In this document: positions 1 through 64,000 of the stretch, in pieces | Layout of the letters: each line of letters starts with the position of its first letter | How positions within the stretch are numbered: the stretch's first letter is position 1 | From: Symmachiella dynata | GTDB lineage: Bacteria > Planctomycetota > Planctomycetia > Planctomycetales > Planctomycetaceae | DNA: 64,000 nt | NCBI RefSeq assembly: GCF_007747995.1 | Contig: NZ_CP036276.1 | Coordinates: 7,058,001 to 7,122,000, forward strand | Direction of reading: 5' to 3' | Notes under the pieces: generated by a model | Seen by the model: the letters and a program-made list of their open reading frames with translations, nothing else | What the model was told of the DNA's origin: nothing | The model's database searches: none | Translations under genes and position numbers: made by a program

Positions 1-519
1 GGCGGTGATCAACTCGGCGCACCCCTTACTACTGCTGTAGGGATCGCTGCCTCCCATGGGGTCTGCTTCGACGAAGCCATGGATCGCGTCATGATTTTGG
101 TAGCATTTGTCACTCGTGACGACAATCGCGACGCGGACACCAGATGTCTGTCGCACGGCTTCCAGCACGTGAGCCGTTCCCATGACGTTGGTAGCATAGG
201 TTTCGAGCGGTTCGTGATAGGAGCGTCGCACCAAACTCTGCGCCGCCATGTGAATCACGATCTCCGGCTGTGCATCGCGAACCGTGGTGCGCAGGTGTTC
301 GAAGTTGCGGACATCGCCGCGAATCGAGCGTAGGTCATCGTCAAGATGGGCGAGCTCAAACAGCGCTGGTTGTGTGGGGATGTCGCGGGCAAAACCGACG
401 ACCTCGGCGCCTAGCTCTTTGAGCAATAGACAGAGCCAAGCTCCCTTAAAGCCCGTATGGCCGGTCACCAGCACACGTTTTCCGCGCCAAAACGGCTGCC
501 ATAGTCTGCCGCCTTCCAT
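1..519 (-). CDS. rfbG: CDP-glucose 4,6-dehydratase, 3' part cut off by window edge
   Basis: Short-chain (extended SDR) sugar-nucleotide dehydratase that converts CDP-glucose to CDP-4-keto-6-deoxyglucose for dideoxy- or deoxysugars of surface polysaccharide. The reading frame stays open to base 1, so about 173 N-terminal residues are visible and the C-terminal half is missing. The NAD-binding loop reads VTGHTGFKGAW (about residues 18-28), typical of RfbG rather than dTDP-glucose dehydratases. Also visible are a TSDKCY strand and the catalytic YxxxK as PYSSSKG near residue 160. I chose the ATG at 519 over the in-frame ATG at 540 because AGGAGG lies 7-8 bases before 519. No partner cytidylyltransferase is visible; it could lie beyond the left edge. 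Confidence 0.88.
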   Translation of the reverse strand, partial: MEGGRLWQPFWRGKRVLVTGHTGFKGAWLCLLLKELGAEVVGFARDIPTQPALFELAHLDDDLRSIRGDVRNFEHLRTTVRDAQPEIVIHMAAQSLVRRSYHEPLETYATNVMGTAHVLEAVRQTSGVRVAIVVTSDKCYQNHDAIHGFVEADPMGGSDPYSSSKGCAELITA

Positions 520-540
520 GGCGTGCCCTCCTAAACTCAT

Positions 541-876
541 TTCCAGTGAGATCATTTTCGCCAGACGAAGTCCCTCGTCGAGCGAAAGCGGGGCGTAATG
601 TGGCAGAAACATTCCGCAGGGTCAATATGTAATTGAGATGCCGTCCGGCAACTCAAATGACGATATTTTTAGCCACAGATGAAACACGGATCAAACACAG
701 ATTCGAGGAAGGCGGCAGACAAATCCCCAAACCGACGGCTTGCCGTCGTGCACGGTTATCCATGCCAAGTAACACCTTCGCACTGGCAAAGCCAGTGGCA
801 CCCTATTTTTCAGCTGTGATTATGCATGGGTGACGGGAATAGACACCGGTGGCGTGAAACCGCGTGGCCAACCGTT
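541..876. other. gene-free spacer with hairpins and a dispersed repeat
   Basis: No credible gene. It holds a stretch resembling the common CACAGAT-type dispersed repeat (about 671-702), a hairpin CGACGGC-TT-GCCGTCG (733-748), and a palindrome followed by GGCACCC that is listed separately. Confidence 0.6.
733..803. repeat. REP/BIME-like double palindrome, copy 1
   Basis: Two hairpins separated by a short spacer: CGACGGC/GCCGTCG at 733-748 and CACTGGC-AAA-GCCAGTG at 781-797, the latter followed by GCACCC. Read on the minus strand, the 781-797 hairpin and the adjoining GTGTTAC spacer match the copy at 4846-4915. Confidence 0.7.
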
Positions 877-1839
877 CTATTTTATCGTCGCACCGTGATT
901 CATCGGTTTGACACAGCGGATGTCGCAGTTTTGGCAATTCGGGTCGCTGCGCAATTCGCCGCATAGCACGTCCGCGTGTGATTGATCGCGACAGAGTACA
1001 AAGAGCGTTGGGCCCCAGGATGTTTGGCCGATTCCCGTATAGCCCCGTTCCCGAATGACCGGTGCCAATTGTTGCATCGCCGGTGAGGCGAAGACTCCCC
1101 CTTGTGTCGGGGCAAAATATTCACCGACCATCCGACCGAATTCGTAAATGGCCGCACTACAGGCGTCGAAATCGGCTTCGATCACAGCCGGCATCATTTG
1201 CAATAATAAAATCCGGCAAAGCGTATCGGTCATGTCCGTCGGCATCGGGGCCATCTCGGCAAAGGCCTTCAATTCCGCTGATCCGGAGAGCCCGCTGAAT
1301 TCTTTGGGGGTCACCAGCACAAATCGCCATTCGCTTGGAAACTCGGCGTGTCCCACCAGTGGGGCAACGGCGTCCTTGCTCCGTTTGCCGCCGTCGATGA
1401 GGAACCCTCCCCGCTCAAAACCGTGGATGCCCAGTCCCGACCGCAAACCCCGCCCGACACGTTCGGCCAACGGAATCGCAGGAGTCGCTGATTCACCAGC
1501 CAGCACCGCTAGCACGCGGGCGGTGGCCAAACCGAGTTGCGTTCCCGAACCGAGCCCCGCATGTGGCGGAATCACTTGCTCCAGGTTGATGCGGCAAGGG
1601 GGAGGCTGCTTGCCGTTTGGAATGGATTCCCGGTAGGCGCCGACGAATCGGCGCACGCGATCGGCAGCAATTTCGTCTCCAATTACCTCGTCAGCTTCGG
1701 CGACGGTTCCGCGCAGGCGATAACCGATTCCTGAGACCATCACCCCGGCGCCGCCGAATTGCCGCGAGATTTGGGGCGAATGCGCTAACAGCCCAAAATG
1801 TAGCCTCGCACCGGTTTCGACAACAACTTCGTCGGTCAT
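877..1839 (-). CDS. beta-ribofuranosylaminobenzene 5'-phosphate synthase family protein
   Basis: A GHMP-kinase-fold enzyme of about 320 residues. The family condenses 4-hydroxy/aminobenzoate with PRPP in the first committed step of tetrahydromethanopterin synthesis, which supports C1 (formaldehyde) oxidation in methylotrophs and planctomycetes. The sequence opens with ETGARLHFGLL and has the glycine-rich GHMP motif PPHAGLGSGTQLG at residues 91-103, then GLGIHGFERGGFLIDGG and a C-terminal GIGQTSWGPT motif. The frame extends upstream to a TTG at 1929, but the ATG at 1839 puts the conserved N-terminus in place, so I used it. It stands alone, divergent from hldE; no other H4MPT genes are in view. 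Family assignment is firm; activity is inferred. Confidence 0.82.
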   Translation of the reverse strand: MTDEVVVETGARLHFGLLAHSPQISRQFGGAGVMVSGIGYRLRGTVAEADEVIGDEIAADRVRRFVGAYRESIPNGKQPPPCRINLEQVIPPHAGLGSGTQLGLATARVLAVLAGESATPAIPLAERVGRGLRSGLGIHGFERGGFLIDGGKRSKDAVAPLVGHAEFPSEWRFVLVTPKEFSGLSGSAELKAFAEMAPMPTDMTDTLCRILLLQMMPAVIEADFDACSAAIYEFGRMVGEYFAPTQGGVFASPAMQQLAPVIRERGYTGIGQTSWGPTLFVLCRDQSHADVLCGELRSDPNCQNCDIRCVKPMNHGATIK

Positions 1840-2217
1840 GATCTCACTACTTCCGTCCGCCTCGGCCAAACGACTCTCGATTTCCGGTTTTTCTTCCCCC
1901 AGATTAACGAATCGGCTGTCGGGACGCAAAATCGTGGCGGTGGATATTTTTTGTGGTGAGAAATGTTGCCGCTGCGGGTTATCTTAAAACGCCATCGCCG
2001 CGAATCGGCATTGACTCAAAACGCCTTGCTGACGATCATTCCCGCCCCTCGCTAGCGATGGAGATCACCGAGTCACAGAAGTGCTCTGCCTCGCGGTGCG
2101 TTTCCCTTTCCGGCCGCGGTTGTCTGCTCTCTCCACAGGGAGCGAAACAATTGTCGCTGGGGCAAGGACTATAAAAACTTGATCTGTAGACTCTTTCGCA
2201 ATGGATTGCGACCGACG
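1840..2217. other. divergent intergenic region
   Basis: This 378-base spacer separates the divergent beta-RFAP synthase and hldE genes and must hold the promoters of both. I saw no strong hairpin, repeat or operator. Confidence 0.5.
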
Positions 2218-3753
2218 ATGTCCAATGATTTAATCCAGGTTCTGCAAAACCTTGGCCGCCCACAGGTGTTGGTGTTGGGCGACTTAATACTCGACCGTTA
2301 CATCTGGGGCGACGCCGAACGGGTTAGCCAGGAAGCGCCCGTTATACTGCTGCAAGCCGATCGCAGTGAAACCCGTTTGGGCGGTGCTGCGAACGTCGCG
2401 CAGTTATTGCGGGGATTAGAAGCCGGCGTTTCGCTCGCAGGTGTCACCGGTGATGACCTCGACGGACGCGAACTCCGCAGTGAACTAGAAGCCTTGGATG
2501 TGAATTGTGATGCGGTGCTCGTCGACGACACGCGTCCCACGACCGTCAAGGAACGCTTCATCGGACGCGCGCAACATCGGCATCCGCACCAAATGCTCCG
2601 CGTGGATCGTGAACAGCGCACGGCGCTGGACGCCCAACGCTCGGAGACCTTGCTGCAGACCGTCCTGCCGTTGATTGAAAAACACCAAGTCGTGTTGATC
2701 TCCGATTATGCCAAAGGCGTGTGTACTCCGGAAATCGTGCAACAGATCATTACCCACGCTCGTCAAGTCGGCGTCCCGGTGATTGTCGATCCGCGACCGG
2801 GCGAGGACTATTCGCTGTATCACGGTGCGACGGCCGTCACGCCGAATCGTTTAGAAACCACGCGGGCGACCGGCATCAATGTGCAATCCAGTGATGATGC
2901 TTTTGCCGCGGGACGGCAATTGTGCGAAGAACTGGACCTGAAGAATGCGTTTGTGACACTTGATAGCGACGGCATCGCTGTGGTCCAAGCGAATGGGGAC
3001 GCGGAATTGCTGCCGACGCGCAGACGTGAGGTTTACGACATTACCGGCGCGGGAGACATGGTGCTGGCGACGATTGGTGTCGCCATGGCCGATGGGGTCT
3101 CGTTGGCGGACACCGCCCGTTTGGCGAATATCGCCGGCGGTTTGGAGGTCGAGCAGATCGGGGTGGTTCCCATCACGCGCGACCAAATGTTGGGGGACCT
3201 ACTGACTGGTCCGCGTAAGACCTACCAAAAAGTCTGCGATCTCGACGAACTTGCTCAGCACGTTTCCGCGCGGCGACAATTGAAACAAAAAATCGTGCTC
3301 ACCAACGGCTGCTTTGATTTGTTGCATGTGGGACATGTGCATTATCTGCAACAAGCCGCCGATGAAGGGGATTGCCTGATCGTCGCCGTCAACAGCGACG
3401 CGAGCATCCGCCGCTTGGACAAGGCTCCGGATCGCCCGTTGTTTCCGCAACAGGAGCGAGCCACTATGTTGGCCGCTTTGGACGCGGTGGACTATGTGCT
3501 GGTCTTTGACGAAGAAACACCGCACGCCCTGCTGGATCGCCTCCGACCTGATTTGTTGGTCAAGGGGGGGACGTATCGCCGCGATGAGATCGTGGGTTGG
3601 GAACTTGTGGAATCCTATGGCGGCGACGTAAAGCCATTGTCGGTCATTCCCGGTGTCTCCACGACACAGATCGTTGAACGGTTGCGGGGCCAGACGATTT
3701 TGAAGAGACCCGCTGTTTCTCAAGCTCATGCGCCGGAGCGAAAAGCAGGATGA
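2218..3753 (+). CDS. hldE: bifunctional heptose-7-phosphate kinase / heptose-1-phosphate adenylyltransferase
   Basis: Cytoplasmic two-domain enzyme (511 residues) making ADP-heptose for LPS inner core. The N-terminal PfkB-type kinase shows GGAANVA near residue 55 and the anion-hole motif ITGAGDM near residue 278. The C-terminal nucleotidyltransferase begins at about residue 345 and has NGCFDLLHVGHVHYL at about 363, with the HxGH catalytic motif. The frame is open to a TTG at 2179, but ATG 2218 gives the usual N-terminus ahead of VLVLGDLILDRY. Its stop overlaps the ATG of the heptosyltransferase by 4 bases (ATGA), indicating coupled translation: the enzyme that makes the donor is followed by one that should use it. 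The domain order and length match HldE (RfaE) of Gram-negatives. Confidence 0.95.
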   Translation: MSNDLIQVLQNLGRPQVLVLGDLILDRYIWGDAERVSQEAPVILLQADRSETRLGGAANVAQLLRGLEAGVSLAGVTGDDLDGRELRSELEALDVNCDAVLVDDTRPTTVKERFIGRAQHRHPHQMLRVDREQRTALDAQRSETLLQTVLPLIEKHQVVLISDYAKGVCTPEIVQQIITHARQVGVPVIVDPRPGEDYSLYHGATAVTPNRLETTRATGINVQSSDDAFAAGRQLCEELDLKNAFVTLDSDGIAVVQANGDAELLPTRRREVYDITGAGDMVLATIGVAMADGVSLADTARLANIAGGLEVEQIGVVPITRDQMLGDLLTGPRKTYQKVCDLDELAQHVSARRQLKQKIVLTNGCFDLLHVGHVHYLQQAADEGDCLIVAVNSDASIRRLDKAPDRPLFPQQERATMLAALDAVDYVLVFDEETPHALLDRLRPDLLVKGGTYRRDEIVGWELVESYGGDVKPLSVIPGVSTTQIVERLRGQTILKRPAVSQAHAPERKAG

Positions 3754-4811
3754 AAATTGCAATGTTTTGCCCGAACTGGGTCGGCGACCTCGTGATGGCG
3801 ACTCCCGCACTGCGCGCCGTGCGCAATCGATACCCCCGCGCGGAGATCATCGGCATCATGCGGCCGTATCTTTCCGACGTACTCGACGGGACGGGGTTGA
3901 TTGATCGTGAATTGTTTTACGACCCGCGTGGCGCCAATCCAGCGCAGCGTGGATGGTCACTCAGCCGCCAATTGCGCTACGAAGACATCGATTTAGCATT
4001 GTTGTTCACCAACTCATTTCGAACAGCCATGATCGCTTGGGCGGGGCGGATTGAACGTCGCGTCGGTTTTGCTCGCGATGCGCGGCGCTGGTTGCTGACG
4101 GATGCTTTGAAACCAAAATCTCGACGAACTCCGCATCCGGTGATCGACGAGTATTGGCGCTTGGCAGCGTATGTCGGTGCGAAATCCACCGGCGGAACCG
4201 CTGAGCGACGGCAGATGGAGTTGGCCACCAGCTCTGAAGATGAACTGCGGTTTCAACGGATTCTGGCCCGTATTGGGTCGCCGGAGGAAACGCGGGGACT
4301 CGTCTGTTTGAATTCCGGAGGCGCCTTCGGAGCCGCGAAGCATTGGCCGACGTCCTCGTTCGCCGAGTTGGGTCGATTGATTGCCGATAAATTTCATAAA
4401 CAAGTCCTGGTGTTGTGTGGACCGGCCGAGCAAGCGCAAGCCCGCGAGATTGTTCGCCTTGCCGGACATCCGCACGTGGTCAGCCTCGCCGGCGAATCGC
4501 CCAGCCTGCGATTGACTAAAGCGGCCATCCGTCAAGCCGATTTATTGGTCACGACCGATTCCGGTCCACGGCATTTTGCCGCTCCGTTCAATGTCCCGGT
4601 TGTCACGATTTTTGGGCCAACGCACATCGCTTGGAGCGAAACCTTTTACCCCAAGGCGGTCCATTTGCAGCTGCATGTCGATTGCGGACCTTGTCAAAAA
4701 CGGGTCTGTCCGCTCGGGCATCATCGTTGCATGCAGGAATTGGGCGTGGATCGCGTGTTCAGTGCGGTGACGAGACAGTTGCACGAAACCGCACGTCGGT
4801 CCGTGGCTTAG
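3750..4811 (+). CDS. waaF: LPS heptosyltransferase (GT9, WaaF-like)
   Basis: Glycosyltransferase family 9 enzyme (353 residues), expected to transfer L-glycero-D-manno-heptose from ADP-heptose to the LPS core on the inner face of the cytoplasmic membrane. The N-terminus carries PNWVGDLVMATPALRAV, the acceptor-side GT9 motif. Near residue 268 is TTDSGPRHFAAPFNVP followed by TIFGPT, the donor-site motif. A cysteine-rich segment, CGPCQKRVCPLGHHRCM, follows as in WaaF proteins. It is translationally coupled to hldE by an ATGA overlap. WaaF (heptosyltransferase II) is the best match; WaaC-type or another GT9 specificity cannot be excluded. Confidence 0.88.
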   Translation: MKIAMFCPNWVGDLVMATPALRAVRNRYPRAEIIGIMRPYLSDVLDGTGLIDRELFYDPRGANPAQRGWSLSRQLRYEDIDLALLFTNSFRTAMIAWAGRIERRVGFARDARRWLLTDALKPKSRRTPHPVIDEYWRLAAYVGAKSTGGTAERRQMELATSSEDELRFQRILARIGSPEETRGLVCLNSGGAFGAAKHWPTSSFAELGRLIADKFHKQVLVLCGPAEQAQAREIVRLAGHPHVVSLAGESPSLRLTKAAIRQADLLVTTDSGPRHFAAPFNVPVVTIFGPTHIAWSETFYPKAVHLQLHVDCGPCQKRVCPLGHHRCMQELGVDRVFSAVTRQLHETARRSVA

Positions 4812-4845
4812 TGCTTTGTCACAGTTAAATTTTAGGGTTGTGTGT

Positions 4846-4915
4846 CACTGGCTTTGCCAGTGCGAGTTCAAAAGATCGGAAGTGTTACCAGGCACTGGCA
4901 GAGCCAGTGGCACCC
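4846..4915. repeat. REP/BIME-like double palindrome, copy 2
   Basis: Two inverted copies of one hairpin: CACTGGC-TTT-GCCAGTG at 4846-4862 and CACTGGC-AGA-GCCAGTG at 4893-4909, the second followed by GCACCC. The 30-base spacer contains GTGTTAC, also seen in copy 1. It sits between the heptosyltransferase and the GT4 gene. Confidence 0.75.
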
Positions 4916-4983
4916 CTGGTAATGATTGGCCGGCGAAACGATAAGCTGCGTCGCACTACAAACATTCTTCTAGTTCGGACCTC

Positions 4984-6198
4984 ATGGCTATCAGTACCGT
5001 ACAACAGGTCAAAACACCGAAAGCCGCCCCCCCTGCCCTTGACCGGCAGCCGTTGAAGATCGCGATTGCGCGGCGCTATTACTCCCTGCAACGCGGTGGA
5101 GCGGAGCGGTACTGTGTGAATCTATCACGGCAGTTGCTCAAGCTGGGGCATGATGTTTCGTTTGTCGGCGAAGGCATCGACGACGCGCTGAGCGACGAGT
5201 TGCCGTTTTTTCCCGTTCGCGTGCAATCCTCGACTTCCTCGGCCCGCAATCGCTCGTTTGCCGAGAACTGCGGCAAGGTGATTGCCGGGCAGAATTTCGA
5301 TATTGTCTATGGATTGGGTCGCAGTCTGGGCGTCGACCTGTTTCGGGTGACCGAACGACTGCAATCGCACTGGTTGAACGTGCACTATCGCAATCGGGCG
5401 CATCGGTTACTGCAGCAACTCAATCCGCGGCACCGGACGCTCATCGAGTTGGAACGAACGATCTGCCAGTCACCACAAACGCGGCGGATTGTGACGATTT
5501 CCTCCGTCGACGGCGCGTTGTTGCAGCGGTATTACGACGTGCCGCCGGAGAAAATCCGCACGATTTATAACGGCGTCGACATTGATCACTTTCATCCCCG
5601 CGCTCAACAGTTTTCCGCAGAGGTCCGTCGCGAATGGGGGATTGGGGAACACGATCCGCTGATTACGTTTGCTTCCATGGATTTTGCGGGCAAGGGACTG
5701 CGGACCATCTTGGAGTCGCTTCGCTCAGCTCGCAATCAAGAGATTCAACTTCTGGTATTGGGACGGGGGCCGCAACACAAGTTTGCGAGACTGGCCAAAC
5801 AATTGGGCGTCGCGAACCGCGTCACCTTCGCCGGACGACAAGACAAAATTGAGCGGTTTTATGCAGCGGGGGATCTGATGGTTCTCCCGACGACGTATGA
5901 ACCGTTTCCCAATGTGGTCGTCGAATCGATGGCCTGTGGAGTTCCCGCGATTACGACTGCCACCGCCGGCGGTGCGGACATGATTGACGAAGAAGCCACC
6001 GGCTACCTGTTGCCCGATAGCTGGGCAGTAGGCGAATTGGCAGAACGACTGGACCACCATTTTTCGAAAACGGACGCCCAGCGCGAATTGATGGCGACTG
6101 CCAGTCGGGCCAGGACAGCCACGATGACGGTCGAAAACAATGCGCGGCAAGTTTCGGAGTTGTTCTACGAGGTGTTGCGTGACAAGTCTCGCGTTTGA
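4984..6198 (+). CDS. glycosyltransferase family 4 (WaaG-like)
   Basis: Retaining GT-B glycosyltransferase of 404 residues, likely adding a hexose to the LPS core or a related surface glycan. The N-terminal domain has RRYYSLQRGGAERYCVNLS, the loop that contacts the acceptor in WaaG-like enzymes. The C-terminal donor domain includes TIYNGVDIDHFHP, an LGRGPQHKFARLAKQLG strand-helix, and TTYEPFPNVVVESMACGVP, which is the EX7E motif. The first about 20 residues are polar and not conserved-looking, so the start could be slightly downstream. It ends 20 bases inside the kinase gene that follows, so the two are co-translated. The acceptor is unknown. Confidence 0.85.
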   Translation: MAISTVQQVKTPKAAPPALDRQPLKIAIARRYYSLQRGGAERYCVNLSRQLLKLGHDVSFVGEGIDDALSDELPFFPVRVQSSTSSARNRSFAENCGKVIAGQNFDIVYGLGRSLGVDLFRVTERLQSHWLNVHYRNRAHRLLQQLNPRHRTLIELERTICQSPQTRRIVTISSVDGALLQRYYDVPPEKIRTIYNGVDIDHFHPRAQQFSAEVRREWGIGEHDPLITFASMDFAGKGLRTILESLRSARNQEIQLLVLGRGPQHKFARLAKQLGVANRVTFAGRQDKIERFYAAGDLMVLPTTYEPFPNVVVESMACGVPAITTATAGGADMIDEEATGYLLPDSWAVGELAERLDHHFSKTDAQRELMATASRARTATMTVENNARQVSELFYEVLRDKSRV

Positions 6199-6988
6199 GG
6201 ATTGGCAAAGCGGAAAGTTGCGCGTGAATCGCGACTTCGCGCAGATCCTCCGCAGCAACCAACTCGACACGTTCGATGCATTGATGAATCTCACCGGCGG
6301 CACGATTGCCAAAAACCTGTTGGCGGAACGGACCACAACGCGGATCACGCTGCAAGATGGGGAGCATTCCCGTGGATTTTACATCAAACGCCATTTGCCC
6401 TCGCCGCTCAAAGAATACTTCAAACCCTTGTTGCGGCTGACTTGGCCGATACTGGGCGCCCGCAACGAATGGGATGCTCTGCTCGAATTCCACACAGCTA
6501 AAATTCCGACCATGACACCGGTGGCACTAGGTGAAGTGGGGCGGTATTCGTTTCTGGTGACCGAAGCGATCGATGGGTACACGAAGCTGCCGGAATGGTT
6601 GGCACAACAACCGGCGACGGCTGATTTGACGCCGGTCGTGGACCGCGTGGCTGAGATCGCACGGCGGATGCATGTCTCGGGATTGCATCACCAAGATTTT
6701 TACTTGGGACACTTGTTGATCCGCCAAGGCGAAGATGATTTTGACGTGCGGGTCATCGACTTGGGCCGCGCACGGGCGTCGGCCCACCTGTCGCAGCGTT
6801 GGATCATCAAAGATTTAGCGCAGTTAGACTATTCCGCCCGGCACATGCGAATCCGCGAGCAGGTGCGGTTTTTGCATGGCTATTTCGGCGGTTCACGGCG
6901 ACTCGACCCGGCTGAAAAGCGCCTCGTACGACGAATCCGCAACAAGTCCCGCTGGATTGCACGGCACTCGCAGAAGAATCGGTTGTGA
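6179..6988 (+). CDS. lipopolysaccharide core kinase family protein (WaaP/Kdo kinase-like)
   Basis: Small protein-kinase-like enzyme (269 residues) of the WaaP/InaA family, which phosphorylates heptose or Kdo in LPS. The catalytic loop is HHQDFYLGHLLI with the presumed base Asp at about residue 173. The metal-binding segment VIDLGRAR, Asp at about 194, stands in for DFG. A run FYIKRHLP includes the likely ATP-binding lysine. I chose GTG 6179: GAGG lies about 7 bases upstream, and it follows directly from the GT4 reading frame, overlapping it by 20 bases. Position after a heptosyltransferase and a WaaG-like transferase supports an LPS-core substrate. Confidence 0.82.
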   Translation: MTSLAFEDWQSGKLRVNRDFAQILRSNQLDTFDALMNLTGGTIAKNLLAERTTTRITLQDGEHSRGFYIKRHLPSPLKEYFKPLLRLTWPILGARNEWDALLEFHTAKIPTMTPVALGEVGRYSFLVTEAIDGYTKLPEWLAQQPATADLTPVVDRVAEIARRMHVSGLHHQDFYLGHLLIRQGEDDFDVRVIDLGRARASAHLSQRWIIKDLAQLDYSARHMRIREQVRFLHGYFGGSRRLDPAEKRLVRRIRNKSRWIARHSQKNRL

Positions 6989-7140
6989 GGGGTGAGGCCT
7001 GAGGCTTGAGGCGACAGGCTTGAGGGGTGAGGTTGTGGGCGGTAGACCGTAGACGGTAGGAAAGCGTCCTGCCCAGCAGATCATGACTGCCTCACGCTTT
7101 TCTCACGCCTGTCACCTCATGCCTCAGGTCTCTGTCCATC
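6989..7140. repeat. dispersed 'TGAGGCTTGAGG' repeat, inverted pair
   Basis: The left part (6989-7030) repeats GAGGCTTGAGG/GGGTGAGG units. The right part (about 7087-7130) holds their complements (CTCACGCCTGTCACCTCATGC). Together they form a large imperfect inverted repeat downstream of the kinase. Related pieces occur at about 31684, 41033 and on both sides of 61750. Confidence 0.6.
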
Positions 7141-7246
7141 GAATCTTTTATCGGATTCTGATACCGTCACCGGTTCATGCTGCCTTGTTGTCTTGAGCGG
7201 CCGCTGTTTGCCGGGGTTCTTCGGTGTTCCAAAGGGATTTCTATTC

Positions 7247-7939
7247 ATGAATGATGCCACCGCTGCCTTGATTGTGGCGATCATTTCTTATCTCGTCGGT
7301 GCGATTCCGTTTGGCTATTTGATTCCCAAATGGTGTAAGGGGATCGATATACGCGAGCATGGCAGTGGAAATCCGGGGGCGACGAATGTGCTCCGCACCA
7401 TGGGGAACGAGTGGGGAATTCTGGTGCTGTGCCTGGACCTGCTCAAGGGATTGTTGCCAGTATGGCTGTTGCCCATGTGGTTGTTGCCTAGCGACAGTCC
7501 GGCGATGCTTCATCTGCGTGTGCTGGCAGGAGTGGCGGCCATTGTGGGGCATATGTTGCCGGTGTATTTGCAGTTTCGCGGCGGCAAAGGTGTGGCAACT
7601 GCCTTGGGGGTCGTGATCGTACTGGGAGGATGGGGAACGCCGGTAGCTGTGGCAACGTTTCTAATCACATTCGCCGCATGGCGACTGGTGGCGCTCAGTT
7701 CGATGCTTGCAGTCAGCGCATTTGCGATCACGCAACTAGTGGTGCTTTATCCGTATCCGTCCCAGACGTGGAGCTTGCTGGGTTTTAGCGTTGCGGCGCC
7801 GTTGCTGATCATCTATCGGCACCGCAGCAATATCGTACGATTGTGGAATCGCGAGGAGGAAAGAACGGAGATCGGCAAACGCTCTTCGTCTGTAAAAAAC
7901 GAGGTTCCGACGGAGTCCGATGAAGATTCAGCGGCGTGA
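7247..7939 (+). CDS. plsY: glycerol-3-phosphate acyltransferase PlsY
   Basis: Integral membrane acyltransferase (230 residues) that uses acyl-phosphate to acylate sn-glycerol-3-phosphate, the first step of phospholipid synthesis. All three PlsY cytoplasmic motifs are visible: GSGNPGATNVLRTMG (residues 39-53), GHMLPVYLQFRGGKGVAT (about 100-117) and the C-terminal YRHRSNIVRL. Five hydrophobic segments alternate with these loops, matching the known topology. I preferred ATG 7247, preceded by AAGGGA, over an upstream GTG-region start at 7193. The last about 35 residues are a charged tail, longer than usual. It is not obviously in an operon with the LPS genes because a repeat block lies between. 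Confidence 0.93.
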   Translation: MNDATAALIVAIISYLVGAIPFGYLIPKWCKGIDIREHGSGNPGATNVLRTMGNEWGILVLCLDLLKGLLPVWLLPMWLLPSDSPAMLHLRVLAGVAAIVGHMLPVYLQFRGGKGVATALGVVIVLGGWGTPVAVATFLITFAAWRLVALSSMLAVSAFAITQLVVLYPYPSQTWSLLGFSVAAPLLIIYRHRSNIVRLWNREEERTEIGKRSSSVKNEVPTESDEDSAA

Positions 7940-7975
7940 TTTGGTGCGGCGCAGCGGTTGCGGGGCCGATGACAC

Positions 7976-8006
7976 AAAAAAAACGGGTGGGCTTTCAGCC
8001 GACCCG
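7976..8006 (-). terminator. Rho-independent terminator of the BON-like gene
   Basis: Read on the minus strand: outer stem CGGGT/ACCCG, a C-C mismatch, inner stem GGCT/AGCC with a GAA loop, then eight T. The stem begins inside the last codons of the BON-like gene, so the stop codon TGA lies in the hairpin. Confidence 0.85.
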
Positions 8007-8231
8007 GATGTCGTTGGTCAACTCCAAAACTTCGTCGATGGTGTTCATGGCTGCGTGCGATGCCAGTTGTTTGGCATAGTAGCTGGACGTCCGTCCCGTG
8101 AGCACGAGATGATCGGCCAGCAGATCAACCTGCAGACCTTGAATCATCCCATTGGTGTGTTGCAGCACCTGTTGGCGGACGCGTTCGTCGAGCGGCATTT
8201 GTATCTCAGCCGCTGGCGTATGTAATCGCAT
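7995..8231 (-). CDS. small BON-domain-like protein
   Basis: A 78-residue protein. Residues 15-75 (VRQQVLQH...LQVDLLADHLVLTGRTSSYYAKQLA) have the alpha-beta pattern and the central LxGxT/S turn of BON domains, which bind membranes or mediate protein contact in periplasmic proteins. No signal peptide is visible. The frame stays open for another 125 codons upstream, but AAGGAGG placed 8 bases before the ATG at 8231 makes that start nearly certain. It is a single-gene unit with its own terminator. The BON assignment is by pattern only. Confidence 0.7.
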   Translation of the reverse strand: MRLHTPAAEIQMPLDERVRQQVLQHTNGMIQGLQVDLLADHLVLTGRTSSYYAKQLASHAAMNTIDEVLELTNDIRVG

Positions 8232-8814
8232 GTCTGTTTCCTCCTTGATGAAAAGTCGCTGTGCGATTTCGTCTCTCAAGTTTCCGGAAGACGAGTCGGC
8301 GGACTCCAATTGCATGAAGCAACCGGCGGCCCGAGTCCGGTTTTCGGCAACGCGGAGAACTTGCGTCAGCGCGGTCTTAATGAAAGCCCGCTCAAACGGC
8401 AAAGCCATTTGCATCGCAGAAAGAAGCCAATCGCGTTTCTCGTGTCCTTGATGTCGCGTCGACTGATTGTAAGTGAGCTTGAGGGACTTGCGGGCGGCAG
8501 GCTGCTCGTCTTTGAATCGGCTCGTCAATAAGAGGGGACAACCAGGGGATGTCCTCAAAGAACCGCTCAACAAATCCAACACCCAACTGTAGTGCATCCC
8601 CCACAATACGTCAAATGATATCTAGCGGCTTACGGTCTGATTCACGAAAAACTCATCATGATTCCCACAAGGCGTTTCCGCGCGACGACGAATTTGCGAT
8701 GATACCCGCACGCCCCAAAACCAACCCGCCATCGTGCGGCAACAATTGGCAACGTTTCGACTCATTTCCCCCATCCGAATTTCACTGAAAAACACAAAAG
8801 GAATGATGGACACT
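8232..8814. other. divergent intergenic region, no gene seen
   Basis: About 580 bases between the BON-like gene (minus) and the M42 peptidase (plus). The minus frame continuous with the BON-like gene is open to 8606 but lacks recognisable features. No repeat or hairpin family member was found. Confidence 0.45.
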
Positions 8815-9873
8815 ATGGATCAACCCGCCTTGGAGTTTCTCAAAGCGTTACTGTCCGCCCCCAGCCCTTCGGGGTATGAGCAACCGGTGCAAGCCGTGGT
8901 CCGAGAATTTGCCGACAAATTCGCGGCTGAGGTGACCACCGACTGGCATGGAAACGTCATCGCCGCTGTCAATCCGACCGGTTCGCCGCGGATCATGCTC
9001 GCCGGGCATTGCGATCAAATCGGCCTGATGGTCAAGCATATTGACGACGAAGGTTATGTCTGGGTCGACCCGATTGGCGGCTGGGATGTGCAGATGCTGA
9101 TCGGCCAAAACATGCTGATCCACAATGCAGCGGGAGCGGTCCCCGGGGTTATCGCCCGCAAAGCGATTCATCTACTCACCCCCGATGAACGCAAACAAGT
9201 CCCTGAGATGTCGGACCTATGGATCGACATCGGTGCCAAGGACAAAGCCCAGGCGGAGGAATTGATCGCAATCGGTGACCCGGTGACGTTTGAATTGGGA
9301 TTCCGGGAATTGCAAAACGGCTTGGCGACCGCTCCCGGCATGGACAACAAGGTCGGTGCCTGGGTGGTGATGAATGCACTCAAGCAGGTGGCCGCCGGGA
9401 ATCCGCAGGCAGCGGTCTTCGCTGTTTCCACCGTTCAAGAAGAAATTGGTCTGCGTGGTGCCAAAACGAGTGCCTATTCGATTGAGCCGCAATTAGGAAT
9501 TGCTGTCGACGTCACGCACGCCACCGATTGCCCGACCGTCGATAAGCAAAAATACGGCGACATCAAAATGGGCAGCGGCCCGGTGGTGTATCGCGGCCCG
9601 AACGTCAATCCGGTGATGCACGAACAACTGAAATCGACATCCGCCACGAGTAAAATTCCTGCGCAAATCGCCGGTATCTCCCGCCCCGCGGGGAACGACG
9701 CCAACGCCATGCAAATCAACCAAGGGGGCATGGCCACCGCCATTGTGGCGATTCCCAATCGGTATATGCACAGCCCGGTGGAGGTGATTTCGCTGGACGA
9801 CCTAGAAAATGCCGCGCAACTCATTGCGGAATTTTGTCTGTCGCTGACGCCTGAGAGTGACTTCACGCCCTGA
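8815..9873 (+). CDS. M42 family metallopeptidase (glutamyl/deblocking aminopeptidase type)
   Basis: Cytoplasmic di-metal aminopeptidase of about 352 residues that trims peptides from the N-terminus. Metal and catalytic residues are recognisable: AGHCDQIGLMV (His65, Asp67), PGMDNKVGAW (Asp177), VQEEIGLRGA (catalytic Glu209 and ligand Glu210), VDVTHATD, and a final RYMHSPVEV (His319). Length and motif order match the M42 family (FrvX/YsdC, PepA of lactococci). Start choice is uncertain among ATG 8803, 8806 and 8815, all following AAAAGGA; 8815 gives the common MDQPALEFLKAL opening. It is a stand-alone gene. Confidence 0.9.
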   Translation: MDQPALEFLKALLSAPSPSGYEQPVQAVVREFADKFAAEVTTDWHGNVIAAVNPTGSPRIMLAGHCDQIGLMVKHIDDEGYVWVDPIGGWDVQMLIGQNMLIHNAAGAVPGVIARKAIHLLTPDERKQVPEMSDLWIDIGAKDKAQAEELIAIGDPVTFELGFRELQNGLATAPGMDNKVGAWVVMNALKQVAAGNPQAAVFAVSTVQEEIGLRGAKTSAYSIEPQLGIAVDVTHATDCPTVDKQKYGDIKMGSGPVVYRGPNVNPVMHEQLKSTSATSKIPAQIAGISRPAGNDANAMQINQGGMATAIVAIPNRYMHSPVEVISLDDLENAAQLIAEFCLSLTPESDFTP

Positions 9874-9983
9874 TTGTGAATTTGGGCGAGCCCAGTGGAA
9901 TTTGTATGAACCGCCGGCGGCAATTTTGCGTTGCCGCATCAGAAAGACGATTTTCACCGAAACACCGGACCTGACAGTAAGCT

Positions 9984-11423
9984 ATGCCGAACATCACCTG
10001 CCCCCAATGCCGTGCCGAGATTGATGACGATTTGTGGGAAAGCACGGGACGGGCCGAATGTCCGTTTTGCGGGGCAGACATGCCGGAATTGGCAACCGCT
10101 GCTCCTATTGAAAACAGCGTCTCCGGTGCAGAAGCTGGGCGGATTTCTCTGCCGCCGTTGCCGTCAAAAAGTGTGATTCAAATCATCGAAGCCTCGCCCG
10201 ACCGCCGCGTGTTTTACATACCTGGCGGCCGAGCGGGGGGCATCGGTTTTTTTGCGTTGGTCTGGAACGGCTTTATGGCGGTGTTTACGACGGTGATGAT
10301 ATCGTCGGGGCTGGGTGACAAACCGGGTGACATGCCCCCGCTAGGTCTTGCCGCCTTTCTCAGTCTGTTTTGGATCATCGGACTTGGCCTTGCGTATTGG
10401 TGGGTCAAAGCCAGATTCCAAAGACTGTTCGTGATGCTCGATCCGGGACGGATCGTAATCCAACGCGTTTTATTTGGCCGCAAGCGGGTCGATGAAACGG
10501 AGCTAAAGAAGACCTCGCGGGCCGAATTGATTGAGGCTTACCGACAAAACAACCGTCCGGTGTATCGCATCGAAATCGTCGGCGATAACCGCACAGCTAA
10601 GTTTGGCACATCGTTGGAACGGGAGGAGAAGAACTGGTTCGTCGACCGCATCAACGAGTTTTTGCACCCTGCTGGGACACCGCCGACCGGTGCTGCCAAA
10701 TTCTGTTCTCAATGCGGTGAAGGTCTCCAGGAGGCCCAACCCGATCCCGTGACCGGAGCGGTGACTTGTTCTGCTTGCGGCACCATGGTTTCCAGCGCGA
10801 ACATCGACGCTGAAGGGGAAATGACCGAGGCCAAAGAGAATGCGGAGATCGACACAGCCGAACTTGTTCAACCAACCGACGTGATCATCGATGAACAACG
10901 CGGAGATCATTTAAAGTTTCATCTCCCGATTTGTTCGCACGCAACGCTGTCCTGGATCGTGGCCGGCATGGCGTTTTTGTTTGGTGGTATTTTTCTGGCA
11001 ACCAGCTTGGCGAATTTGGTCAATTTTGAAAAATTCGATCTGATAAGAACGTTGTTCCTCATTCCGTTTGTGATGGGCGGACTGGTGCCGATCAGCGTGG
11101 GCCTCTTCGCACTGCGTGGCCGCATTACGGCCGATATTACATCGCAGCGGATCAAAGTCCGCTATCATTTGGGGCTAATCGGAAAATCCAAAGAGATGGC
11201 GACCGACCAAATCACCGAAGTGAAACTCATGACCGGCGCGCCCTCCGATTCCCGCATCCAGAACAAATCAGGCCGGTCGCACAGCAATAACATCGCTGCC
11301 AGCGTCGTCAAATCAGCCGACCACATGATCCCGCTCACCCTGATCCACGACAAACCAACCGCCCGCTACGTCACGCAACTGGTACGACGCCAATTGCGAG
11401 AAATGGGTGTCGAGTTCCCGTAG
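9984..11423 (+). CDS. double-module zinc-ribbon / membrane / PH-like protein, unknown function
   Basis: Membrane protein of 479 residues, not recognised as a named family. It appears to be two copies of one module. Module 1 has a zinc ribbon (CPQC at residue 6, CPFC at about 27), two membrane segments (about 82-105 and 117-140), a beta-rich soluble part and a helix ending ENWFVDRINEFL-like. Module 2 has another ribbon (CSQC at about 237, CSAC at about 258), two membrane segments (about 313-335 and 350-372), a beta-rich region starting GRITADITSQRIKVRYHLG and a closing helix ARYVTQLVRRQLREMG. That last helix is nearly identical to the C-terminus of the four proteins encoded at 12046-14769, so all are related. 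The beta-rich parts look like bacterial PH domains (inference). Confidence 0.75.
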   Translation: MPNITCPQCRAEIDDDLWESTGRAECPFCGADMPELATAAPIENSVSGAEAGRISLPPLPSKSVIQIIEASPDRRVFYIPGGRAGGIGFFALVWNGFMAVFTTVMISSGLGDKPGDMPPLGLAAFLSLFWIIGLGLAYWWVKARFQRLFVMLDPGRIVIQRVLFGRKRVDETELKKTSRAELIEAYRQNNRPVYRIEIVGDNRTAKFGTSLEREEKNWFVDRINEFLHPAGTPPTGAAKFCSQCGEGLQEAQPDPVTGAVTCSACGTMVSSANIDAEGEMTEAKENAEIDTAELVQPTDVIIDEQRGDHLKFHLPICSHATLSWIVAGMAFLFGGIFLATSLANLVNFEKFDLIRTLFLIPFVMGGLVPISVGLFALRGRITADITSQRIKVRYHLGLIGKSKEMATDQITEVKLMTGAPSDSRIQNKSGRSHSNNIAASVVKSADHMIPLTLIHDKPTARYVTQLVRRQLREMGVEFP

Positions 11424-11449
11424 ACGATGTTGTGCTTTCGCGAGGAGAT

Positions 11450-11832
11450 GTTGTGCGCGGGTCTCCGACCCCGCACTCGCCCGACCGCAGGTCTCCCGCA
11501 GAACGTGGATTCGAAACCGCCGTTGTTAGTAAAAAAGCCTCACGCAAAGCCGCAAAGCTCGCAAAGAGATTTGCGATGTTGATGTGGTTAGCATCGGTTT
11601 GCGTAGATCGCGCCGTACCTGCCCAAGCAATTTGCTTACAAAAATGCTACCCACACCACACAGCCTCCCTTTCTGAATCCGTTTCTCCTGGTCACTCCAT
11701 TGCGGTCTTTGCGACTTAGCGTGAGTCTTTTTGTCTGCGTTATGGAGTTTGACGGCTAAAGCCTCAGCAGCGAGAACCCCCGTAGAACGGGGGTCGATTC
11801 GGCGGGTTATCTCCCCCCACCCCGCCGTAAAC
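11450..11832 (+). repeat. 383-bp MITE-like dispersed element, copy A
   Basis: This is closely similar to 41174-41556, with the same length. It starts with the GTTGTGCGCGGGTCTCC hairpin head, contains an arm CTCACGCAAAGCCGCAAAG (11539-11557) and its imperfect complement (11707-11725), and ends with CCCGCCGTAAAC. No ORF within it resembles a transposase. Confidence 0.85.
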
Positions 11833-11859
11833 GACGGGGCTAATACCGCTGCGCGGGGC

Positions 11860-11880
11860 GCCCGGTGAACCGGGCTTTTG
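11860..11880 (+). terminator. possible terminator-like hairpin
   Basis: GCCCGGT-GA-ACCGGGC (11860-11875) followed by TTTTG. The stem is good but the T-run is short, and it lies at the end of a repeat block, far from the preceding gene, so a terminator role is only possible. Confidence 0.35.
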
Positions 11881-12045
11881 TGCTCACTACGGTCTCGGTG
11901 GTTGTCGTCCGGTCCTGGGATCCTCAGTCGGATGGCAACGTAAAGACAGATGGACCGACTGAATATATCGGTAAATTTCGTTGGTCGTTTCGCGTTTGAA
12001 CATTGGGGAGGGTAACCCAACTGGCTCGAAATGGGACGACACCTG

Positions 12046-12735
12046 ATGCGAACGATTCCCTATATGTGCTTGGCGTGCGGTGAGATCGTCGACGTAGCGG
12101 TTCCCATCGGTGAAACGGGACCGGGCCGTTGTCCGATGTGTGGTGGGGAGTTGACGTGCGATTTTGATTTGCCGGTCAATGAGCACGTCCGGGTTGAGGT
12201 TCAGACGCCGGAGCGATTGCGGTTGTGTTATCCTTGCGTCATCCCGGCACCAGGGCTATTTCAAAAAATAGCGTGGTTTCAATTTTCACTATCGCCGATT
12301 GTTATCATTTGGATGATGGTACAGTCGTGTTCGCAAAGACCATCCATTTTCGGCTTTGTACTATGTCTAGGTGTTGTTGCTTATTTCGTGATGTGTTCGG
12401 TCATATGTCTGTATATCGGGCTTCTTATTGCGTTCGGTCGCACGACACTCGATTTCGATAGAAAATGCTTGGATATTAAAATGCGCTTATGGGGATATTG
12501 TCGAACACGGACAGTAAAACTCAATAAAATTCAAAGCATTTATTCGTTCAGAAGCATTTGTACGGTTCAAGAAATGAACCATGACTCGCGAAATCGAATG
12601 ATTCTGTGGGGACGTAAAAAAACTTATCGATATTTGTCGATTAAAGGAGGGACTGATTTCGACTCGGCCCGCTACGTTACCCACCTGATTCGCCGACAAC
12701 TGATCACCATGGGGCACGAACTACAGGATGGCTAA
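12046..12735 (+). CDS. zinc-ribbon membrane protein, array member 1 (type A)
   Basis: First of four tandem paralogues (229 residues, function unknown). Cys8, Cys11, Cys29 and Cys32 form an N-terminal zinc ribbon. A conserved linker PERLRL follows, then two membrane segments (about 85-105 and 108-135), a beta-rich PH-like segment starting RTTLDFDRKCLDIKM, and a C-terminal helix SARYVTHLIRRQLITMG ending LQDG. I start at ATG 12046, not 12031, because MRTIPYMCLACGEIVDV then aligns residue for residue with the MxxxFPIxCxxC start of the other copies. Its last 8 bases overlap the next gene. The core is closest to array member 3 and is AT-rich compared with its ends. Confidence 0.75.
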   Translation: MRTIPYMCLACGEIVDVAVPIGETGPGRCPMCGGELTCDFDLPVNEHVRVEVQTPERLRLCYPCVIPAPGLFQKIAWFQFSLSPIVIIWMMVQSCSQRPSIFGFVLCLGVVAYFVMCSVICLYIGLLIAFGRTTLDFDRKCLDIKMRLWGYCRTRTVKLNKIQSIYSFRSICTVQEMNHDSRNRMILWGRKKTYRYLSIKGGTDFDSARYVTHLIRRQLITMGHELQDG

Positions 12736-13414
12736 GACCTTTCCTATTCAATGTCATAGCTGCACGGAAATCCTGGACGTTGCTGCGGACATGGACGTAA
12801 CCGCCCACTACGATTGTCCGATGTGCGGTGCGGCTATCGAGATCGCCGAGGCGGAAGACTTCGACCTGCCTTGCCCGGCTGCGGTGGTCATCGAGGAACA
12901 GACGCCTGAGCGTTTGCGGCTGCGCGTGGTCGAAAGTCCCCGGGGAAGCGATGGTTACTATTTAGCGCTCTTATTTATGGGCATCGGACTCGTTTTAATA
13001 GGCTATGTCGTATTGGTACTGAGTATTGATTTTGATTATCCATTTCCATTGATTCACAACAACATAATTGATCAATTATTCTACGGGATAATCTCGCTGG
13101 GAGGAGGTACCCTTCAATTGACTGCAGCTAGATCACTAGAATTGGCAGGTGAAAATGTCACCATTCGATATTATGTTTTTGGGCTGGATTTTTTCCGAAG
13201 GAGGACGCGTTCGACCTTAATCGATAGCGTCTACACTGTGCCCCCTCACGCTAATTTTAAGCCTCTTCGTGTCTGGCAAGTTATCCTCGCGGTTGGATCA
13301 AAATTTCATACACGACGTTCGATTCTCACCCCAAATCCCGACCTAGCCCGCTACGTTACCCACCTCCTCCGCCGACATCTGATCACCATAGGACACGAAC
13401 TACAGGATGGCTGA
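12728..13414 (+). CDS. zinc-ribbon membrane protein, array member 2 (type B)
   Basis: This paralogue (228 residues) has a zinc ribbon at Cys9, Cys12, Cys30 and Cys33, then EEQTPERLRLRV and SPRGSDGYYLALL, two membrane segments (about 78-100 and 110-135), the motif ARSLELAGENVTIRYYVFG opening a PH-like beta region, RRRTRSTLIDSVYTV, and the common helix ARYVTHLLRRHLITIG-HELQDG. It overlaps both neighbours by 8 bases. Its core closely matches member 4 (SPRGSD, ARSLELAG, RTRS-LI-SV) and not members 1 or 3. Unknown function; it is expected to sit in the cytoplasmic membrane with the ribbon inside the cell. Confidence 0.75.
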   Translation: MAKTFPIQCHSCTEILDVAADMDVTAHYDCPMCGAAIEIAEAEDFDLPCPAAVVIEEQTPERLRLRVVESPRGSDGYYLALLFMGIGLVLIGYVVLVLSIDFDYPFPLIHNNIIDQLFYGIISLGGGTLQLTAARSLELAGENVTIRYYVFGLDFFRRRTRSTLIDSVYTVPPHANFKPLRVWQVILAVGSKFHTRRSILTPNPDLARYVTHLLRRHLITIGHELQDG

Positions 13415-14093
13415 GACTTTTCCAATCAAATGTGGTAGCTGCACAGAAATTATCGACGTCGCTGCGGACAGTGACCCGGTCGCCGCCTACAATTGTCCGA
13501 TGTGTGGCGCGGCTATCGTGATCGCCGAGGCGGTAGACTTTGAACTGCCTTGCCCGGCGGAGGTGGTGGTTGAGGAGCAAACGCCTGAGCGTTTGCGGTT
13601 TCGGCTGCGGTCAAGTTTACGAGGGTCGAATAGTCATGCGTTTGCAATGACAGTTTGTGTGGGATTCCCAATTCTTGATCTGTTATCGGAAATTGGAATC
13701 GCTTGGGTGCGTTCCGGCCATCTTCCGGGGGTGTTCCAATTATTGACCCAAGCCGCGATTTGCACTCTCATCGCGTTTTTTCTGGCGTCTTTTATTCTTT
13801 TTGGATCGACGACCATCGAATTGTCACACGGGGAGTGCTTCGTGCGAGAGCGAGGATTCTTCCTTCCGGTTAAGTGGCAATGTCCTATCGGCGACATGAC
13901 ATTCGTGAGAATGCGAAGCAAGCGATCTCGGCTATGGCCATTTCGCATTTTTGTATACTGCACCGATGTCACAATACGATGGCGGGGCAGCTACCAATGG
14001 GCAGAATCACCAAATCCCCGCATCGCTCGCTACGTCACCCACCTCCTCCGCCGACAACTGATCACCATGGGACATAACCTGCACAATGGATGA
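13407..14093 (+). CDS. zinc-ribbon membrane protein, array member 3 (type A)
   Basis: This paralogue (228 residues) has a zinc ribbon at Cys9, Cys12, Cys30 and Cys33. The N-terminal 65 residues are almost the same as member 2, but after PERLRFRL the sequence changes. It has two membrane segments (about 75-92 and 108-132), FGSTTIELSHGECFVRERG as the PH-like opening (compare FGRTTLDF in member 1), and the shared ending ARYVTHLLRRQLITMGHNLHNG. It overlaps the previous and next genes by 8 bases each. The mix of a conserved head and tail with a divergent middle suggests recombination or gene conversion among array members. Function unknown. Confidence 0.75.
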   Translation: MAETFPIKCGSCTEIIDVAADSDPVAAYNCPMCGAAIVIAEAVDFELPCPAEVVVEEQTPERLRFRLRSSLRGSNSHAFAMTVCVGFPILDLLSEIGIAWVRSGHLPGVFQLLTQAAICTLIAFFLASFILFGSTTIELSHGECFVRERGFFLPVKWQCPIGDMTFVRMRSKRSRLWPFRIFVYCTDVTIRWRGSYQWAESPNPRIARYVTHLLRRQLITMGHNLHNG

Positions 14094-14769
14094 GATCTTT
14101 CCCATTCAATGTCGTACCTGTGCGGAGATTATAGATGTCGTTGCGAATATTGACGTAGTCGCGCCTTACGAATGCCCTTTGTGCGGCGCGGACATCGCGA
14201 TTAGCGAGGCGGAGGATTTCGATCTGCCTTGTCCGGCGGAGGTGGTGATTGAGGAACAGAGTGATAATTTCTTGAGATTTCGGGTGGCAGATAGTCCCAG
14301 AGGTAGCGACAGCTTCTATTTGGGACGTTTGTTTTTTGTCATCGGTCTCGTTTTTTTAGGGTGTGTTGTATTGATGCACTTTATCGACTTCGATTTTTGG
14401 CCTCGATATTTTGACGATCCCCTTTTTGTTTTAATGTACGGATTAGGCTTTCTGGGCACGGGTGTCCTTCAAATGACGCAAGCAAGATCGCTAGAATTGG
14501 CGGGGAATCATCTGACCGCTCGATATCATGTTCTTGGGGTGACTTATTTTCAAAAGAGGACTCGTTCGGGCCTAATCAACAGCGTACACGTGGTAATACC
14601 TGCAATAACTATTTGGCCAGTTCGTATTTGGCAAGTTGTCATTGCCGATCGCCCTAAAACACATGGACGTTTTTTAATTTTCACGTACAACCGAGACGCT
14701 GCACGCTACATTACCCACACCATCCGCCGACAATTAAAAACCATGGGACACGAACTGCAGGATGGATGA
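14086..14769 (+). CDS. zinc-ribbon membrane protein, array member 4 (type B)
   Basis: This paralogue (227 residues) has Cys9, Cys12, Cys30 and Cys33, then SPRGSDSFYLGRLFFVIG leading into the first membrane segment and MYGLGFLGTGVLQMTQ in the second. ARSLELAGNHLTARYHVLG, KRTRSGLINSVHVV and a WP-VRIWQVV strand follow, and then the closing helix ARYITHTIRRQLKTMG-HELQDG. It is type B, matching member 2 along its whole length. It overlaps the MATE transporter gene by 8 bases at a junction of the same design as those between array members, so the transporter is translationally tied to the array. Confidence 0.75.
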   Translation: MDEIFPIQCRTCAEIIDVVANIDVVAPYECPLCGADIAISEAEDFDLPCPAEVVIEEQSDNFLRFRVADSPRGSDSFYLGRLFFVIGLVFLGCVVLMHFIDFDFWPRYFDDPLFVLMYGLGFLGTGVLQMTQARSLELAGNHLTARYHVLGVTYFQKRTRSGLINSVHVVIPAITIWPVRIWQVVIADRPKTHGRFLIFTYNRDAARYITHTIRRQLKTMGHELQDG

Positions 14770-16141
14770 ACCCAAGGGGGAACGTGAGCGGAGTCCCGTT
14801 TTGACGGGGCCGGTGGGTAGAGCGGTGATGGTGCTGGCGCTGCCGGTGCTGGTTGAGCAGTTGCTTAGTTTCAGCGTGGGGATGGTTGATACCTATCTCG
14901 CCAGTATGAGCACCAATGCCACCACGGCGGTCGGGTCGGCGGCTTATGTAGGGTGGTTGGCGTCGTTGATCATTTCGTTTGTGGGCACCGGTACCACGGC
15001 GCTGGTTGCGCGGCATTGGGGGGCGGGTGAACACGACGCGGCCAATCGCATTGCCAACCGCTCGATGGCCATGGCGGCCTGCATGGGACTGTTGGTCTTC
15101 GTGTTTGTTTTTTTTGCGGCACCGGCGTTTGCAATGCTGCAACAGATGGAGGGCGAGACCTATGACATCGTGGTCCGCTACCTACGGCTTGACGGTCTGG
15201 GGTTGATCTTTGCCAGCATCACGCTGGTCGGCTCCGCTGCACTCCGCGGGGCGGGTAATATGCGGACACCGATGAAAATTCTGGGCATCGTGAATGTGCT
15301 GAACGTTATTGTCTCGGCCACATTGGTTTACGGCCTCGGTCCGATTCCAACGCTGGGCGTCGATGGCATTGTGATCGGAACGGTCGTGGCCCGCACAAGC
15401 GGGGGCTTGTTGATGATCTGGGTGTTGTTTCGCGGCAACAGCGGGTTACAACTGCACCGCCACGAAATTCACCTCAAAGGCTTGGAAGTCACCCGCATCA
15501 TGCGGATCGGTCTGCCGGCTGCCTCGGAGGGGATCATCATGTGGGCGGGAAATCTGTTGTTCCTGATGATCATTTCACGGCTCAGCCTCGAAGGATTTAG
15601 CAAACCATTTTATGCGGCGCATATCATTGGTATTCGCGTCGAGGCGCTCACGTATCTGCCGGCGGTTGCTTGGGGACATGCGGCAGCAACGATGATCGGA
15701 CAGGCACTCGGCGCGGGTGATGCCCAGCGCGCGCGACGAGCGGGGCAAATGGCGGTCCTGCAATGCAGTCTGCTGGCAGCCGGGTTGATGGCGTTTTACT
15801 ACTTCGGGGCGGAGTGGATTTATACGTTGATGACCAAAGATGTCGCCGTCCGCGCCATCGGCATACCCGCATTTCAGTTTATGGCGCTGTTCCAAGTGCC
15901 GTTGGTATTGTCGATCGTCTACGTCTTGGCGCTGCACGGCGCAGGGGAGACGCGGTATCCGTTGATCTTTACAATCATCGGCGTGCTGTTCATCCGCGTG
16001 CCGCTGGGGTATTTGTGCGGCATCGTCCTGCACGGGGGACTGATCGGTGCCTGGGTCGGCATGAATGTCGACGTCACCATCCGCGCGATTCTGTTGTTCA
16101 TCCGCTTCCGCTGGGGCGATTGGCAAGGCACTCGTGTGTAA
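14762..16141 (+). CDS. MATE family efflux transporter
   Basis: Multidrug and toxic compound extrusion antiporter (459 residues, about 12 membrane helices) that exports organic cations or metabolites with Na+ or H+. The first lobe begins GRAVMVLALPVLVEQLLSFSVGMVDTYLAS and the second begins IMRIGLPAASEGIIMWAGN; both are the MatE-domain openings. The lobes end with GMNVDVTIRAILLF-type helices. Its ATG lies 8 bases inside the last zinc-ribbon paralogue, with CTGCAGG just ahead, so expression depends on the array. Substrate is unknown. The link with four membrane-bound ribbon proteins is not a standard MATE context. Confidence 0.92.
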   Translation: MDEPKGERERSPVLTGPVGRAVMVLALPVLVEQLLSFSVGMVDTYLASMSTNATTAVGSAAYVGWLASLIISFVGTGTTALVARHWGAGEHDAANRIANRSMAMAACMGLLVFVFVFFAAPAFAMLQQMEGETYDIVVRYLRLDGLGLIFASITLVGSAALRGAGNMRTPMKILGIVNVLNVIVSATLVYGLGPIPTLGVDGIVIGTVVARTSGGLLMIWVLFRGNSGLQLHRHEIHLKGLEVTRIMRIGLPAASEGIIMWAGNLLFLMIISRLSLEGFSKPFYAAHIIGIRVEALTYLPAVAWGHAAATMIGQALGAGDAQRARRAGQMAVLQCSLLAAGLMAFYYFGAEWIYTLMTKDVAVRAIGIPAFQFMALFQVPLVLSIVYVLALHGAGETRYPLIFTIIGVLFIRVPLGYLCGIVLHGGLIGAWVGMNVDVTIRAILLFIRFRWGDWQGTRV

Positions 16142-16224
16142 CGGCACTGACAGTCGAAAACGGTGACGCCGACAATGCGGTAGACGGGCGAGTTTTACCA
16201 TGCCGGCGGACGTCATCCCCCGCG

Positions 16225-16259
<35 letters not shown>

Positions 16260-16323
16260 TGGACTGTGAGCAATATCATCTAGCGCTGTCGTAATCGAAT
16301 GTTCCCAACTGCAGGCAATTGCT

Positions 16324-18177
16324 TCATTTGGCATGCGCTGCGACGTCGTACATCACCAGTGTTTGGCCTCCGGTTCCCGGTTGGATGCGGGCGGTGAGTG
16401 TGATGGCGTTTTGAACGAACGTGATCGCAGCGCCGAAATTTGATTTCTGGACGCTCTCTTCCTTCCAACCCAGTGCCGTGATCTGGCGGCGACAATTTTC
16501 GAGGGCCTCGTCCGGGTCGATGTCGGTGGTGTAGGAGGTGAACTCGGGTGTTTCAAACGTAGCTTCGCCTCCCGCCGGGGCGGGGAGCTTGCGGGTGTCG
16601 ATGTTGCCCATGTGCAGGAACTCGACGGATGTTTTTTGCCCCTCCACCGAATCGCCCAATGTGTTGAAGTACAGCCGCAGGAGATACCCCTCTTTTTCGT
16701 AAATCCGCAGCCAGGATTGATCCGTGTCGAGCGCTGCGACAGACTGTTCGCGTTCTTGCCAACCCGCTGCGGAGAGTTTTTCGCGATAGAATTCTCGGGC
16801 CTCAGGAATCGTCAGCGGGGCGAGGTAGCCGATGTTGTTTTTCTCTGTCGTTTGATAGTCTCCCCCTTCGATGCGGGGAAATTTCTTTAAGTCGAGCATG
16901 GCCACAAGTTGCTCCATCGTGGCCGCCTCGGGCAGTTTCACCGTCGGCGGGGCGGGAGTCTCAGGCTCGTCTGTCGGTACCCCGACTGTGTCCGCTTCGA
17001 GCGGTGGTTCGGTGGATGAATCCTGTGGTTTGGCGGCGGATGTTTTGATCGTGCCGGGGCGACCGTAGAAGCGAATCGTTCCGTCGCTGACGATCGCTAG
17101 CAACTTACCGTCGGGCGACCAAGCGACCTCGTCGACGGTGTTTCCTTCTTCGATAATTGTCTGCAGTGATTTTTGAGCGGCAATGTCCCAAATCTGCGCT
17201 TGGGTGTCCATATCACCGGTCGCCAACAATTTTCCATCAGGAGAAAAGCTGACCGCTCCGACGCCGAATTCATGTTTCAACGTGGCGATGATTTTGCGCG
17301 TGTCGACCGCCCACACCAGGGCGGCGTTTTCAAAATCGACGGTTAAGTCGGCCGTCACGACCTGCTTGCCATCTGCTGTGAATTTGGCTTCGCGGACAAA
17401 AACGGCCCGCGGCTCCGACAGTCCCAACGCGCCGAGCTGATCACCCGATTCGGCATTCCACAAGAAGACTTCATCCCCCGCCGAGAGTACGGTTTTGCCG
17501 TCCGGTGTGATGTCGGACCGGACCGCTTTTTGTGATTCCGTATTGATCACCGCCAGCGGTTCAGCTGTTTCCGTATCCCAGGTCTTGACGAGCCCATCGT
17601 AGCCGGAGGAGACCAGTCTCTTCCCATCCTGCGAAAAGGCGACCGAAACAATCCCGGCCTCATTCGCCTCGATCGAGTGCAATAATTCGTTGTTTTCAAA
17701 ATCAAATAGGTGCACCAGTCCGTCACCGCCGCCGATCGCCAACAACTTGCCGTTGGCAGAAATCGCCAATGTGTCGGCCTCGACGATTGTGCCGGTGAGC
17801 GGGTACAGACCCTCAAAGATATGTAGCGGCTCTTCGTCACCAATTCTCCAAACCTTAGGCTCTCCGCCACCGGTCACAAACGTTGTACTATCCGGCGCAA
17901 AGGTGAACGCGCCAAGACTATATTCCTGCAGGACCATGGTGCTGAGAAGTTCCAACGGTTCAAAAGGCTCTCCTGCCGGTGGGGAAGGTTCTGCGTCGCT
18001 TGACGCATCGGCTTTGGCTGGCAGCGGAGCCTGGTTGTTGGACGAACTCTCAGTCGCCGGTGTCGTCGTCGCGTCCTCGTCAGCGCCGCCGCAACCGGTG
18101 ATGCTCACTGAAACGAGCACCGCGAGCAACAACACCCAAACCTGTTGACGAAACATCGCACAAAGATACGTCTTCAT
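16324..18177 (-). CDS. WD40-repeat lipoprotein
   Basis: Exported protein of 617 residues. The N-terminus has a hydrophobic stretch and lipobox SITGCGG (Cys about 29), followed by a Ser/Thr/Pro-rich linker, so it should be lipid-anchored. Residues about 85-370 hold at least six WD40-type blades, with repeated motifs such as FSPDGKLLATGDMDTQAQIWD and VAFSQDGKRLVSSGYDGLVKTWD. After a Pro-rich linker (about 380-410), the C-terminal region (about 420-617) has two similar alpha/beta halves, each around a phrase like REKLSAAGWQER and RRQITALGWKEE. Likely a scaffold for protein contacts; partner unknown. Start ATG 18177 has GGGGGCTGAG upstream; ATG 18156 is the alternative. Confidence 0.83.
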   Translation of the reverse strand: MKTYLCAMFRQQVWVLLLAVLVSVSITGCGGADEDATTTPATESSSNNQAPLPAKADASSDAEPSPPAGEPFEPLELLSTMVLQEYSLGAFTFAPDSTTFVTGGGEPKVWRIGDEEPLHIFEGLYPLTGTIVEADTLAISANGKLLAIGGGDGLVHLFDFENNELLHSIEANEAGIVSVAFSQDGKRLVSSGYDGLVKTWDTETAEPLAVINTESQKAVRSDITPDGKTVLSAGDEVFLWNAESGDQLGALGLSEPRAVFVREAKFTADGKQVVTADLTVDFENAALVWAVDTRKIIATLKHEFGVGAVSFSPDGKLLATGDMDTQAQIWDIAAQKSLQTIIEEGNTVDEVAWSPDGKLLAIVSDGTIRFYGRPGTIKTSAAKPQDSSTEPPLEADTVGVPTDEPETPAPPTVKLPEAATMEQLVAMLDLKKFPRIEGGDYQTTEKNNIGYLAPLTIPEAREFYREKLSAAGWQEREQSVAALDTDQSWLRIYEKEGYLLRLYFNTLGDSVEGQKTSVEFLHMGNIDTRKLPAPAGGEATFETPEFTSYTTDIDPDEALENCRRQITALGWKEESVQKSNFGAAITFVQNAITLTARIQPGTGGQTLVMYDVAAHAK

Positions 18178-18424
18178 CGCTCAGCCCCCTGTTGAGAAGA
18201 AACGGTCTCGATTACGAGCACGGTGCTGGTGTGGCACACCGCAAAGTTTACTCACTTTAGGGGACATTGCTATGGCATTCCTGGAGAAATGCCTAGCGAA
18301 TGCCTAGGTGTATGCGGATGACATTGGTGTCTGTGTTCGTATGCGACGTCGGGAACGACCGCAAGCGGTCGGTTTGGGATTTGCGTGTGGTCGTTGAAAC
18401 AGCCCGTAATCTCACCGGAGCAAA

Positions 18425-21400
18425 TTACAAATTGAGTTGCTGCGCTGCCAAGTAGTAATAGGTGCCGCGTTTGGCGATCAGTTCGTCGTGCGTTCCCGTT
18501 TCAACGATCGCCCCGTCGTGCAGTACGAGGATTTGGTCGGCGTCGCGGACGGTGGCGATTTTGTGCGCGATGATGAACGAGGTGCGGTCGGCCAAAATCG
18601 CGTCGAGGTTTTTTTGGATCTCGCGTTCGCTCAAACTGTCCAGCGCGCTGGTCGCTTCGTCCATCACCACAATTCGCGGATTGCGATACAAGGCCCGCGC
18701 GATGCTGATCCGCTGACGTTGCCCGCCGGAAAGCGTTAAGCCGAACTCGCCAACGACCATGTCGTAGCCCAGCGGCATCGCGCGGATAAAATCGTGCGCC
18801 CCGGCCAACGTGGCTGCTTCCTCCACTTGCTGCCGGTCTGGGTTGTCATCGCCTAAGGCAATGTTTTCCAGAATCGTGCCGCTGAACAGCAGGTTTTCTT
18901 GCAGCACGAACCCGATCTGCTTTCTCAATGTGCCCAAGTCGATCCGTTCCAGGTTCCAATCATCGATGGTGATCGTCCCTTCGGTCGGTTGATACAGCCC
19001 CAAGAGCAAGCGGGCCAGGGTTGTTTTGCCCGAGCCGCTGCGCCCGACGATGGCGATGCGTTGTCCCGGCGCTGCTTCGAAGGACAGGTTTCGCAATACA
19101 TACGGCGCCCCTTTGGTGCCGTAGTGGAAAAAGACGCGGTCGAATTTGACGCGACCCCGAATGACTTTGGGATAGACGCGTTCTTCCGGCGGCGGCTGCG
19201 GTTCGGGGTCGTTGTCGAGTACGTCGCTCAACCGCTCCAAGGAGACGCGAGCTTGTTGCAGTTGATCCCACAGTCCGATGACACTCGAGAGCGGTCCGAT
19301 AACTTGTCCGGCCAGCATGTTGAAGGCCATGAAATCGCCCAAAGTCAATTCATTGCGCTGGACCAATGTCAGTCCATACCACAGCAGCGCCACGTTACTG
19401 AACACACCAATGGCGCCGTCGATTGCGCCGAAAGTTTCTCCTAGTTTTTCGCTGCGATACTGCGATTTCAAGTATTTCTCAAACAGGAGCTCCCATTTTT
19501 TCTGCATCGGCTCTTCGACAGCCATGGCTTTGACCATGTCGATCCCACCGATGCTTTCGATGAGGTTGGATTCATGGGCGGCCCCGTCTTCCATCAACCG
19601 GCGATGCATTAACTTCATGATCGGGCTGACGATTAAAGTGAAGGCCACGAAGACGGGGACGAATGCTAAGACCACGGCCGCCAAACGGGCATTGAGCATG
19701 AACATCACCACGAAATAAACAACCACCATCAACGAATCGAGCACAACCGTCATGGTGCCGGCGGTGAATAGCTCGCGCACATTTTCGTTATCGCCAAAGC
19801 GGGCCACGATATCGCCCGTCCGCCGCAGCTTGAAAAACCGCGTGGGTAGCTGCAGCAAATGTTCGTAAAACTCGTGCAACATGGTGCGGTCGAGTTTTTG
19901 GCTCAAGCGGACGGCGACTAGGCCCCGCAACATCGTCATGCCGATCCCAAATACGGAAACTATTACCAACCCCGCTGCCAGCCAATTTAGTGACAGCAGA
20001 CTTCCAGGAGGCGCGGTGCCGTCTGGGGGACCGGCATCGGAGGGCATCAGTACCGAATCGATGATGTATTTCGTGAATAACGGCGCAGCCAGACCAACGA
20101 TTTGCAATAACAATGATATCGCCAGGATCACACCCAGCGTCTTCAAGTTGCTCTTCATTAAGTTGGTTAACCGCCGCGCAGCTTTGGGCTTGGTGCGAAT
20201 TCGCTCCGCGGCTGCCGTGGGAGTCACCTCCAGCGCGAAGCCGCTGAATTGCGTTTCCAGCTCTTCCAGCGTGACCCGGTACTTGCCCATCGCGGGGTCG
20301 GCAATGTACGCATATTTCTCATTCAATGCGTACAGCACCACGTAGTGGTAGCCCTGCCAAAAGAGGACGGCCGGCAATTGCAGTTTCGGCAGCCGATCCG
20401 CGGTGAGCTTCAAACTTCGTGTTTCGTAGCCGACTTCGTGGGCGGCATGGATCAATTGTGTTAGCGACGCCCCCATGGTGCTCACACCGGCCAAGTCGCG
20501 CAACCGGCTGACGCCGACGGGACGTCCGTGATGCGCTGTGATCATGGCCAGCGAGGCGGCTCCGCAATCAACCTCCTCGTGTTGGGGGATATACGGAAAC
20601 TGGTACCGCCGCCAAAATCCGCCCAGGCCTGTTGAGGGCGGAGTCGGGACATGTTCACCGGTCGCAACCTCCTCGTCAGCGGGCATCTCCGTCGCTGTGA
20701 CCGGGACCATCGCTGCGGGCGGGGCGGTTGGTTCGACGATGTCCTCCGATTCGGTGGTGGATGTCGCAGCATTTTCCTTGGCGATCGCTGCATCCCGCAC
20801 CTGAGTGGTCACCGTGTCAAAGTGTTCGGCCGCGTCATCCGCGCGGGTATGTGCGGCGCGCTCTTCGAAGTAGGTCCGTACCTGCGGCACATCGTCCAGC
20901 AGTCGGCAAAAGTCGGCAGCGGCCAACGTTAGCATCGAGACCGGTCCGTCTGATTGAAATGTGAAATAGCTGCCCACCGGCGGCCGCTCGACCAACGCGC
21001 TGCCGCCGAAGGTATCTCCCGACGTCAACGTTGTCTGGACTTCCCCTTCTTTGACGACGTTCACACGGCCCGATTGAATCAAATAGAAATGTTCGGGAAC
21101 TTCCCCAGCGGTGAGGATCGACTCTTCTGCGGGAAAGTCTTGCGATTGAAACTGATCCACCAGTTCTCGCAGTTGCGGCGGTTTGAGTTGCGTGCCGAGT
21201 TGTCCCACCACTTTGACGAAATTCCACAGCTGCAACCGATCCGCATATCGGTCAAAATATTGCCGCAGTTCGCCGTTTTTCTCCAGGAGACTTTGCACAG
21301 CTTCGGCCGGGATGCTGATCAGCGTGCTGTCGGCCGCGGAACGAATTGTGGCGTTGCGCGGCGCGTTGCTGACCAATGACATTTCGCCAAAGTGATCGCC

Positions 21401-21634
21401 GTCGAACAGCGTATTTAAGGGGAGTTCGTCGCCGTTCTCTTCGTGGAGCACACGGACTTTTCCAGAGTAGACGACGTACATCCGGTCGCCCACGTCTCCT
21501 TGCCGAAAAACAACCTGCCCGAGTTTATAGTGCCGGATATCCGCTTGGTCGCGGATGGCGGCCAGTTCTTCGTCGGAGAGTAACGAAAAGCAACTGCAGT
21601 TCCTCAAGCAGGTTTCCAATTGATCGACGTTCAT
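18425..21634 (-). CDS. peptidase C39-ABC exporter with two N-terminal cNMP-binding-like domains
   Basis: Large membrane exporter, 1069 residues. Two CRP-like cyclic-nucleotide-binding domains come first (about 15-135 and 150-250, e.g. GDHFGEMSLVSNAPRNATIR). An acidic/Ala-rich linker follows, then a C39 cysteine peptidase (about 348-480) with DCGAASL (Cys357), a GYHYVVL histidine and IADPAMGK aspartate. Six membrane helices (about 490-790) are followed by an ATPase with GRSGSGKTT (about 863), LSGGQRQR (about 968) and VVMDEATSAL. C39-ABC exporters cut double-glycine leaders and export peptides; the regulatory front end resembles the HetC-type layout of cyanobacteria. Start ATG 21634 has AGGA about 8 bases upstream. 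No HlyD-type adaptor or leader peptide gene was recognised next to it. Confidence 0.93.
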   Translation of the reverse strand: MNVDQLETCLRNCSCFSLLSDEELAAIRDQADIRHYKLGQVVFRQGDVGDRMYVVYSGKVRVLHEENGDELPLNTLFDGDHFGEMSLVSNAPRNATIRSAADSTLISIPAEAVQSLLEKNGELRQYFDRYADRLQLWNFVKVVGQLGTQLKPPQLRELVDQFQSQDFPAEESILTAGEVPEHFYLIQSGRVNVVKEGEVQTTLTSGDTFGGSALVERPPVGSYFTFQSDGPVSMLTLAAADFCRLLDDVPQVRTYFEERAAHTRADDAAEHFDTVTTQVRDAAIAKENAATSTTESEDIVEPTAPPAAMVPVTATEMPADEEVATGEHVPTPPSTGLGGFWRRYQFPYIPQHEEVDCGAASLAMITAHHGRPVGVSRLRDLAGVSTMGASLTQLIHAAHEVGYETRSLKLTADRLPKLQLPAVLFWQGYHYVVLYALNEKYAYIADPAMGKYRVTLEELETQFSGFALEVTPTAAAERIRTKPKAARRLTNLMKSNLKTLGVILAISLLLQIVGLAAPLFTKYIIDSVLMPSDAGPPDGTAPPGSLLSLNWLAAGLVIVSVFGIGMTMLRGLVAVRLSQKLDRTMLHEFYEHLLQLPTRFFKLRRTGDIVARFGDNENVRELFTAGTMTVVLDSLMVVVYFVVMFMLNARLAAVVLAFVPVFVAFTLIVSPIMKLMHRRLMEDGAAHESNLIESIGGIDMVKAMAVEEPMQKKWELLFEKYLKSQYRSEKLGETFGAIDGAIGVFSNVALLWYGLTLVQRNELTLGDFMAFNMLAGQVIGPLSSVIGLWDQLQQARVSLERLSDVLDNDPEPQPPPEERVYPKVIRGRVKFDRVFFHYGTKGAPYVLRNLSFEAAPGQRIAIVGRSGSGKTTLARLLLGLYQPTEGTITIDDWNLERIDLGTLRKQIGFVLQENLLFSGTILENIALGDDNPDRQQVEEAATLAGAHDFIRAMPLGYDMVVGEFGLTLSGGQRQRISIARALYRNPRIVVMDEATSALDSLSEREIQKNLDAILADRTSFIIAHKIATVRDADQILVLHDGAIVETGTHDELIAKRGTYYYLAAQQLNL

Positions 21635-22003
21635 TCAGTTTTCCTAACCGGGCCGCAGATGTGACATCAATGTCGTGAAAATGAAACTGCCAGTGTAAAC
21701 GTCCCGCATGCGAAGATCGACTACATAAACAATAAAAGATCCCAAACCGGGTGTTTTCCAGTAGACGCTGGACCGCAATCGCAGACCCGGGTACGCTAGA
21801 GTCTGTTTCAAAACCCGGTTGCGCTTGTTTGACATGTTGATATTGGGGTGTCAGCGAGATGCGCCAGAGGGGTTTGAAACTAGTTTTAGAGAATGCCGGA
21901 AAGCGTCGCTCGTGAGTGACCGATGTTTGCTGGACTCCGCCGCTATTTCTGCCATGACCCCCATTGTGGGATTGGCCGTTCCGTCAATTCAGGAGTACCG
22001 ATT
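21635..22003. other. divergent intergenic region
   Basis: This region lies between the ABC exporter (minus) and the oxidoreductase (plus). A 63-codon minus-strand ORF (21644-21835) ends 9 bases before the exporter but has no ribosome site and no double-glycine motif, so it is not called. No repeat was found. Confidence 0.4.
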
Positions 22004-23302
22004 GTGCGCCACCATTCGACATCCCGCCGTGACTTCTTAAAAAGTTCTACAGGAGTTGCCGCTGCAGGCATCGCGGCTCCTTATCTTTGGACCAGCGCTG
22101 TTTTTGCCGCCGACGGTCCAAACGAACGCATCAATGTGGCTGCGATTGGCGTGGGTGGACGGGGATCGGGAAACGGACGGAGAGCGGCTGGATTGGGAAA
22201 CATGGTTGCGTGTTGCGATGTCGATAGCCAGCATGCGGAGAGGTTCGCCGCGGGGATCGACGGGAACTGCGCGACCTATACTGATTACCGCAAACTGTTG
22301 GATCGCAAAGACATTGATGCGGTGACGGTCGGCACTCCCGATCATTGGCACGTAAAAATCTCCATCGACGCCATGCGTGCCGGTAAGGATGTCTATTGCG
22401 AAAAACCACTGACGCTCACGATCGACGAAGGCAAACAAATCTGCCGCGTCGTCAAAGAGACCGGTAAGGTCTTCCAGGTCGGTACGCAACAACGCAGTGA
22501 AAATGAGCAACGCTTTCTCAAAGCGGTCGCGATTGCCCGTAGCGGTCGTTTGGGCGACAAGCTGCACGCGCTGTCTTCGGTTGGCGAAGCATCGAGCGGG
22601 GGGCCGTTTCAGGTGACCAAACCGCCGGCGAATTTGGATTGGGAAATGTGGCAAGGCCAAGCCCCGGAAACCGGGTACATGGCAGAGCGGACGCATCACA
22701 ATTTTCGGTGGTGGCAGGAATACTCCGGCGGGCAGGTCACCGACTGGGGCGTACATCACACCGACATCGCCCTGTGGGCCTTGGGATTGGATGAGACCGG
22801 CCCGACCAAGATTTCTGGAAAAGGAACATTCAATAAACAGAAGGACTGTTACAACGTCGCCAAAAGTTTTGACTGCCTGATGGACTTCGAGGGCGGACAT
22901 CAAATCCAACTGACCAGTGGTGGCAACGAATTGGTCATCACCGGCGACAAGGGAAAAATCCGCGTGAATCGCGGCGGACTCACTGGGAAACCAGTCGATG
23001 AAATTGCCGCGAGCAAAGAGGAAACCGACTGGCTCAACGGCGAAGTCGAAAAACTGTACCGCAACATGCGAATCGCGGGGCACATGCAGAACTTCTTCGA
23101 CTGCATCAAAAGCCGCGAACTGCCGATCTCCGACGTCTACACACACCACCGCTCGGTCAGTGCGTGCCATCTGGCCAATATTGCGATGATCCTGGACCGT
23201 GAATTGACCTGGGATCCCCAAAAAGAGGACTTCGTCGGCGACGCCGAAGCGACTTCGATGCTCAGCCGCGAGCAACGCAAACCGTATACGATTGATGCCT
23301 AA
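22004..23302 (+). CDS. Tat-exported Gfo/Idh/MocA family oxidoreductase
   Basis: Predicted NAD(P)-dependent sugar dehydrogenase, 432 residues. A twin-arginine signal (SRRDFLK at about residue 8) and hydrophobic AAAGIAAPYLW lead to the Rossmann motif AIGVGGRGSGNG (about 47-58). The catalytic-lysine motif is CEKPLTL, Lys about 133. WGVHHTDIALWALG contains the conserved His. I chose GTG 22004 because AGGAG lies 8 bases upstream; the open frame continues upstream without support. Planctomycetes carry many such exported copies, thought to act on extracellular or periplasmic glycans; the substrate here is unknown. It is a stand-alone gene and is paralogous to 43506-44993. Confidence 0.88.
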   Translation: MRHHSTSRRDFLKSSTGVAAAGIAAPYLWTSAVFAADGPNERINVAAIGVGGRGSGNGRRAAGLGNMVACCDVDSQHAERFAAGIDGNCATYTDYRKLLDRKDIDAVTVGTPDHWHVKISIDAMRAGKDVYCEKPLTLTIDEGKQICRVVKETGKVFQVGTQQRSENEQRFLKAVAIARSGRLGDKLHALSSVGEASSGGPFQVTKPPANLDWEMWQGQAPETGYMAERTHHNFRWWQEYSGGQVTDWGVHHTDIALWALGLDETGPTKISGKGTFNKQKDCYNVAKSFDCLMDFEGGHQIQLTSGGNELVITGDKGKIRVNRGGLTGKPVDEIAASKEETDWLNGEVEKLYRNMRIAGHMQNFFDCIKSRELPISDVYTHHRSVSACHLANIAMILDRELTWDPQKEDFVGDAEATSMLSREQRKPYTIDA

Positions 23303-23361
23303 GCGACTGTCGGGTGTGTGACATCAATCGTTAAGGACAACCAATCGGCTACATGAAAATA

Positions 23362-23389
23362 CCTCACGCCAAGACGCAAAGCTTGCAAA
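23362..23389. repeat. solo arm of the 383-bp repeat
   Basis: CCTCACGCCAAGACGCAAAGC plus CTTGCAAA-like bases match the internal arm of the 11450/41174 element with a few changes. Only this arm is present here. Confidence 0.55.
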
Positions 23390-23491
23390 TAGAAAAATCT
23401 ATTTCTGCGAATTCGTGTTGCGATTTGATTGAATCGAGGTTTTGAAACAAAGATTTCGTTCACTGACTTTGGCGAATCAGAAACTCAAACC

Positions 23492-24250
23492 ATGAATACC
23501 GAATGTCCTCACTGCCAGACGCGTGTGAATCTTTCGGCGGATGGACGGTGCCCGATGTGTCGTCGCGCGATCGGCATCGCCTCGCAAGAAGTGGTTGAAG
23601 AGTCGTCTATTGAAACAACGCGTGAGCAATCGCAACGCGATGCGGTCGTCGACCTTTTGTTGTGCCCGATGTGCGGTGTGGCTTCTCCGGTTGGCAGCAT
23701 GAGTTGTCCAAATTGCGGGGAGGATTTTGGCACACCGACCGGCAGCATGTGGCGTGAGGGTAAGAAAACTCTCGTCATGCACAAAACCGCTGAAATGCCA
23801 AATCGGTGCGTCAAAAGCAATCAGCCATCTACCCGCTACCTCAAACGTAAACTGTCGTGGCATCATCCGGGGTGGTATGCGTTGATTGTGGTTTGCAACA
23901 TGATCGTCTACGTGATTGCCGCACTCATCGTGCGCAAGACGGCGACCATTTACGTTGGGTTGAGCGAGGAATGGTTTGCACGGCGACAGCGGGCCATCTT
24001 AATCAGTTGGGCGTTGTCCCTGTTGGGAATTGCCCTGCTGGTCACAGGTATTGCGCTGGTCGATGAGTCAGAATATGCGGTGGCCATGATCCCGCTTGGA
24101 ATCATCCTGCTACTGGGCGGATTAATTTATGGAGTCGTAACGGCGCGAATCGTGGAGGTCAAGAAAATCAAAGATGATTACATCTGGCTAAACGGCTGTT
24201 GCGCCGAGTATCTGGACGAATTGCCTGAATGGACCGGCGAGCTATTGTAA
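23492..24250 (+). CDS. zinc-ribbon membrane protein, unknown function
   Basis: A 252-residue protein. The first ribbon is CPHC (about residue 5) with CPMC (about 22). A second is CPMCGVASPVGSMSCPNCGEDFG (listed as two CxxC pairs, about 63 and 77). A conserved block then reads MPNRCVKSNQPS and LKRKLSWHHPGWY. Three membrane segments follow (about 125-150, 165-188, 195-220) and a C-terminal cytosolic piece WLNGCCAEYLDELPEW. The ribbon pair plus membrane plan is shared with the 9984-14769 group, but the sequence is not the same family. ATG 23492 is used because it starts directly at the ribbon. I see no neighbour that suggests a role. Confidence 0.75.
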   Translation: MNTECPHCQTRVNLSADGRCPMCRRAIGIASQEVVEESSIETTREQSQRDAVVDLLLCPMCGVASPVGSMSCPNCGEDFGTPTGSMWREGKKTLVMHKTAEMPNRCVKSNQPSTRYLKRKLSWHHPGWYALIVVCNMIVYVIAALIVRKTATIYVGLSEEWFARRQRAILISWALSLLGIALLVTGIALVDESEYAVAMIPLGIILLLGGLIYGVVTARIVEVKKIKDDYIWLNGCCAEYLDELPEWTGELL

Positions 24251-24319
24251 CGGCATGGCAAATCGCAACACGCCAAGCAATTCAGCGCTGCAAAAAGGAT
24301 TCGTTCATCCCGATTTGGG

Positions 24320-24421
24320 GTGCCACAGGCGGCTCGTCCGCCAGTGCAAACAGAGACCGACGCCGCTGAACAGGGACACCCCAACCCGGTACGACACTGG
24401 CGGACGAGCCGCCAGTGGCAC
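24320..24421. repeat. large inverted repeat of nested palindromes (REP/BIME-like, copy 4)
   Basis: The arm at 24320-24346 and the arm at 24395-24421 are reverse complements of each other with one change, and each is itself a hairpin (GGCGG-CTCGT-CCGCC). The outer ends are GTGCCAC and GTGGCAC, as in the other copies. The 48-base spacer has no ORF. It lies between the convergent zinc-ribbon and floA genes. Confidence 0.8.
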
Positions 24422-24464
24422 CCAACGCCGTCGCTAAATGAATGGTTGACTCGATCGCCGGAGG

Positions 24465-25427
24465 TTATTGGCCGTTGCTGGCAATCGCCTTCTTCGTTCG
24501 CAGGTTTCCGGAACGGTAGGCCGTTGCGATCGCCTTGGGAACATCCGCTTCGGCCAAAACGACCTTGGCGCGGTTTTCCTGGGTGAGCGCTTTCATCTCT
24601 TGCTCGGTGGCTACGGCTTGGGCGCGACGTTCTTCGGCACGAGCACGGGCGACGCGGACATCCGCCTCGGCCTGATCCGCCTGCAACCGGGCACCGACGT
24701 TTTCACCCACGTCGACGTCGGCGATATCAATCGACACGATCTCGTAGGCGGTTTGGGAGTCCAAACTGCGATCCAATACTGCTTTGGCAATCAGCATGGG
24801 GTTGGCCAACACGTCTTTATGGCTATCAGACGAGCCGATCGCTGAGACGATCCCTTCACCCACACGGGCGATGACGGTTTCTTCCGTGGCCCCGCCGACG
24901 AGTTGTGCGAGATTGGTCCGCACGGTGACGCGTGCGCGGGCTTTGAGTTGAATCCCATCTTTAGCGACACCATCGAGAGTTGTCCGGCCCGAGCCGCGAC
25001 GGGGGTCGGGGCAATCAATCACCTTGGGGTCGACGGAGGTTTGCACGGCATCCAAAACGTTCCGGCCGGCCAAGTCGATGGCGGCGGCCGTATCCCAGTC
25101 CAAATCGATTTTGGCACGGTGGGCCACAATTAACGACTGAATGACGCGGCGGACGTTGCCTTGAGCCAAATAGTGGGCAGAAAGTGCCCGCGTATCGATC
25201 GGGGGCAGTCCTGATTGCACCGCCATAATCTTGGACTCGACGATCACCATCGCGTTGACTTTTTGCAGCGACATGCCGATCAGTTGCAAGATGCCGATGC
25301 CGGTCCGCGTGACGAAGGCCCGTAGCCAGATATTGAAATATTTGATCCCTACGAAAGCGACGACCAAAAAGAGCAGCCCTCCGATGAGGAAAACCGCCGC
25401 CATGATCAAGAATTGAGGGTCGTCCAT
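24465..25427 (-). CDS. floA: flotillin-like protein FloA
   Basis: Membrane-associated scaffold protein of 320 residues found in functional membrane microdomains. One N-terminal membrane segment (about 8-30) is followed by the diagnostic [19 protein letters not shown], a PHB-like core ([20 protein letters not shown]), and a C-terminal helical stretch rich in Ala/Glu ([20 protein letters not shown]) that drives oligomerisation. The sequence matches the UPF0365/FloA family over its full length. The ATG at 25427 has GGAG about 9 bases upstream. It lies downstream of, and in the same direction as, the RND permease, with a 127-base gap. No nfeD-like partner is next to it. Confidence 0.95.
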
Positions 25428-25554
25428 TTTGCTCGTCTCCGTATGACCAAGTTATCAGCGTCGGCGGCGATTCCCGCCGGGCCGAAGATCCTAACAACTT
25501 ACGAGATTACCTAGCGATTTGCAATTCCACCAGTCGCACGGAAAAGTCCAGGTT

Positions 25555-28500
25555 TTAAAGCTCCCTGTCGAGCGATGCGGTCGCCAGCTCCCTGGTTTGT
25601 TGCTCGTCATTCTCCTCAGGATCATCCGGTTTGCGGCGACCGACGATTTGCGTGAAGTCCATGTAGACCATATTCAACGACGGCACGATGACTAACGTCA
25701 AACCGGTGGCAAATGCCAGCCCAAATGTGAGCGTCACGGCCAAGGGAATCAGGAATTTGGCCTGGAAACTGGTTTCGAACATCAAAGGCATCAATCCAGC
25801 CACCGTGGTCAATGTGGTCAGCAGGATGGCACGGAGCCGCAATTTCGCGCCGGCGACATTTGCCTCAAACGGTGTCATGCCCAGTTTCACACGGCGATTG
25901 ATGAAATCGACCAGAACCAGCGAGTCGTTGACCACAATTCCGGTCAGGGCCACGCAGCCGATAAAGCTCAAAATGGTGAGCGGATTGCCCGTCACCCAGT
26001 GTCCGATGATCGCGCCCAACACGCCAAAGGGAATGGCCGCCATCACGACAATCGGTTGCAAATAAGCCCGAAATAGCCCGGCGAGCATCATGTAAATCAA
26101 CAACAACGACACAAGCCCGCCGATCCACAGACTGCCCATCGCTTTGCGGAATTCTTCCCCTTTTCCCAATTCTTCCAGCCGGACCTGAGGATGTTCTTTG
26201 CGCAACTCAGTCGAAAACCACCGACGCACATCCGCCATAATATCTCGTGAATTGCCCTGTTCGTCGTTGATTTGCCCGATTACCGTAATCGAGCGTGTCT
26301 GCTGGCTGCGATGAATCGATGTGAAACTCTCCCCTTCGGTGAGCCGCGCCACTTCGTTGACCGGAACCCACCCCCGGTTGCCGGTCGTTGCCGGGGTGGG
26401 AATCCACATCGATTCTAAATTGTAGATGTTATAGCGAAAGGACTTGGGATAGCGGACCATAATTTTGACGTCTTCCCGATCCCGCGTAATCCGCCGCACC
26501 TCGCGCCCGTAAAACGCGCTGCGGACATGACTGCCCAACAACGTTTCCTGAATTCCAGTCGGCCGTCCCGCATCGCGCATTTCGACGCGGACTTCACGTT
26601 TGCCCCGGTCATGGTTGTCGTCTAATCCGTAAACCCCTTTATAGGTCGCCAACTGCGCTTTGAGTTTTCCAGAGACGACTTTCAACTCCTCAAAATCATC
26701 GCCGGCGATACGGAGTTCGATATCCTTGCCGCCGGGCCCGCCGCTCATCGCTTCCCAAGTGACGGAATTCACGCCTGAAAGTTTTTCCGAGACACCGCGC
26801 AATTCGTCCAGAATCTGGTCACTGGAGCGGTTGCGCAGTTCGGCCGGTTGCAGTTCGATAATCAACTGTGCCAAATGCGGTTGGCTGAAGTCCCCCACCG
26901 CACCGGCGCCGGTGAAGTCAATTTGCAGCGCCACGAAGGATTGCACATTGACGACCTCCGGCAACGAGACGGCATATTGCGTCAATTCGTTGAGCCGTTT
27001 TTTGGTCGTAGCGGCCGGCGTTCCGACCGGCATCTCTACACCGGCAATGATCGTCTCGCTATCCATTTCTTGCACCATGACGATCTCGACAATGCCGCCG
27101 GCGATCAGGCCGAACGAGGCGATGACGAGAGCGAGCGCGACGGTTAGCGTGACGTAACGCCAACGCAGTGTGAACCGCAGCAACCGTTCATAGGTTGCGT
27201 TGATCGCCCGCATGATCGTTTTTTCTTGCACGGCGCCGAGCCAGTGAAAAAATCTGCGAATCCTGCCCACCTGTTGTTGATCGTCTTTTTCCGCATCGCT
27301 GCGGTGCGGCGGAATATGGGACAAGTGCGCCGGAAGAATCACCAATGCTTCGCACAATGAAACGCTCAGGGCACACAAGACCACCATCGGCAGCACACCC
27401 ATAAAATCGCCGATTTGCCCCGTGATAAACAGTAGCGGTGCAAACGCGCCGATCGTGGTCAGAATGGCGACCGTGACCGGCCACATGACCTCTTCGGCTC
27501 CGACGATCGCCGCTTGGCGGGGCGGCATGCCCTCTTCGACATGCCGATAAATATTCTCGCCGATCACAATCGCATCGTCGACGATAATTCCCAAGACAAC
27601 AATCAGCCCCATCATACTGATCAGGTTCAATGTCTCGCCAAACGCCCACATCATGATGAATGTGCCCATGAACGAAATGGGCAAGCCGATTGCCGCCCAA
27701 AACGCCACACGCCAATTCAAAAACAACACGAGCGAGAGTAGGACCAAAAACAACCCGGACTTGCCGTTGCGGGTCATCAGGTCCAATCGCCCCTCGACGA
27801 ATCGAGCCAAGTCGCTATGCAGGCCGAGTTGGAAGTTGCCATCAATCGGCTCCGAGGCACTGGTTTCGTACACCTCCTGCAAATCGGGACGACCCATCGC
27901 CCTGTCCATAAACCATTCCAACGACGAACCCACCAAGGCCAGCGGTTTCCAATACCAAACCTCGTTATAGGCTTTGCGGAATCCATAAGGATCAAAATCC
28001 GGATCGCGTTCCTTGCCGGCGACATAGGCTTTGACCATCCGCGCGATTTGGATCGCATCCTGGTCGGCCGTTTTAAATACGATGCAGCTGGCCGACGGTT
28101 TGCCGTTGAAATAGCACTCCAGATCCGACTCGATGAATTCATCGATCACCACGGCAACATCCGACAGCAAGATCTTGCGGCCGTCGGGTGTACTTCGCAC
28201 GACGATGTCGAGCAGATCCTCCCCTTCCCGTTCTTCGCCAAGCGTGCGCAGCGTCATCAACGTGCGATTGCTTTCCAATTCGCCGCCGGAAACATCGCGA
28301 TTGGTTTGGCGAATCGCATCAGCAACTTCATCGAAGGTGATGTCGTATTGCCGCAATCGCTCGGGGCGGATTTCGACGCTGATTTCGTCGTCCCGCGTTC
28401 CGGAAACTTCTACATCGCTGACACCGGGCAGCAACAACAAGTCATCCCGAATTTTGCGGGCTTCGCGTTTGAGGATTTTTTCGCCGCCGTCGCCAAAAAT

Positions 28501-28923
28501 GGCAACACTGATCACCGGCAGTTTGGGTTCCATTTTGCGGACAACTGTTTTTTCGGCATCGTCCGGCAGGTCTTGGATCGCATCGACCTCGACCTTGACC
28601 TCCTGCAGCACTCGATCGACGTCTTTGACTTGGCTGTAGAGCGTGACCGACGTCATCGACAAGCTTTCTGAGACCGTCGATTCGACCTTTTCGACTCCGT
28701 CGATATCGCGGACCGCCTCTTCGACCTTGATCGTGATCGCCCGCTCGATCTCTTCGGGCTGCACGCCGGGATGCAGGGTACTGATTAAGAGCTTGTTGGG
28801 CCGGGATTCGGGAAACATTTCCCGAGTCAAAGTGATCGAGAAGATCCCGCCCGCCACCAAAACCACGATCATGATCATATTGACCAAAACCGGGTTTTTG
28901 ACGCTGAAACTGGGAATGGACAT
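25555..28923 (-). CDS. RND efflux transporter permease (AcrB/MMPL type)
   Basis: Inner-membrane proton-driven pump, 1122 residues, 12 membrane helices. The N-terminus [20 protein letters not shown] is helix 1, followed by the long porter domain with [15 protein letters not shown]-type strands. The helix 4-6 region has [20 protein letters not shown], with the paired Asp of the proton relay. The second half repeats this pattern, ending in [17 protein letters not shown] and [21 protein letters not shown] charged C-terminal tail closes it. I used ATG 28923 rather than the TTG at 28956. No membrane-fusion protein or TolC gene is adjacent, so substrate and partners cannot be inferred. Confidence 0.92.
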
Positions 28924-29339
28924 AAGGTCGCTACTGCCCTCGGCCGTTGAATCCAATCATTGAGATGTTCGCGCGAGCTGCCCCGATTTCAGGACGCCGC
29001 CCCCGGTTACCTGCCGTCTCATTATAGACGCCCCTGCGTCGTGACAACATTGGCGAATTGCCGGGAATGGATGCTTTTCCAGAATTGGTAAAATTCCGCA
29101 AATCTTTTCCTAGGGTGGCGCGGCTTTGCCGCTTACCCTAGGCTATGGTAACAAACCCCTTCAGGGTCATGTCCTTCCGGCACTCCAAATTGATTGGTCG
29201 ATTTTGGGCATTTTGTGCTGTATGTCACGTTGCATTTCGCCACCATGCCCTCAGGCAAACTTGACAGACGCTGATCCTCGTCGAAGATGGGCGGATTGTT
29301 GTGCCTTTCCCTTTTGTCTCTTTTGCCAACGACCATCGC
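28924..29339. other. divergent spacer with one palindrome
   Basis: No gene is supported between the RND permease (minus) and the membrane protein at 29340 (plus). It holds the hairpin at 29109-29142. Confidence 0.5.
29109..29142. repeat. palindromic element with CCTAGGGT ends
   Basis: Outer stem CCTAGGGT/ACCCTAGG, inner stem GCGGC-TTT-GCCGC. The GGCTTTGCC core resembles the loop of the CACTGGC family, but the arms differ. A weaker hairpin with CCTAGG is at 50084-50116. Confidence 0.65.
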
Positions 29340-30197
29340 ATGCTACGTGGTTTGAAAATCTTCCTGGCTGTCTTGCTGTGCGGAGCGGCTTGGTTGTCGT
29401 TTGATGCATGGTACACACCGTTGGAAGTGCGGCAGCAGGCTGCGGCCGAGAGAGTGACAGGCGGGCCGGATGAGTTTGCCGCTACCAAAGCTTTCACCGA
29501 AGCCCTGTGGGGATCATTGCGCTGGGCGGCGCCCCTGGCAGTGATTGCGGCTTTGTTGGCACTCTTTCAACTGCATCGGCTGGCCCCATTTTTGTCCGCC
29601 GCCGGACGCGGTTTTCAAGCGGCAACCTCGGCAAGTGAGAAGCCGCGCGACTCACGTCAAACGTGGCTGATTCGAGGATTTGTGGCAGCATGGTTGATCA
29701 TTGCCATGTCGCAATTTGGGGAAAGCATCGTGCAGCGGATGCGCGATTGGCAGAGCTATGGGCTGCATTCTGGACAGACGTCGTTGCCGAACCTCAGCGA
29801 TACCAACTATCTGGTGATTCGCTACCTCGAAGAGGCGACACCCCCGGATGCAAAAATTCTAGTACTCAGCGACCAAAAATTGTTCTTCCTGTCCTATTAC
29901 CTGTTGCCGCGGCGGTTGTATCACCCGATGCATCCCGACAGTGAATTCGTAATTCCGCTGGCTCAAGGGAAACGCCAATTGGCTGCTTATACGCGTGCGG
30001 ACTTGCCGCCCCAATACCTCGACGAATTGCAACCAGACTACGTGCTCGAATACTTTGAAGGCGACGCGTTTGTCGATCCTGCCCGGGTTCGAGAAGATCC
30101 GGAATGGCTCAAGTTTCTGGGTCAGGGACAAATCACCACTAAGCGGCCCAAGATTCAGGTTATTTTGCGTCCCTATCCAACGGAGGGGACGCCGTGA
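29340..30197 (+). CDS. membrane protein of unknown function, coupled to a GT-C-like protein
   Basis: A 285-residue protein. Three membrane segments (about 2-22, 55-78, 108-130) are followed by a soluble C-terminal half with DTNYLVIRYLEEATPPDAKIL, YYLLPRRLYHP and PDYVLEYFEG. Such a soluble part after membrane helices is seen in proteins that handle lipid-linked sugars, but I do not recognise the family. ATG 29340 starts the first helix; a GTG at 29301 is possible. Its stop overlaps the start of the following gene (GTGA), so the two are co-translated and probably work together. Confidence 0.65.
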   Translation: MLRGLKIFLAVLLCGAAWLSFDAWYTPLEVRQQAAAERVTGGPDEFAATKAFTEALWGSLRWAAPLAVIAALLALFQLHRLAPFLSAAGRGFQAATSASEKPRDSRQTWLIRGFVAAWLIIAMSQFGESIVQRMRDWQSYGLHSGQTSLPNLSDTNYLVIRYLEEATPPDAKILVLSDQKLFFLSYYLLPRRLYHPMHPDSEFVIPLAQGKRQLAAYTRADLPPQYLDELQPDYVLEYFEGDAFVDPARVREDPEWLKFLGQGQITTKRPKIQVILRPYPTEGTP

Positions 30198-31633
30198 TTG
30201 GTTGGGGTTTGTTACTCTTGGGCCTGATCGGCCAATGGCTCTTCGGCGCCGCACTCGCCACGTTGATTCTCGGCCGCCGCATTTGGAGACCGTCTTCACA
30301 GGCCGGATGGCTGACGAGCCGGGCGGAATTGATCGGGTTGGGTATCGTGCTGGGAATTGCCGGGACGAGCTACGTGCAATTCCTGTGGGGACTTGCCGGC
30401 GGTCCGTTGGCGCGATCGACGAGCATCGGTTGGGGAGTCTTGGGTTGCCTGGCTGGAATCGTCGCTTGGGGACTCAGCCGCACCCCCCGCCCTGCTCCGC
30501 TCGGTAACGACGACCAATCCGCCTGGGTCCGTTTCGCCGCGACGATTGTTGTGTTGTTGTTTGTTTCGCTAATGGGCCAAACATTATTAACGCCGCAGCG
30601 GTTGTGGGATGAACGGGCGATCTTTGGATTGAAATCGATCGTGTTGTACGAGGACGCCCAACTGCAAAGCGCTGACCTGTTGCACCCCGATTTCGTCCAA
30701 TATCACCCCCGCTATCCACTGCTGATTCCGTTGGCCGAACAACACATCTATGCCTTGTTGGGACGCGCTGACGACCGCTGGGCTAAGTTGCTCTTTCCGC
30801 TGATGTCTCTCGGCATGGTGCTCACATTTGCTGGGGTACTGCAACGTCATCTGCGGGTCGCTACCGCCTGGCTATGGACATTGGTCTTAGCCACCGTGCC
30901 CATTCTGGCATTCAACGATTACGGGTTCCTCTCCGCTCAAGCCGATGCCCCCATCGCCTGCTATCACGGCGTCAGCCTGCTCTATCTGTGGAGTTGGTTA
31001 CGTACACGGCGACAAGAAAAGATCAGTGAACCGCGCCCATTGATTCTGGCCGCCGTGGCCGCGGCAATGACACTTTTCACCAAGGACGAAGGAATCGCGC
31101 TGGCGCTCATCGATGGTGGCCTGTTGTATCTGTTGGTCGCGGTAATGGCCTGGGGACCGGAGAATCAAAAACTCGCTGCCCTAAAAACCGCGCTGGGCTG
31201 GACGGGTCTCTATGCCGTCACAACGTTACTCATAGCTGCCCCATGGTTCCTCTACCGTGGGCGACTGCCGACGACGACGGAGATGAATTATAGCGGGCGA
31301 GTGAACTTGGCGACGCTCGTCGCGGGACTCGGCACGCTGTCGTGGTCCGTGCCACACATGCTCGGCGCCATGTTCCTGCAGGTGACCACCATGGGCCTGC
31401 AGTGGTGGGGATTGCTCATCGCTGGAACGACACAACCGCGCCGCGCACTCCGCCCGGAGCAGCTGTTATTGCTGGGCGACTTACTAGGCGCATTGGCAGC
31501 CCTATTGGTCGTCGGAATGATCGCTCCCACGCCGGTCGAAGAACACATCGGCGGCTCCAGCCACCGCTTTCTTATGCAACTCACACCGGTCGCCATATTG
31601 TTCATGGCCGGACAGTGGAGTGGAGATGAGTAG
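30194..31633 (+). CDS. GT-C type membrane glycosyltransferase-like protein
   Basis: Polytopic membrane protein of 479 residues with about 11 hydrophobic segments. The first large loop contains RLWDERAIFGLKSIVLYED, resembling the acidic DE motif that binds the lipid-phosphate-sugar in GT39/ArnT-type GT-C enzymes, and FVQYHPRYPLLIPLAEQHIY. A later loop has TLFTKDEGIALALIDG, again as in PMT-type proteins. I infer transfer of a sugar from a lipid carrier on the outer face of the membrane. GTG 30194 overlaps the preceding stop. Family assignment is by pattern, not certain. Confidence 0.7.
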   Translation: MIGWGLLLLGLIGQWLFGAALATLILGRRIWRPSSQAGWLTSRAELIGLGIVLGIAGTSYVQFLWGLAGGPLARSTSIGWGVLGCLAGIVAWGLSRTPRPAPLGNDDQSAWVRFAATIVVLLFVSLMGQTLLTPQRLWDERAIFGLKSIVLYEDAQLQSADLLHPDFVQYHPRYPLLIPLAEQHIYALLGRADDRWAKLLFPLMSLGMVLTFAGVLQRHLRVATAWLWTLVLATVPILAFNDYGFLSAQADAPIACYHGVSLLYLWSWLRTRRQEKISEPRPLILAAVAAAMTLFTKDEGIALALIDGGLLYLLVAVMAWGPENQKLAALKTALGWTGLYAVTTLLIAAPWFLYRGRLPTTTEMNYSGRVNLATLVAGLGTLSWSVPHMLGAMFLQVTTMGLQWWGLLIAGTTQPRRALRPEQLLLLGDLLGALAALLVVGMIAPTPVEEHIGGSSHRFLMQLTPVAILFMAGQWSGDE

Positions 31634-31683
31634 GTGGTTGAGAGTGGCCAGTGGCCGGTGGCCAGAAAAAAAGCTTCGCTCGC

Positions 31684-31722
31684 CCAGCCCTCATGCCTGT
31701 CCCCTCACGCCTCACGCCTAAA
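31684..31722. repeat. dispersed 'TGAGGCTTGAGG' repeat, single arm
   Basis: The minus-strand arm CTCATGCCTGTCCCCTCACG plus CCTCACGCC lies downstream of the GT-C-like gene and before the ethanolamine permease. It is the same family as 6989-7140. Confidence 0.5.
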
Positions 31723-31788
31723 GTTGCTGGACGCATTTGCGGTGACTTGCCACAATGCGTCAACGATACAAAACACGAAGGAAGTTGC

Positions 31789-33270
31789 ATGGACACCAAG
31801 AAACCGGGCGTTGTCAGTTACGATCAAGTCGGCGACGAGTATCTGCAAAACCGCAAGCTGCGCAAATCGGCGGGGTGGATTTTGTTGTGGGCCTTGGGGG
31901 TGGGAGCGGTTATTTCCGGCGATTATTACGGCTGGCAATTTGGTTTGGCGCAAGGGTTTAAAGCACTGGCGATTGCTACGGTTTTGATGGCCGCCATGTA
32001 TGTTTGCATCGTGTTCACGATTGCCGAACTCTCTGCTGCGCTGCCGCATGCAGGGGGATTTTTCTCATTCACCCGCAATGCCTTTGGTCCAACGGGCGGA
32101 TTTATTTGTGGCCTGACTGACACGATCGAATACGTGATCACACCAGCTGTGATCGTTGTCGGTATCGGCGGGTACGTCAACAAACTCGTGTTCGGCGACA
32201 GCACGCCGCCGGATGGGATCACCTTTTTCTGGTGGTTTTTGTTTTATGCGGTCTTCGTGGCCGTTAATATTCGTGGCGTGGAATTGACGTTGAAAATCGG
32301 CTTGTTGATCACCGGTATCGCTGCGGCAGTTTTGATTATGTTTTATATCAGCGCTGTGTCGTCCGGTGCATTCAGTTGGGAGAATTTGCAAAGATTCACT
32401 CCCCACGAGACAAAAGCATCTTCGTGGCTGCCTTCGGGGACTTGGCATATTTTTGCGGCATTACCTGCGGCCATGTGGTTCTACTTAGCGATCGAACAAC
32501 TCCCACTCGCTGCGGAGGAAGCCCACGATGCCGTCAACGACATGCCCAAAGCATTGATTTGGGGGATGTTGACGTTGCTCATCCTGTCAATGTGCACGCT
32601 GGTTCTTAATACCGGAGTCATTTCCAATCCGCAGGAATTTTCGGAATCGGAAGCTCCTTTGGCGGACGGGTTGAGCGAAGTCTTCGGAATTGGTGCCGGG
32701 ATGCGGCTTTTGACGCTCGTATCCCTAACCGGTCTGATCGCCAGTTTTCACGGCATCATCTACGCCTACGGGCGCGTGTTGTTTGCCCTGTCCCGCGCCG
32801 GCTATTTTCCACGGTGGATGTCACTCACCGGGAAAAACCATACTCCGTATGTCGCCATCATACTGGGGGCCGGGATAGGTTTTGCTTGCGCCGTAGTGAT
32901 TCAATTCGCCGGCGACGACAGTTTGGTCGGCAAGTCGCTGCTGAGCATGGCGGTCTTCGGCGCCGTGATTTCTTACGCGATGGTCATGCTCAGTTTTATT
33001 AAACTCCGCATCACCCGTCCGAACATGCCGCGTCCCTATCGCAGCCCGTTGGGTATTCCCGGAGCCGTGGTGGGATTGGTGCTGTCGCTGATCGCACTGC
33101 TGGCCACCTTCGATGACAAAGCGGCCCGCCCCGGTGTGTGGGGGGTGGCGATCTTTGTGTTCGTGGGGATTGTGTATTTCTTCCTCTACAGCCGGCATCA
33201 CCTCGTCGCCCAAGCCCCGGAAGAAGAGGACGCTCTGATTGCTCAAGCGGAACATGAATTGTCGCATTAG
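31789..33270 (+). CDS. ethanolamine permease (APC superfamily)
   Basis: Twelve-helix amino-acid/polyamine/organocation transporter, 493 residues. The opening ALGVGAVISGDYYGWQFGL and the stretch FTIAELSAALPHAGGFFSF are characteristic of ethanolamine permeases (the eat family), distinct from other APC members. It would bring ethanolamine into the cytoplasm as a carbon or nitrogen source. ATG 31789 has AAGGAAG 5-6 bases upstream, so the longer open frame upstream, which is in repeat DNA, is not coding. No ethanolamine ammonia-lyase or microcompartment gene is in the window. The acidic C-terminal tail is cytosolic. Confidence 0.88.
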   Translation: MDTKKPGVVSYDQVGDEYLQNRKLRKSAGWILLWALGVGAVISGDYYGWQFGLAQGFKALAIATVLMAAMYVCIVFTIAELSAALPHAGGFFSFTRNAFGPTGGFICGLTDTIEYVITPAVIVVGIGGYVNKLVFGDSTPPDGITFFWWFLFYAVFVAVNIRGVELTLKIGLLITGIAAAVLIMFYISAVSSGAFSWENLQRFTPHETKASSWLPSGTWHIFAALPAAMWFYLAIEQLPLAAEEAHDAVNDMPKALIWGMLTLLILSMCTLVLNTGVISNPQEFSESEAPLADGLSEVFGIGAGMRLLTLVSLTGLIASFHGIIYAYGRVLFALSRAGYFPRWMSLTGKNHTPYVAIILGAGIGFACAVVIQFAGDDSLVGKSLLSMAVFGAVISYAMVMLSFIKLRITRPNMPRPYRSPLGIPGAVVGLVLSLIALLATFDDKAARPGVWGVAIFVFVGIVYFFLYSRHHLVAQAPEEEDALIAQAEHELSH

Positions 33271-33287
33271 CGATCGAAGACGCTTTG

Positions 33288-33812
33288 CTACATGTCCCGC
33301 CGATAATAACCAAAGAGGCCACGTTGGACATCAACGACAATGAGGTCACAATTGGAGATTTTTCCCTCTGGGCTGAGCGGCCCGCGGATGATCAGAGCGA
33401 AATGAGGTTCACCCTTATGGTTACGCAGTGGCAAAAACCACTTCTCAAGTGATTTCCATCGGCGAAGGCCTTGAGGCTTCTGCTTCAGCCATCGACCATA
33501 TCCATCAGGAGGCGCACTCGAAAGAATTCTCTTCGCTTCCTCCACTGGGATTCTCAATACCACTTCACGGGTTCCGTCGGCGCCACCTGGAGGAATGGCA
33601 ATTCCTTTTGTATACGTGTCAATGTGCTCAACAAGTTCGACGGAATCCGTTCTGGGAATGTTAGCCAGTCGCAGTGCGTTATCAACCGCCGAGTCCGCGC
33701 GTGCTTGGTTACTACGGTGAACATGTATTGCGACCGAAATGGCTAGAACCTCGTAAACACAAATCGCGACAAGGCAACCACTAGCGATCCGTTTCATCGC
33801 GGGCTCATCCAT
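33288..33812 (-). CDS. hypothetical protein with N-terminal membrane anchor
   Basis: A 174-residue protein not recognised. Residues 9-30 (SGCLVAICVYEVLAISVAI) form a signal anchor or signal peptide. The rest is soluble with REVVLRIPVEEAKRIL and a C-terminal strand SNCDLIVVDVQRGLFGYYRRD. No clear ribosome site is present at ATG 33812; ATG 33797 is the alternative. The gene is convergent with the permease. Confidence 0.55.
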   Translation of the reverse strand: MDEPAMKRIASGCLVAICVYEVLAISVAIHVHRSNQARADSAVDNALRLANIPRTDSVELVEHIDTYTKGIAIPPGGADGTREVVLRIPVEEAKRILSSAPPDGYGRWLKQKPQGLRRWKSLEKWFLPLRNHKGEPHFALIIRGPLSPEGKISNCDLIVVDVQRGLFGYYRRDM

Positions 33813-33921
33813 TGCGAAGAATCATTTTTGTTTCTGGTTTCCGCGATTGAGAAGGCAACCAGAGACGGCGCAGCCAACAAGAAGCCACAATTACCGTGAT
33901 TCCTAGCATACAGACAAAAAA

Positions 33922-35520
33922 TCACTTCTCCAAGACCGCAAACTGCGACACGATGGCCTTCGCACACCGCAAACCATCGACAGCGGCGCTGATGATTCCA
34001 CCGGCATACCCTGCTCCCTCGCCGGCGGGATAGAGGCCGGCGATGCCTGGGGTTTGGTAACTCTCGCGATCTCGGTCGATACGCACGGGAGAGCTACCGC
34101 GCATTTCGGGGCCGACCAGCACGGCGTTTTCCAGGAACTGGCCGCGCCATTTTTTGTCCATCACTTTTAGCCCGCTGCGGACGGCTTTGAGGATCACCGG
34201 GGGGAGGACTTCCGACAGGTTGGCCGAGACAGAGCCGCGCTGGTAGGAACAGACCGGCGGGCGGCCGTGTGGGCGACGGTCGGCTAAAAAATCCTCCGCG
34301 GTTTGCACCGGGCAGAGATAATCGCGACGGCCAATCTCATAGGCGATTGCTTCGTACTTACGCTGCACTTCGACGCCGGCCAGTGGATGGTTGCTCCCCA
34401 TTTCCTCAGGCTCAAGCGTGACGACCAGTCCGCTGTTGGCGAAGGGTGTGTCGTGCCGAGAATTGCTCATGCCGTTGGTACAGAACATCTCCGGTTCCGA
34501 CACGCTGGGAATAATCGAGCCACCCGCGCACATGCAGAACGTAAACAGATCCTTTTGGCCGCGGGCGACGAGATTGTAATCGGCAGCACCGAGCAGGTCG
34601 TAGTATGATTCCTTGCCGTATTTGCGGCGATTGATTTGGTCCTGCGGTTGTTCGATTCGCAGTCCCAATTGAAACGCCTTGGCACGCATTGGCACGCCCA
34701 GTTCGTGCAACATGTGATAGCTATCCCGCGCGCTATGCCCGATGCCCAACACGACCGCCCGCGTCGGTAAATAGCCGCTCGAAGTTTGCAGGCCGCGAAC
34801 AACACCGTCGTTGATGTCCAGCCCCTCCATCTGGCAACCGAAACGATATTCACCTCCCAGGGCTTCGATCTTGCGGCGAAAGTTGCGCACCAACATCGGC
34901 AGCCGGTTGCTTCCCAGGTGGGGGCGGTGTTCGTAGCGGATCGACGGCTTGCCGCCGCACTCCACAAGTTGCTCCAACACCCAATCGACATCCGGCCCGC
35001 TCATGCGACAGGTCAGTTTCCCATCGCTGAACGTCCCCGCTCCCCCTTCGCCGAACAGGTAATTGTTCTCGCGATCAAACGCGCCCCCGGAATCGAAATC
35101 GCGAATCGCTTTCACGCGCGGTTTGACCGCTTGGCCCCGTTCTAAAATGATCGGGCAATAACCCCGCTGTGCCAAATAATACCCGGCCAACAATCCAGCC
35201 GGCCCCGACCCCACGACCACCGGCCGCTGCGGCAACGGTTCCGGCCCCGACGATGGCTCGACGAAGACCGGATCGCTGAACTGCGTCACCGCTTCCCCGC
35301 CGCTTTGCCGCGCCAACAGCGCCGTTTCGTCCGCCAAGTCCACGACGGTCGAATACACAAACTCCATCCGATTTCGCGACCGCGCATCCAAGCTTTTCCG
35401 CAAAATCCGCCACTGGCGAATCTCCTCATCGCCCACCCCCAACAATTCCGCCGCCGCACTACGGAGCGATTCTTCAGGAGCCTCGACAGGGAGACGGAGA
35501 TTGGTGATTTTCAGGGACAT
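33922..35520 (-). CDS. FAD-dependent dehydrogenase (COG2509 type)
   Basis: Predicted flavoprotein, 532 residues. An N-terminal ACT-like region (LRLPVEAPEESLRSAAAEL and RKSLDARSRNR) precedes the FAD-binding motif VVVGSGPAGLLAGYYLAQRG (residues about 100-120). RENNYLFGEGGAGTFSDGKL and GIGHSARDSYHMLHELG follow, and then the late FAD motif GLYPAGEGAGYAGGI near the C-terminus. This is the architecture of the uncharacterised FAD-dependent dehydrogenase family COG2509; the reaction is not established. ATG 35520 is used; a TTG at 35547 is open but unsupported. No operon partners. Confidence 0.88.
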   Translation of the reverse strand: MSLKITNLRLPVEAPEESLRSAAAELLGVGDEEIRQWRILRKSLDARSRNRMEFVYSTVVDLADETALLARQSGGEAVTQFSDPVFVEPSSGPEPLPQRPVVVGSGPAGLLAGYYLAQRGYCPIILERGQAVKPRVKAIRDFDSGGAFDRENNYLFGEGGAGTFSDGKLTCRMSGPDVDWVLEQLVECGGKPSIRYEHRPHLGSNRLPMLVRNFRRKIEALGGEYRFGCQMEGLDINDGVVRGLQTSSGYLPTRAVVLGIGHSARDSYHMLHELGVPMRAKAFQLGLRIEQPQDQINRRKYGKESYYDLLGAADYNLVARGQKDLFTFCMCAGGSIIPSVSEPEMFCTNGMSNSRHDTPFANSGLVVTLEPEEMGSNHPLAGVEVQRKYEAIAYEIGRRDYLCPVQTAEDFLADRRPHGRPPVCSYQRGSVSANLSEVLPPVILKAVRSGLKVMDKKWRGQFLENAVLVGPEMRGSSPVRIDRDRESYQTPGIAGLYPAGEGAGYAGGIISAAVDGLRCAKAIVSQFAVLEK

Positions 35521-35781
35521 TGGCGGACATTTCGGGTGGACGGACAATTTTTGCGACGGAGAAAGTGGATTCTTCCCGATTCGGTTGTCGCGAATCTAGC
35601 CGACGATTTCAAATGCACCAAGCTATTGGAAGGTGAATTTTCTTGTAAATCGGAATCTGGCGATCTATCGTGAACGGCGACAGTATCGCTTACAGGCGAT
35701 TGACAACTTCGGGCCTAGCGCCCGGAAACGGTTGCATTCAAAGCCGATCATGTGATTGACAATTGACAGAAGAGAGATTCA

Positions 35782-38226
35782 ATGCGTTCATTTTATCTGA
35801 CTGCGAGTCTGTTGGTAGTGATTTCGCCCCTCATCGGGTGTGGTGGCGGTGGCGGTAGCGACAAGGACGATTCCATACAGCAAGTTGGCGTGGATACCAG
35901 ATACGTTCTACCAGACGCGATATTTGCCGCGGTGATCAATGTACGGCAGATACACGAGTCACCGGTGTGGGAGGATCATCCCCAACACTTGAAATGGTCT
36001 GATTCATTCTTAGAGGCTTTCAGCTACGCGCAAATGGATCTGAAGTCTGGTGATTTTGGAGGAGACATCCGGCCAGAGAATATCAACCGTATCGTCTTGA
36101 GTGTGGGGTTTAGACCAGAAGATGCCACGACTAAAATTCCGGTCGCATTGGTTGCGCACTTCAAAGAAGCTCATGCTGATATTGAAACCATCGAACAATT
36201 TTGGGGACTTGCGGGTGATCCCGATTCAATTCAGAAAAAAGCAATTGGTGCCGCATCTTATTATTTCGTTCATCCAAAAAAGTATCTTTCAGAGGCGATG
36301 TTCGTTCACTTCCCGGATAAACGGACCGCCGTTGTTGTGAACAACGAAAAAATACTGCAGGCATTCATCGCAGAGAATTCCGATGTCACTTCACCAATTA
36401 CAGAGAAGCTTCCAGATCTTGATCTTGGTCCCGACGCAACATTTCTGTTGGCGATAGACGACAAGCAAAGGGACATTATTAACACCTTTATTAACATCTA
36501 TGGGAGAATGACTTCAGGGAAATTTCTAGGGAACTTGCCTGAAGGACTGCAAGAAGCGTCTCTCGCCGGATCACTTTCACCAGATTTAGAATTACAAGCC
36601 TCATGCCAATTCGTTGATTCGGAAATTGCCACCGCTGCGAATACATCCTTTACTGGATGGACGCAGAATTGTCTGTCCGTCGTATCCACTGCGCTGGGGG
36701 AAAATAATCCGCCCGTTTCAGCGGAGTTGAGAAAAGAAGTACTCGCGATCCAAAAATTACTGAGCGGACTTCAGTCCGACCAGAATGGCAGCCGAGTCGA
36801 CATCCAAAGTTCAAATACTGATGGCATCGACGGCCTAGATGCCATGGCGGCTTTTACAAAGTTAAAACTCGCGGCTGTAGAATCTGACCGCAAGAGATTC
36901 CTAGCACGAGTGGATTATGAAAAATCCCATCCCCGCGGTTTCTCGTCACCCGCCAATTTGAAATACGTGCTGCCAAACGCCACATTAGGCGTTGCCATCA
37001 ACGTGCACCAAGCCATGCAGTCACCTGTCTGGGAAAACAACACTGAAGTCAAAATGTACCTTCCCATGCTTCAGGCTCTTCTTCCCAACTTATCAGAGAG
37101 CGGGCTGAACCCGTCAAACATTGCTCAGGTTTTCGCGAGCATCGAACCGGCTGACGGGCCGGACATCTCAAGATCGTCGGTATCTGTTGTCCTGCAGCTC
37201 AAATCGCCGCATGCGGGTGAAGGTTTAGTGGAGCAATTCACAAAATCAAAGGGGCAAGAAAGCAAAATCAACAAATTGCAGTTTAATGGCCAATCTTATT
37301 TTAATCTTGACCCCAATAGCCCGCTGGGACGTCAGTTGTTTCTTCATTTCCCAGACGAAAATACAATCCTATTCGCTGGTCCAACGGAACAAGTGATACA
37401 GCAAGTTCTAAAACAAGACGCGTCACCCGATTCACCATTAGCCACAACGCTTAACACCGCTGATATGACACACGACATCGTATTTGTCGCTATCGCCGAC
37501 GATCAAATTCGTGACTTCCTACGTAGAGTGTCTGCTATGTACTTGGGCGATGAAATGACCGGGCTGCTAAAACGTGCGGAAAACGCTGTCGTGTCCGGCA
37601 CCTTTTCACCGAATGCTCGATACGAAGCCGCTCTTACGTTTAGCGATGAAAAAGCCGCTACGGATATGCGCACAGTCCTGTTGAATAAACTTCAGAGTGT
37701 CAAATCCACAGTCGAAACACGCATTGAGAAACTCAAGCCACTGCCGGATGTGAACATGCAAAAGCAAGTCATGCCGGAATTGAAAGCATTTATTGATGGT
37801 GTGCGTTCGGAGCAGACAGGAAAAACTACGCGATTCTTTGTTGTCGGTTTGGACAACATGAACCTGATCAAAGTGCGCGAAGCTGAAAAATGGCTAGCCT
37901 GGGGTGTTGACGATAACGATGAAGATTCATCGGAGGAGAATTCCTATGGCAGTCGGTCAAACGAATCCGATCCAGAGGATATCGAATCAACGATTAAGGA
38001 CCGAGTCCAATACCATATTGACCACCTCACCAAGGAGAAATACAAATCGTTTGGGCCGGAACTTCGAGTCTCTTTTTGTGAAGCCCTAGGCAAAAGGGGA
38101 GCACATGCCAAAGCAGCCCTGCCCCATCTTCAAAAAATTGCCGATGATGCGGACGAAGACGAGTCGGTCCGCAAAGCCGCGGCACAGGCGATTAAAGATA
38201 TCAATTCCGACATGGAACAAAATTAG
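35782..38226 (+). CDS. lipoprotein with duplicated domain and C-terminal HEAT-like repeats
   Basis: An 814-residue exported protein. The lipobox LIGCGGGGG (Cys about 20) follows a short hydrophobic signal. The body holds two homologous halves. The first opens YVLPDAIFAAVINVRQIHESPVWED (about 38) and the second YVLPNATLGVAINVHQAMQSPVWEN (about 393), each about 320 residues. Each half contains an FVHFPDKRT/FLHFPDENT strand and an LLAIDDKQRD/FVAIADDQIRD motif. The C-terminal about 80 residues (VRVSFCEALGKRGAHAKAALP) look like HEAT repeats. I do not recognise the duplicated domain. The sequence is less GC-rich than its neighbours. Likely periplasmic; role unknown. Confidence 0.75.
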   Translation: MRSFYLTASLLVVISPLIGCGGGGGSDKDDSIQQVGVDTRYVLPDAIFAAVINVRQIHESPVWEDHPQHLKWSDSFLEAFSYAQMDLKSGDFGGDIRPENINRIVLSVGFRPEDATTKIPVALVAHFKEAHADIETIEQFWGLAGDPDSIQKKAIGAASYYFVHPKKYLSEAMFVHFPDKRTAVVVNNEKILQAFIAENSDVTSPITEKLPDLDLGPDATFLLAIDDKQRDIINTFINIYGRMTSGKFLGNLPEGLQEASLAGSLSPDLELQASCQFVDSEIATAANTSFTGWTQNCLSVVSTALGENNPPVSAELRKEVLAIQKLLSGLQSDQNGSRVDIQSSNTDGIDGLDAMAAFTKLKLAAVESDRKRFLARVDYEKSHPRGFSSPANLKYVLPNATLGVAINVHQAMQSPVWENNTEVKMYLPMLQALLPNLSESGLNPSNIAQVFASIEPADGPDISRSSVSVVLQLKSPHAGEGLVEQFTKSKGQESKINKLQFNGQSYFNLDPNSPLGRQLFLHFPDENTILFAGPTEQVIQQVLKQDASPDSPLATTLNTADMTHDIVFVAIADDQIRDFLRRVSAMYLGDEMTGLLKRAENAVVSGTFSPNARYEAALTFSDEKAATDMRTVLLNKLQSVKSTVETRIEKLKPLPDVNMQKQVMPELKAFIDGVRSEQTGKTTRFFVVGLDNMNLIKVREAEKWLAWGVDDNDEDSSEENSYGSRSNESDPEDIESTIKDRVQYHIDHLTKEKYKSFGPELRVSFCEALGKRGAHAKAALPHLQKIADDADEDESVRKAAAQAIKDINSDMEQN

Positions 38227-38255
38227 CGGCCCGCCAAGCTATTAATCACGGCGGA

Positions 38256-38702
38256 TCAAGCTGCCCGTTCTGCTGTGTACTTCAACCGTAACAATTCCTG
38301 CCCCGTGGGTTCGTGTACCGATTCGCTCAAGGGTTGGAAGCCGTAGTTGTCGTAGAATTTACGACCGATGGCGTTCGCGCGGAAGACTTCGACCTCGAGG
38401 ACACTGTGTAAGTCCCGTGCTTGGTCCATCAAGGCGCGGCCGGCGCCGGTGCTGTGGAAGTCGGGTTGTACGAAAATCGCGCCGACTTCGTTGCCGATCA
38501 GGGCGATGAATCCGATCACGGTGCCGTCCTGTTCAACGACCCAAGTGTCGGCGTTCGGTAGATACATGTTAGGAATGTTGTGCCGTTCTTGGGCGAGGAA
38601 CTCCTCGGTCAAAAACGGATGCGCCAACCGCGTCGCTGCCTCCCAAGAGGAGAGTACACCCTCTAAGTCTTTATCGACGTATTGGCGAATTGTGCGTTCC
38701 AT
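38256..38702 (-). CDS. GNAT family N-acetyltransferase (YjaB-like)
   Basis: Acetyl-CoA-dependent acetyltransferase of 148 residues. The acetyl-CoA loop reads FVQPDFHSTGAGRALMDQA, with beta4 IGFIALIGNEVGAI before it and FYDNYGFQP after it. The N-terminal SWEAATRLAHPFLTEEF and overall length match YjaB-like proteins. The ATG at 38702 is the only sensible start. Substrate not predictable. It is convergent with the preceding lipoprotein with a 29-base gap. Confidence 0.85.
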   Translation of the reverse strand: MERTIRQYVDKDLEGVLSSWEAATRLAHPFLTEEFLAQERHNIPNMYLPNADTWVVEQDGTVIGFIALIGNEVGAIFVQPDFHSTGAGRALMDQARDLHSVLEVEVFRANAIGRKFYDNYGFQPLSESVHEPTGQELLRLKYTAERAA

Positions 38703-38756
38703 GCGACTTAAATCCAGAATGATTGCGCCGGTCGCCGATTTTAGGTTTGCTCAGAA

Positions 38757-38815
38757 AAGACGAACCACGAAAGCAGCGAACGGCACGAAATACAAAGGGA
38801 AACAGCGATCACCTA
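38757..38815. repeat. short dispersed 'accacgaaag' type repeat
   Basis: AGACGAACCACGAAAGCAGC and a following GGCACGAAAT resemble the ACCACGAAAG/CACGAAA repeats scattered in many environmental bacterial genomes. Present once here, so recognition is tentative. Confidence 0.35.
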
Positions 38816-38880
38816 ACCATCAAATTAGGCCACCGCTTTGTGACAGCGGAGCGATATGGTAGGTGTTTGGGCGGCGCCAA

Positions 38881-39897
38881 TCAATAACGCGTCACTTCGC
38901 AGCCCGGCAGGGTTCGCTGGAGCTCGTCGCGTTGGGCTTCGCTAAGTTCCAATCCTCCCAATCGCAGGCGGCGCAGATTGTGGAGGACGTATAGCTGCCG
39001 CACGCCGTCGAACGTCACTGCTGTTTCCGACAGATTAAGGTCTTCCAAATTGGCCAGCGGGAGCAGATGTTTGAGCCCCGCGTCAGTGATATCGGTCCCC
39101 ACCAAGCTCAACGTTTCTAGGTTTTTCATATCCTGCAAGTGTTTCAATCCCTCACCGGTCACCGAGGTTCCGATCAACAGCAACGATTTGAGTCCGCTCG
39201 ATTGACCGATATATTTCAGTCCCTGGTCTGTGAGTGGCGTGAGCGTGATTTCCAATTCTTCCAGCTGCTTCAGCTTCGATAATGATGCCAACCCACTCCC
39301 TTGAAATTCAGCTTGGCGTATTTTCAATCGCCGTAGATTCGATAGCGTACCAAAGCGGGACAGCCCCGCATCGGTAATGCTGGGATTCAGCAGGGTTAAC
39401 GATTCAAGATTCGTGAACTGCCGGATGTAGTTCATGTCCTCATCGCTGGCATCGTAGAAACAAACGTTGCGGACATGCTGCAGCCAGTGCAATTTATCTG
39501 CGGCGGGCCGTAAATTCTCGGCATCTCCGGCGATCAATTCGATCCTTAGCAATTCGTGGTCGGTCCATTCCTGAAAAATTGCTGGGCCTATGTACTCCGT
39601 ATTTGCGAAAGTCCCGGTACCTAACGTTGTCGTTTGATGAAACGAGGTTAAAAGTTCGAGAGAGTCTTTCGTGGATTTCGGTGGGGGTGGGGGCAACAAT
39701 AGTGGAGATGTGCCCCCGGGATTTGTGATGCTGACCAGAGGACACTCCGCACGAATCACCGCGATCGCCCGCTGCTCCATCGCAATCGGCACCAGCCACT
39801 TCACGCTGATCACCGCCAACAGTGCGACAACAACTAGCAAATACGGCCAGCGCGCACGGCGTTTCGTCTTCGGCAGTTGAGTCGCTATGCCTGCCAT
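38881..39897 (-). CDS. leucine-rich-repeat membrane-anchored protein, copy 2
   Basis: A 338-residue protein with an N-terminal KTKRRARWPYLLVV stop/anchor followed by one membrane segment (about 14-34). A Pro-rich linker is followed by about eight leucine-rich repeats of the LxxLxxLxLxxTxITDAGLxxL type (e.g. NLETLSLVGTDITDAGLKHL). These form a curved binding surface, likely outside the cytoplasmic membrane. ATG 39897 has AAGGG about 7 bases upstream; a TTG-type upstream extension is not needed. It is a tandem duplicate of the gene at 39935: both proteins end LPGCEVTRY and share the bases after the stop. Confidence 0.85.
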   Translation of the reverse strand: MAGIATQLPKTKRRARWPYLLVVVALLAVISVKWLVPIAMEQRAIAVIRAECPLVSITNPGGTSPLLLPPPPPKSTKDSLELLTSFHQTTTLGTGTFANTEYIGPAIFQEWTDHELLRIELIAGDAENLRPAADKLHWLQHVRNVCFYDASDEDMNYIRQFTNLESLTLLNPSITDAGLSRFGTLSNLRRLKIRQAEFQGSGLASLSKLKQLEELEITLTPLTDQGLKYIGQSSGLKSLLLIGTSVTGEGLKHLQDMKNLETLSLVGTDITDAGLKHLLPLANLEDLNLSETAVTFDGVRQLYVLHNLRRLRLGGLELSEAQRDELQRTLPGCEVTRY

Positions 39898-39934
39898 GTT
39901 TTGCCCTTGGCAAGAATTCACTGTGTGGCGCCAA

Positions 39935-41005
39935 TCAATAACGCGTCACTTCGCAGCCCGGCAAGGCTTGTTGCAGTTCGTCGCGTTGGGCATTGGTCAT
40001 CCCAAAGCCTCCCAGTCGTAGGCGGCACAGGTTGTGGAGGACCTGTAACTGCCGCACGCCGTCGAGCGTCACTGCGGTTTCGGACAGGTCGAGGTCTTCC
40101 AAGTTGTCGAGAGTAAGTAGATAGGGCAGTCCGGCATCGGTGACCTTGGTTTCCAACAAGCTCAACGTTTTGAGTTGCTTCAGATCCGACAGATGTTTTA
40201 AGCCGTTGTCTGTAATGGGCAACCCCAAGAGCATGAGCGATTCCAGTCGCGGCAGATTCTTCAAGTGGACTAGACCGTCGTCCGTCACGCGTGTGCCCAC
40301 AAATTGCAATGATTTGAGTCCGTTCAACTTGCAAACGTAACCTAGCCCTTCGTCGTTCAACTGCGTGTTCGTCAGGTCCAATTCTTCCAACTGTTCCATA
40401 GACGAGAAGGCCTTGAATCCGCGACCATTGATGTAGGCGTGAGGCAGGATCAGCCTGCGCAAATTTGTAATTTCACCAAACCTCGATAGACCCGCATCTG
40501 TGATAAATGGCGAGCGGAGGTTCAACGACTTGACCCTTGGTAATTGCCCGATGTAGGCGGCGTCCTCGTCCTCCAGGCCGAACAAATCGACATCGACAAC
40601 GTCTTGCAGCCAATGCAACTGATCGGCCGCCGGACGCAAATCTTCGGCCGAGCCCTCGATCATTCGTACCCGCAGAAATTCGTGACCCGTCCACTCTCTA
40701 AGAAAATCCGGACCAACATAATCGGCATCCAGATTCGTAGATTTCCTTGCAGATAACATCCACGTTGAATGTGTTAAGAGAGAGAGCGCGGATGCCCCGG
40801 GTGGTGGCGCGGGCGGAGTTGTTGATGGAATTTGGATCCCTACTCTCGGACACTCCGCACGAATCACCGCAAGCGCCCGTTGCTCCATGCCGATCGGCAC
40901 CAGCCACTTGATGCTGATCACCGCCAACACCGCTGCTGCGGCCAGAAAATATGGCCAGCGCGCGCGGCGTTTCGTCTTCGGCAATTGAGTCGCTGTGTCT
41001 GCCAT
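39935..41005 (-). CDS. leucine-rich-repeat membrane-anchored protein, copy 1
   Basis: A 356-residue protein with the same plan as its downstream neighbour: TQLPKTKRRARWPYFL, one membrane segment (about 18-36), a Pro/Ala-rich linker and about eight leucine-rich repeats (GLKHLSDLKQLKTLSLLETK and others) ending LPGCEVTRY. ATG 41005 has AAGGAAG about 4 bases upstream. The anchors and C-termini are nearly identical between the copies, while the repeat faces differ at many positions, suggesting the ligand surface has diverged after duplication. Only 37 bases separate the copies, so they are probably cotranscribed. Confidence 0.85.
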   Translation of the reverse strand: MADTATQLPKTKRRARWPYFLAAAAVLAVISIKWLVPIGMEQRALAVIRAECPRVGIQIPSTTPPAPPPGASALSLLTHSTWMLSARKSTNLDADYVGPDFLREWTGHEFLRVRMIEGSAEDLRPAADQLHWLQDVVDVDLFGLEDEDAAYIGQLPRVKSLNLRSPFITDAGLSRFGEITNLRRLILPHAYINGRGFKAFSSMEQLEELDLTNTQLNDEGLGYVCKLNGLKSLQFVGTRVTDDGLVHLKNLPRLESLMLLGLPITDNGLKHLSDLKQLKTLSLLETKVTDAGLPYLLTLDNLEDLDLSETAVTLDGVRQLQVLHNLCRLRLGGFGMTNAQRDELQQALPGCEVTRY

Positions 41006-41686
41006 GGCGCTTCCTTTGGCAAAGTCGGCTTGGGGCTTGAGGGGACAGGCTTGCGGCGGTTGGATTGTATGTCAAATGTGTTGGGCACGCCAATCGTTTC
41101 ACCCACCCCTCCCTGGCCACTCCCTTCACCGCTCCGCATCACGCGTTGTGCGCGGGCCTCCCGATAAAGACTGGTTGTGCGCGGGTCTCCTGACCCCGCA
41201 CCCAGCCGACCGCAGGTCTCCCGCAGAACGTGGATTCGAAACCGCCGTTGTTAATAAAAAAGCCTCACGCAAAGCCGCAAAGCTCGCAAAGAGATTTGCG
41301 ATGTCGATGTGGTTAGCATCGGTTTGCGTAGATCGCGCCGTAACTGACAGAACATTTTTTAAAACGATGCCCCCCCGCCACACAGCCGCCATTCATACAT
41401 TCATTTCTCCCGTTCACTCCTTAGCGGCCTTTGCGGCTTTGCGTGAGTCTTTCTTTTCTGCGTGTTGGAGCTTGACGGCTAATGCCTCGGCAGCGAGAAC
41501 CCCCATAAAACGGGAGTCAATTTTGTGGGTTGTCGACCACTCACCCCGCCGTAAACATGTTGTGCGCGGATCTCCCGACCCTGCACCCTCATGACCGAAG
41601 GTCTCCGACCACCGTAAAATTCGAGAGACCGCTAAACCAGCAACATTCCTCCACGCCAACTCGCCACCAACCTTCCCGTATCACTT
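41006..41686. other. repeat-filled spacer between LRR and sulfatase genes
   Basis: No gene. It contains a GAGGGGACAGGCTTG fragment (41033-41056), copy B of the 383-bp element, and extra degenerate copies of that element's head at about 41150-41165 and 41558-41625. Confidence 0.65.
41174..41556 (+). repeat. 383-bp MITE-like dispersed element, copy B
   Basis: The second full copy of the element at 11450-11832, in the same orientation. Here the internal arms CTCACGCAAAGCCGCAAAG (41264-41282) and CTTTGCGGCTTTGCGTGAG (41429-41447) are perfect reverse complements. The ends are the GTTGTGCGCGGGTCTCC head and CCCGCCGTAAAC. Confidence 0.85.
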
Positions 41687-43126
41687 CTACTGCCGACTGT
41701 CGACCGGTTTGCACGATGCCTGCCACGCCAGCAACTCCGCTTGCATCCGCTCCACGATTTCCGGATGTTCAGCGGCGATGTTGTGGACTTCCTCCGGATC
41801 GGCCAGGATGTCGTACAATTCAAATACCGGTGGCCGGAGTGGTTTGCCGTTCGAGTCGCGCTTGCGTTTTCGAGTGTTGTTGATGAGCTTGTAGCGATTG
41901 TCCGTCCAGGCCAATGCATCGTGGTGTTGAAAACCGATGGGTCTGGGTCGCTCGGTGACGTTTTTTTCGATCAGCGGCAACAGGCTTGCGCCGTCGATCG
42001 CGCGCTCGGTGGGGATTTGTACGCCGAGCAATTCCAAAATCGTTGGCAGGTAGTCGCTGGTGACCGCTGGATAATCGCTCACCCTGCCAGCGGCGATCTT
42101 TGCGGGCCATTCGATCAGCCCCGGCACACGGACGCCCCCTTCGTACAAATCGCGTTTGCGGCCGCGATACGGACCGGCCGAACCGGGGGATGTTTTCGCT
42201 TGACCCTCCGGGCCGTTGTCGGAACAAAACGTCACCAACGTATTGTCTGCCACGTTCAAATCCCGCAGAGTCTGCCGCAACCGCCCGACTTGTTCATCCA
42301 TCGCCGTGATGCAGCCGTAATAGTTCCGTGGAAAGTCATCGTACTCGGCATACAACTTGGCATGGTCCGGACCGGCAACGACTGGCAGGTGCGGGGTGTG
42401 AAACCAGACGACGACGAAGAACGGTTTCTGTTGTTCGGCAGCTTGAGTGATAAACGGCACCGCGCGATCCATAATGACCCGCGCATCGTCTCCTTCAAGA
42501 TTCTCGGTCACGACCTCGCCGCGTTGATTCCAATACCGCGTCCCATAGGGAACGGCAGCGGCGCGATCCTGCAGGTAGTTCCAGCCTTTGCCAGATGCCT
42601 TGCCGTGCGGTTTGAGCATCGGGTCAAACGTGGGGACTTTGGCCTCGGTACTGAAGCAACGATCAAATCCGTTGTTCTGTGGCGGTGAAAAATGTGCCAC
42701 ATGTTTCGGCCCTCCGCGATTGGAATCGCGAATCGTTTTGGTCATGGTCCCCAAATGCCATTTGCCGAAATGTCCGGTGGTGTATCCCTGTTCGCGTAGC
42801 AGTTCCGCCAACGTCAATTCCTGTGGTGTCATGTGACCACTGTTGGCAGTCAAGATTCCATAACGGTACGGATGCCGCCCGGTCAGCACCGATCCCCGTG
42901 TGGGGCTACAGACCGGCGCTGCGGAATAAAATCGATTCAGCTTCAAACCGGCCCGCGCCATCGCATCCAGGTGCGGAGTCTTGATCACCGTATTTCCGTT
43001 AAAACCGGTATCCCCCCAACCCAGATCGTCGCACATGACAAGCACAACGTTCGGTGGGACGGCTGGCAAATCGCAGGAAACACCCAGCAACAACACGCAC
43101 AGAGTTGCCATACAGCGAAACGACAT
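41687..43126 (-). CDS. secreted sulfatase (arylsulfatase A-like)
   Basis: Type I sulfatase, 479 residues, predicted to remove sulfate esters from algal or host glycans outside the cytoplasm. A signal peptide (MSFRCMATLCVLLLGVSC) is present. It may be a lipobox-like Cys, but a simple signal is also possible. VLVMCDDLGWGDTG supplies the metal-binding Asp pair. CSPTRGSVLTGR (Cys about 73) is the CxPxR motif whose Cys becomes formylglycine. KWHLGT and FCSDNGPEG follow. ATG 43126 has GGGAG 6 bases upstream. It is divergent from a Tat-exported oxidoreductase, a common pairing in planctomycetes. Exact substrate unknown; the activating enzyme is not in the window. Confidence 0.92.
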   Translation of the reverse strand: MSFRCMATLCVLLLGVSCDLPAVPPNVVLVMCDDLGWGDTGFNGNTVIKTPHLDAMARAGLKLNRFYSAAPVCSPTRGSVLTGRHPYRYGILTANSGHMTPQELTLAELLREQGYTTGHFGKWHLGTMTKTIRDSNRGGPKHVAHFSPPQNNGFDRCFSTEAKVPTFDPMLKPHGKASGKGWNYLQDRAAAVPYGTRYWNQRGEVVTENLEGDDARVIMDRAVPFITQAAEQQKPFFVVVWFHTPHLPVVAGPDHAKLYAEYDDFPRNYYGCITAMDEQVGRLRQTLRDLNVADNTLVTFCSDNGPEGQAKTSPGSAGPYRGRKRDLYEGGVRVPGLIEWPAKIAAGRVSDYPAVTSDYLPTILELLGVQIPTERAIDGASLLPLIEKNVTERPRPIGFQHHDALAWTDNRYKLINNTRKRKRDSNGKPLRPPVFELYDILADPEEVHNIAAEHPEIVERMQAELLAWQASCKPVDSRQ

Positions 43127-43505
43127 GAAGAGCTCCCGGCAATTAACGTTAAAAAGTGGCAAGGAACCATTATCATACGGATTTCGTACGGCAATCGGTC
43201 AAGGTATTGGAATTCAGGTCCAATATTTTTCGCACAAAAACTTCGGTTTCCACAGCGAATGAGCAATCGTTTTTCAAATCGTGATCGTAGTGCCGAATAC
43301 AACCGCAGAGGGTTGGTTTGTGACAATTGTAGCGGAGTCTCTTCGCGACCACGTTGCTCTACGCTGAGTCAACCGCTCGTTGCACAATGGCCGGAAAAAT
43401 GGGCTCAACTTGCGAGAACCTATTCGGTCGGTTTACAATGAAGTCCACCAAATAACGTGACCTACCCCCCGCATATTCTTCTTTTTGAATCACAGAGGAT
43501 TTCCG
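43127..43505. other. divergent intergenic region, sulfatase/oxidoreductase
   Basis: This 379-base spacer between two divergent genes is AT-richer than its neighbours. No repeat or hairpin was recognised; promoters for both genes must be here. Confidence 0.4.
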
Positions 43506-44993
43506 ATGTCGATCATCACTCGCCGACGTTTTTTACAGACTTCGACCGCCGCAGCGGGCGCTTCGCTGTTGCTGACCGGCACGCAAGCGTCCGGTAAGGT
43601 CAATGGAGCCAATGATCGGGTGCGAATCGCCGTCGCCGGTTTGAATGGTCGCGGCAAAAGCCACCTGCAAGGTTGGCTGGGACAAAAGAACGTCGAAGTC
43701 GCTTACGTCATCGACCCCGATCAAGACGTCTTGGATCGCACGCTGAAAGCGCTTGCTGAAAAAGGTGTCACCAACGTCAAAGGCGCCGCTGATGTCCGGG
43801 AAGCCTTGGAAGATAAAAACGTCGACGCCATCTCCGTTGCCACCCCCAACCATTGGCACTCGCTGATCACGATTTGGGCGGCGCAACACGGCAAACATGT
43901 CTACGTTGAAAAACCGATGAGCCACGACATTGCTGAAGGCCGGGTCGCTGTCGAAGCCCAGAAAAAATACGGCGTCGTCGTGCAACACGGCACGCAGCGT
44001 CGCAGCAACGCACAGCTTGCCGGACTGGTCAAAGAAATCCAGGACGGCAAATTCGGCAAACTGAAAATCTCCTACGGATATTGCTGTAAGCCGCGGAATG
44101 GCATTGGACAGAAGAGTCCGACCACACCGCCATCGAACTTGAATTGGGATCTGTGGAAAGGCCCGGCACAGATTGACCAATATCACCCCAATTTCGTGCA
44201 CTACAACTGGCACTGGTTCTGGGAAACCGGCAACGGTGACATGAACAACCAGGGGACGCACCAATTGGACGTCGCCCGCTGGGCACTCGACGAAGATCAA
44301 ACGCACCCCGTTCGCGTGATGGGCATGGGCGGCCGGTTCCAATGGAACGACCAAGGCGAAACCCCCAACACGATGTTCGCCGTCGCCGAATATCCCAACG
44401 GACAGTACGTCTACTTCAATGTCCGGAACGTGAACTATAAGAATTACAAAAAGCAGGTCCTCAACGAGTACTACTTCGAGGATGGCGGAAAGATTCTCCC
44501 CAACCCGCAAGCGAAACATCGCGAAGGGGGCGACTACTGGAAGTACTTTGCCAAAGGCGATACCCAAGGCGAAGTGCTGACTGTCGCGGATGGTGATGTC
44601 ACGCCCGGCGGCAACTGGGGCGCCTTCATTGCCGCCGTCCGCGAAGGAAACCCGGACATGGCCAACGGCAACGCCCTGGATGCCCACTACGGCTGCGTGC
44701 TGGGCCACATCATGAACAACTCGTATCGCTTGGGTGTGGACGTTCCGTTCAACAGCAAAGCGGGTAAGTTCGGTGAAAATACCGATGCCTACGAGCACTT
44801 CACGGCTCTGCACGACATCATGAGCAAAGACGTGGGACTGTCCGCCGAGGACAACAAATACACCGTTGGTCCCTGGTTGACCTTCGACGGTGCCAAGGAA
44901 CGTCACACCGGCGATCATGCCGAAGCGGCCAATTCCTTGCTGAAAGACGCCAACACGACCGGCTTCGAAATCCCGCTGTTAGCGAGCCTCTAA
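43506..44993 (+). CDS. Tat-exported Gfo/Idh/MocA family oxidoreductase (second copy)
   Basis: Predicted exported NAD(P)-dependent dehydrogenase, 495 residues. The Tat signal is ITRRRFLQTS with AAAGASLLLTG. The Rossmann motif is AVAGLNGRGKSHLQG (about 43-57). The lysine motif is YVEKPMSHDIAEG (about 136-148), and GTHQLDVARWALDED carries the conserved His. The C-terminal half is longer than in the paralogue at 22004 and includes NVRNVNYKNYKKQ. ATG 43506 has AGAGGA 6 bases upstream, so the longer frame from 43485 is not used. It is followed by a strong hairpin. Substrate unknown; proximity to the sulfatase suggests glycan breakdown (inference). Confidence 0.88.
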   Translation: MSIITRRRFLQTSTAAAGASLLLTGTQASGKVNGANDRVRIAVAGLNGRGKSHLQGWLGQKNVEVAYVIDPDQDVLDRTLKALAEKGVTNVKGAADVREALEDKNVDAISVATPNHWHSLITIWAAQHGKHVYVEKPMSHDIAEGRVAVEAQKKYGVVVQHGTQRRSNAQLAGLVKEIQDGKFGKLKISYGYCCKPRNGIGQKSPTTPPSNLNWDLWKGPAQIDQYHPNFVHYNWHWFWETGNGDMNNQGTHQLDVARWALDEDQTHPVRVMGMGGRFQWNDQGETPNTMFAVAEYPNGQYVYFNVRNVNYKNYKKQVLNEYYFEDGGKILPNPQAKHREGGDYWKYFAKGDTQGEVLTVADGDVTPGGNWGAFIAAVREGNPDMANGNALDAHYGCVLGHIMNNSYRLGVDVPFNSKAGKFGENTDAYEHFTALHDIMSKDVGLSAEDNKYTVGPWLTFDGAKERHTGDHAEAANSLLKDANTTGFEIPLLASL

Positions 44994-45029
44994 GCCGCCG
45001 TGAAAAACGACAACTGACGAACCCGTATG

Positions 45030-45059
45030 CCCCCGGTTTGGTTTCGACCAAGCCGGGGG
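45030..45059 (+). terminator. terminator-like hairpin after the oxidoreductase gene
   Basis: Stem CCCCCGG-T-TTGGT / ACCAA-G-CCGGGGG with a TTCG loop, followed by ATTTGCATTC. The stem is strong but the T-run is broken, so it is a likely but not certain terminator. Confidence 0.6.
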
Positions 45060-45126
45060 ATTTGCATTCATCGAGTCACTGTACGCGTTTTACCCAACGA
45101 TCCTCTTTGTTCTCGACAGGTCACGC

Positions 45127-47637
45127 GTGGAAGCGTCGAACATCATTTTTCAGGGCCGGGGTCTGTGGTGGCTGTGGTTGAGCCTAGCCGCACTCGCGGC
45201 CGCCGGCGTGATTTTTCTTTACCGTTACGAACGCCGTTTGGTGGCGGCGCGGATCGGGAATTCGCTGTTAGCCTTACGGCTGTCCGCCATCGCCTTGCTG
45301 TTCTTCGCGCTGTTGCAACCGGTACTGGCCGTCGTGCGCGAGCGCGCTGCTGAACGGCGGATATTGATTGCCATCGATGTCTCGCAAAGCATGCAGACAC
45401 CCGATCCCCAGGCGAGCGACGCGGAAAAACTGCGCTGGGCGCGGGCCTTGGGAACCATCGGCAATGACCACAACCGCGACCGTATAGACCAATGGCTGCA
45501 GGCTTTGGAAAATGAGCAAGAACCGAAATGGGTCGCATCCGGCGACGGCGAAGCGGCAGTGCAACTCGCACAAACGCGCCGCGATAGCCTGCATCAACTC
45601 CTGGATGAAATCGGCGCTCTGCAACGCCGCGAAATTGTTCAGCGGATACTGACGTCAACGACCACGCCGTTACTCGCCAAGTTACAACGGATTGGTGATG
45701 TGCAAATCCATTTGTTCGCCGACAAGGCTGTAGCCGTCGACGGGGATGCGTTGTCGCTCATGGACCTCAACGAACAGGAGTTGGGCTTGAACGTCGGTGT
45801 GACAAATTTGCAGGCGGGAATCGCAGCCGGGACTTCTTCTGTTGAGCAGCCATCGACAGCGGGAATCGTACTCCTTACCGACGGCCGCGATACTTCAACG
45901 CACGATCCCATCGCAACGGCCCGCGCGCTCGGCCGCGAAAACATTCCGCTGTTCCCGGTGCTCATTGGCAGCCCCCGCAAACCGGTCGACATCACCGTTA
46001 CCGATCTCGATTTTCCCACGTCCGTCTTTTTAGGCGACACCCCGCGACTGACGGCAACCCTCGCCACGACCGGTTTTGCAGGCCGCGCCCTCGAAGTCAT
46101 CCTGCAACCAGCATCCGGTGCTGCAATGCGAAAAATGGTCAACGTCGAAGCGGACACGACAACCGTCGCATTTGACTGGCCGGCCGATTCAGCGGGGCGG
46201 TCTTCGTTCAGCCTCTCCGTCGCTGCACAACCGGAAGAACTTCGCGACGACAATAACTCGGCCGAATTCGCGCTTACGGTCGTCGATGACACAATCCGCG
46301 TGCTATTGATCGAGGAGGAAGCTCGCTGGGAATTTCGGTTTATCGATAACGCCTTTCTGCGCGACAGCCGCGTTGATGTCGCGCAGGTGATCTTTGAACA
46401 GCCGTTTCTCAACGTCTTGGATGCATCATTCTTCCCCCGTCAATTGGACTGGCCGGACGATCCCGCTGCCTGGGACAAATCCGCACTGGCCGAAACTGAT
46501 GTGGTGATTGTGGGCGATGTCTCGCAAACACATCTGACACCCGCTGACTGGGAAAGCTTGGACCGTTACGTCGACGCCGGCCGCGGCACACTCGTGCTCT
46601 TAGCAGGGAAAAACCATGCGACGGACGGTGAACTTCCTCCCGCCTTGCAGCGCCTGTTGCCGGTTTCTGATTTGCGGATCGAGCAATTCGCTAAAAAGTC
46701 TGCACAATCGTCGCCTAGCGAACGCGGCTTTCATCTCGCGCTCACCCCCGAAGGGGAACGCGAACCGATGCTGCAGTTCGCCGCCGATCCCCAAGCCAAT
46801 CGTGAAATCTGGCGTAATTTTCCCGGACATGTTTGGGGCATGACCGGTACCGCTAAACCAGGCGCAAGCGTTTTGGCGACCATGGTTCCCCCCGCCGACG
46901 CTCCACCGGGAACCTCAAAGAATCGCGCAATTCTGGCACGACAAACCTACGGCCTGGGGCAGGTTTTGTGGTTGGGCATCGACAGCACATGGCGATGGCG
47001 GCACCGCGCGGGAGACCGGTATCACCACCGTTTTTGGGGCCAGTTGGCCCGCTGGGGCGCACGTCAGCAAAGCCTGGGTGGAACGGACAGTGTGAAATTT
47101 GGTTTTGAGCGAAGCGATATTGCCCAAGGAGAAACAGCAGTCGTGCGTGCTCGATTCAATCGTGTATTTCTCGAACGCTATCCGCAATTGACAGCGACAG
47201 CCGAACTAGTCGCCGCGGGGGAATCGCGTATCTTGCAAACACTTCCCTTAACCCCGTCGCCCGGTCGCCCCTTGGCGTATGAAGGAGAGGCGGTCGACTT
47301 GCCGCCGGGGGAATACACGGCCCGCCTGAAAGTCGACGGAGCAGATTTGGGTGCGGCAGAATTCGTGGCGACGTTGTTTGTCTCGCAACCGCCAACGAAG
47401 GAACTGACCGACCTAAGCGCCAACGCGGAGCTGTTATCACAACTTGCCACCGTCAGCGGCGGACGGTTGATCGGCCCCGATGACTTGTCCGAGTTGCCGC
47501 AATTGCTCAATGCTGCTGAGGCCGCGCACGGTGATCGGGATGAAGTCGCACTCTGGCAACACCCGTTGCTATTGCTACTGTTCTGCGCATTGGTCACGAC
47601 CGAATGGGTGGTCCGCAAACTGAACGGCTTACCGTGA
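45127..47637 (+). CDS. membrane protein with VWA-like and glutamine-amidotransferase-like domains
   Basis: An 836-residue membrane protein starting at GTG (ACAGGT about 6 bases upstream). Two N-terminal membrane segments (about 12-32 and 50-70) precede a VWA-like domain opening RRILIAIDVSQSMQTPD, with DxSxS of a metal-dependent adhesion site, and GIVLLTDGRDTSTHDP. A beta-sandwich-like middle (about 280-390) is followed by a region with TDVVIVGDVSQTHLTPADW and GRGTLVLLAGKNH, resembling the GATase-like fold of related proteins. One last membrane segment near the C-terminus (LLLLLFCALVTTEWVV) is followed by RKLNGLP. Function unknown; BatA-type proteins have the VWA part. No MoxR ATPase or other partners are next to it. 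Confidence 0.75.
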   Translation: MEASNIIFQGRGLWWLWLSLAALAAAGVIFLYRYERRLVAARIGNSLLALRLSAIALLFFALLQPVLAVVRERAAERRILIAIDVSQSMQTPDPQASDAEKLRWARALGTIGNDHNRDRIDQWLQALENEQEPKWVASGDGEAAVQLAQTRRDSLHQLLDEIGALQRREIVQRILTSTTTPLLAKLQRIGDVQIHLFADKAVAVDGDALSLMDLNEQELGLNVGVTNLQAGIAAGTSSVEQPSTAGIVLLTDGRDTSTHDPIATARALGRENIPLFPVLIGSPRKPVDITVTDLDFPTSVFLGDTPRLTATLATTGFAGRALEVILQPASGAAMRKMVNVEADTTTVAFDWPADSAGRSSFSLSVAAQPEELRDDNNSAEFALTVVDDTIRVLLIEEEARWEFRFIDNAFLRDSRVDVAQVIFEQPFLNVLDASFFPRQLDWPDDPAAWDKSALAETDVVIVGDVSQTHLTPADWESLDRYVDAGRGTLVLLAGKNHATDGELPPALQRLLPVSDLRIEQFAKKSAQSSPSERGFHLALTPEGEREPMLQFAADPQANREIWRNFPGHVWGMTGTAKPGASVLATMVPPADAPPGTSKNRAILARQTYGLGQVLWLGIDSTWRWRHRAGDRYHHRFWGQLARWGARQQSLGGTDSVKFGFERSDIAQGETAVVRARFNRVFLERYPQLTATAELVAAGESRILQTLPLTPSPGRPLAYEGEAVDLPPGEYTARLKVDGADLGAAEFVATLFVSQPPTKELTDLSANAELLSQLATVSGGRLIGPDDLSELPQLLNAAEAAHGDRDEVALWQHPLLLLLFCALVTTEWVVRKLNGLP

Positions 47638-47655
47638 ACTACAGTGGTGCAGCGG

Positions 47656-48846
47656 TCATTGCGGCAAGACGGGGACCAGTGGTAATTGGAGCAATAAGGA
47701 GAGTTGCTTCAATCGCGATTGGCGGCGGATCCCAAGTTTCATGACGCGGGAAATCCTTTGGAACTTCCCTTGGCGGCTTTCAAATTTCTGGCAAAATAGC
47801 CGCACGAGTTGCGCCCGATCGTCGTCGGCGTTCGTGGTTGATTCCAACCGCCGCAACAACGTGCGGGCTTGGCCAATCCCAGCCGTCAAGTTGGCAGTCT
47901 GCCGTCCCACATACGCAGGCAAATTCGATAACAGTCGGCCGATGTGCACATGCGTGCTCCGTGCTCCGACGCAATTTTTGCTGTGCTGTCGGTAGCGGAC
48001 TGTCGCAGTCGGTAAATAATGAATCCGGCCGGTTGTCGCAGCGCACAAAGCCAGCCACCAGTCGTGCAGCGCCGCATCGGTAGGAATCGGCACGGCCAGT
48101 TCCAACAATGCGCGATTGACCAATGCCGTACAACCGGTGACAAAATTTTGCACCAGCAACGTCTTGAGGGGTTGATGGGGCGAATGGGCCAAGCCTTCGT
48201 AGCCCATAAAAGAGTCGTGAATTAACCGCAGGTCTTCATCCACGACCGCCAAGTCGGAATGGACCAGTTGCGGGACATCGCGACCATCTTCGTCTTCCGC
48301 GCAGAGAATCAGTTCCATCTGTCGTGCGATTTTTTCGGGATGCCAAACGTCATCCTGATCGGCGAAGAGGACATAGGGGGCGCCGGCGTCATAAGCCGCT
48401 TCCAGCAATGTGCCGAAATTCTGTGTGGTTCCCAGCCAGCCCTGCGCGTCGTTGAGTAGCGTAATACGATGGTCGTTGTTCGCTAACTCTCGGACAATGT
48501 CGACGGTGCGGTCGCTGGAACTATCGTCCCGAACCAGCAAAGTCCAATTGGTATAGGTTTGTTGTTGCAGGCTTTCGATTTGTTCGCGGATGTAATCTTG
48601 GCCGTTGTAAGCGGCCAGGACGATCGTCACCGGCGGCCCGGCGCAGACCAGGGACGTTTGCGAACTTGACTCGATTTCGTGGCAGCTCTGGGTGTCTAAC
48701 ACTATCGCATGCTTTCCCGTATCAATACCGCCTCGGCGGCGTGGATTGGGGGTCTCGGGTTTTTTAGTCAATGGCGCGAGGCATTTCGCTCTGTGCTGAC
48801 TGCACGAACATTGGCATCCCGTCATTGCGTGGCGAAGGGTACTCAT
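47656..48846 (-). CDS. glycosyltransferase family 2 (rhamnosyltransferase-like)
   Basis: GT-A glycosyltransferase that likely extends a surface polysaccharide. The core starts VTIVLAAYNGQDYIREQI, followed by LLVRDDSSSDRTVDI (the DxSxD nucleotide site) and LFADQDDVWHPEKI (the metal DxD region). HDWWLALCAATTGRI is a GT2 acceptor-side motif. The start is uncertain. The ATG at 48846 adds about 70 Cys-rich residues with no family likeness, whereas a GTG at 48702 gives about 348 residues beginning shortly before the core; both lack a good ribosome site. It is divergent from rmlA, which makes dTDP-glucose for sugars such as dTDP-rhamnose, so the donor may be linked (inference). Confidence 0.8.
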   Translation of the reverse strand: MSTLRHAMTGCQCSCSQHRAKCLAPLTKKPETPNPRRRGGIDTGKHAIVLDTQSCHEIESSSQTSLVCAGPPVTIVLAAYNGQDYIREQIESLQQQTYTNWTLLVRDDSSSDRTVDIVRELANNDHRITLLNDAQGWLGTTQNFGTLLEAAYDAGAPYVLFADQDDVWHPEKIARQMELILCAEDEDGRDVPQLVHSDLAVVDEDLRLIHDSFMGYEGLAHSPHQPLKTLLVQNFVTGCTALVNRALLELAVPIPTDAALHDWWLALCAATTGRIHYLPTATVRYRQHSKNCVGARSTHVHIGRLLSNLPAYVGRQTANLTAGIGQARTLLRRLESTTNADDDRAQLVRLFCQKFESRQGKFQRISRVMKLGIRRQSRLKQLSLLLQLPLVPVLPQ

Positions 48847-49106
48847 CCCCGCCAAATTGGGCAATACGACTTTGCTACTCAGTTGTTACGTCAAAACGGT
48901 GTCTCAAAACTGCGGCGGTCTTGGCAACAACTGTTTGAAATGGCGAGATTCATCTTTTGTTCACAAAAACCAGGCTGGTTTACACGTCAAATCACGGTTG
49001 ATAGAGTTGGCCGTCGAACATTCGGATTCTATTCATCTCCAACGGCGAAGATCCTACCAGTTAAACAACGCGGAACCTCCGCAAATCATCTCAAAAGGAA
49101 TGGGCC

Positions 49107-50033
49107 ATGCCTTTAAAAGGAATCGTTCTCGCCGGTGGTGCGGGAACCCGGTTGCACCCGGTCACACGTGTCATCAATAAACAACTGCTACCGGTCTACG
49201 ACAAACCGATGGTCTATTATCCGCTGAGCACCTTGATGCTAGCGGGAATTCGCGATGTGTTGATTATCAGCACGCCCGAGGATCTGCCGCTCTTTCAAAC
49301 GCTGTTGGGGGATGGCTCGCAATGGGGCATGCGGCTCAGTTTTGTCGTACAGCCGACTCCGGCCGGCCTTGCGCAGGCGTTTATCCTGGGCGAGGAATTC
49401 ATTGGCGACGACCCGGTTTGCCTGATTCTGGGCGACAATATTTTTTACGGACACGACCTGCAATTCGCATTGGAGAATGCAGGGAAATCCTCAGCCGGTG
49501 CGACCGTATTCGCCTATTATGTCCGGGACCCACAGCGCTACGGTGTCGTCAATTTCGACGCCGAAGGCCGGGCGATCGATATTGAAGAAAAACCAGCCCA
49601 TCCCAAATCGAATTACGCGGTCACAGGTCTGTACTTCTATGACAATCGTGTGATCGAAATCGCCAAAAACCTGAAGCCCTCTGCTCGTGGCGAGCTCGAA
49701 ATCACGGATGTGAACCGCCGCTATTTGAACGATGGCGAGCTGCGGATTGAACTCTTAGGACGCGGTAGTGCCTGGTTGGATACGGGAACCCCCGCATCGC
49801 TGCTGCAAGCGGCCTCATTCATCGAAGCGGTCGAGCAACGGCAAGGTTTAAAAATCTCTTGCCCGGAAGAAATCGCGTTTCGTATGGGGTTCATTGATGC
49901 TGATCAACTCCGCGCGTTAGCCGAGCCGCTGAAAAAGAATACGTACGGAGAATATCTGCAGGAAATCGCCGACGGAGAATCGTCGCCGTTGATCGAAGAC
50001 CACGATAGTCGCGTTCGCCGCGAGAACAGTTAA
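49107..50033 (+). CDS. rmlA: glucose-1-phosphate thymidylyltransferase
   Basis: Cytoplasmic nucleotidyltransferase (308 residues) that makes dTDP-glucose from glucose-1-phosphate and dTTP, the first step toward dTDP-rhamnose and other deoxysugars. The N-terminal signature [20 protein letters not shown] and [20 protein letters not shown] are exact RmlA features. [12 protein letters not shown] carries the metal Asp, and [20 protein letters not shown] and AWLDTGTP complete the active site. AAGGA lies about 8 bases before ATG 49107. rmlB, C and D are not in this window; the CDP-sugar gene at the left edge is a separate pathway. Confidence 0.96.
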
Positions 50034-50602
50034 ACATCGCGTCTCTACGCGGACCTTGTTCGTGTTGCGCGACATCTATTCAGCTCAGTCCCTAGGACAA
50101 AGCCTACGGCACTGAGTAACGATAAAGCACAGGTTCTGGGTGGTTGAGGACGAGCATTCGCTCGTTCCCAGGGCGTTTGGCATTCCTGTGTCTTATAAAC
50201 TGGGGGCGGACTTTGTCCGTCCCCAGCCACCCTTACGTCTCTGCCCCATTGAGGGCATCTCGTGGTACATAAGCTACGAAGGTCGGCGATGAAGATCCGT
50301 CTGCATGCAAATTTAAGATGAGCGTCACCAATTAAGAGATGACAGTCGCTAGCGGTCCGATCATTTTTGAGATTCGATCTTTTTTCGATCGCAGCGCATT
50401 ATCAGTCGCAGAGAGCGATATCCGAATTGACCGTTTCGGAGAATCGCCTCTATAATCCGCCGCTGATTTTCCATCCTCCCCTCATTTCCGAATCGCATCG
50501 TGTTATCTCAATTACGATGCGTGTTCACACCATTTCTCACTGACATTTCCCATTTGCGGCTGCGCCGATGTTTCGGCTCGCCCCAGCACTGGTTTCGCAA
50601 TA
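50034..50602. other. long spacer with two hairpins
   Basis: This 569-base spacer has no gene that I can support. It contains a hairpin CTCAGT...ACTGAG (50084-50116) with a CCTAGG core, and a strong palindrome at 50200-50226. The rest, up to the PPIase gene, includes T-rich and GATC-rich stretches without clear elements. I saw no tRNA. Confidence 0.55.
50200..50226. repeat. palindrome with GGGGCGGAC arms
   Basis: CTGGGG-G-CGGAC-TTT-GTCCG-T-CCCCAG: two 5-6 bp stems with one G-T mismatch and a TTT loop. No T-run follows in either direction, so it looks like a dispersed palindrome rather than a terminator. Confidence 0.6.
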
Positions 50603-51868
50603 ATGAAACAAACACTCACCCTCGTGGCTGCGTTGGTCATCACCACGGGTTGCAACAAGATTGCCAAGGTCGACAATCCGGTTGCCCCCGAACCGCCGCC
50701 CCGTTTGTCATTTGACAATCGGCCGACCAGGGACACTTCTAAGTCAGCCCCGCAATTGGCAGCGCGCGACGAAAAGCCGTTGGCCAATGTGGCGGACGAG
50801 ATTCCCGCGTATGATGACTTGCAGCTCAATGAAAAGGGTGTGACGCGCGTCACCAATTCCCGAATTGGTCCCGCATCGACGAATGCAGACCGCGATCTCG
50901 GCACTGCGACGGGAACTCTGGTATTGGTCAACGGCGAACCGATCTTTGCCGAGGACGTCTTGCTGGAATTCGAGAGACGCGTCGCAAAAACGAAACAACG
51001 TATGACCGCTGCTCAAATTGAAGAAGCACAACCAGAACTGCGTGCTGCTCGCGCTGAATTTCTCCGTCGCAGTCTTCCCATGCACGTCCAGAGCAAGCTG
51101 TTGTCGTCGGCATTGCTGAAGAGCCTGACGGAGGAACAAAAAGAGCTTTTGGACCAAGGCATGAAACAAGCCTTCGAAGACAGCTTGGAAAAGAAGAAGA
51201 AGGAATTGGGCATCACCAGTCGCGGTGAACTGGAGGTGGCCATGGCCAAAGAAGGCGTGACGATGCAGCGGATGCAACAGGCTTTCTATGAAAACCAAAT
51301 GGCTCAGTTGTACGTCTCGCAAAATGCCGGGACACCACCGAAGTTCAGCCGCCGTGAATTGTTTGACTACTATCAAGAACACAAAGAAGAATATGCGGTC
51401 GAAGGCAAAGTCAAATGGCGGCAGATCAAAATCGGCTTCAAGGAACGTGGTGGCGAACCAGTCGCGCGGCAGGACATCGCGAAGATCGAACAGTTGCTCA
51501 TCAACGGTGCTGATTTTTCAGAACTGGCTGAAGAGCACTCCGACGGACCGACTGCGCTGAACGGCGGTATGTGGGACTGGACCGAGATGGGCAGTCTTGT
51601 AGATGAAAACCTGGAAGCCATTCTGTTTCAAATCCGCCCTGGCACGGTCAGTGACGTGATCAAATCAGATGACAGTTATCATATTGTTCAGGTCGTTGAA
51701 CGGATCGATCCGGGTTATGTGCCGTTCGAGGACGTGCATGAAAAAATCAAATTGGAATTGCGCCAAAGCCAATACCAAGAGGCGGCGGCCAAACTTGTTG
51801 ACGAACTCAAAAAGACAGCCGTGATCGAACCGAAATACGACTTTGGCGATACGGCATTACTGCAATAA
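50603..51868 (+). CDS. parvulin-type peptidylprolyl isomerase lipoprotein (SurA/PpiC-like)
   Basis: Exported protein of 421 residues. The lipobox VITTGC (Cys about 17) makes it a lipoprotein. A Pro/Ser-rich linker is followed by a SurA-N-like helical region (about 95-250, with a heptad-like ALLKSLTEEQKELLDQGMK). The parvulin domain (about 265-375) contains VKWRQIKIGF, ADFSELAEEHSDGP and GGMWDWTEMGSLVDE. The usual His-containing strands of parvulins are only partly matched (SYHIVQVVERID). Likely a periplasmic folding factor for outer-membrane proteins. The next gene, 406 bases downstream on the same strand, encodes a large secretin, a plausible client (inference). Confidence 0.88.
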   Translation: MKQTLTLVAALVITTGCNKIAKVDNPVAPEPPPRLSFDNRPTRDTSKSAPQLAARDEKPLANVADEIPAYDDLQLNEKGVTRVTNSRIGPASTNADRDLGTATGTLVLVNGEPIFAEDVLLEFERRVAKTKQRMTAAQIEEAQPELRAARAEFLRRSLPMHVQSKLLSSALLKSLTEEQKELLDQGMKQAFEDSLEKKKKELGITSRGELEVAMAKEGVTMQRMQQAFYENQMAQLYVSQNAGTPPKFSRRELFDYYQEHKEEYAVEGKVKWRQIKIGFKERGGEPVARQDIAKIEQLLINGADFSELAEEHSDGPTALNGGMWDWTEMGSLVDENLEAILFQIRPGTVSDVIKSDDSYHIVQVVERIDPGYVPFEDVHEKIKLELRQSQYQEAAAKLVDELKKTAVIEPKYDFGDTALLQ

Positions 51869-52274
51869 CAACGACAGATAGAAACGGTCGGTTCGGCAGA
51901 AATTGCCGGAGTTGTTTTCAACTTGAACCGGTCTTTCGAAAAGCACGAGAAACACTTCAAATTTCATCTGACCGGTCTTGACCGGTATGTCGGGTTTCCG
52001 GTATTTAGCCCGCACTTCTACACTCTCTCCACAATTCACACACTCGTTTGTTAGCACAGGCGTGATCGGGCTGCGGCCCCGGCGGCGATACGTTCGTCTC
52101 CGGATCCACTCCCTGCCCGGGATCAACGTCTGGCTAGAGAACTATCGCATTCGAGTGATTTCGCCGCACGGCGCGCGACATTGCAATGGTGTCGGGCTCA
52201 GGCGGCGAGTTCACTCCCACGTTTGGTTAATTTAGGTCATGGAAGCTGTTAGGACCTTTAAGGAGGTAGGTACG
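51869..52274. other. leader region of the secretin gene
   Basis: About 400 bases without a gene. It contains ACCGGT-CTTG-ACCGGT at 51971-51986 and no repeat of the other families. The ribosome site AAGGAGGT at its end decides the TTG start of the secretin. Confidence 0.5.
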
Positions 52275-55200
52275 TTGGGTAAGGCACTAGGATTATTCGC
52301 CTGTGGTAGCCTCATCACTGCATCGTTGTGGTGTGGGCATCAAGGTTTTGCCGCTGAGACAAACTCGAAGCGTTCTGCATCACAGAAGAACGATTCGACA
52401 GCCGCTTCTCGCGAGCGGTCGTCACGAGCTTTGTTGCGACTCGGCAAAGAATTGTACGCCAAGGGACGTTATGAAGATGCGGTTCGGTCTTTCCGAGCTG
52501 CGACATACGCTCCCGGAAATCTCGCCAAGGAAGAACGGGCGCAACTCGAACAATATTTGTCACGCGCCGAACGCAAACTGAAAGCACTGCCTCGTGGGAG
52601 AACGGCTCGCCGGATCACGGCTCGTGGCCAATCGCCCGAACCGTCCAATCCGTTCGCCGTCGCGGCGCAAGGTCTTGGATCAGCTGATCGCAAGGCAGCC
52701 GTCAAGAAATGGTTGGCCAATGCCCGCCATGAATTCGAACGCGGTAATGTTGCCGCCGCCGAAAAAACGGCACTGCAAGCCGCCAACATCAAAGTCCGCT
52801 TTGGACTGTTGGAAGACAGCCCGCAACGGCTGTTGGAAGACATTGCGGCTTACAAGCGCAAAGCCAATGAAAGTGTCTTCGATGACACCAATACGGTGAC
52901 TCGCGCACAAAGCACGAATGATTTTGAAATCCGTCAAGCTGGCGGAACAGAACATGCGACGCGTCGATTCCCCACCGGAGTTCCCGGGGACATCGTCCAA
53001 GTCGCCGGCAGCCAACCGGCTGAAGCTCCGCATGACGAATGGCGTATCAAAGCCGATTCGTTGATGCAAAAAGCGCGTGAAGCGGCCGAATCGAAACGCC
53101 TCAACGAAGCGTATCGCCACGCCTTAAGCGCACAACAACTCGAACGCAAAGGCAAAGTTCAATACGCTGACGGCGAAATGTCACCCACCGCCTTTATCGA
53201 AGTGCTCAACAGCATGGAAGAAAAAGCGTTGGTCGCCACCGGAAAGCCGGATGCCATTAAAATTCAGGCACAACGCCTGCTGGCAGCTGCCGAACGGGAC
53301 ATCGCCGCTGGAAACTTTGAAGCGGCCTATAAAAAGGTCGACCAAGCCGAAAGCATGGATGTCGCTTACGATCTGTTGGAAAAACGGCCCAAGTCGGTCC
53401 GTATGAACATTGCCGAAGCGGAAAACGCTGAAGCCAACAAATTCGTCCAAGGTGGACGTTACCAACGTTCGACCGGCAGCCAATTTCCTTCGGCCGCTGA
53501 GAAATCAGCAACCCCGTTCGAAACGGCTCAACAGGCCAATTCGCCCAAAGCTCAAGCCGTGAGCTTGATCAAACAGGCCCGCAAGGACCTGGCAGCCGGC
53601 GACATTGAAGCCGCCCGCCAAAAAGCGGTGCAAGCACGAGAGATTCCCGTCGCTTATGATGTGTTCGACGATCAACCCCGGCTGGTCCTCGCGGACATCG
53701 CCCGGCAAGAACGGATGTCCAACATCGCGGCAAACGATAACCTCTTCGACGAAGAACCGGCCAATCCGTTTGCCGAACCGGCTGCTGATCCGGTGAAAAC
53801 CGATCTAAACGCCGATAAGCGGCAAGCCTTGAAATTGCTGAACCAAGCCAGACTGGACCTGAAGGCGAAAGACGTCGACAGCGCCCAAGAAAAGGCAAAG
53901 ATGGCCGCCCAACTGGGGGTCAAGTTTGGAGTCATGGACGACAGCCCCGAGAAAGTCTTGGCGGACATCGACTATTTCACCAACTCCGGCAAACAAGCCC
54001 AACGCTATGCTCAACGTGATACCGAAATCCAAGCCGCCAGTGGCGACCGGGACAAGGGTCAAGTGGAGAACGCTGACGACGCAGAAATTGCGTTTCAGGT
54101 CGAGGAAAGCACGACGGACGACAAGGCATTGGCCACCCAATTGCTGAACGAGGCCCGCAATCTCGCCGACAAAGGTCGGTATGACGCGGCCCGCGCTAAA
54201 GCGATGGAAGCCCAAAAACTGGACGTTGCTTACGATCCGTTTGATGATGATCCTTCACAGGTTCTGAAATGGATTGCCAAAGCCGAAGCCGCAATCAGTA
54301 CACCGGCAGCCGTGATCTTCGACGAAGAGAGCGACAACAGCCCGTCGCTCACGCAGTCGGAAAAATCGGGATTGGATTTGTTCAATGCCGGCGAAAGCGA
54401 ACTGCGTAGCGGTAACCGTAACCAGGCTTATCAGTACTTCCTGCAGGCTCACCATACCGGTGACCGCCTGAGCCCGCGACGTGCACAACAACTGCAGGAC
54501 TACCTGCAGGAATTGCGTCCGCGACGCGACAACAAATTGCGGCAAGTCCAATACCTCGCCGAAGAGGGCGAGTTGGCCACCCCGCAAACTGGTGACAATG
54601 GTGGTTCGTTGCTGCCCACGGTCGACAACGAACGCAAAGTCGCCTATTCGAAACTTCGTAATGATGTGATGAACGCTGGCTTCCGGGCCGAACGCCTGAA
54701 AACGTCCGAACCCGAAAAAGCGTTGCAACTGTTGGGTGAAACTTTGACCAAGGTTGAGAATTCGGATTTGCCGCGTGATATGCTGCAACCGATGATTCGC
54801 CGCATCAATCGGAAACGTGAAAGCATCAAATCGTATCAGGTGCAACACGCTCCGGTGATCGCTCAACAAAACCACAATGCGGAAGTCCGCGACGACATCA
54901 AGCGTGATGTGGAAATTGCTATCCGCATCGAACAAGACTTCGCCGACAAGGTGGACGAGTTCAATCAGTTGGTTAAGGAACAACGTTACGCCGAAGCGGA
55001 AGTCATCGCCAAACAAGCCAAAGCACTCAGCCCTGAGTCGCCCGAAGCTGAGGTGATGATCTTAAAGTCGAGATTCTTGCGAAACATCACACGTAGCGAG
55101 AATACTCGTGCACTCAAGGAAGAGGGTTTCTTGAATGCGTTGCACGAAGTCGACGAAGCCTCCATTCCCTTTACCGGCGACTATGCAATGCCGGCACCTA

Positions 55201-57368
55201 AGGAATGGTTTGAAATGACCGCTCGTCGCAAAAAATACGCCGGCGACAACCGCCGACGGACCGAAGCGGAAGAGCGGATCGAACGTAACCTGGAACGTCC
55301 CGTCTCACTGCACTTCGACAACGAGCCTCTGGCCAACGTCCTCAACCATCTCGGCAGCTTGGCCGACGTGAACTTGTGGATCGATGACGAAGGTCTGGAA
55401 GACGAAGGCGTGACGACCAATACCCCGGTGACGATCAACGTCGACGGCATCCAACTCAAGAGTGCCTTGAATTTGTTGCTGGAACACCGCCACTTGGGTT
55501 ACATGATCAAGAACGAAGTGCTGCAGATCACCAGCGACATTCGCCGCCAAGGCGAAGTGATGGCGGTCACCTACAGCGTAGCGGACTTGGTTGTCCCGAT
55601 TCCGAATTTCGGAACGCCTTCCACGATGATGGGCCCTGCAGCCAGCACGAGTAATCCCGCCTTCAACGCCGGGTTAGACTACGATGGCTCAAGCCCAATG
55701 AATGTGAGCGGTGGTCAGAAATTCTTCGATGTCCCTGCAGCCGGTGGACAGGCGCCCTTTGGCGGGATTCCTGGATTGCCGGGCGCACGTAGCCCCCAAC
55801 TTGGTGGTGGATCGGGTGCGGACTTTGACTCTTTAATCGACTTGATCACGACGACGGTTTCCCCCGACACTTGGGAAGAAATCGGCGGCCCGGGAACGAT
55901 TAGCGAATTCGAAACGACCCTGAGTTTGGTCATTCGCCAAACCCAACAGGTTCACGAAGAAATCGCCGAGTTGCTGGACCAGTTGCGTCGTCTGCAAGAC
56001 TTGCAAGTTACCATTGAAGTCCGGTTTGTCGCCGTGTCGGACCGGTTCTTCGAACGGATCGGTATCGACTTCGACTTCGACGTGCAGGACAACGTCGGTG
56101 GACCGAACCCACCTGTTGGTGGCTGGGGTGCAACGACTCCTCCCAACGGAACCTATCCCAACGTGACACTGCAAAGTGGAACGACGGGTGGAACGACGGG
56201 GACCACGGGTACGACTGGTACCACGGGGACGACTGGAACGACTGGTACCACGGGAACCACAGGGACGACAGGAACGGCAGGCAGCACAGGATTCTTTAGT
56301 GATCCTCCGCTGCGACAGTTGCCCGACTTGGACAACTATCCCAAGTACGGCTCGATCGTGGGTTACAGTAACGCCAACGGTGGTGCCTTCTCACCTGACT
56401 TAGACGTTCCCTTCCGTCAAGGTTCGTTCGACATCGGTGTCCCGGACTTTGGAAACTTCCAAGCTGAAGCCGGTATCAACATGGGTATCGCGATTCTGAG
56501 CGACATTGAAACCTTCTTCTTCATCAATGCCGCAACGGGTGACGAGCGGAGCAATATTATGTTTGCCCCGAAAGTCACATTGTTCAACGGCCAAACGGCC
56601 ACTGTGACTAGCCAAGTGCAACGTCCGTTCGTCACGAGTTTGATTCCGGTCGTCGGATTCTTCTCGGTCGGCTTCCAGCCGGTCATTCAGACGATCGCTG
56701 ACGGTGTGCAGATGCAGGTCCAAGCGGTGATTTCCGCCGACCGTCGTTATGTGCGACTCACAGTGATTCCTCAGTTCTCGAACGTGACTGACGTCTTCAC
56801 CTTCTCATTCGTCTCCGGTGGAGGTGGTATTGCCGGTGGTGCTGGCGGTACAGCCGGTGGAGTCGGCGGCGGAGCCGGTGGAGTCACTGGTGGCGGAATC
56901 GGTGGCGGTGGAGTCGGTGGTGCCGGTGGTGGCGTCGGCGGTGGTCTCGGCGGTGCCGGTGGCCTCGGCGGTGGAGCAGCTGGCGGACTCGGCGGTGCCG
57001 GTGGTGTCGGCGGTGGAACCGGCGGTATTGGTGGTTCCGGTGGAACAGCCGGTACGACGGGTACTGCGGGAACATCCGGTGCGGCGGCGGGTGGATCGAT
57101 TACGGTTCAACAACCGGTCGTCGAAATCGTCCAGGTCGTCACAACGGTGAGTGTGCCGGACGGTGGTACTGTTCTCTTGGGCGGCATTAAGCGGCTCCGG
57201 GAAGGACGGAACATGGCCGGTGTCCCGATCTTGAACAAGATTCCTTATATCAGTCGCTTGTTCAAGAACAGTGGTGTCGGACGTGAAACCGAAAGCCTGA
57301 TGCTGATGGTCACACCGCGGATCATTATTCAGGAAGAAGAGGAAGAGTTGCTCGGCGTGCCGCTTTAA
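52275..57368 (+). CDS. giant secretin-family outer-membrane protein with helical repeats and low-complexity insertions
   Basis: A 1697-residue exported protein. I place the start at TTG 52275 because AAGGAGGT sits 7 bases upstream; an in-frame ATG at 52239 has no such site. A signal peptide (LGLFACGSLITASLWC, ending about GFAAE) follows. The N-terminal half has TPR-like segments and at least six about 55-residue helical repeats at 52700-54290 (e.g. LLNQARLDLKAKDVDSAQEK). Then come an N1-like domain (VSLHFDNEPLANVLNHLG, about 1010) and the secretin core from about 1190 to the end, with RQTQQVHEEIAELLDQLR. The hallmark C-terminal motifs are VSVPDGGTVLLGGI, VPILNKIPYISRLF and MLMVTPRII. A Gly-Thr-Thr repeat (56178-56290) and a Gly-rich tract (56815-57105) are inserted. 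No type II or III secretion genes are adjacent. Confidence 0.92.
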   Translation: MGKALGLFACGSLITASLWCGHQGFAAETNSKRSASQKNDSTAASRERSSRALLRLGKELYAKGRYEDAVRSFRAATYAPGNLAKEERAQLEQYLSRAERKLKALPRGRTARRITARGQSPEPSNPFAVAAQGLGSADRKAAVKKWLANARHEFERGNVAAAEKTALQAANIKVRFGLLEDSPQRLLEDIAAYKRKANESVFDDTNTVTRAQSTNDFEIRQAGGTEHATRRFPTGVPGDIVQVAGSQPAEAPHDEWRIKADSLMQKAREAAESKRLNEAYRHALSAQQLERKGKVQYADGEMSPTAFIEVLNSMEEKALVATGKPDAIKIQAQRLLAAAERDIAAGNFEAAYKKVDQAESMDVAYDLLEKRPKSVRMNIAEAENAEANKFVQGGRYQRSTGSQFPSAAEKSATPFETAQQANSPKAQAVSLIKQARKDLAAGDIEAARQKAVQAREIPVAYDVFDDQPRLVLADIARQERMSNIAANDNLFDEEPANPFAEPAADPVKTDLNADKRQALKLLNQARLDLKAKDVDSAQEKAKMAAQLGVKFGVMDDSPEKVLADIDYFTNSGKQAQRYAQRDTEIQAASGDRDKGQVENADDAEIAFQVEESTTDDKALATQLLNEARNLADKGRYDAARAKAMEAQKLDVAYDPFDDDPSQVLKWIAKAEAAISTPAAVIFDEESDNSPSLTQSEKSGLDLFNAGESELRSGNRNQAYQYFLQAHHTGDRLSPRRAQQLQDYLQELRPRRDNKLRQVQYLAEEGELATPQTGDNGGSLLPTVDNERKVAYSKLRNDVMNAGFRAERLKTSEPEKALQLLGETLTKVENSDLPRDMLQPMIRRINRKRESIKSYQVQHAPVIAQQNHNAEVRDDIKRDVEIAIRIEQDFADKVDEFNQLVKEQRYAEAEVIAKQAKALSPESPEAEVMILKSRFLRNITRSENTRALKEEGFLNALHEVDEASIPFTGDYAMPAPKEWFEMTARRKKYAGDNRRRTEAEERIERNLERPVSLHFDNEPLANVLNHLGSLADVNLWIDDEGLEDEGVTTNTPVTINVDGIQLKSALNLLLEHRHLGYMIKNEVLQITSDIRRQGEVMAVTYSVADLVVPIPNFGTPSTMMGPAASTSNPAFNAGLDYDGSSPMNVSGGQKFFDVPAAGGQAPFGGIPGLPGARSPQLGGGSGADFDSLIDLITTTVSPDTWEEIGGPGTISEFETTLSLVIRQTQQVHEEIAELLDQLRRLQDLQVTIEVRFVAVSDRFFERIGIDFDFDVQDNVGGPNPPVGGWGATTPPNGTYPNVTLQSGTTGGTTGTTGTTGTTGTTGTTGTTGTTGTTGTAGSTGFFSDPPLRQLPDLDNYPKYGSIVGYSNANGGAFSPDLDVPFRQGSFDIGVPDFGNFQAEAGINMGIAILSDIETFFFINAATGDERSNIMFAPKVTLFNGQTATVTSQVQRPFVTSLIPVVGFFSVGFQPVIQTIADGVQMQVQAVISADRRYVRLTVIPQFSNVTDVFTFSFVSGGGGIAGGAGGTAGGVGGGAGGVTGGGIGGGGVGGAGGGVGGGLGGAGGLGGGAAGGLGGAGGVGGGTGGIGGSGGTAGTTGTAGTSGAAAGGSITVQQPVVEIVQVVTTVSVPDGGTVLLGGIKRLREGRNMAGVPILNKIPYISRLFKNSGVGRETESLMLMVTPRIIIQEEEEELLGVPL
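56178..56290 (+). repeat. 9-bp minisatellite encoding Gly-Thr-Thr in the secretin gene
   Basis: About 12 units of GGNACNACN in tandem, with synonymous third-base variation, encode (GTT)n between NGTYPNVTLQSG and GSTGFFSDPPL. All units are 9 bases, so copy-number change would keep the frame. Confidence 0.85.
56815..57105 (+). repeat. glycine-rich low-complexity tract in the secretin gene
   Basis: About 97 codons of imperfect GGN GGx repeats (Gly with Val, Ala, Leu, Ile, Ser and Thr) occur between two strands of the secretin beta-domain, after FTFSFVSG and before GSITVQQPVVEIVQ. Confidence 0.85.
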
Positions 57369-57405
57369 TCAACGGCACTTCCTAGTAACCGTGTAAAAAT
57401 TGACT

Positions 57406-57442
57406 CCGCCGGTGGCCTGAAAAGACCACCGGCGGTTTTTTT
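57406..57442 (+). terminator. Rho-independent terminator of the secretin gene
   Basis: Perfect 10-bp stem CCGCCGGTGG/CCACCGGCGG, 10-base loop CCTGAAAAGA, followed by seven T. It starts 38 bases after the secretin stop codon. Confidence 0.95.
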
Positions 57443-57576
57443 ATGCGCTCACTCAACAGGCATCCATCAGCCAGGTATTCCCGCCGCATCTTGAACGGAG
57501 TGGTACTTGGCGAATTGCCGCCAGCCGTTATGATGGAATCAGTTGGTTTCATATCCGTATTTGGGGAACGGTTTAC

Positions 57577-57897
57577 ATGGCGGAGTTTTACACGGTCGCA
57601 CGGGTGGGAGAGATCCCCGAGGGGGAAGGCCGATCATTCCCCATCGAAGGCCGCATGGTGGCCGTCTTTTTGCTGGACGGCGAATACTCAGCCATCGACG
57701 ACATTTGTTCGCACATGGGCGCCTCCCTAGCGTCCGGCAACGTCGAAAACGGCGCCGTCTATTGCCCCTGGCATGCCTGGCGATTCTGCGTCAAAGAAGG
57801 GACCTGGCTGGACAACCCCAAATCAGCCATCGGACAAAAATGTTTCGAGGTACGGGTCGTCGGCGAGGAGATTCAGGTAGCGGTGCCGGTGGAGTAG
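57577..57897 (+). CDS. Rieske [2Fe-2S] ferredoxin
   Basis: Small cytoplasmic iron-sulfur protein of 106 residues, the type used as an electron carrier for oxygenases or as the small subunit of nitrite reductase (NirD-like). The cluster ligands are Cys44 and His46 in CSHMGA, and Cys63 and His66 in CPWHAW. The surrounding beta-sandwich is complete (AVFLLDGEYSAIDDIC before, FEVRVVGEEIQVAVPVE after). It stands alone with no oxygenase or reductase partner nearby, so its partner is unknown. GGGGAACGG precedes ATG 57577. Confidence 0.9.
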   Translation: MAEFYTVARVGEIPEGEGRSFPIEGRMVAVFLLDGEYSAIDDICSHMGASLASGNVENGAVYCPWHAWRFCVKEGTWLDNPKSAIGQKCFEVRVVGEEIQVAVPVE

Positions 57898-57927
57898 GAA
57901 CGGGATAGCCTCAGAGCTATTTCCAAT

Positions 57928-57948
57928 TCGATTCTCGTCGAGAATCGA
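57928..57948. repeat. 21-base palindrome between convergent genes
   Basis: TCGATTCTCG-T-CGAGAATCGA: 10-bp arms around one base, between the Rieske and DUF4328-like genes. It could serve as a two-way transcription end, but no T-run flanks it. Confidence 0.6.
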
Positions 57949-57962
57949 TGAATGACTGGTCG

Positions 57963-58634
57963 CTAGACTGTGGCTGCCGAAATACGCTCATATTTCTCGG
58001 TTTGCCATGTCTGTAAGGTCGTTACGAGCGAAATTGCGGCGATCCCCAAGATCAAGCTGACCACATCGACGACAAGCGAGACTTGGCTTGATGCCAGGAA
58101 ATCATCAAGCGTTTTTGCCCGCATCGACATACGCGATGACACTCTCCCGATAATGATTGCAATCACCCACATCGTCCACCAGCGCGATGTGGCCGCTGGT
58201 GAGGAAGCCTCCTCCCAGTCGTCATCCATATTGGGATTCGAGGCCTTGAAGATTTCGATCATCACCTGATACGGCTTCCAAAAATTGGCTATCGGCACAA
58301 AAAACCAGCCGACCGCCCAACCGGGAGAGTATTCGAGTTTATCATCCACCAACGACCGTGCGTTCCGACTGGAAACATAGGTCCAACGTAAAAACAGGAT
58401 CGCTGTCATCAAGTACACGACAATCGCTGCGCCAAAAATCATCAATTGGCGCTCATCGTTTGCATCGGCTTCTCCCTCGGCAACGATTGCTCCATCAACC
58501 ATTCTTTGTATCATCTGAACTTCTAGCCAATCGGACCAAAGTCCAACCAACGAGAAGGCACAGTAGAGGCCCAGAAAGCATTTGAGAACTAAAGACAACG
58601 TGGACGTGTCGCGAAAACCCGTGGGATCGGCCAT
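57963..58634 (-). CDS. DUF4328-like membrane protein
   Basis: A 223-residue membrane protein with four hydrophobic segments (about 15-35, 68-90, 155-175 and 192-212). The block KLEYSPGWAVGWFFVPIANF followed by WKPYQVMIEIFKASNP is the signature of DUF4328 proteins, whose function is unknown. The ATG at 58634 starts MADPTGF; one more upstream codon is a TTG and not needed. No operon partner. Confidence 0.78.
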   Translation of the reverse strand: MADPTGFRDTSTLSLVLKCFLGLYCAFSLVGLWSDWLEVQMIQRMVDGAIVAEGEADANDERQLMIFGAAIVVYLMTAILFLRWTYVSSRNARSLVDDKLEYSPGWAVGWFFVPIANFWKPYQVMIEIFKASNPNMDDDWEEASSPAATSRWWTMWVIAIIIGRVSSRMSMRAKTLDDFLASSQVSLVVDVVSLILGIAAISLVTTLQTWQTEKYERISAATV

Positions 58635-58739
58635 CAAATCGACTCCGCAAGCACTAGAGAGTTTGTATTACGAATCGTAACAGACAACTTGATTGGCCCG
58701 CGACTTAGGGATCCCTCGAACCGGCAGTCTCCCACACAG

Positions 58740-60032
58740 CTATTCCTTCCGAATCGCCCACAAATTATCGAACGTTCGCAAATAAATCGTGCCGTTGGAA
58801 ATCGCTGGCGAGGCGGCTAGGGAATCTTTCATTTCGTTCACGGACACCACTTCAAATTCCGGCCCTGCTTTGACGACCGTAATGCGACCGTCGCGAGCGG
58901 TCAGGTAGATGTGACCGTCGGCGTAGATCGGCGAGGCTCGGTGGCGTTGCCGGTGTGTCCGCTTTTGCTTGTAAAACGTCTCGCCCGTCTTGGCATCCAG
59001 CGTCGTCAAGTTTCCGTTTTCCATGCACAAATAAACAATCCCGTCATAGACCACCGGCGTTGGCACATCAGGCGTCTTCTCGTGCTGCCACAAACGATAC
59101 GTCTTGGAATCGGTGATGTCTCCCGTGCCATCGGGACGCAGAGCTAGTAGCGGGCTACGCTTGGCGGACGGAGCGACGATGATTCCCTCAGCCGTCGTCG
59201 GCGAAGCCACCAGCCGCAACGTGCGGTCGTAACGGTCCGGCGGATTCAAGCCGCCGCTGCGCCAAATCTCCTTGCCCGTGTCCAAATCGTGGGCCACGAT
59301 CAAATCGGCGCCATGGGTCAGCAAAAATTCCCGTTCATCGTCGCGGTAGATCGTCGGCGAGGCATAGGCATGTTCGTTTTCCGCAACCGCCTCACTCGGC
59401 CGGGGCTGCTTCCAGATTTCTTTGCCGGTGAGCTTATCCAAACAGACCACCAGCGCTTCCTGAGTCGCTGCGTCGCCATCGCCGTGGATCAATTGAAAAT
59501 ACAACCGATCGCCATCCAACACCGGCGTCGACGTCATCCCGAATTGAATATCGAAGCGACCATAACGGTCCTGCATGTTGAAATTCCAAATCTCGTTGCC
59601 GTCGAAGTCGTAGCAACCGATCGCGCCATTGCCCATGTAGGACCAGACATGCTTGCCATCGGTGCAAGGCGAGGGGGATGCGGAGTTCCCTTCGTCAGTA
59701 CGGGCGGTCTTGTTCCCTTGACCGACGACTTTGCGCCACAACTCTTTGCCATCGGTGTTGATGCACATCAGCAACAAATCATCGCCGGCAGCGGCCGTGA
59801 CAAAAATTCGGTCGTCCCACACAACCGGCGACGCCCCGCCCGGTCCAGGCATTGGAATTTTCCAGGCGACGTTTTCTGTACTGCTCCACGAGATGGGCAA
59901 ATCGGTTTCGTGGGAGATATTGTCCAGTTTGGGACCGCGCCATTGGGGCCAATTCTCAGCCTGGGCACTTGGGAGTGCTACGGAAAGGACCCAGCAAATT
60001 GTCGCGGTGGAAATCAGAGAAAAAATACGCAT
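58740..60032 (-). CDS. PQQ-binding-like beta-propeller protein, exported
   Basis: A 430-residue protein. A signal peptide (ISTATICWVLSVALPSAQA) is followed by WPQWRGPKLDNISHETDLPI and eight beta-propeller blades of the PQQ type, with motifs such as GKELWRKVVGQGNK, GKEIWKQPRPSEAV and GETFYKQKRTHRQR. These are similar to blades of PQQ-dependent alcohol dehydrogenases, but the catalytic calcium-binding residues are not evident, so a non-enzymatic scaffold is as likely. ATG 60032 starts the signal peptide; the frame is open further upstream without support. It is divergent from the aldehyde dehydrogenase gene, and a role with that enzyme is possible but not shown. Confidence 0.88.
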   Translation of the reverse strand: MRIFSLISTATICWVLSVALPSAQAENWPQWRGPKLDNISHETDLPISWSSTENVAWKIPMPGPGGASPVVWDDRIFVTAAAGDDLLLMCINTDGKELWRKVVGQGNKTARTDEGNSASPSPCTDGKHVWSYMGNGAIGCYDFDGNEIWNFNMQDRYGRFDIQFGMTSTPVLDGDRLYFQLIHGDGDAATQEALVVCLDKLTGKEIWKQPRPSEAVAENEHAYASPTIYRDDEREFLLTHGADLIVAHDLDTGKEIWRSGGLNPPDRYDRTLRLVASPTTAEGIIVAPSAKRSPLLALRPDGTGDITDSKTYRLWQHEKTPDVPTPVVYDGIVYLCMENGNLTTLDAKTGETFYKQKRTHRQRHRASPIYADGHIYLTARDGRITVVKAGPEFEVVSVNEMKDSLAASPAISNGTIYLRTFDNLWAIRKE

Positions 60033-60270
60033 ACCGATGACACCTTCAATCAACGCCTGGAGTGAAATAGGTTTGTGGCTTGCTTCCAGTTTGGCGACTG
60101 GAACGGCGCAGGTCAATCGATGCGAACGCGACGACCCCGCAGCTCTCAATTTGGTGAGGGGACATTCCAGAATTCCCCTTCGACTTTCCCCCGCACCACC
60201 TCAGCGATAAGCTAACAGCCGGTGCAATCTATCAGCAAACCCAACACACCTCATTCGGGGAGACGCTCCC

Positions 60271-61686
60271 ATGCAGATGTTTTTTAGCGGGCAATGGCAA
60301 GACAAATCCGACACGATCGATGTCGTCAACCCATTCAACGGCGAAGTGATCGATACGGTTCCCCGCGGCACAGCCGCCGATGTCGATGCGGCATTGGCTA
60401 CGCTGGCCGAAGGGGCGCGGATCATGAAGAAGATGTCCGCTTGGGACCGCTGCCAGATCCTCCGCAAGGCCGCCGCCATCATGGAACGTCGCGAAGAAGA
60501 ACTAGGCCGACTGATCAGCACCGAAGAAGGGAAAATCCTGGCCGAAGGAAACCTGGAAGCTTCGCGGGCGCGGGAAGTCATCGAAGTCTCCGCCGAGGAA
60601 GCCCGACGTATTACCGGAGAGATGGTGCCGCTCGATGCCGCGCCGGGCGCCGCCGGAAAACTCGGTTTCACATTGCGGGTCCCTTGCGGAATCGTCGCCG
60701 CCATTACGCCGTTCAATTTTCCCTGCAATCTCGTCTGCCACAAAATCGGGCCTGCCATCGCCGGCGGGAATGCGGTATTGATTAAACCCGCTTCCGACAC
60801 ACCATTATCAGCACTCAAACTGACCGAGATCATGCTCGAAGCGGGTCTGCCTCCCGAAGCGATCGCCTGCATCACCGGGCCGGGCAGCGAATTGGGCCAG
60901 GCGATCTGCGAAGATTCGCGCGTGCGCAAGATCAGCTTCACCGGCAGTTTTCCGGTCGGAGAAAACATCTGCCGCATGGCGGGCATGAAAAAAGTCACCA
61001 TGGAACTGGGCAGTAACTCGCCGGTGATCATCATGGACGATGCCGACATCGAAACCGCCGTCAAAGCCATCACATCCAACGGCTACGCCAACGCTGGCCA
61101 GACCTGTATCTCCGCGCAGCGCATTCTCACGTCCAGCAAAATCCATGGCGACTTTCTCGATGCACTCCAGCCGAGCGTCGAAGCACTGTCGGCCGGCGAT
61201 CAACTCCAAGCAGGAACTAATGTCGGCCCCTTGGTGCGCGAGGCAGATGCGGAGCGGGTCGAGAAATGGATTCGGCAAGCTGTCGAAAGCGGTGCGCGGC
61301 TTGTCACCGGCGGCGAGCGGAACGGATCCGTCTGTGAACCGGCTATTCTGGCGGACGTCGCCCCCGAGATGCGAATCAGTTGCGAAGAGTTGTTCGGACC
61401 AGCAGTCGCCTTGACCGTTTTTGATGATATCAACGAAGCGATTTCACTGGCCAATCACACCGAATTCGGTCTCTCAGCCGGGATCTTCACACAAGACATC
61501 GACCGCGCCATGCGCTTCGCCCAGGAAGTCGACAGCGGCAATCTGCATATCAACTGGGGTTCACAATGGCGCGCTGATTTAATGCCCTACGGCGGCCTCA
61601 AGCACAGCGGCACCGGTAAAGAAGGCCCCAAGTATGCCATCCGCGAAATGACCGAGGAGAAGATGGTTGTCATGCATCTTAAATAG
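60271..61686 (+). CDS. NAD(P)-dependent aldehyde dehydrogenase
   Basis: Cytoplasmic ALDH superfamily enzyme (471 residues) oxidising an aldehyde to its acid. PFNFPCNLVCHKIGPAIAGGN is the nucleotide-binding region. The general base Glu245 sits in MELGSNSPVI, and the catalytic nucleophile is Cys279 in NAGQTCISAQR. The C-terminal EELFGPAVALTVF and HINWGSQWRADLMPYGG complete the active site. The closest types by eye are phosphonoacetaldehyde- or lactaldehyde-like ALDHs; the substrate is not fixed by sequence. GGGAG lies about 8 bases before ATG 60271. Confidence 0.9.
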   Translation: MQMFFSGQWQDKSDTIDVVNPFNGEVIDTVPRGTAADVDAALATLAEGARIMKKMSAWDRCQILRKAAAIMERREEELGRLISTEEGKILAEGNLEASRAREVIEVSAEEARRITGEMVPLDAAPGAAGKLGFTLRVPCGIVAAITPFNFPCNLVCHKIGPAIAGGNAVLIKPASDTPLSALKLTEIMLEAGLPPEAIACITGPGSELGQAICEDSRVRKISFTGSFPVGENICRMAGMKKVTMELGSNSPVIIMDDADIETAVKAITSNGYANAGQTCISAQRILTSSKIHGDFLDALQPSVEALSAGDQLQAGTNVGPLVREADAERVEKWIRQAVESGARLVTGGERNGSVCEPAILADVAPEMRISCEELFGPAVALTVFDDINEAISLANHTEFGLSAGIFTQDIDRAMRFAQEVDSGNLHINWGSQWRADLMPYGGLKHSGTGKEGPKYAIREMTEEKMVVMHLK

Positions 61687-61853
61687 GCTTGAGGGGTGAG
61701 GCTTGAGGTAGGGGGACGTGCCTGGGTTGGGAGACCTGCGGTCGGGACTGTGCGGGGTCGGAGACCCGCGCACAACGTGATGGGTGCGGGGTCGGGAGAC
61801 CCGCGCACAACTTGTCACCTCAAGCCTGTCTCCTCACGCCTCACGCCTCTTAC
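61686..61853. repeat. cluster of dispersed repeats (head hairpins and TGAGGCTTGAGG arms)
   Basis: Between the ALDH (plus) and HDOD (minus) genes: GAGGCTTGAGG-type arms at 61686-61712 and their complements at 61813-61852 flank two head hairpins of the 383-bp element in reverse (61750-61773 and 61784-61808) and the adjoining GGGAGACCTGCGGTCGG piece. Confidence 0.65.
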
Positions 61854-62822
61854 CTACACCGACGTGTCTTCAATTGCTGACGTAAGACTATCGAGGTCCA
61901 GGGCGGCTTCGAGTGAGGCTTCGTTGTGGGTGCGGCGGGCTTCTTCCAACAGCAATTCGCAGTCGATGGTCCCTTCCAAGGAGATGCCGAACATCTTGGC
62001 ATTTTCATCGATCTCGCGTTGGCAGGTCACAGCCAGCGCGATGTACGCATCGAGATCGATTCCGAACTCGGCAGCCAGCAATTCCTGTGAAGCAGCGACG
62101 TATTTGTTATCCGGCGTCCACAAGGCATGTGCCATCAAATCACCGGCGTGTACGGCAACGGTTAACAGTTCCGTCTCTTCCCCCTCGACGTGATGCAAGG
62201 CGACCGCTTCGATCAATTCTTCGGGCAACTCCCAACGCTGCAACAGACGTGCGCCCAGTTCCGGATGCGCAAATCCAAACTCTTCGCGTTCGGCTTTGAG
62301 TAGTTCAAGGCCGTGTGGGTGTTGGTCGACAATATTAAAAAATCGTTCCGGTTCCAGTTGTGCAAAAATCAATTCGCCCATGTCGGCCAGCAGCCCGGCG
62401 GAATAGGCTTCGTCGGCGTTGAGTTCTTTTTTCAGTTTCGCCAATTCGGCCGCCACCGTCGCGATCGTGAGCGAGCGGCGCCAGAATTCTGAATATTGTT
62501 TGCCCCGCGCGCCGCGGGTCATGCTCTCCACCAATCCAAAGGTTAAGGCAATCAATCGCAACGACCGCTGCCCGATGAAGGCCACTGCTTGACGCACGCT
62601 GGTGACTTTGTGCCGTAAGCCGTACCGCGACGAATTGGCCACGCGAAGGATCTTCGCCGACAACGCCGGGTCGCTCTCGATGCACTGGGCGACGGTGCGG
62701 ACGTCAAAGTCGGAGTCGCGGGTGAGTAGCAGGATCTTCTGCGCCACTTGCGGGGCGGAGTGCAACTGATCCATGCGGTCCAAAAAGCCATCGATGGCAC
62801 GATTCGGGGTGGGGGCGATCAT
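61854..62822 (-). CDS. HDOD domain protein
   Basis: A 322-residue signalling protein. Residues about 15-215 form an HDOD domain, a degenerate HD domain without catalytic metal ligands. The motifs VAQCIESDPALSAKILRVAN, VTSVRQAVAFIGQRSLR and DEAYSAGLLADMGELIFAQ are typical. The second half (LHHVEGEETELLTVAVHAGD) continues the helical domain. Such proteins regulate signalling or the cell cycle through protein contacts. No GGDEF, EAL or receiver domain is attached and no partner is adjacent. ATG 62822 is the only start that keeps the full domain. Confidence 0.87.
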   Translation of the reverse strand: MIAPTPNRAIDGFLDRMDQLHSAPQVAQKILLLTRDSDFDVRTVAQCIESDPALSAKILRVANSSRYGLRHKVTSVRQAVAFIGQRSLRLIALTFGLVESMTRGARGKQYSEFWRRSLTIATVAAELAKLKKELNADEAYSAGLLADMGELIFAQLEPERFFNIVDQHPHGLELLKAEREEFGFAHPELGARLLQRWELPEELIEAVALHHVEGEETELLTVAVHAGDLMAHALWTPDNKYVAASQELLAAEFGIDLDAYIALAVTCQREIDENAKMFGISLEGTIDCELLLEEARRTHNEASLEAALDLDSLTSAIEDTSV

Positions 62823-63064
62823 CGCAAGACTCGTTTGCAGGCATATTTTTTGAAAATGACACGGAGTGTGTCAAAAACATAGCTTGCCCACCGACGGGGG
62901 CAAGCCGCCACCCGTCGCTTTTCGGGTTGCCAACTCACCCATCAAATACCACCGCTATAACCCCCACCCAGAGTGTGACGCGTTCGACTTTCTCGCATTG
63001 TCTGAGCGGGCACATAATCGACACGACCGCTATCACTCTCCGGCCGGGCGTTCGGCACCAACGG

Positions 63065-63943
63065 TTAGCTGCGTTTGGTCCGTTTGCGTTTTTTGACCAG
63101 GCTTCTTAGCGTCGCAAGGTTGATCTCATCCAACGGGGTTCCGTCCTCGTCCCCTTTGGGGGTCTCCATGTACATCGGTACCTTGGCGAAACGACGGTCG
63201 TTGAGCAGATTGCGAAACGGTTCCAAGCCCAAAAAGCCTTCGCCGATTTTCTCGTGCCGGTCAACACGGCTGCCGAACTCTTTTTTGCTGTCGTTCAGAT
63301 GAAACGCTCGAATGCGGTCCGTGCCTATCAAGCGGTCAAATTCCTTCATCGTTTTTTTGTAGTCTTTCGGCTCGGTGATGGCATAGCCGGCGGCAAAGAT
63401 ATGGCAGGTATCGACGCACACTCCCAGTCGCTCACTTTGTTCGACATGGTCAAAAATATAGGCCAACTGCTCAAAGCGATGCCCCAGATTGGTCCCTTGC
63501 CCAGCGGTCGTTTCTAATAGGACTTGCGTCTGAAATCCCTCGGTTTGTCGGTGGGCTTCGTCGAGAGCCTGCACAATTTTTTCAAGCCCCTCCTCTTCGC
63601 TCGATTTCACAAAGCTCCCCGGGTGCATGACCACACCGATCAAACCCAACGCCTCGGCGCGTTGTAGTTCGATCACAAAGGCATCGAGTGACTTCTTCCA
63701 CAGCGCGTCGTCGGGACTGGCCAGATTGATCAGATAACTGTCATGCGCGACCGGGTGGGTGACGCCGGTCTCTTCGAGGGCTTCGCGAAACAGCCGGATA
63801 TCCTCTTCGGTGAGCGGCTTGGCGCGCCACTGATTATTGTTCTTCGTAAAGATTTGCACACAGTCCATGTCGAATTGGGCCGCGGCACGAACCGCTTTGT
63901 AATAACCGCCGGCAATGGACATATGAGCGCCGAGAAGGGGCAT
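63065..63943 (-). CDS. nfo: endonuclease IV (AP endonuclease)
   Basis: DNA-repair enzyme (292 residues) cleaving 5' to abasic sites, a zinc-dependent TIM barrel. The start LLGAHMSIAGGYYKAVRAA, the zinc-site motifs HPGSFVKSSEEEGLEKI, VLLETTAGQGTNLG and CVDTCHIFAAGY, and the C-terminal HLNDSKKEFGSRVDRHEKIGEG match the Nfo family (the last quoted as two pieces: HLNDSKKEFGSRVDRH and EKIGEG). A basic KKRKRTKRS tail follows. The frame is open 14 codons further upstream, but ATG 63943 gives the standard N-terminus. It is a single gene near the right edge of the window. Confidence 0.95.
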   Translation of the reverse strand: MPLLGAHMSIAGGYYKAVRAAAQFDMDCVQIFTKNNNQWRAKPLTEEDIRLFREALEETGVTHPVAHDSYLINLASPDDALWKKSLDAFVIELQRAEALGLIGVVMHPGSFVKSSEEEGLEKIVQALDEAHRQTEGFQTQVLLETTAGQGTNLGHRFEQLAYIFDHVEQSERLGVCVDTCHIFAAGYAITEPKDYKKTMKEFDRLIGTDRIRAFHLNDSKKEFGSRVDRHEKIGEGFLGLEPFRNLLNDRRFAKVPMYMETPKGDEDGTPLDEINLATLRSLVKKRKRTKRS

Positions 63944-64000
63944 AGTCGAACTCAATCTTGAAAAAATGGTGAAACTTTCCAGCAATTCACGTTCAATAAC

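What the first reader, a model, noticed from the sequence alone, without database searches (positions are those of the whole stretch)
12046..16141. Tandem A-B-A-B array of zinc-ribbon membrane proteins feeding into a MATE transporter
Four genes of about 680 bp follow each other with an identical 8-base overlap, and the fourth overlaps a MATE gene in the same way. All have a CxxC...CxxC ribbon, two membrane segments, a beta-rich segment and the closing helix ARYVTHLxRRQL. The cores alternate: members 1 and 3 share FGxTT, members 2 and 4 share SPRGSD and ARSLELAG. This implies duplication of a two-gene unit of about 1,360 bp. It could be a sensing or gating complex for the transporter.
Basis: partly seen in the sequence, partly recalled or inferred. 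Interest (0 to 1): 0.75.

Follow-up and report, generated by a model that had tools for sequence, protein, structure and literature searches.

The report
Swappable-core membrane protein array beside MATE
A planctomycete carries a row of small membrane proteins with near-constant ends and exchangeable middles just before a drug-type transporter gene, which suggests a set of interchangeable partner proteins for that transporter.

Summary
The four genes, their 8-base overlaps and the overlap into the MATE gene are real. A-B-A-B is not: cores 2 and 4 are related (50% identity), cores 1 and 3 no more than chance (10%, z -0.2). The members are single-module relatives of the C-terminal half of a two-module protein encoded just upstream (9984-11423). 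That parent occurs in 44 of 170 genomes of the order and lies directly upstream of the MATE in 18 of those 44; the array was found in 3 of 150 family genomes, all of one genus. A member models as a PH-like domain split by a two-helix membrane hairpin, the topology of EROS/CYBC1, plus a zinc ribbon. The unexpected part is block exchange: between two sister genomes slot 1 keeps its caps (95% and 91%) but not its core (18%), while cores 3 and 4 are more alike at synonymous codons (96%) than any of 202 windows in 8 flanking genes (maximum 86%). Cores 1, 2 and 4 are low-GC outliers. Best reading: constant caps around recombining cores, serving as variable partners of the MATE exporter. The exchange is well supported, though by one genome pair; the function is inferred.

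The parts
9984..11423 (+). two-module parent protein (479 aa): zinc ribbon, split PH-like module, second ribbon, second split PH-like module
   Evidence: (array profile hits its C-half, E 5.4e-12); model of low confidence
11525..11745 (.). part of a dispersed MITE-like repeat between parent gene and array (limits are those of my query)
   Evidence: 58 matches in own genome; no match to the sister locus for about 11498-11815
12046..12735 (+). array member 1 (start may be 12031)
12225..12666 (+). core of member 1; different from the core in the same slot of G066, sharp DNA breakpoints
12728..13414 (+). array member 2
12920..13345 (+). core of member 2, same type as core 4
13407..14093 (+). array member 3
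13599..14024 (+). core of member 3, unusually similar to its counterpart in G066
14086..14769 (+). array member 4 (structure modelled)
14278..14700 (+). core of member 4, unusually similar to its counterpart in G066
12667..12919 (+). junction 1/2: C-cap of member 1, overlap, N-cap of member 2
13346..13598 (+). junction 2/3: C-cap, overlap, N-cap
14025..14277 (+). junction 3/4: C-cap, overlap, N-cap
14762..16141 (+). MATE family transporter (459 aa)

Best explanation
The locus is an operon-like MATE transporter locus with an old partner (the two-module ribbon/PH-like membrane protein) and, in this genus, an inserted array of single-module derivatives of that partner. Each member has caps that change little (N-terminal zinc ribbon plus lead-in strand; C-terminal helix) and a core made of the membrane hairpin and most of the PH-like barrel. 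Cores are replaced in blocks by homologous recombination in the caps, between lineages or between array members, and because the cap-overlap-cap junction stays whole, each replacement leaves reading frame and gene overlap intact. Shown: anatomy, homology to the parent, MATE linkage, a replaced core in slot 1, cores 3 and 4 younger than the flanking genes. Inferred: the route (recombination in the caps); that caps bind a common partner (parent protein or MATE); that cores give each member its own specificity, most likely for a compound or peptide to be exported or resisted, so that the array is a changeable set of adaptors or guards on one exporter.
For: Homology to the parent: array profile hits the C-half of P0005 at E 5.4e-12; the profile of two-module proteins hits member 1 over part of its core and the C-cap at E 4.7e-7. 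Linkage: parent directly upstream of the MATE (under 1 kb, same strand) in 18 of 44 genomes, 5 more at 2-3.8 kb (the 3 genus genomes, G007, G061). Exchange: slot 1 N-cap 95%, core 18%, C-cap 91% with sharp edges; core dS near saturation (1.8) against 0.18 in the N-cap and 0.48 in the C-cap, which selection on amino acids does not give. Cores 3 and 4: codons for the same amino acid identical in 131 of 136 and 133 of 139, against 65 of 81 in the caps of member 3 (p 2e-4) and 375 of 445 in MATE (p 4e-7 for both cores together); 0 of 202 overlapping windows in 8 flanking genes reach 95.7%, maximum 86.3%. Cores 1, 2 and 4 have GC3 of 40-42%, met or undercut in 0, 1 and 0 of 266 overlapping coding windows (core 3, 51%: 12 of 266). 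Mosaic: member 2 has its nearest N-cap in member 3 and its G066 counterpart (78%), nearest core in member 4 and its counterpart (50%), nearest C-cap in member 1 (86%). Fold: model of member 4 (mean pLDDT 80.7), best PDB match EROS 8kei_D, E 1.8e-4; in EROS two membrane helices are inserted between PH strands 2 and 3 (PMC9767466, passages seen). Precedent for export: PH-domain membrane proteins DdE/DdF reported as required for export of a leaderless bacteriocin (PMC8657885, passages seen).
Against: No direct evidence of binding to MATE or of any ligand. The array is known from 3 genomes, one per species, so exchange rests on one close pair (G000/G066); G023 is too diverged to show it and its members do not overlap. 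Only the N-cap of slot 1 is special to that slot; its C-cap is just as similar (91%) to members 2 and 3 of G066, so the new core may come from another, since lost, array member and not from outside. The parent is not linked to the MATE in 17 of 44 genomes (some contigs are short) and 4 of 44 lack that MATE, so it may work without it. No donor for core 1 was found in 170 genomes. On raw mismatches core 3 against its flanking caps is not significant (p 0.06), only at synonymous codons; the N-cap of member 4 is as similar (59 of 61) as its core, so that tract is not confined to the core. The core of member 1 alone against the two-module profile gives E 6.4e-4 but an hhalign probability of only 28%, core 3 alone E 0.061 and probability 1%, so a common fold of all cores is not proven. 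Zinc binding untested; models rest on 13 and 8 sequences and the two-module model is poor (pLDDT 67).
Confidence: 0.45

Rival explanations
1. Assembly factor: parent and array are EROS-like chaperones that fold or stabilise the MATE (or other polytopic proteins); the differing cores match different clients and carry no ligand specificity.
For: Same split-PH topology as EROS, a selective chaperone for gp91phox and P2X7; linkage of parent to MATE. The own genome has MatE matches at three other places, two of them over the cut-off, so there could be several clients.
Against: Only one close copy of this MATE per genome; block exchange of cores is not expected for chaperones of a well conserved client (MATE 97% identical between the two genomes). 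EROS was found by fold, with 12-14% identity.
Confidence: 0.25
2. Mobile immunity or defence genes that only use this locus as a landing place: a variable set of membrane guards against toxins, bacteriocins or phages, independent of the MATE.
For: Low-GC, exchanged cores of narrow distribution, as expected under an arms race.
Against: No PADLOC match for the array members; 8-base overlaps run on into MATE in two genomes, and parent, array and MATE stay together in all 3 genus genomes.
Confidence: 0.2
3. Ordinary tandem paralogs: duplication, then fast drift of a loosely constrained middle between conserved ends, without exchange.
For: Conserved ends and loose middles are common in tandem families (recalled); core pairs 2/4, G66_3/G66_4 and G23_2/G23_3 look like ordinary duplicates.
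Against: Slot 1: synonymous saturation of the core between caps at dS 0.18 and 0.48; cores 3 and 4 are younger than the flanking genes and not loose (96% and 99% identical).
Confidence: 0.07

Closest known systems
EROS / CYBC1 (chaperone of NOX2)
   Same: PH-like domain split by a two-helix membrane hairpin after strand 2; best PDB fold match for both models.
   Different: No zinc ribbon or tandem array mentioned in the passages read; human; 12-14% identity; sequence homology not shown.
DUF2244 (PF10003), proposed PHb-like membrane family
   Same: Two membrane helices followed by a PH-like part; weak match (E up to 0.1) in 8 of 13 two-module proteins, best E 1.3e-4; PMC2817789 suggests DUF2244 belongs to the PHb family (passages seen).
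   Different: P0005 scores 15.2 bits against a cut-off of 27; not listed for array members.
YdbS/YdbT and DdE/DdF (PHb2 membrane proteins)
   Same: Single-module and multi-module membrane partners encoded together; DdE/DdF reported as needed for peptide export (PMC8657885, passages seen).
   Different: No zinc ribbon, MATE or core exchange in the passages read; that domain is not listed for the window proteins.
Module-swapping specificity genes such as HsdS target domains (recalled, not tested)
   Same: Conserved flanks with exchanged specificity blocks.
   Different: Membrane PH-like core instead of a DNA-binding domain; tandem array.

Membership tests
MATE transporters | MatE score over the curated cut-off, two matched stretches | tested here: met
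   PF01554 148.2 bits against 24.9, two stretches; TIGR00797 203 bits against 147
EROS/CYBC1 | split PH fold with inserted two-helix hairpin | tested here: met
   by prediction only: (8kei_D, E 1.8e-4, prob 1.00, TM by target 0.59)
EROS/CYBC1 | sequence relationship | tested here: inconclusive
   no such family listed in the Pfam scan; no profile comparison with EROS was run
DUF2244 (PF10003) | score over Pfam's cut-off | tested here: not met
   15.2 bits against 27 for P0005; not listed for members 1-4
bacterial PHb2 (YdbS/YdbT type) | Pfam match to that domain | tested here: not met
   not listed for the six window proteins at E up to 5 (HMMER filters drop many matches above 0.1)
zinc ribbon proteins | CxxC...CxxC pair | tested here: met
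   13 of 13 array members of three genomes; ribbon family scores are below cut-off
zinc ribbon proteins | bound zinc | not testable with these tools
   needs purified protein
known anti-phage defence systems | match to a PADLOC model | tested here: not met
   none at E up to 0.1 for members 1-4 and MATE; P0005 only LmuB, E 0.012, over its first ribbon

The most novel reading that the evidence does not exclude
A transferable, multi-specificity adaptor array for one exporter: PH-like membrane cores behave as cassettes that lineages swap through conserved zinc-ribbon and helix caps, each core letting the single MATE (or the parent complex) recognise another compound or toxin, a membrane counterpart of target-domain swapping in restriction enzymes.
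Probability: 0.25. Interest if true: 0.85.

Novelty: new variant of a known kind. Interest (0 to 1): 0.62.

Why it matters
MATE exporters are generally regarded as working alone (recalled). An accessory membrane protein linked to one MATE in many genomes of a bacterial order, with a genus that multiplied it and swaps its core in blocks, would give MATE specificity a modular genetic basis and offer a bacterial system with the EROS-type fold; EROS deficiency causes chronic granulomatous disease (abstract start).

Tried and rejected
Rejected: the A-B-A-B duplication. Rejected: plain drift of paralogs. Not found: a second copy of core 1 in the own genome; only its own place matched. The other three cores were not searched apart from their caps (member 3 whole; the four-member profile), so a silent store of those is not excluded. 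Led nowhere: tandem-repeat finder; genome-contig scan with the four members, 75 pattern hits, none a relative; two extra ORFs between parent and MATE in G061 without a significant profile match (E 0.03 and 0.13), so independent insertion there stays open; core of member 3 alone against the two-module profile, E 0.061. NCBIfam was run on members 2-4, parent and MATE, not on member 1. The Pfam and PADLOC runs used member 1 without its first Met (P0001). Literature, judged from listings: no paper holds EROS, Ycf4, pleckstrin homology and chaperone together, none MATE transporter, accessory protein, bacteri and PH domain; planctomycet/zinc ribbon/MATE: 11 papers, 9 listed, none on this by title and abstract start; DUF2244: 2 papers; cassette switching: 8 of 13 listed, planctomycete arrays: 8 of 52 listed, none on this locus. 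The papers used came; those were not used. No claim that the finding is absent from print goes beyond these searches.
Full report
What is there. The window lies in a 7.77 Mb single-contig genome whose relatives are Planctomycetota (record titles). Four ORFs of 227-229 codons follow each other on + (12046-12735, 12728-13414, 13407-14093, 14086-14769), each overlapping the next by 8 bases, the last overlapping a 459-codon MATE gene at 14762-16141. The overlap letters vary. All four carry CxxC...CxxC and the same closing helix.

The A-B-A-B claim. Split into N-cap, core and C-cap, cores 2 and 4 are 50% identical (alignment z 54.5), but cores 1 and 3 are 10% identical with z -0.2. Of the six core pairs in the window only 2/4 is clearly similar; the other five have z from -0.2 to 0.7. 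A duplicated two-gene unit is therefore not supported.

Where the array comes from. The 479-codon ORF upstream, 9984-11423, is a two-module version of the same design; the array profile matches its C-terminal half at E 5.4e-12. With this protein as query, matches (E up to 1e-5) are found in 44 of 170 genomes of the order, 27 of 58 genera; a 13-sequence profile finds matches in 31 of 294 genomes drawn from the phylum, many of them partial. The array profile finds arrays in 3 of 150 genomes drawn from the family, which are the 3 of 3 held for the genus; two more genomes, G079 and G098, matched only through two-module proteins. The remaining 20 genomes of the order were not searched with that profile. 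The array has 4, 5 and 4 members in G000, G066 and G023 and lies between parent and MATE in all three. In G023 the members do not overlap each other.

Linkage to the transporter. A close relative of this MATE (E up to 1e-90; called ortholog here by this threshold, no tree was built) is present once in each of 108 of 170 genomes. It lies directly downstream of the parent protein, within 1 kb on the same strand, in 18 of the 44 genomes that have the parent; in 5 more at 2-3.8 kb (the three genus genomes, G007, G061); 17 are not linked, partly perhaps through short contigs; 4 lack it. 40 of 44 genomes with the parent have this MATE, against 68 of 126 without it (Fisher 7e-6, not corrected for kinship). 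An aminotransferase that looks like HemL by eye lies upstream of the parent in 11 of 30 fetched loci with flanks of up to 1.5 kb. So the partner idea rests mainly on the parent.

Fold. The model of member 4 from 13 sequences has mean pLDDT 80.7: ribbon, two strands, two long helices, six further strands and a closing helix. Its one PDB match under E 0.001 is EROS (8kei_D, E 1.8e-4, probability 1.00), followed by matches of low significance, many of them PH or PTB domains. The model of the two-module protein, poorer at pLDDT 67, gives EROS again at E 7.8e-5. In EROS two membrane helices are inserted between strands 2 and 3 of a PH domain (PMC9767466, passages), the order seen here. By sequence the nearest named membrane family is DUF2244, below cut-off for P0005, itself suggested to be PH-like (PMC2817789, passages).

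Exchange of cores. G066 is a close sister at this locus: MATE 97% and parent 88% identical in protein. In slot 1 the N-cap is special to the slot (39-49% identical to the N-caps of the other window members) and 95% identical between the two genomes; the upstream DNA aligns too; the C-cap is 91% identical, though no more than to two other G066 members; yet the cores are 18% identical, and the DNA similarity ends and resumes within a few bases. Core dS is 1.8 against 0.18 and 0.48 in the caps. Loss of different whole paralogs does not explain a shared slot-specific N-cap, and selection for amino acid change does not saturate synonymous sites; a core was replaced, from another lineage or from another array member. 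Slots 3 and 4 show the reverse: where the amino acid is the same, codons are identical in 131 of 136 and 133 of 139 cases, against 65 of 81 in the caps of member 3 (p 2e-4) and 375 of 445 in MATE. In 202 overlapping windows of 142 codons from eight flanking genes (windows under 70% amino acid identity were left out) the mean is 78.8%, the maximum 86.3%. On raw mismatches core 3 against its caps is not significant (p 0.06), and the N-cap of member 4 is as similar as its core, so that tract is longer than the core. Cores 1, 2 and 4 have GC3 of 40-42%, a level met or undercut in 0, 1 and 0 of 266 overlapping coding windows of the window outside the array (39 longest-ORF proxy genes before the array was left out); core 3 with 51% in 12 of 266. 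Member 2 is a mosaic: nearest N-cap in member 3, nearest core in member 4, nearest C-cap in member 1. The core of member 1 matched nothing in 170 genomes of the order except itself and, weakly (E 0.007), a two-module protein of G098. Against the two-module profile this core alone gives E 6.4e-4 with a probability of 28%, in the right register; core 3 alone gives E 0.061. So the cores are probably, not certainly, one fold.

How it most likely works. Shown: a parent protein tied to a MATE, a genus-specific array of its half, caps that change little and cores replaced in blocks. Inferred: recombination happens in the caps, because the stretch of about 265 bp that runs from one gene's end into the next gene's start is what neighbouring junctions share, and such exchange keeps overlaps and frame. 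Inferred further: caps dock to a shared partner and cores carry specificity. An exporter whose partner set changes suggests export of, or resistance to, changing compounds or peptides; PH-domain membrane proteins are reported as needed to export a leaderless bacteriocin (PMC8657885, passages). The chaperone reading, from EROS, is the main rival.

Limits. One close pair of genomes carries the exchange argument, one genome per species is held, no donor is known, and no function has been tested. Block replacement of cores I hold at about 0.85; the role as variable partners of the MATE at about 0.45.

Noticed in passing
window 11525-11745: Dispersed MITE-like repeat: 58 matches in the own genome, with end segments in both orientations; about 11498-11815 has no match in the sister locus, so it was probably inserted between parent gene and array after the split.
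   Followed up: partly
window 18425-21634 (-): 1069-codon ORF that looks, by eye, like a cyclic-nucleotide-binding, C39-peptidase, ABC exporter fusion; its counterpart lies at the same place in G066, not in the fetched G023 stretch.
   Followed up: no
L079:4461-6412: In G061 two further ORFs (413 and 237 codons, overlapping by 4 bases) lie between parent and MATE, by eye of similar design; profile match not significant. Could be an independent array-like insertion.
   Followed up: partly
L072:449-4227: In G046 two large relatives of the parent (515 and 744 codons) lie in tandem, on another contig than the MATE; G046 has 8 and G098 7 parent-like matches, some being pieces of one gene.
   Followed up: partly
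L067:8001-8783: A MAG named Baikal-deep has a 261-codon ORF with the N-module only, directly before the MATE; either one module is enough there or the gene is broken.
   Followed up: no
G000:C1:4745791-4746378: A second parent-like N-module in the own genome, far from the array; one of two searches reads a TGA inside the longer match.
   Followed up: no
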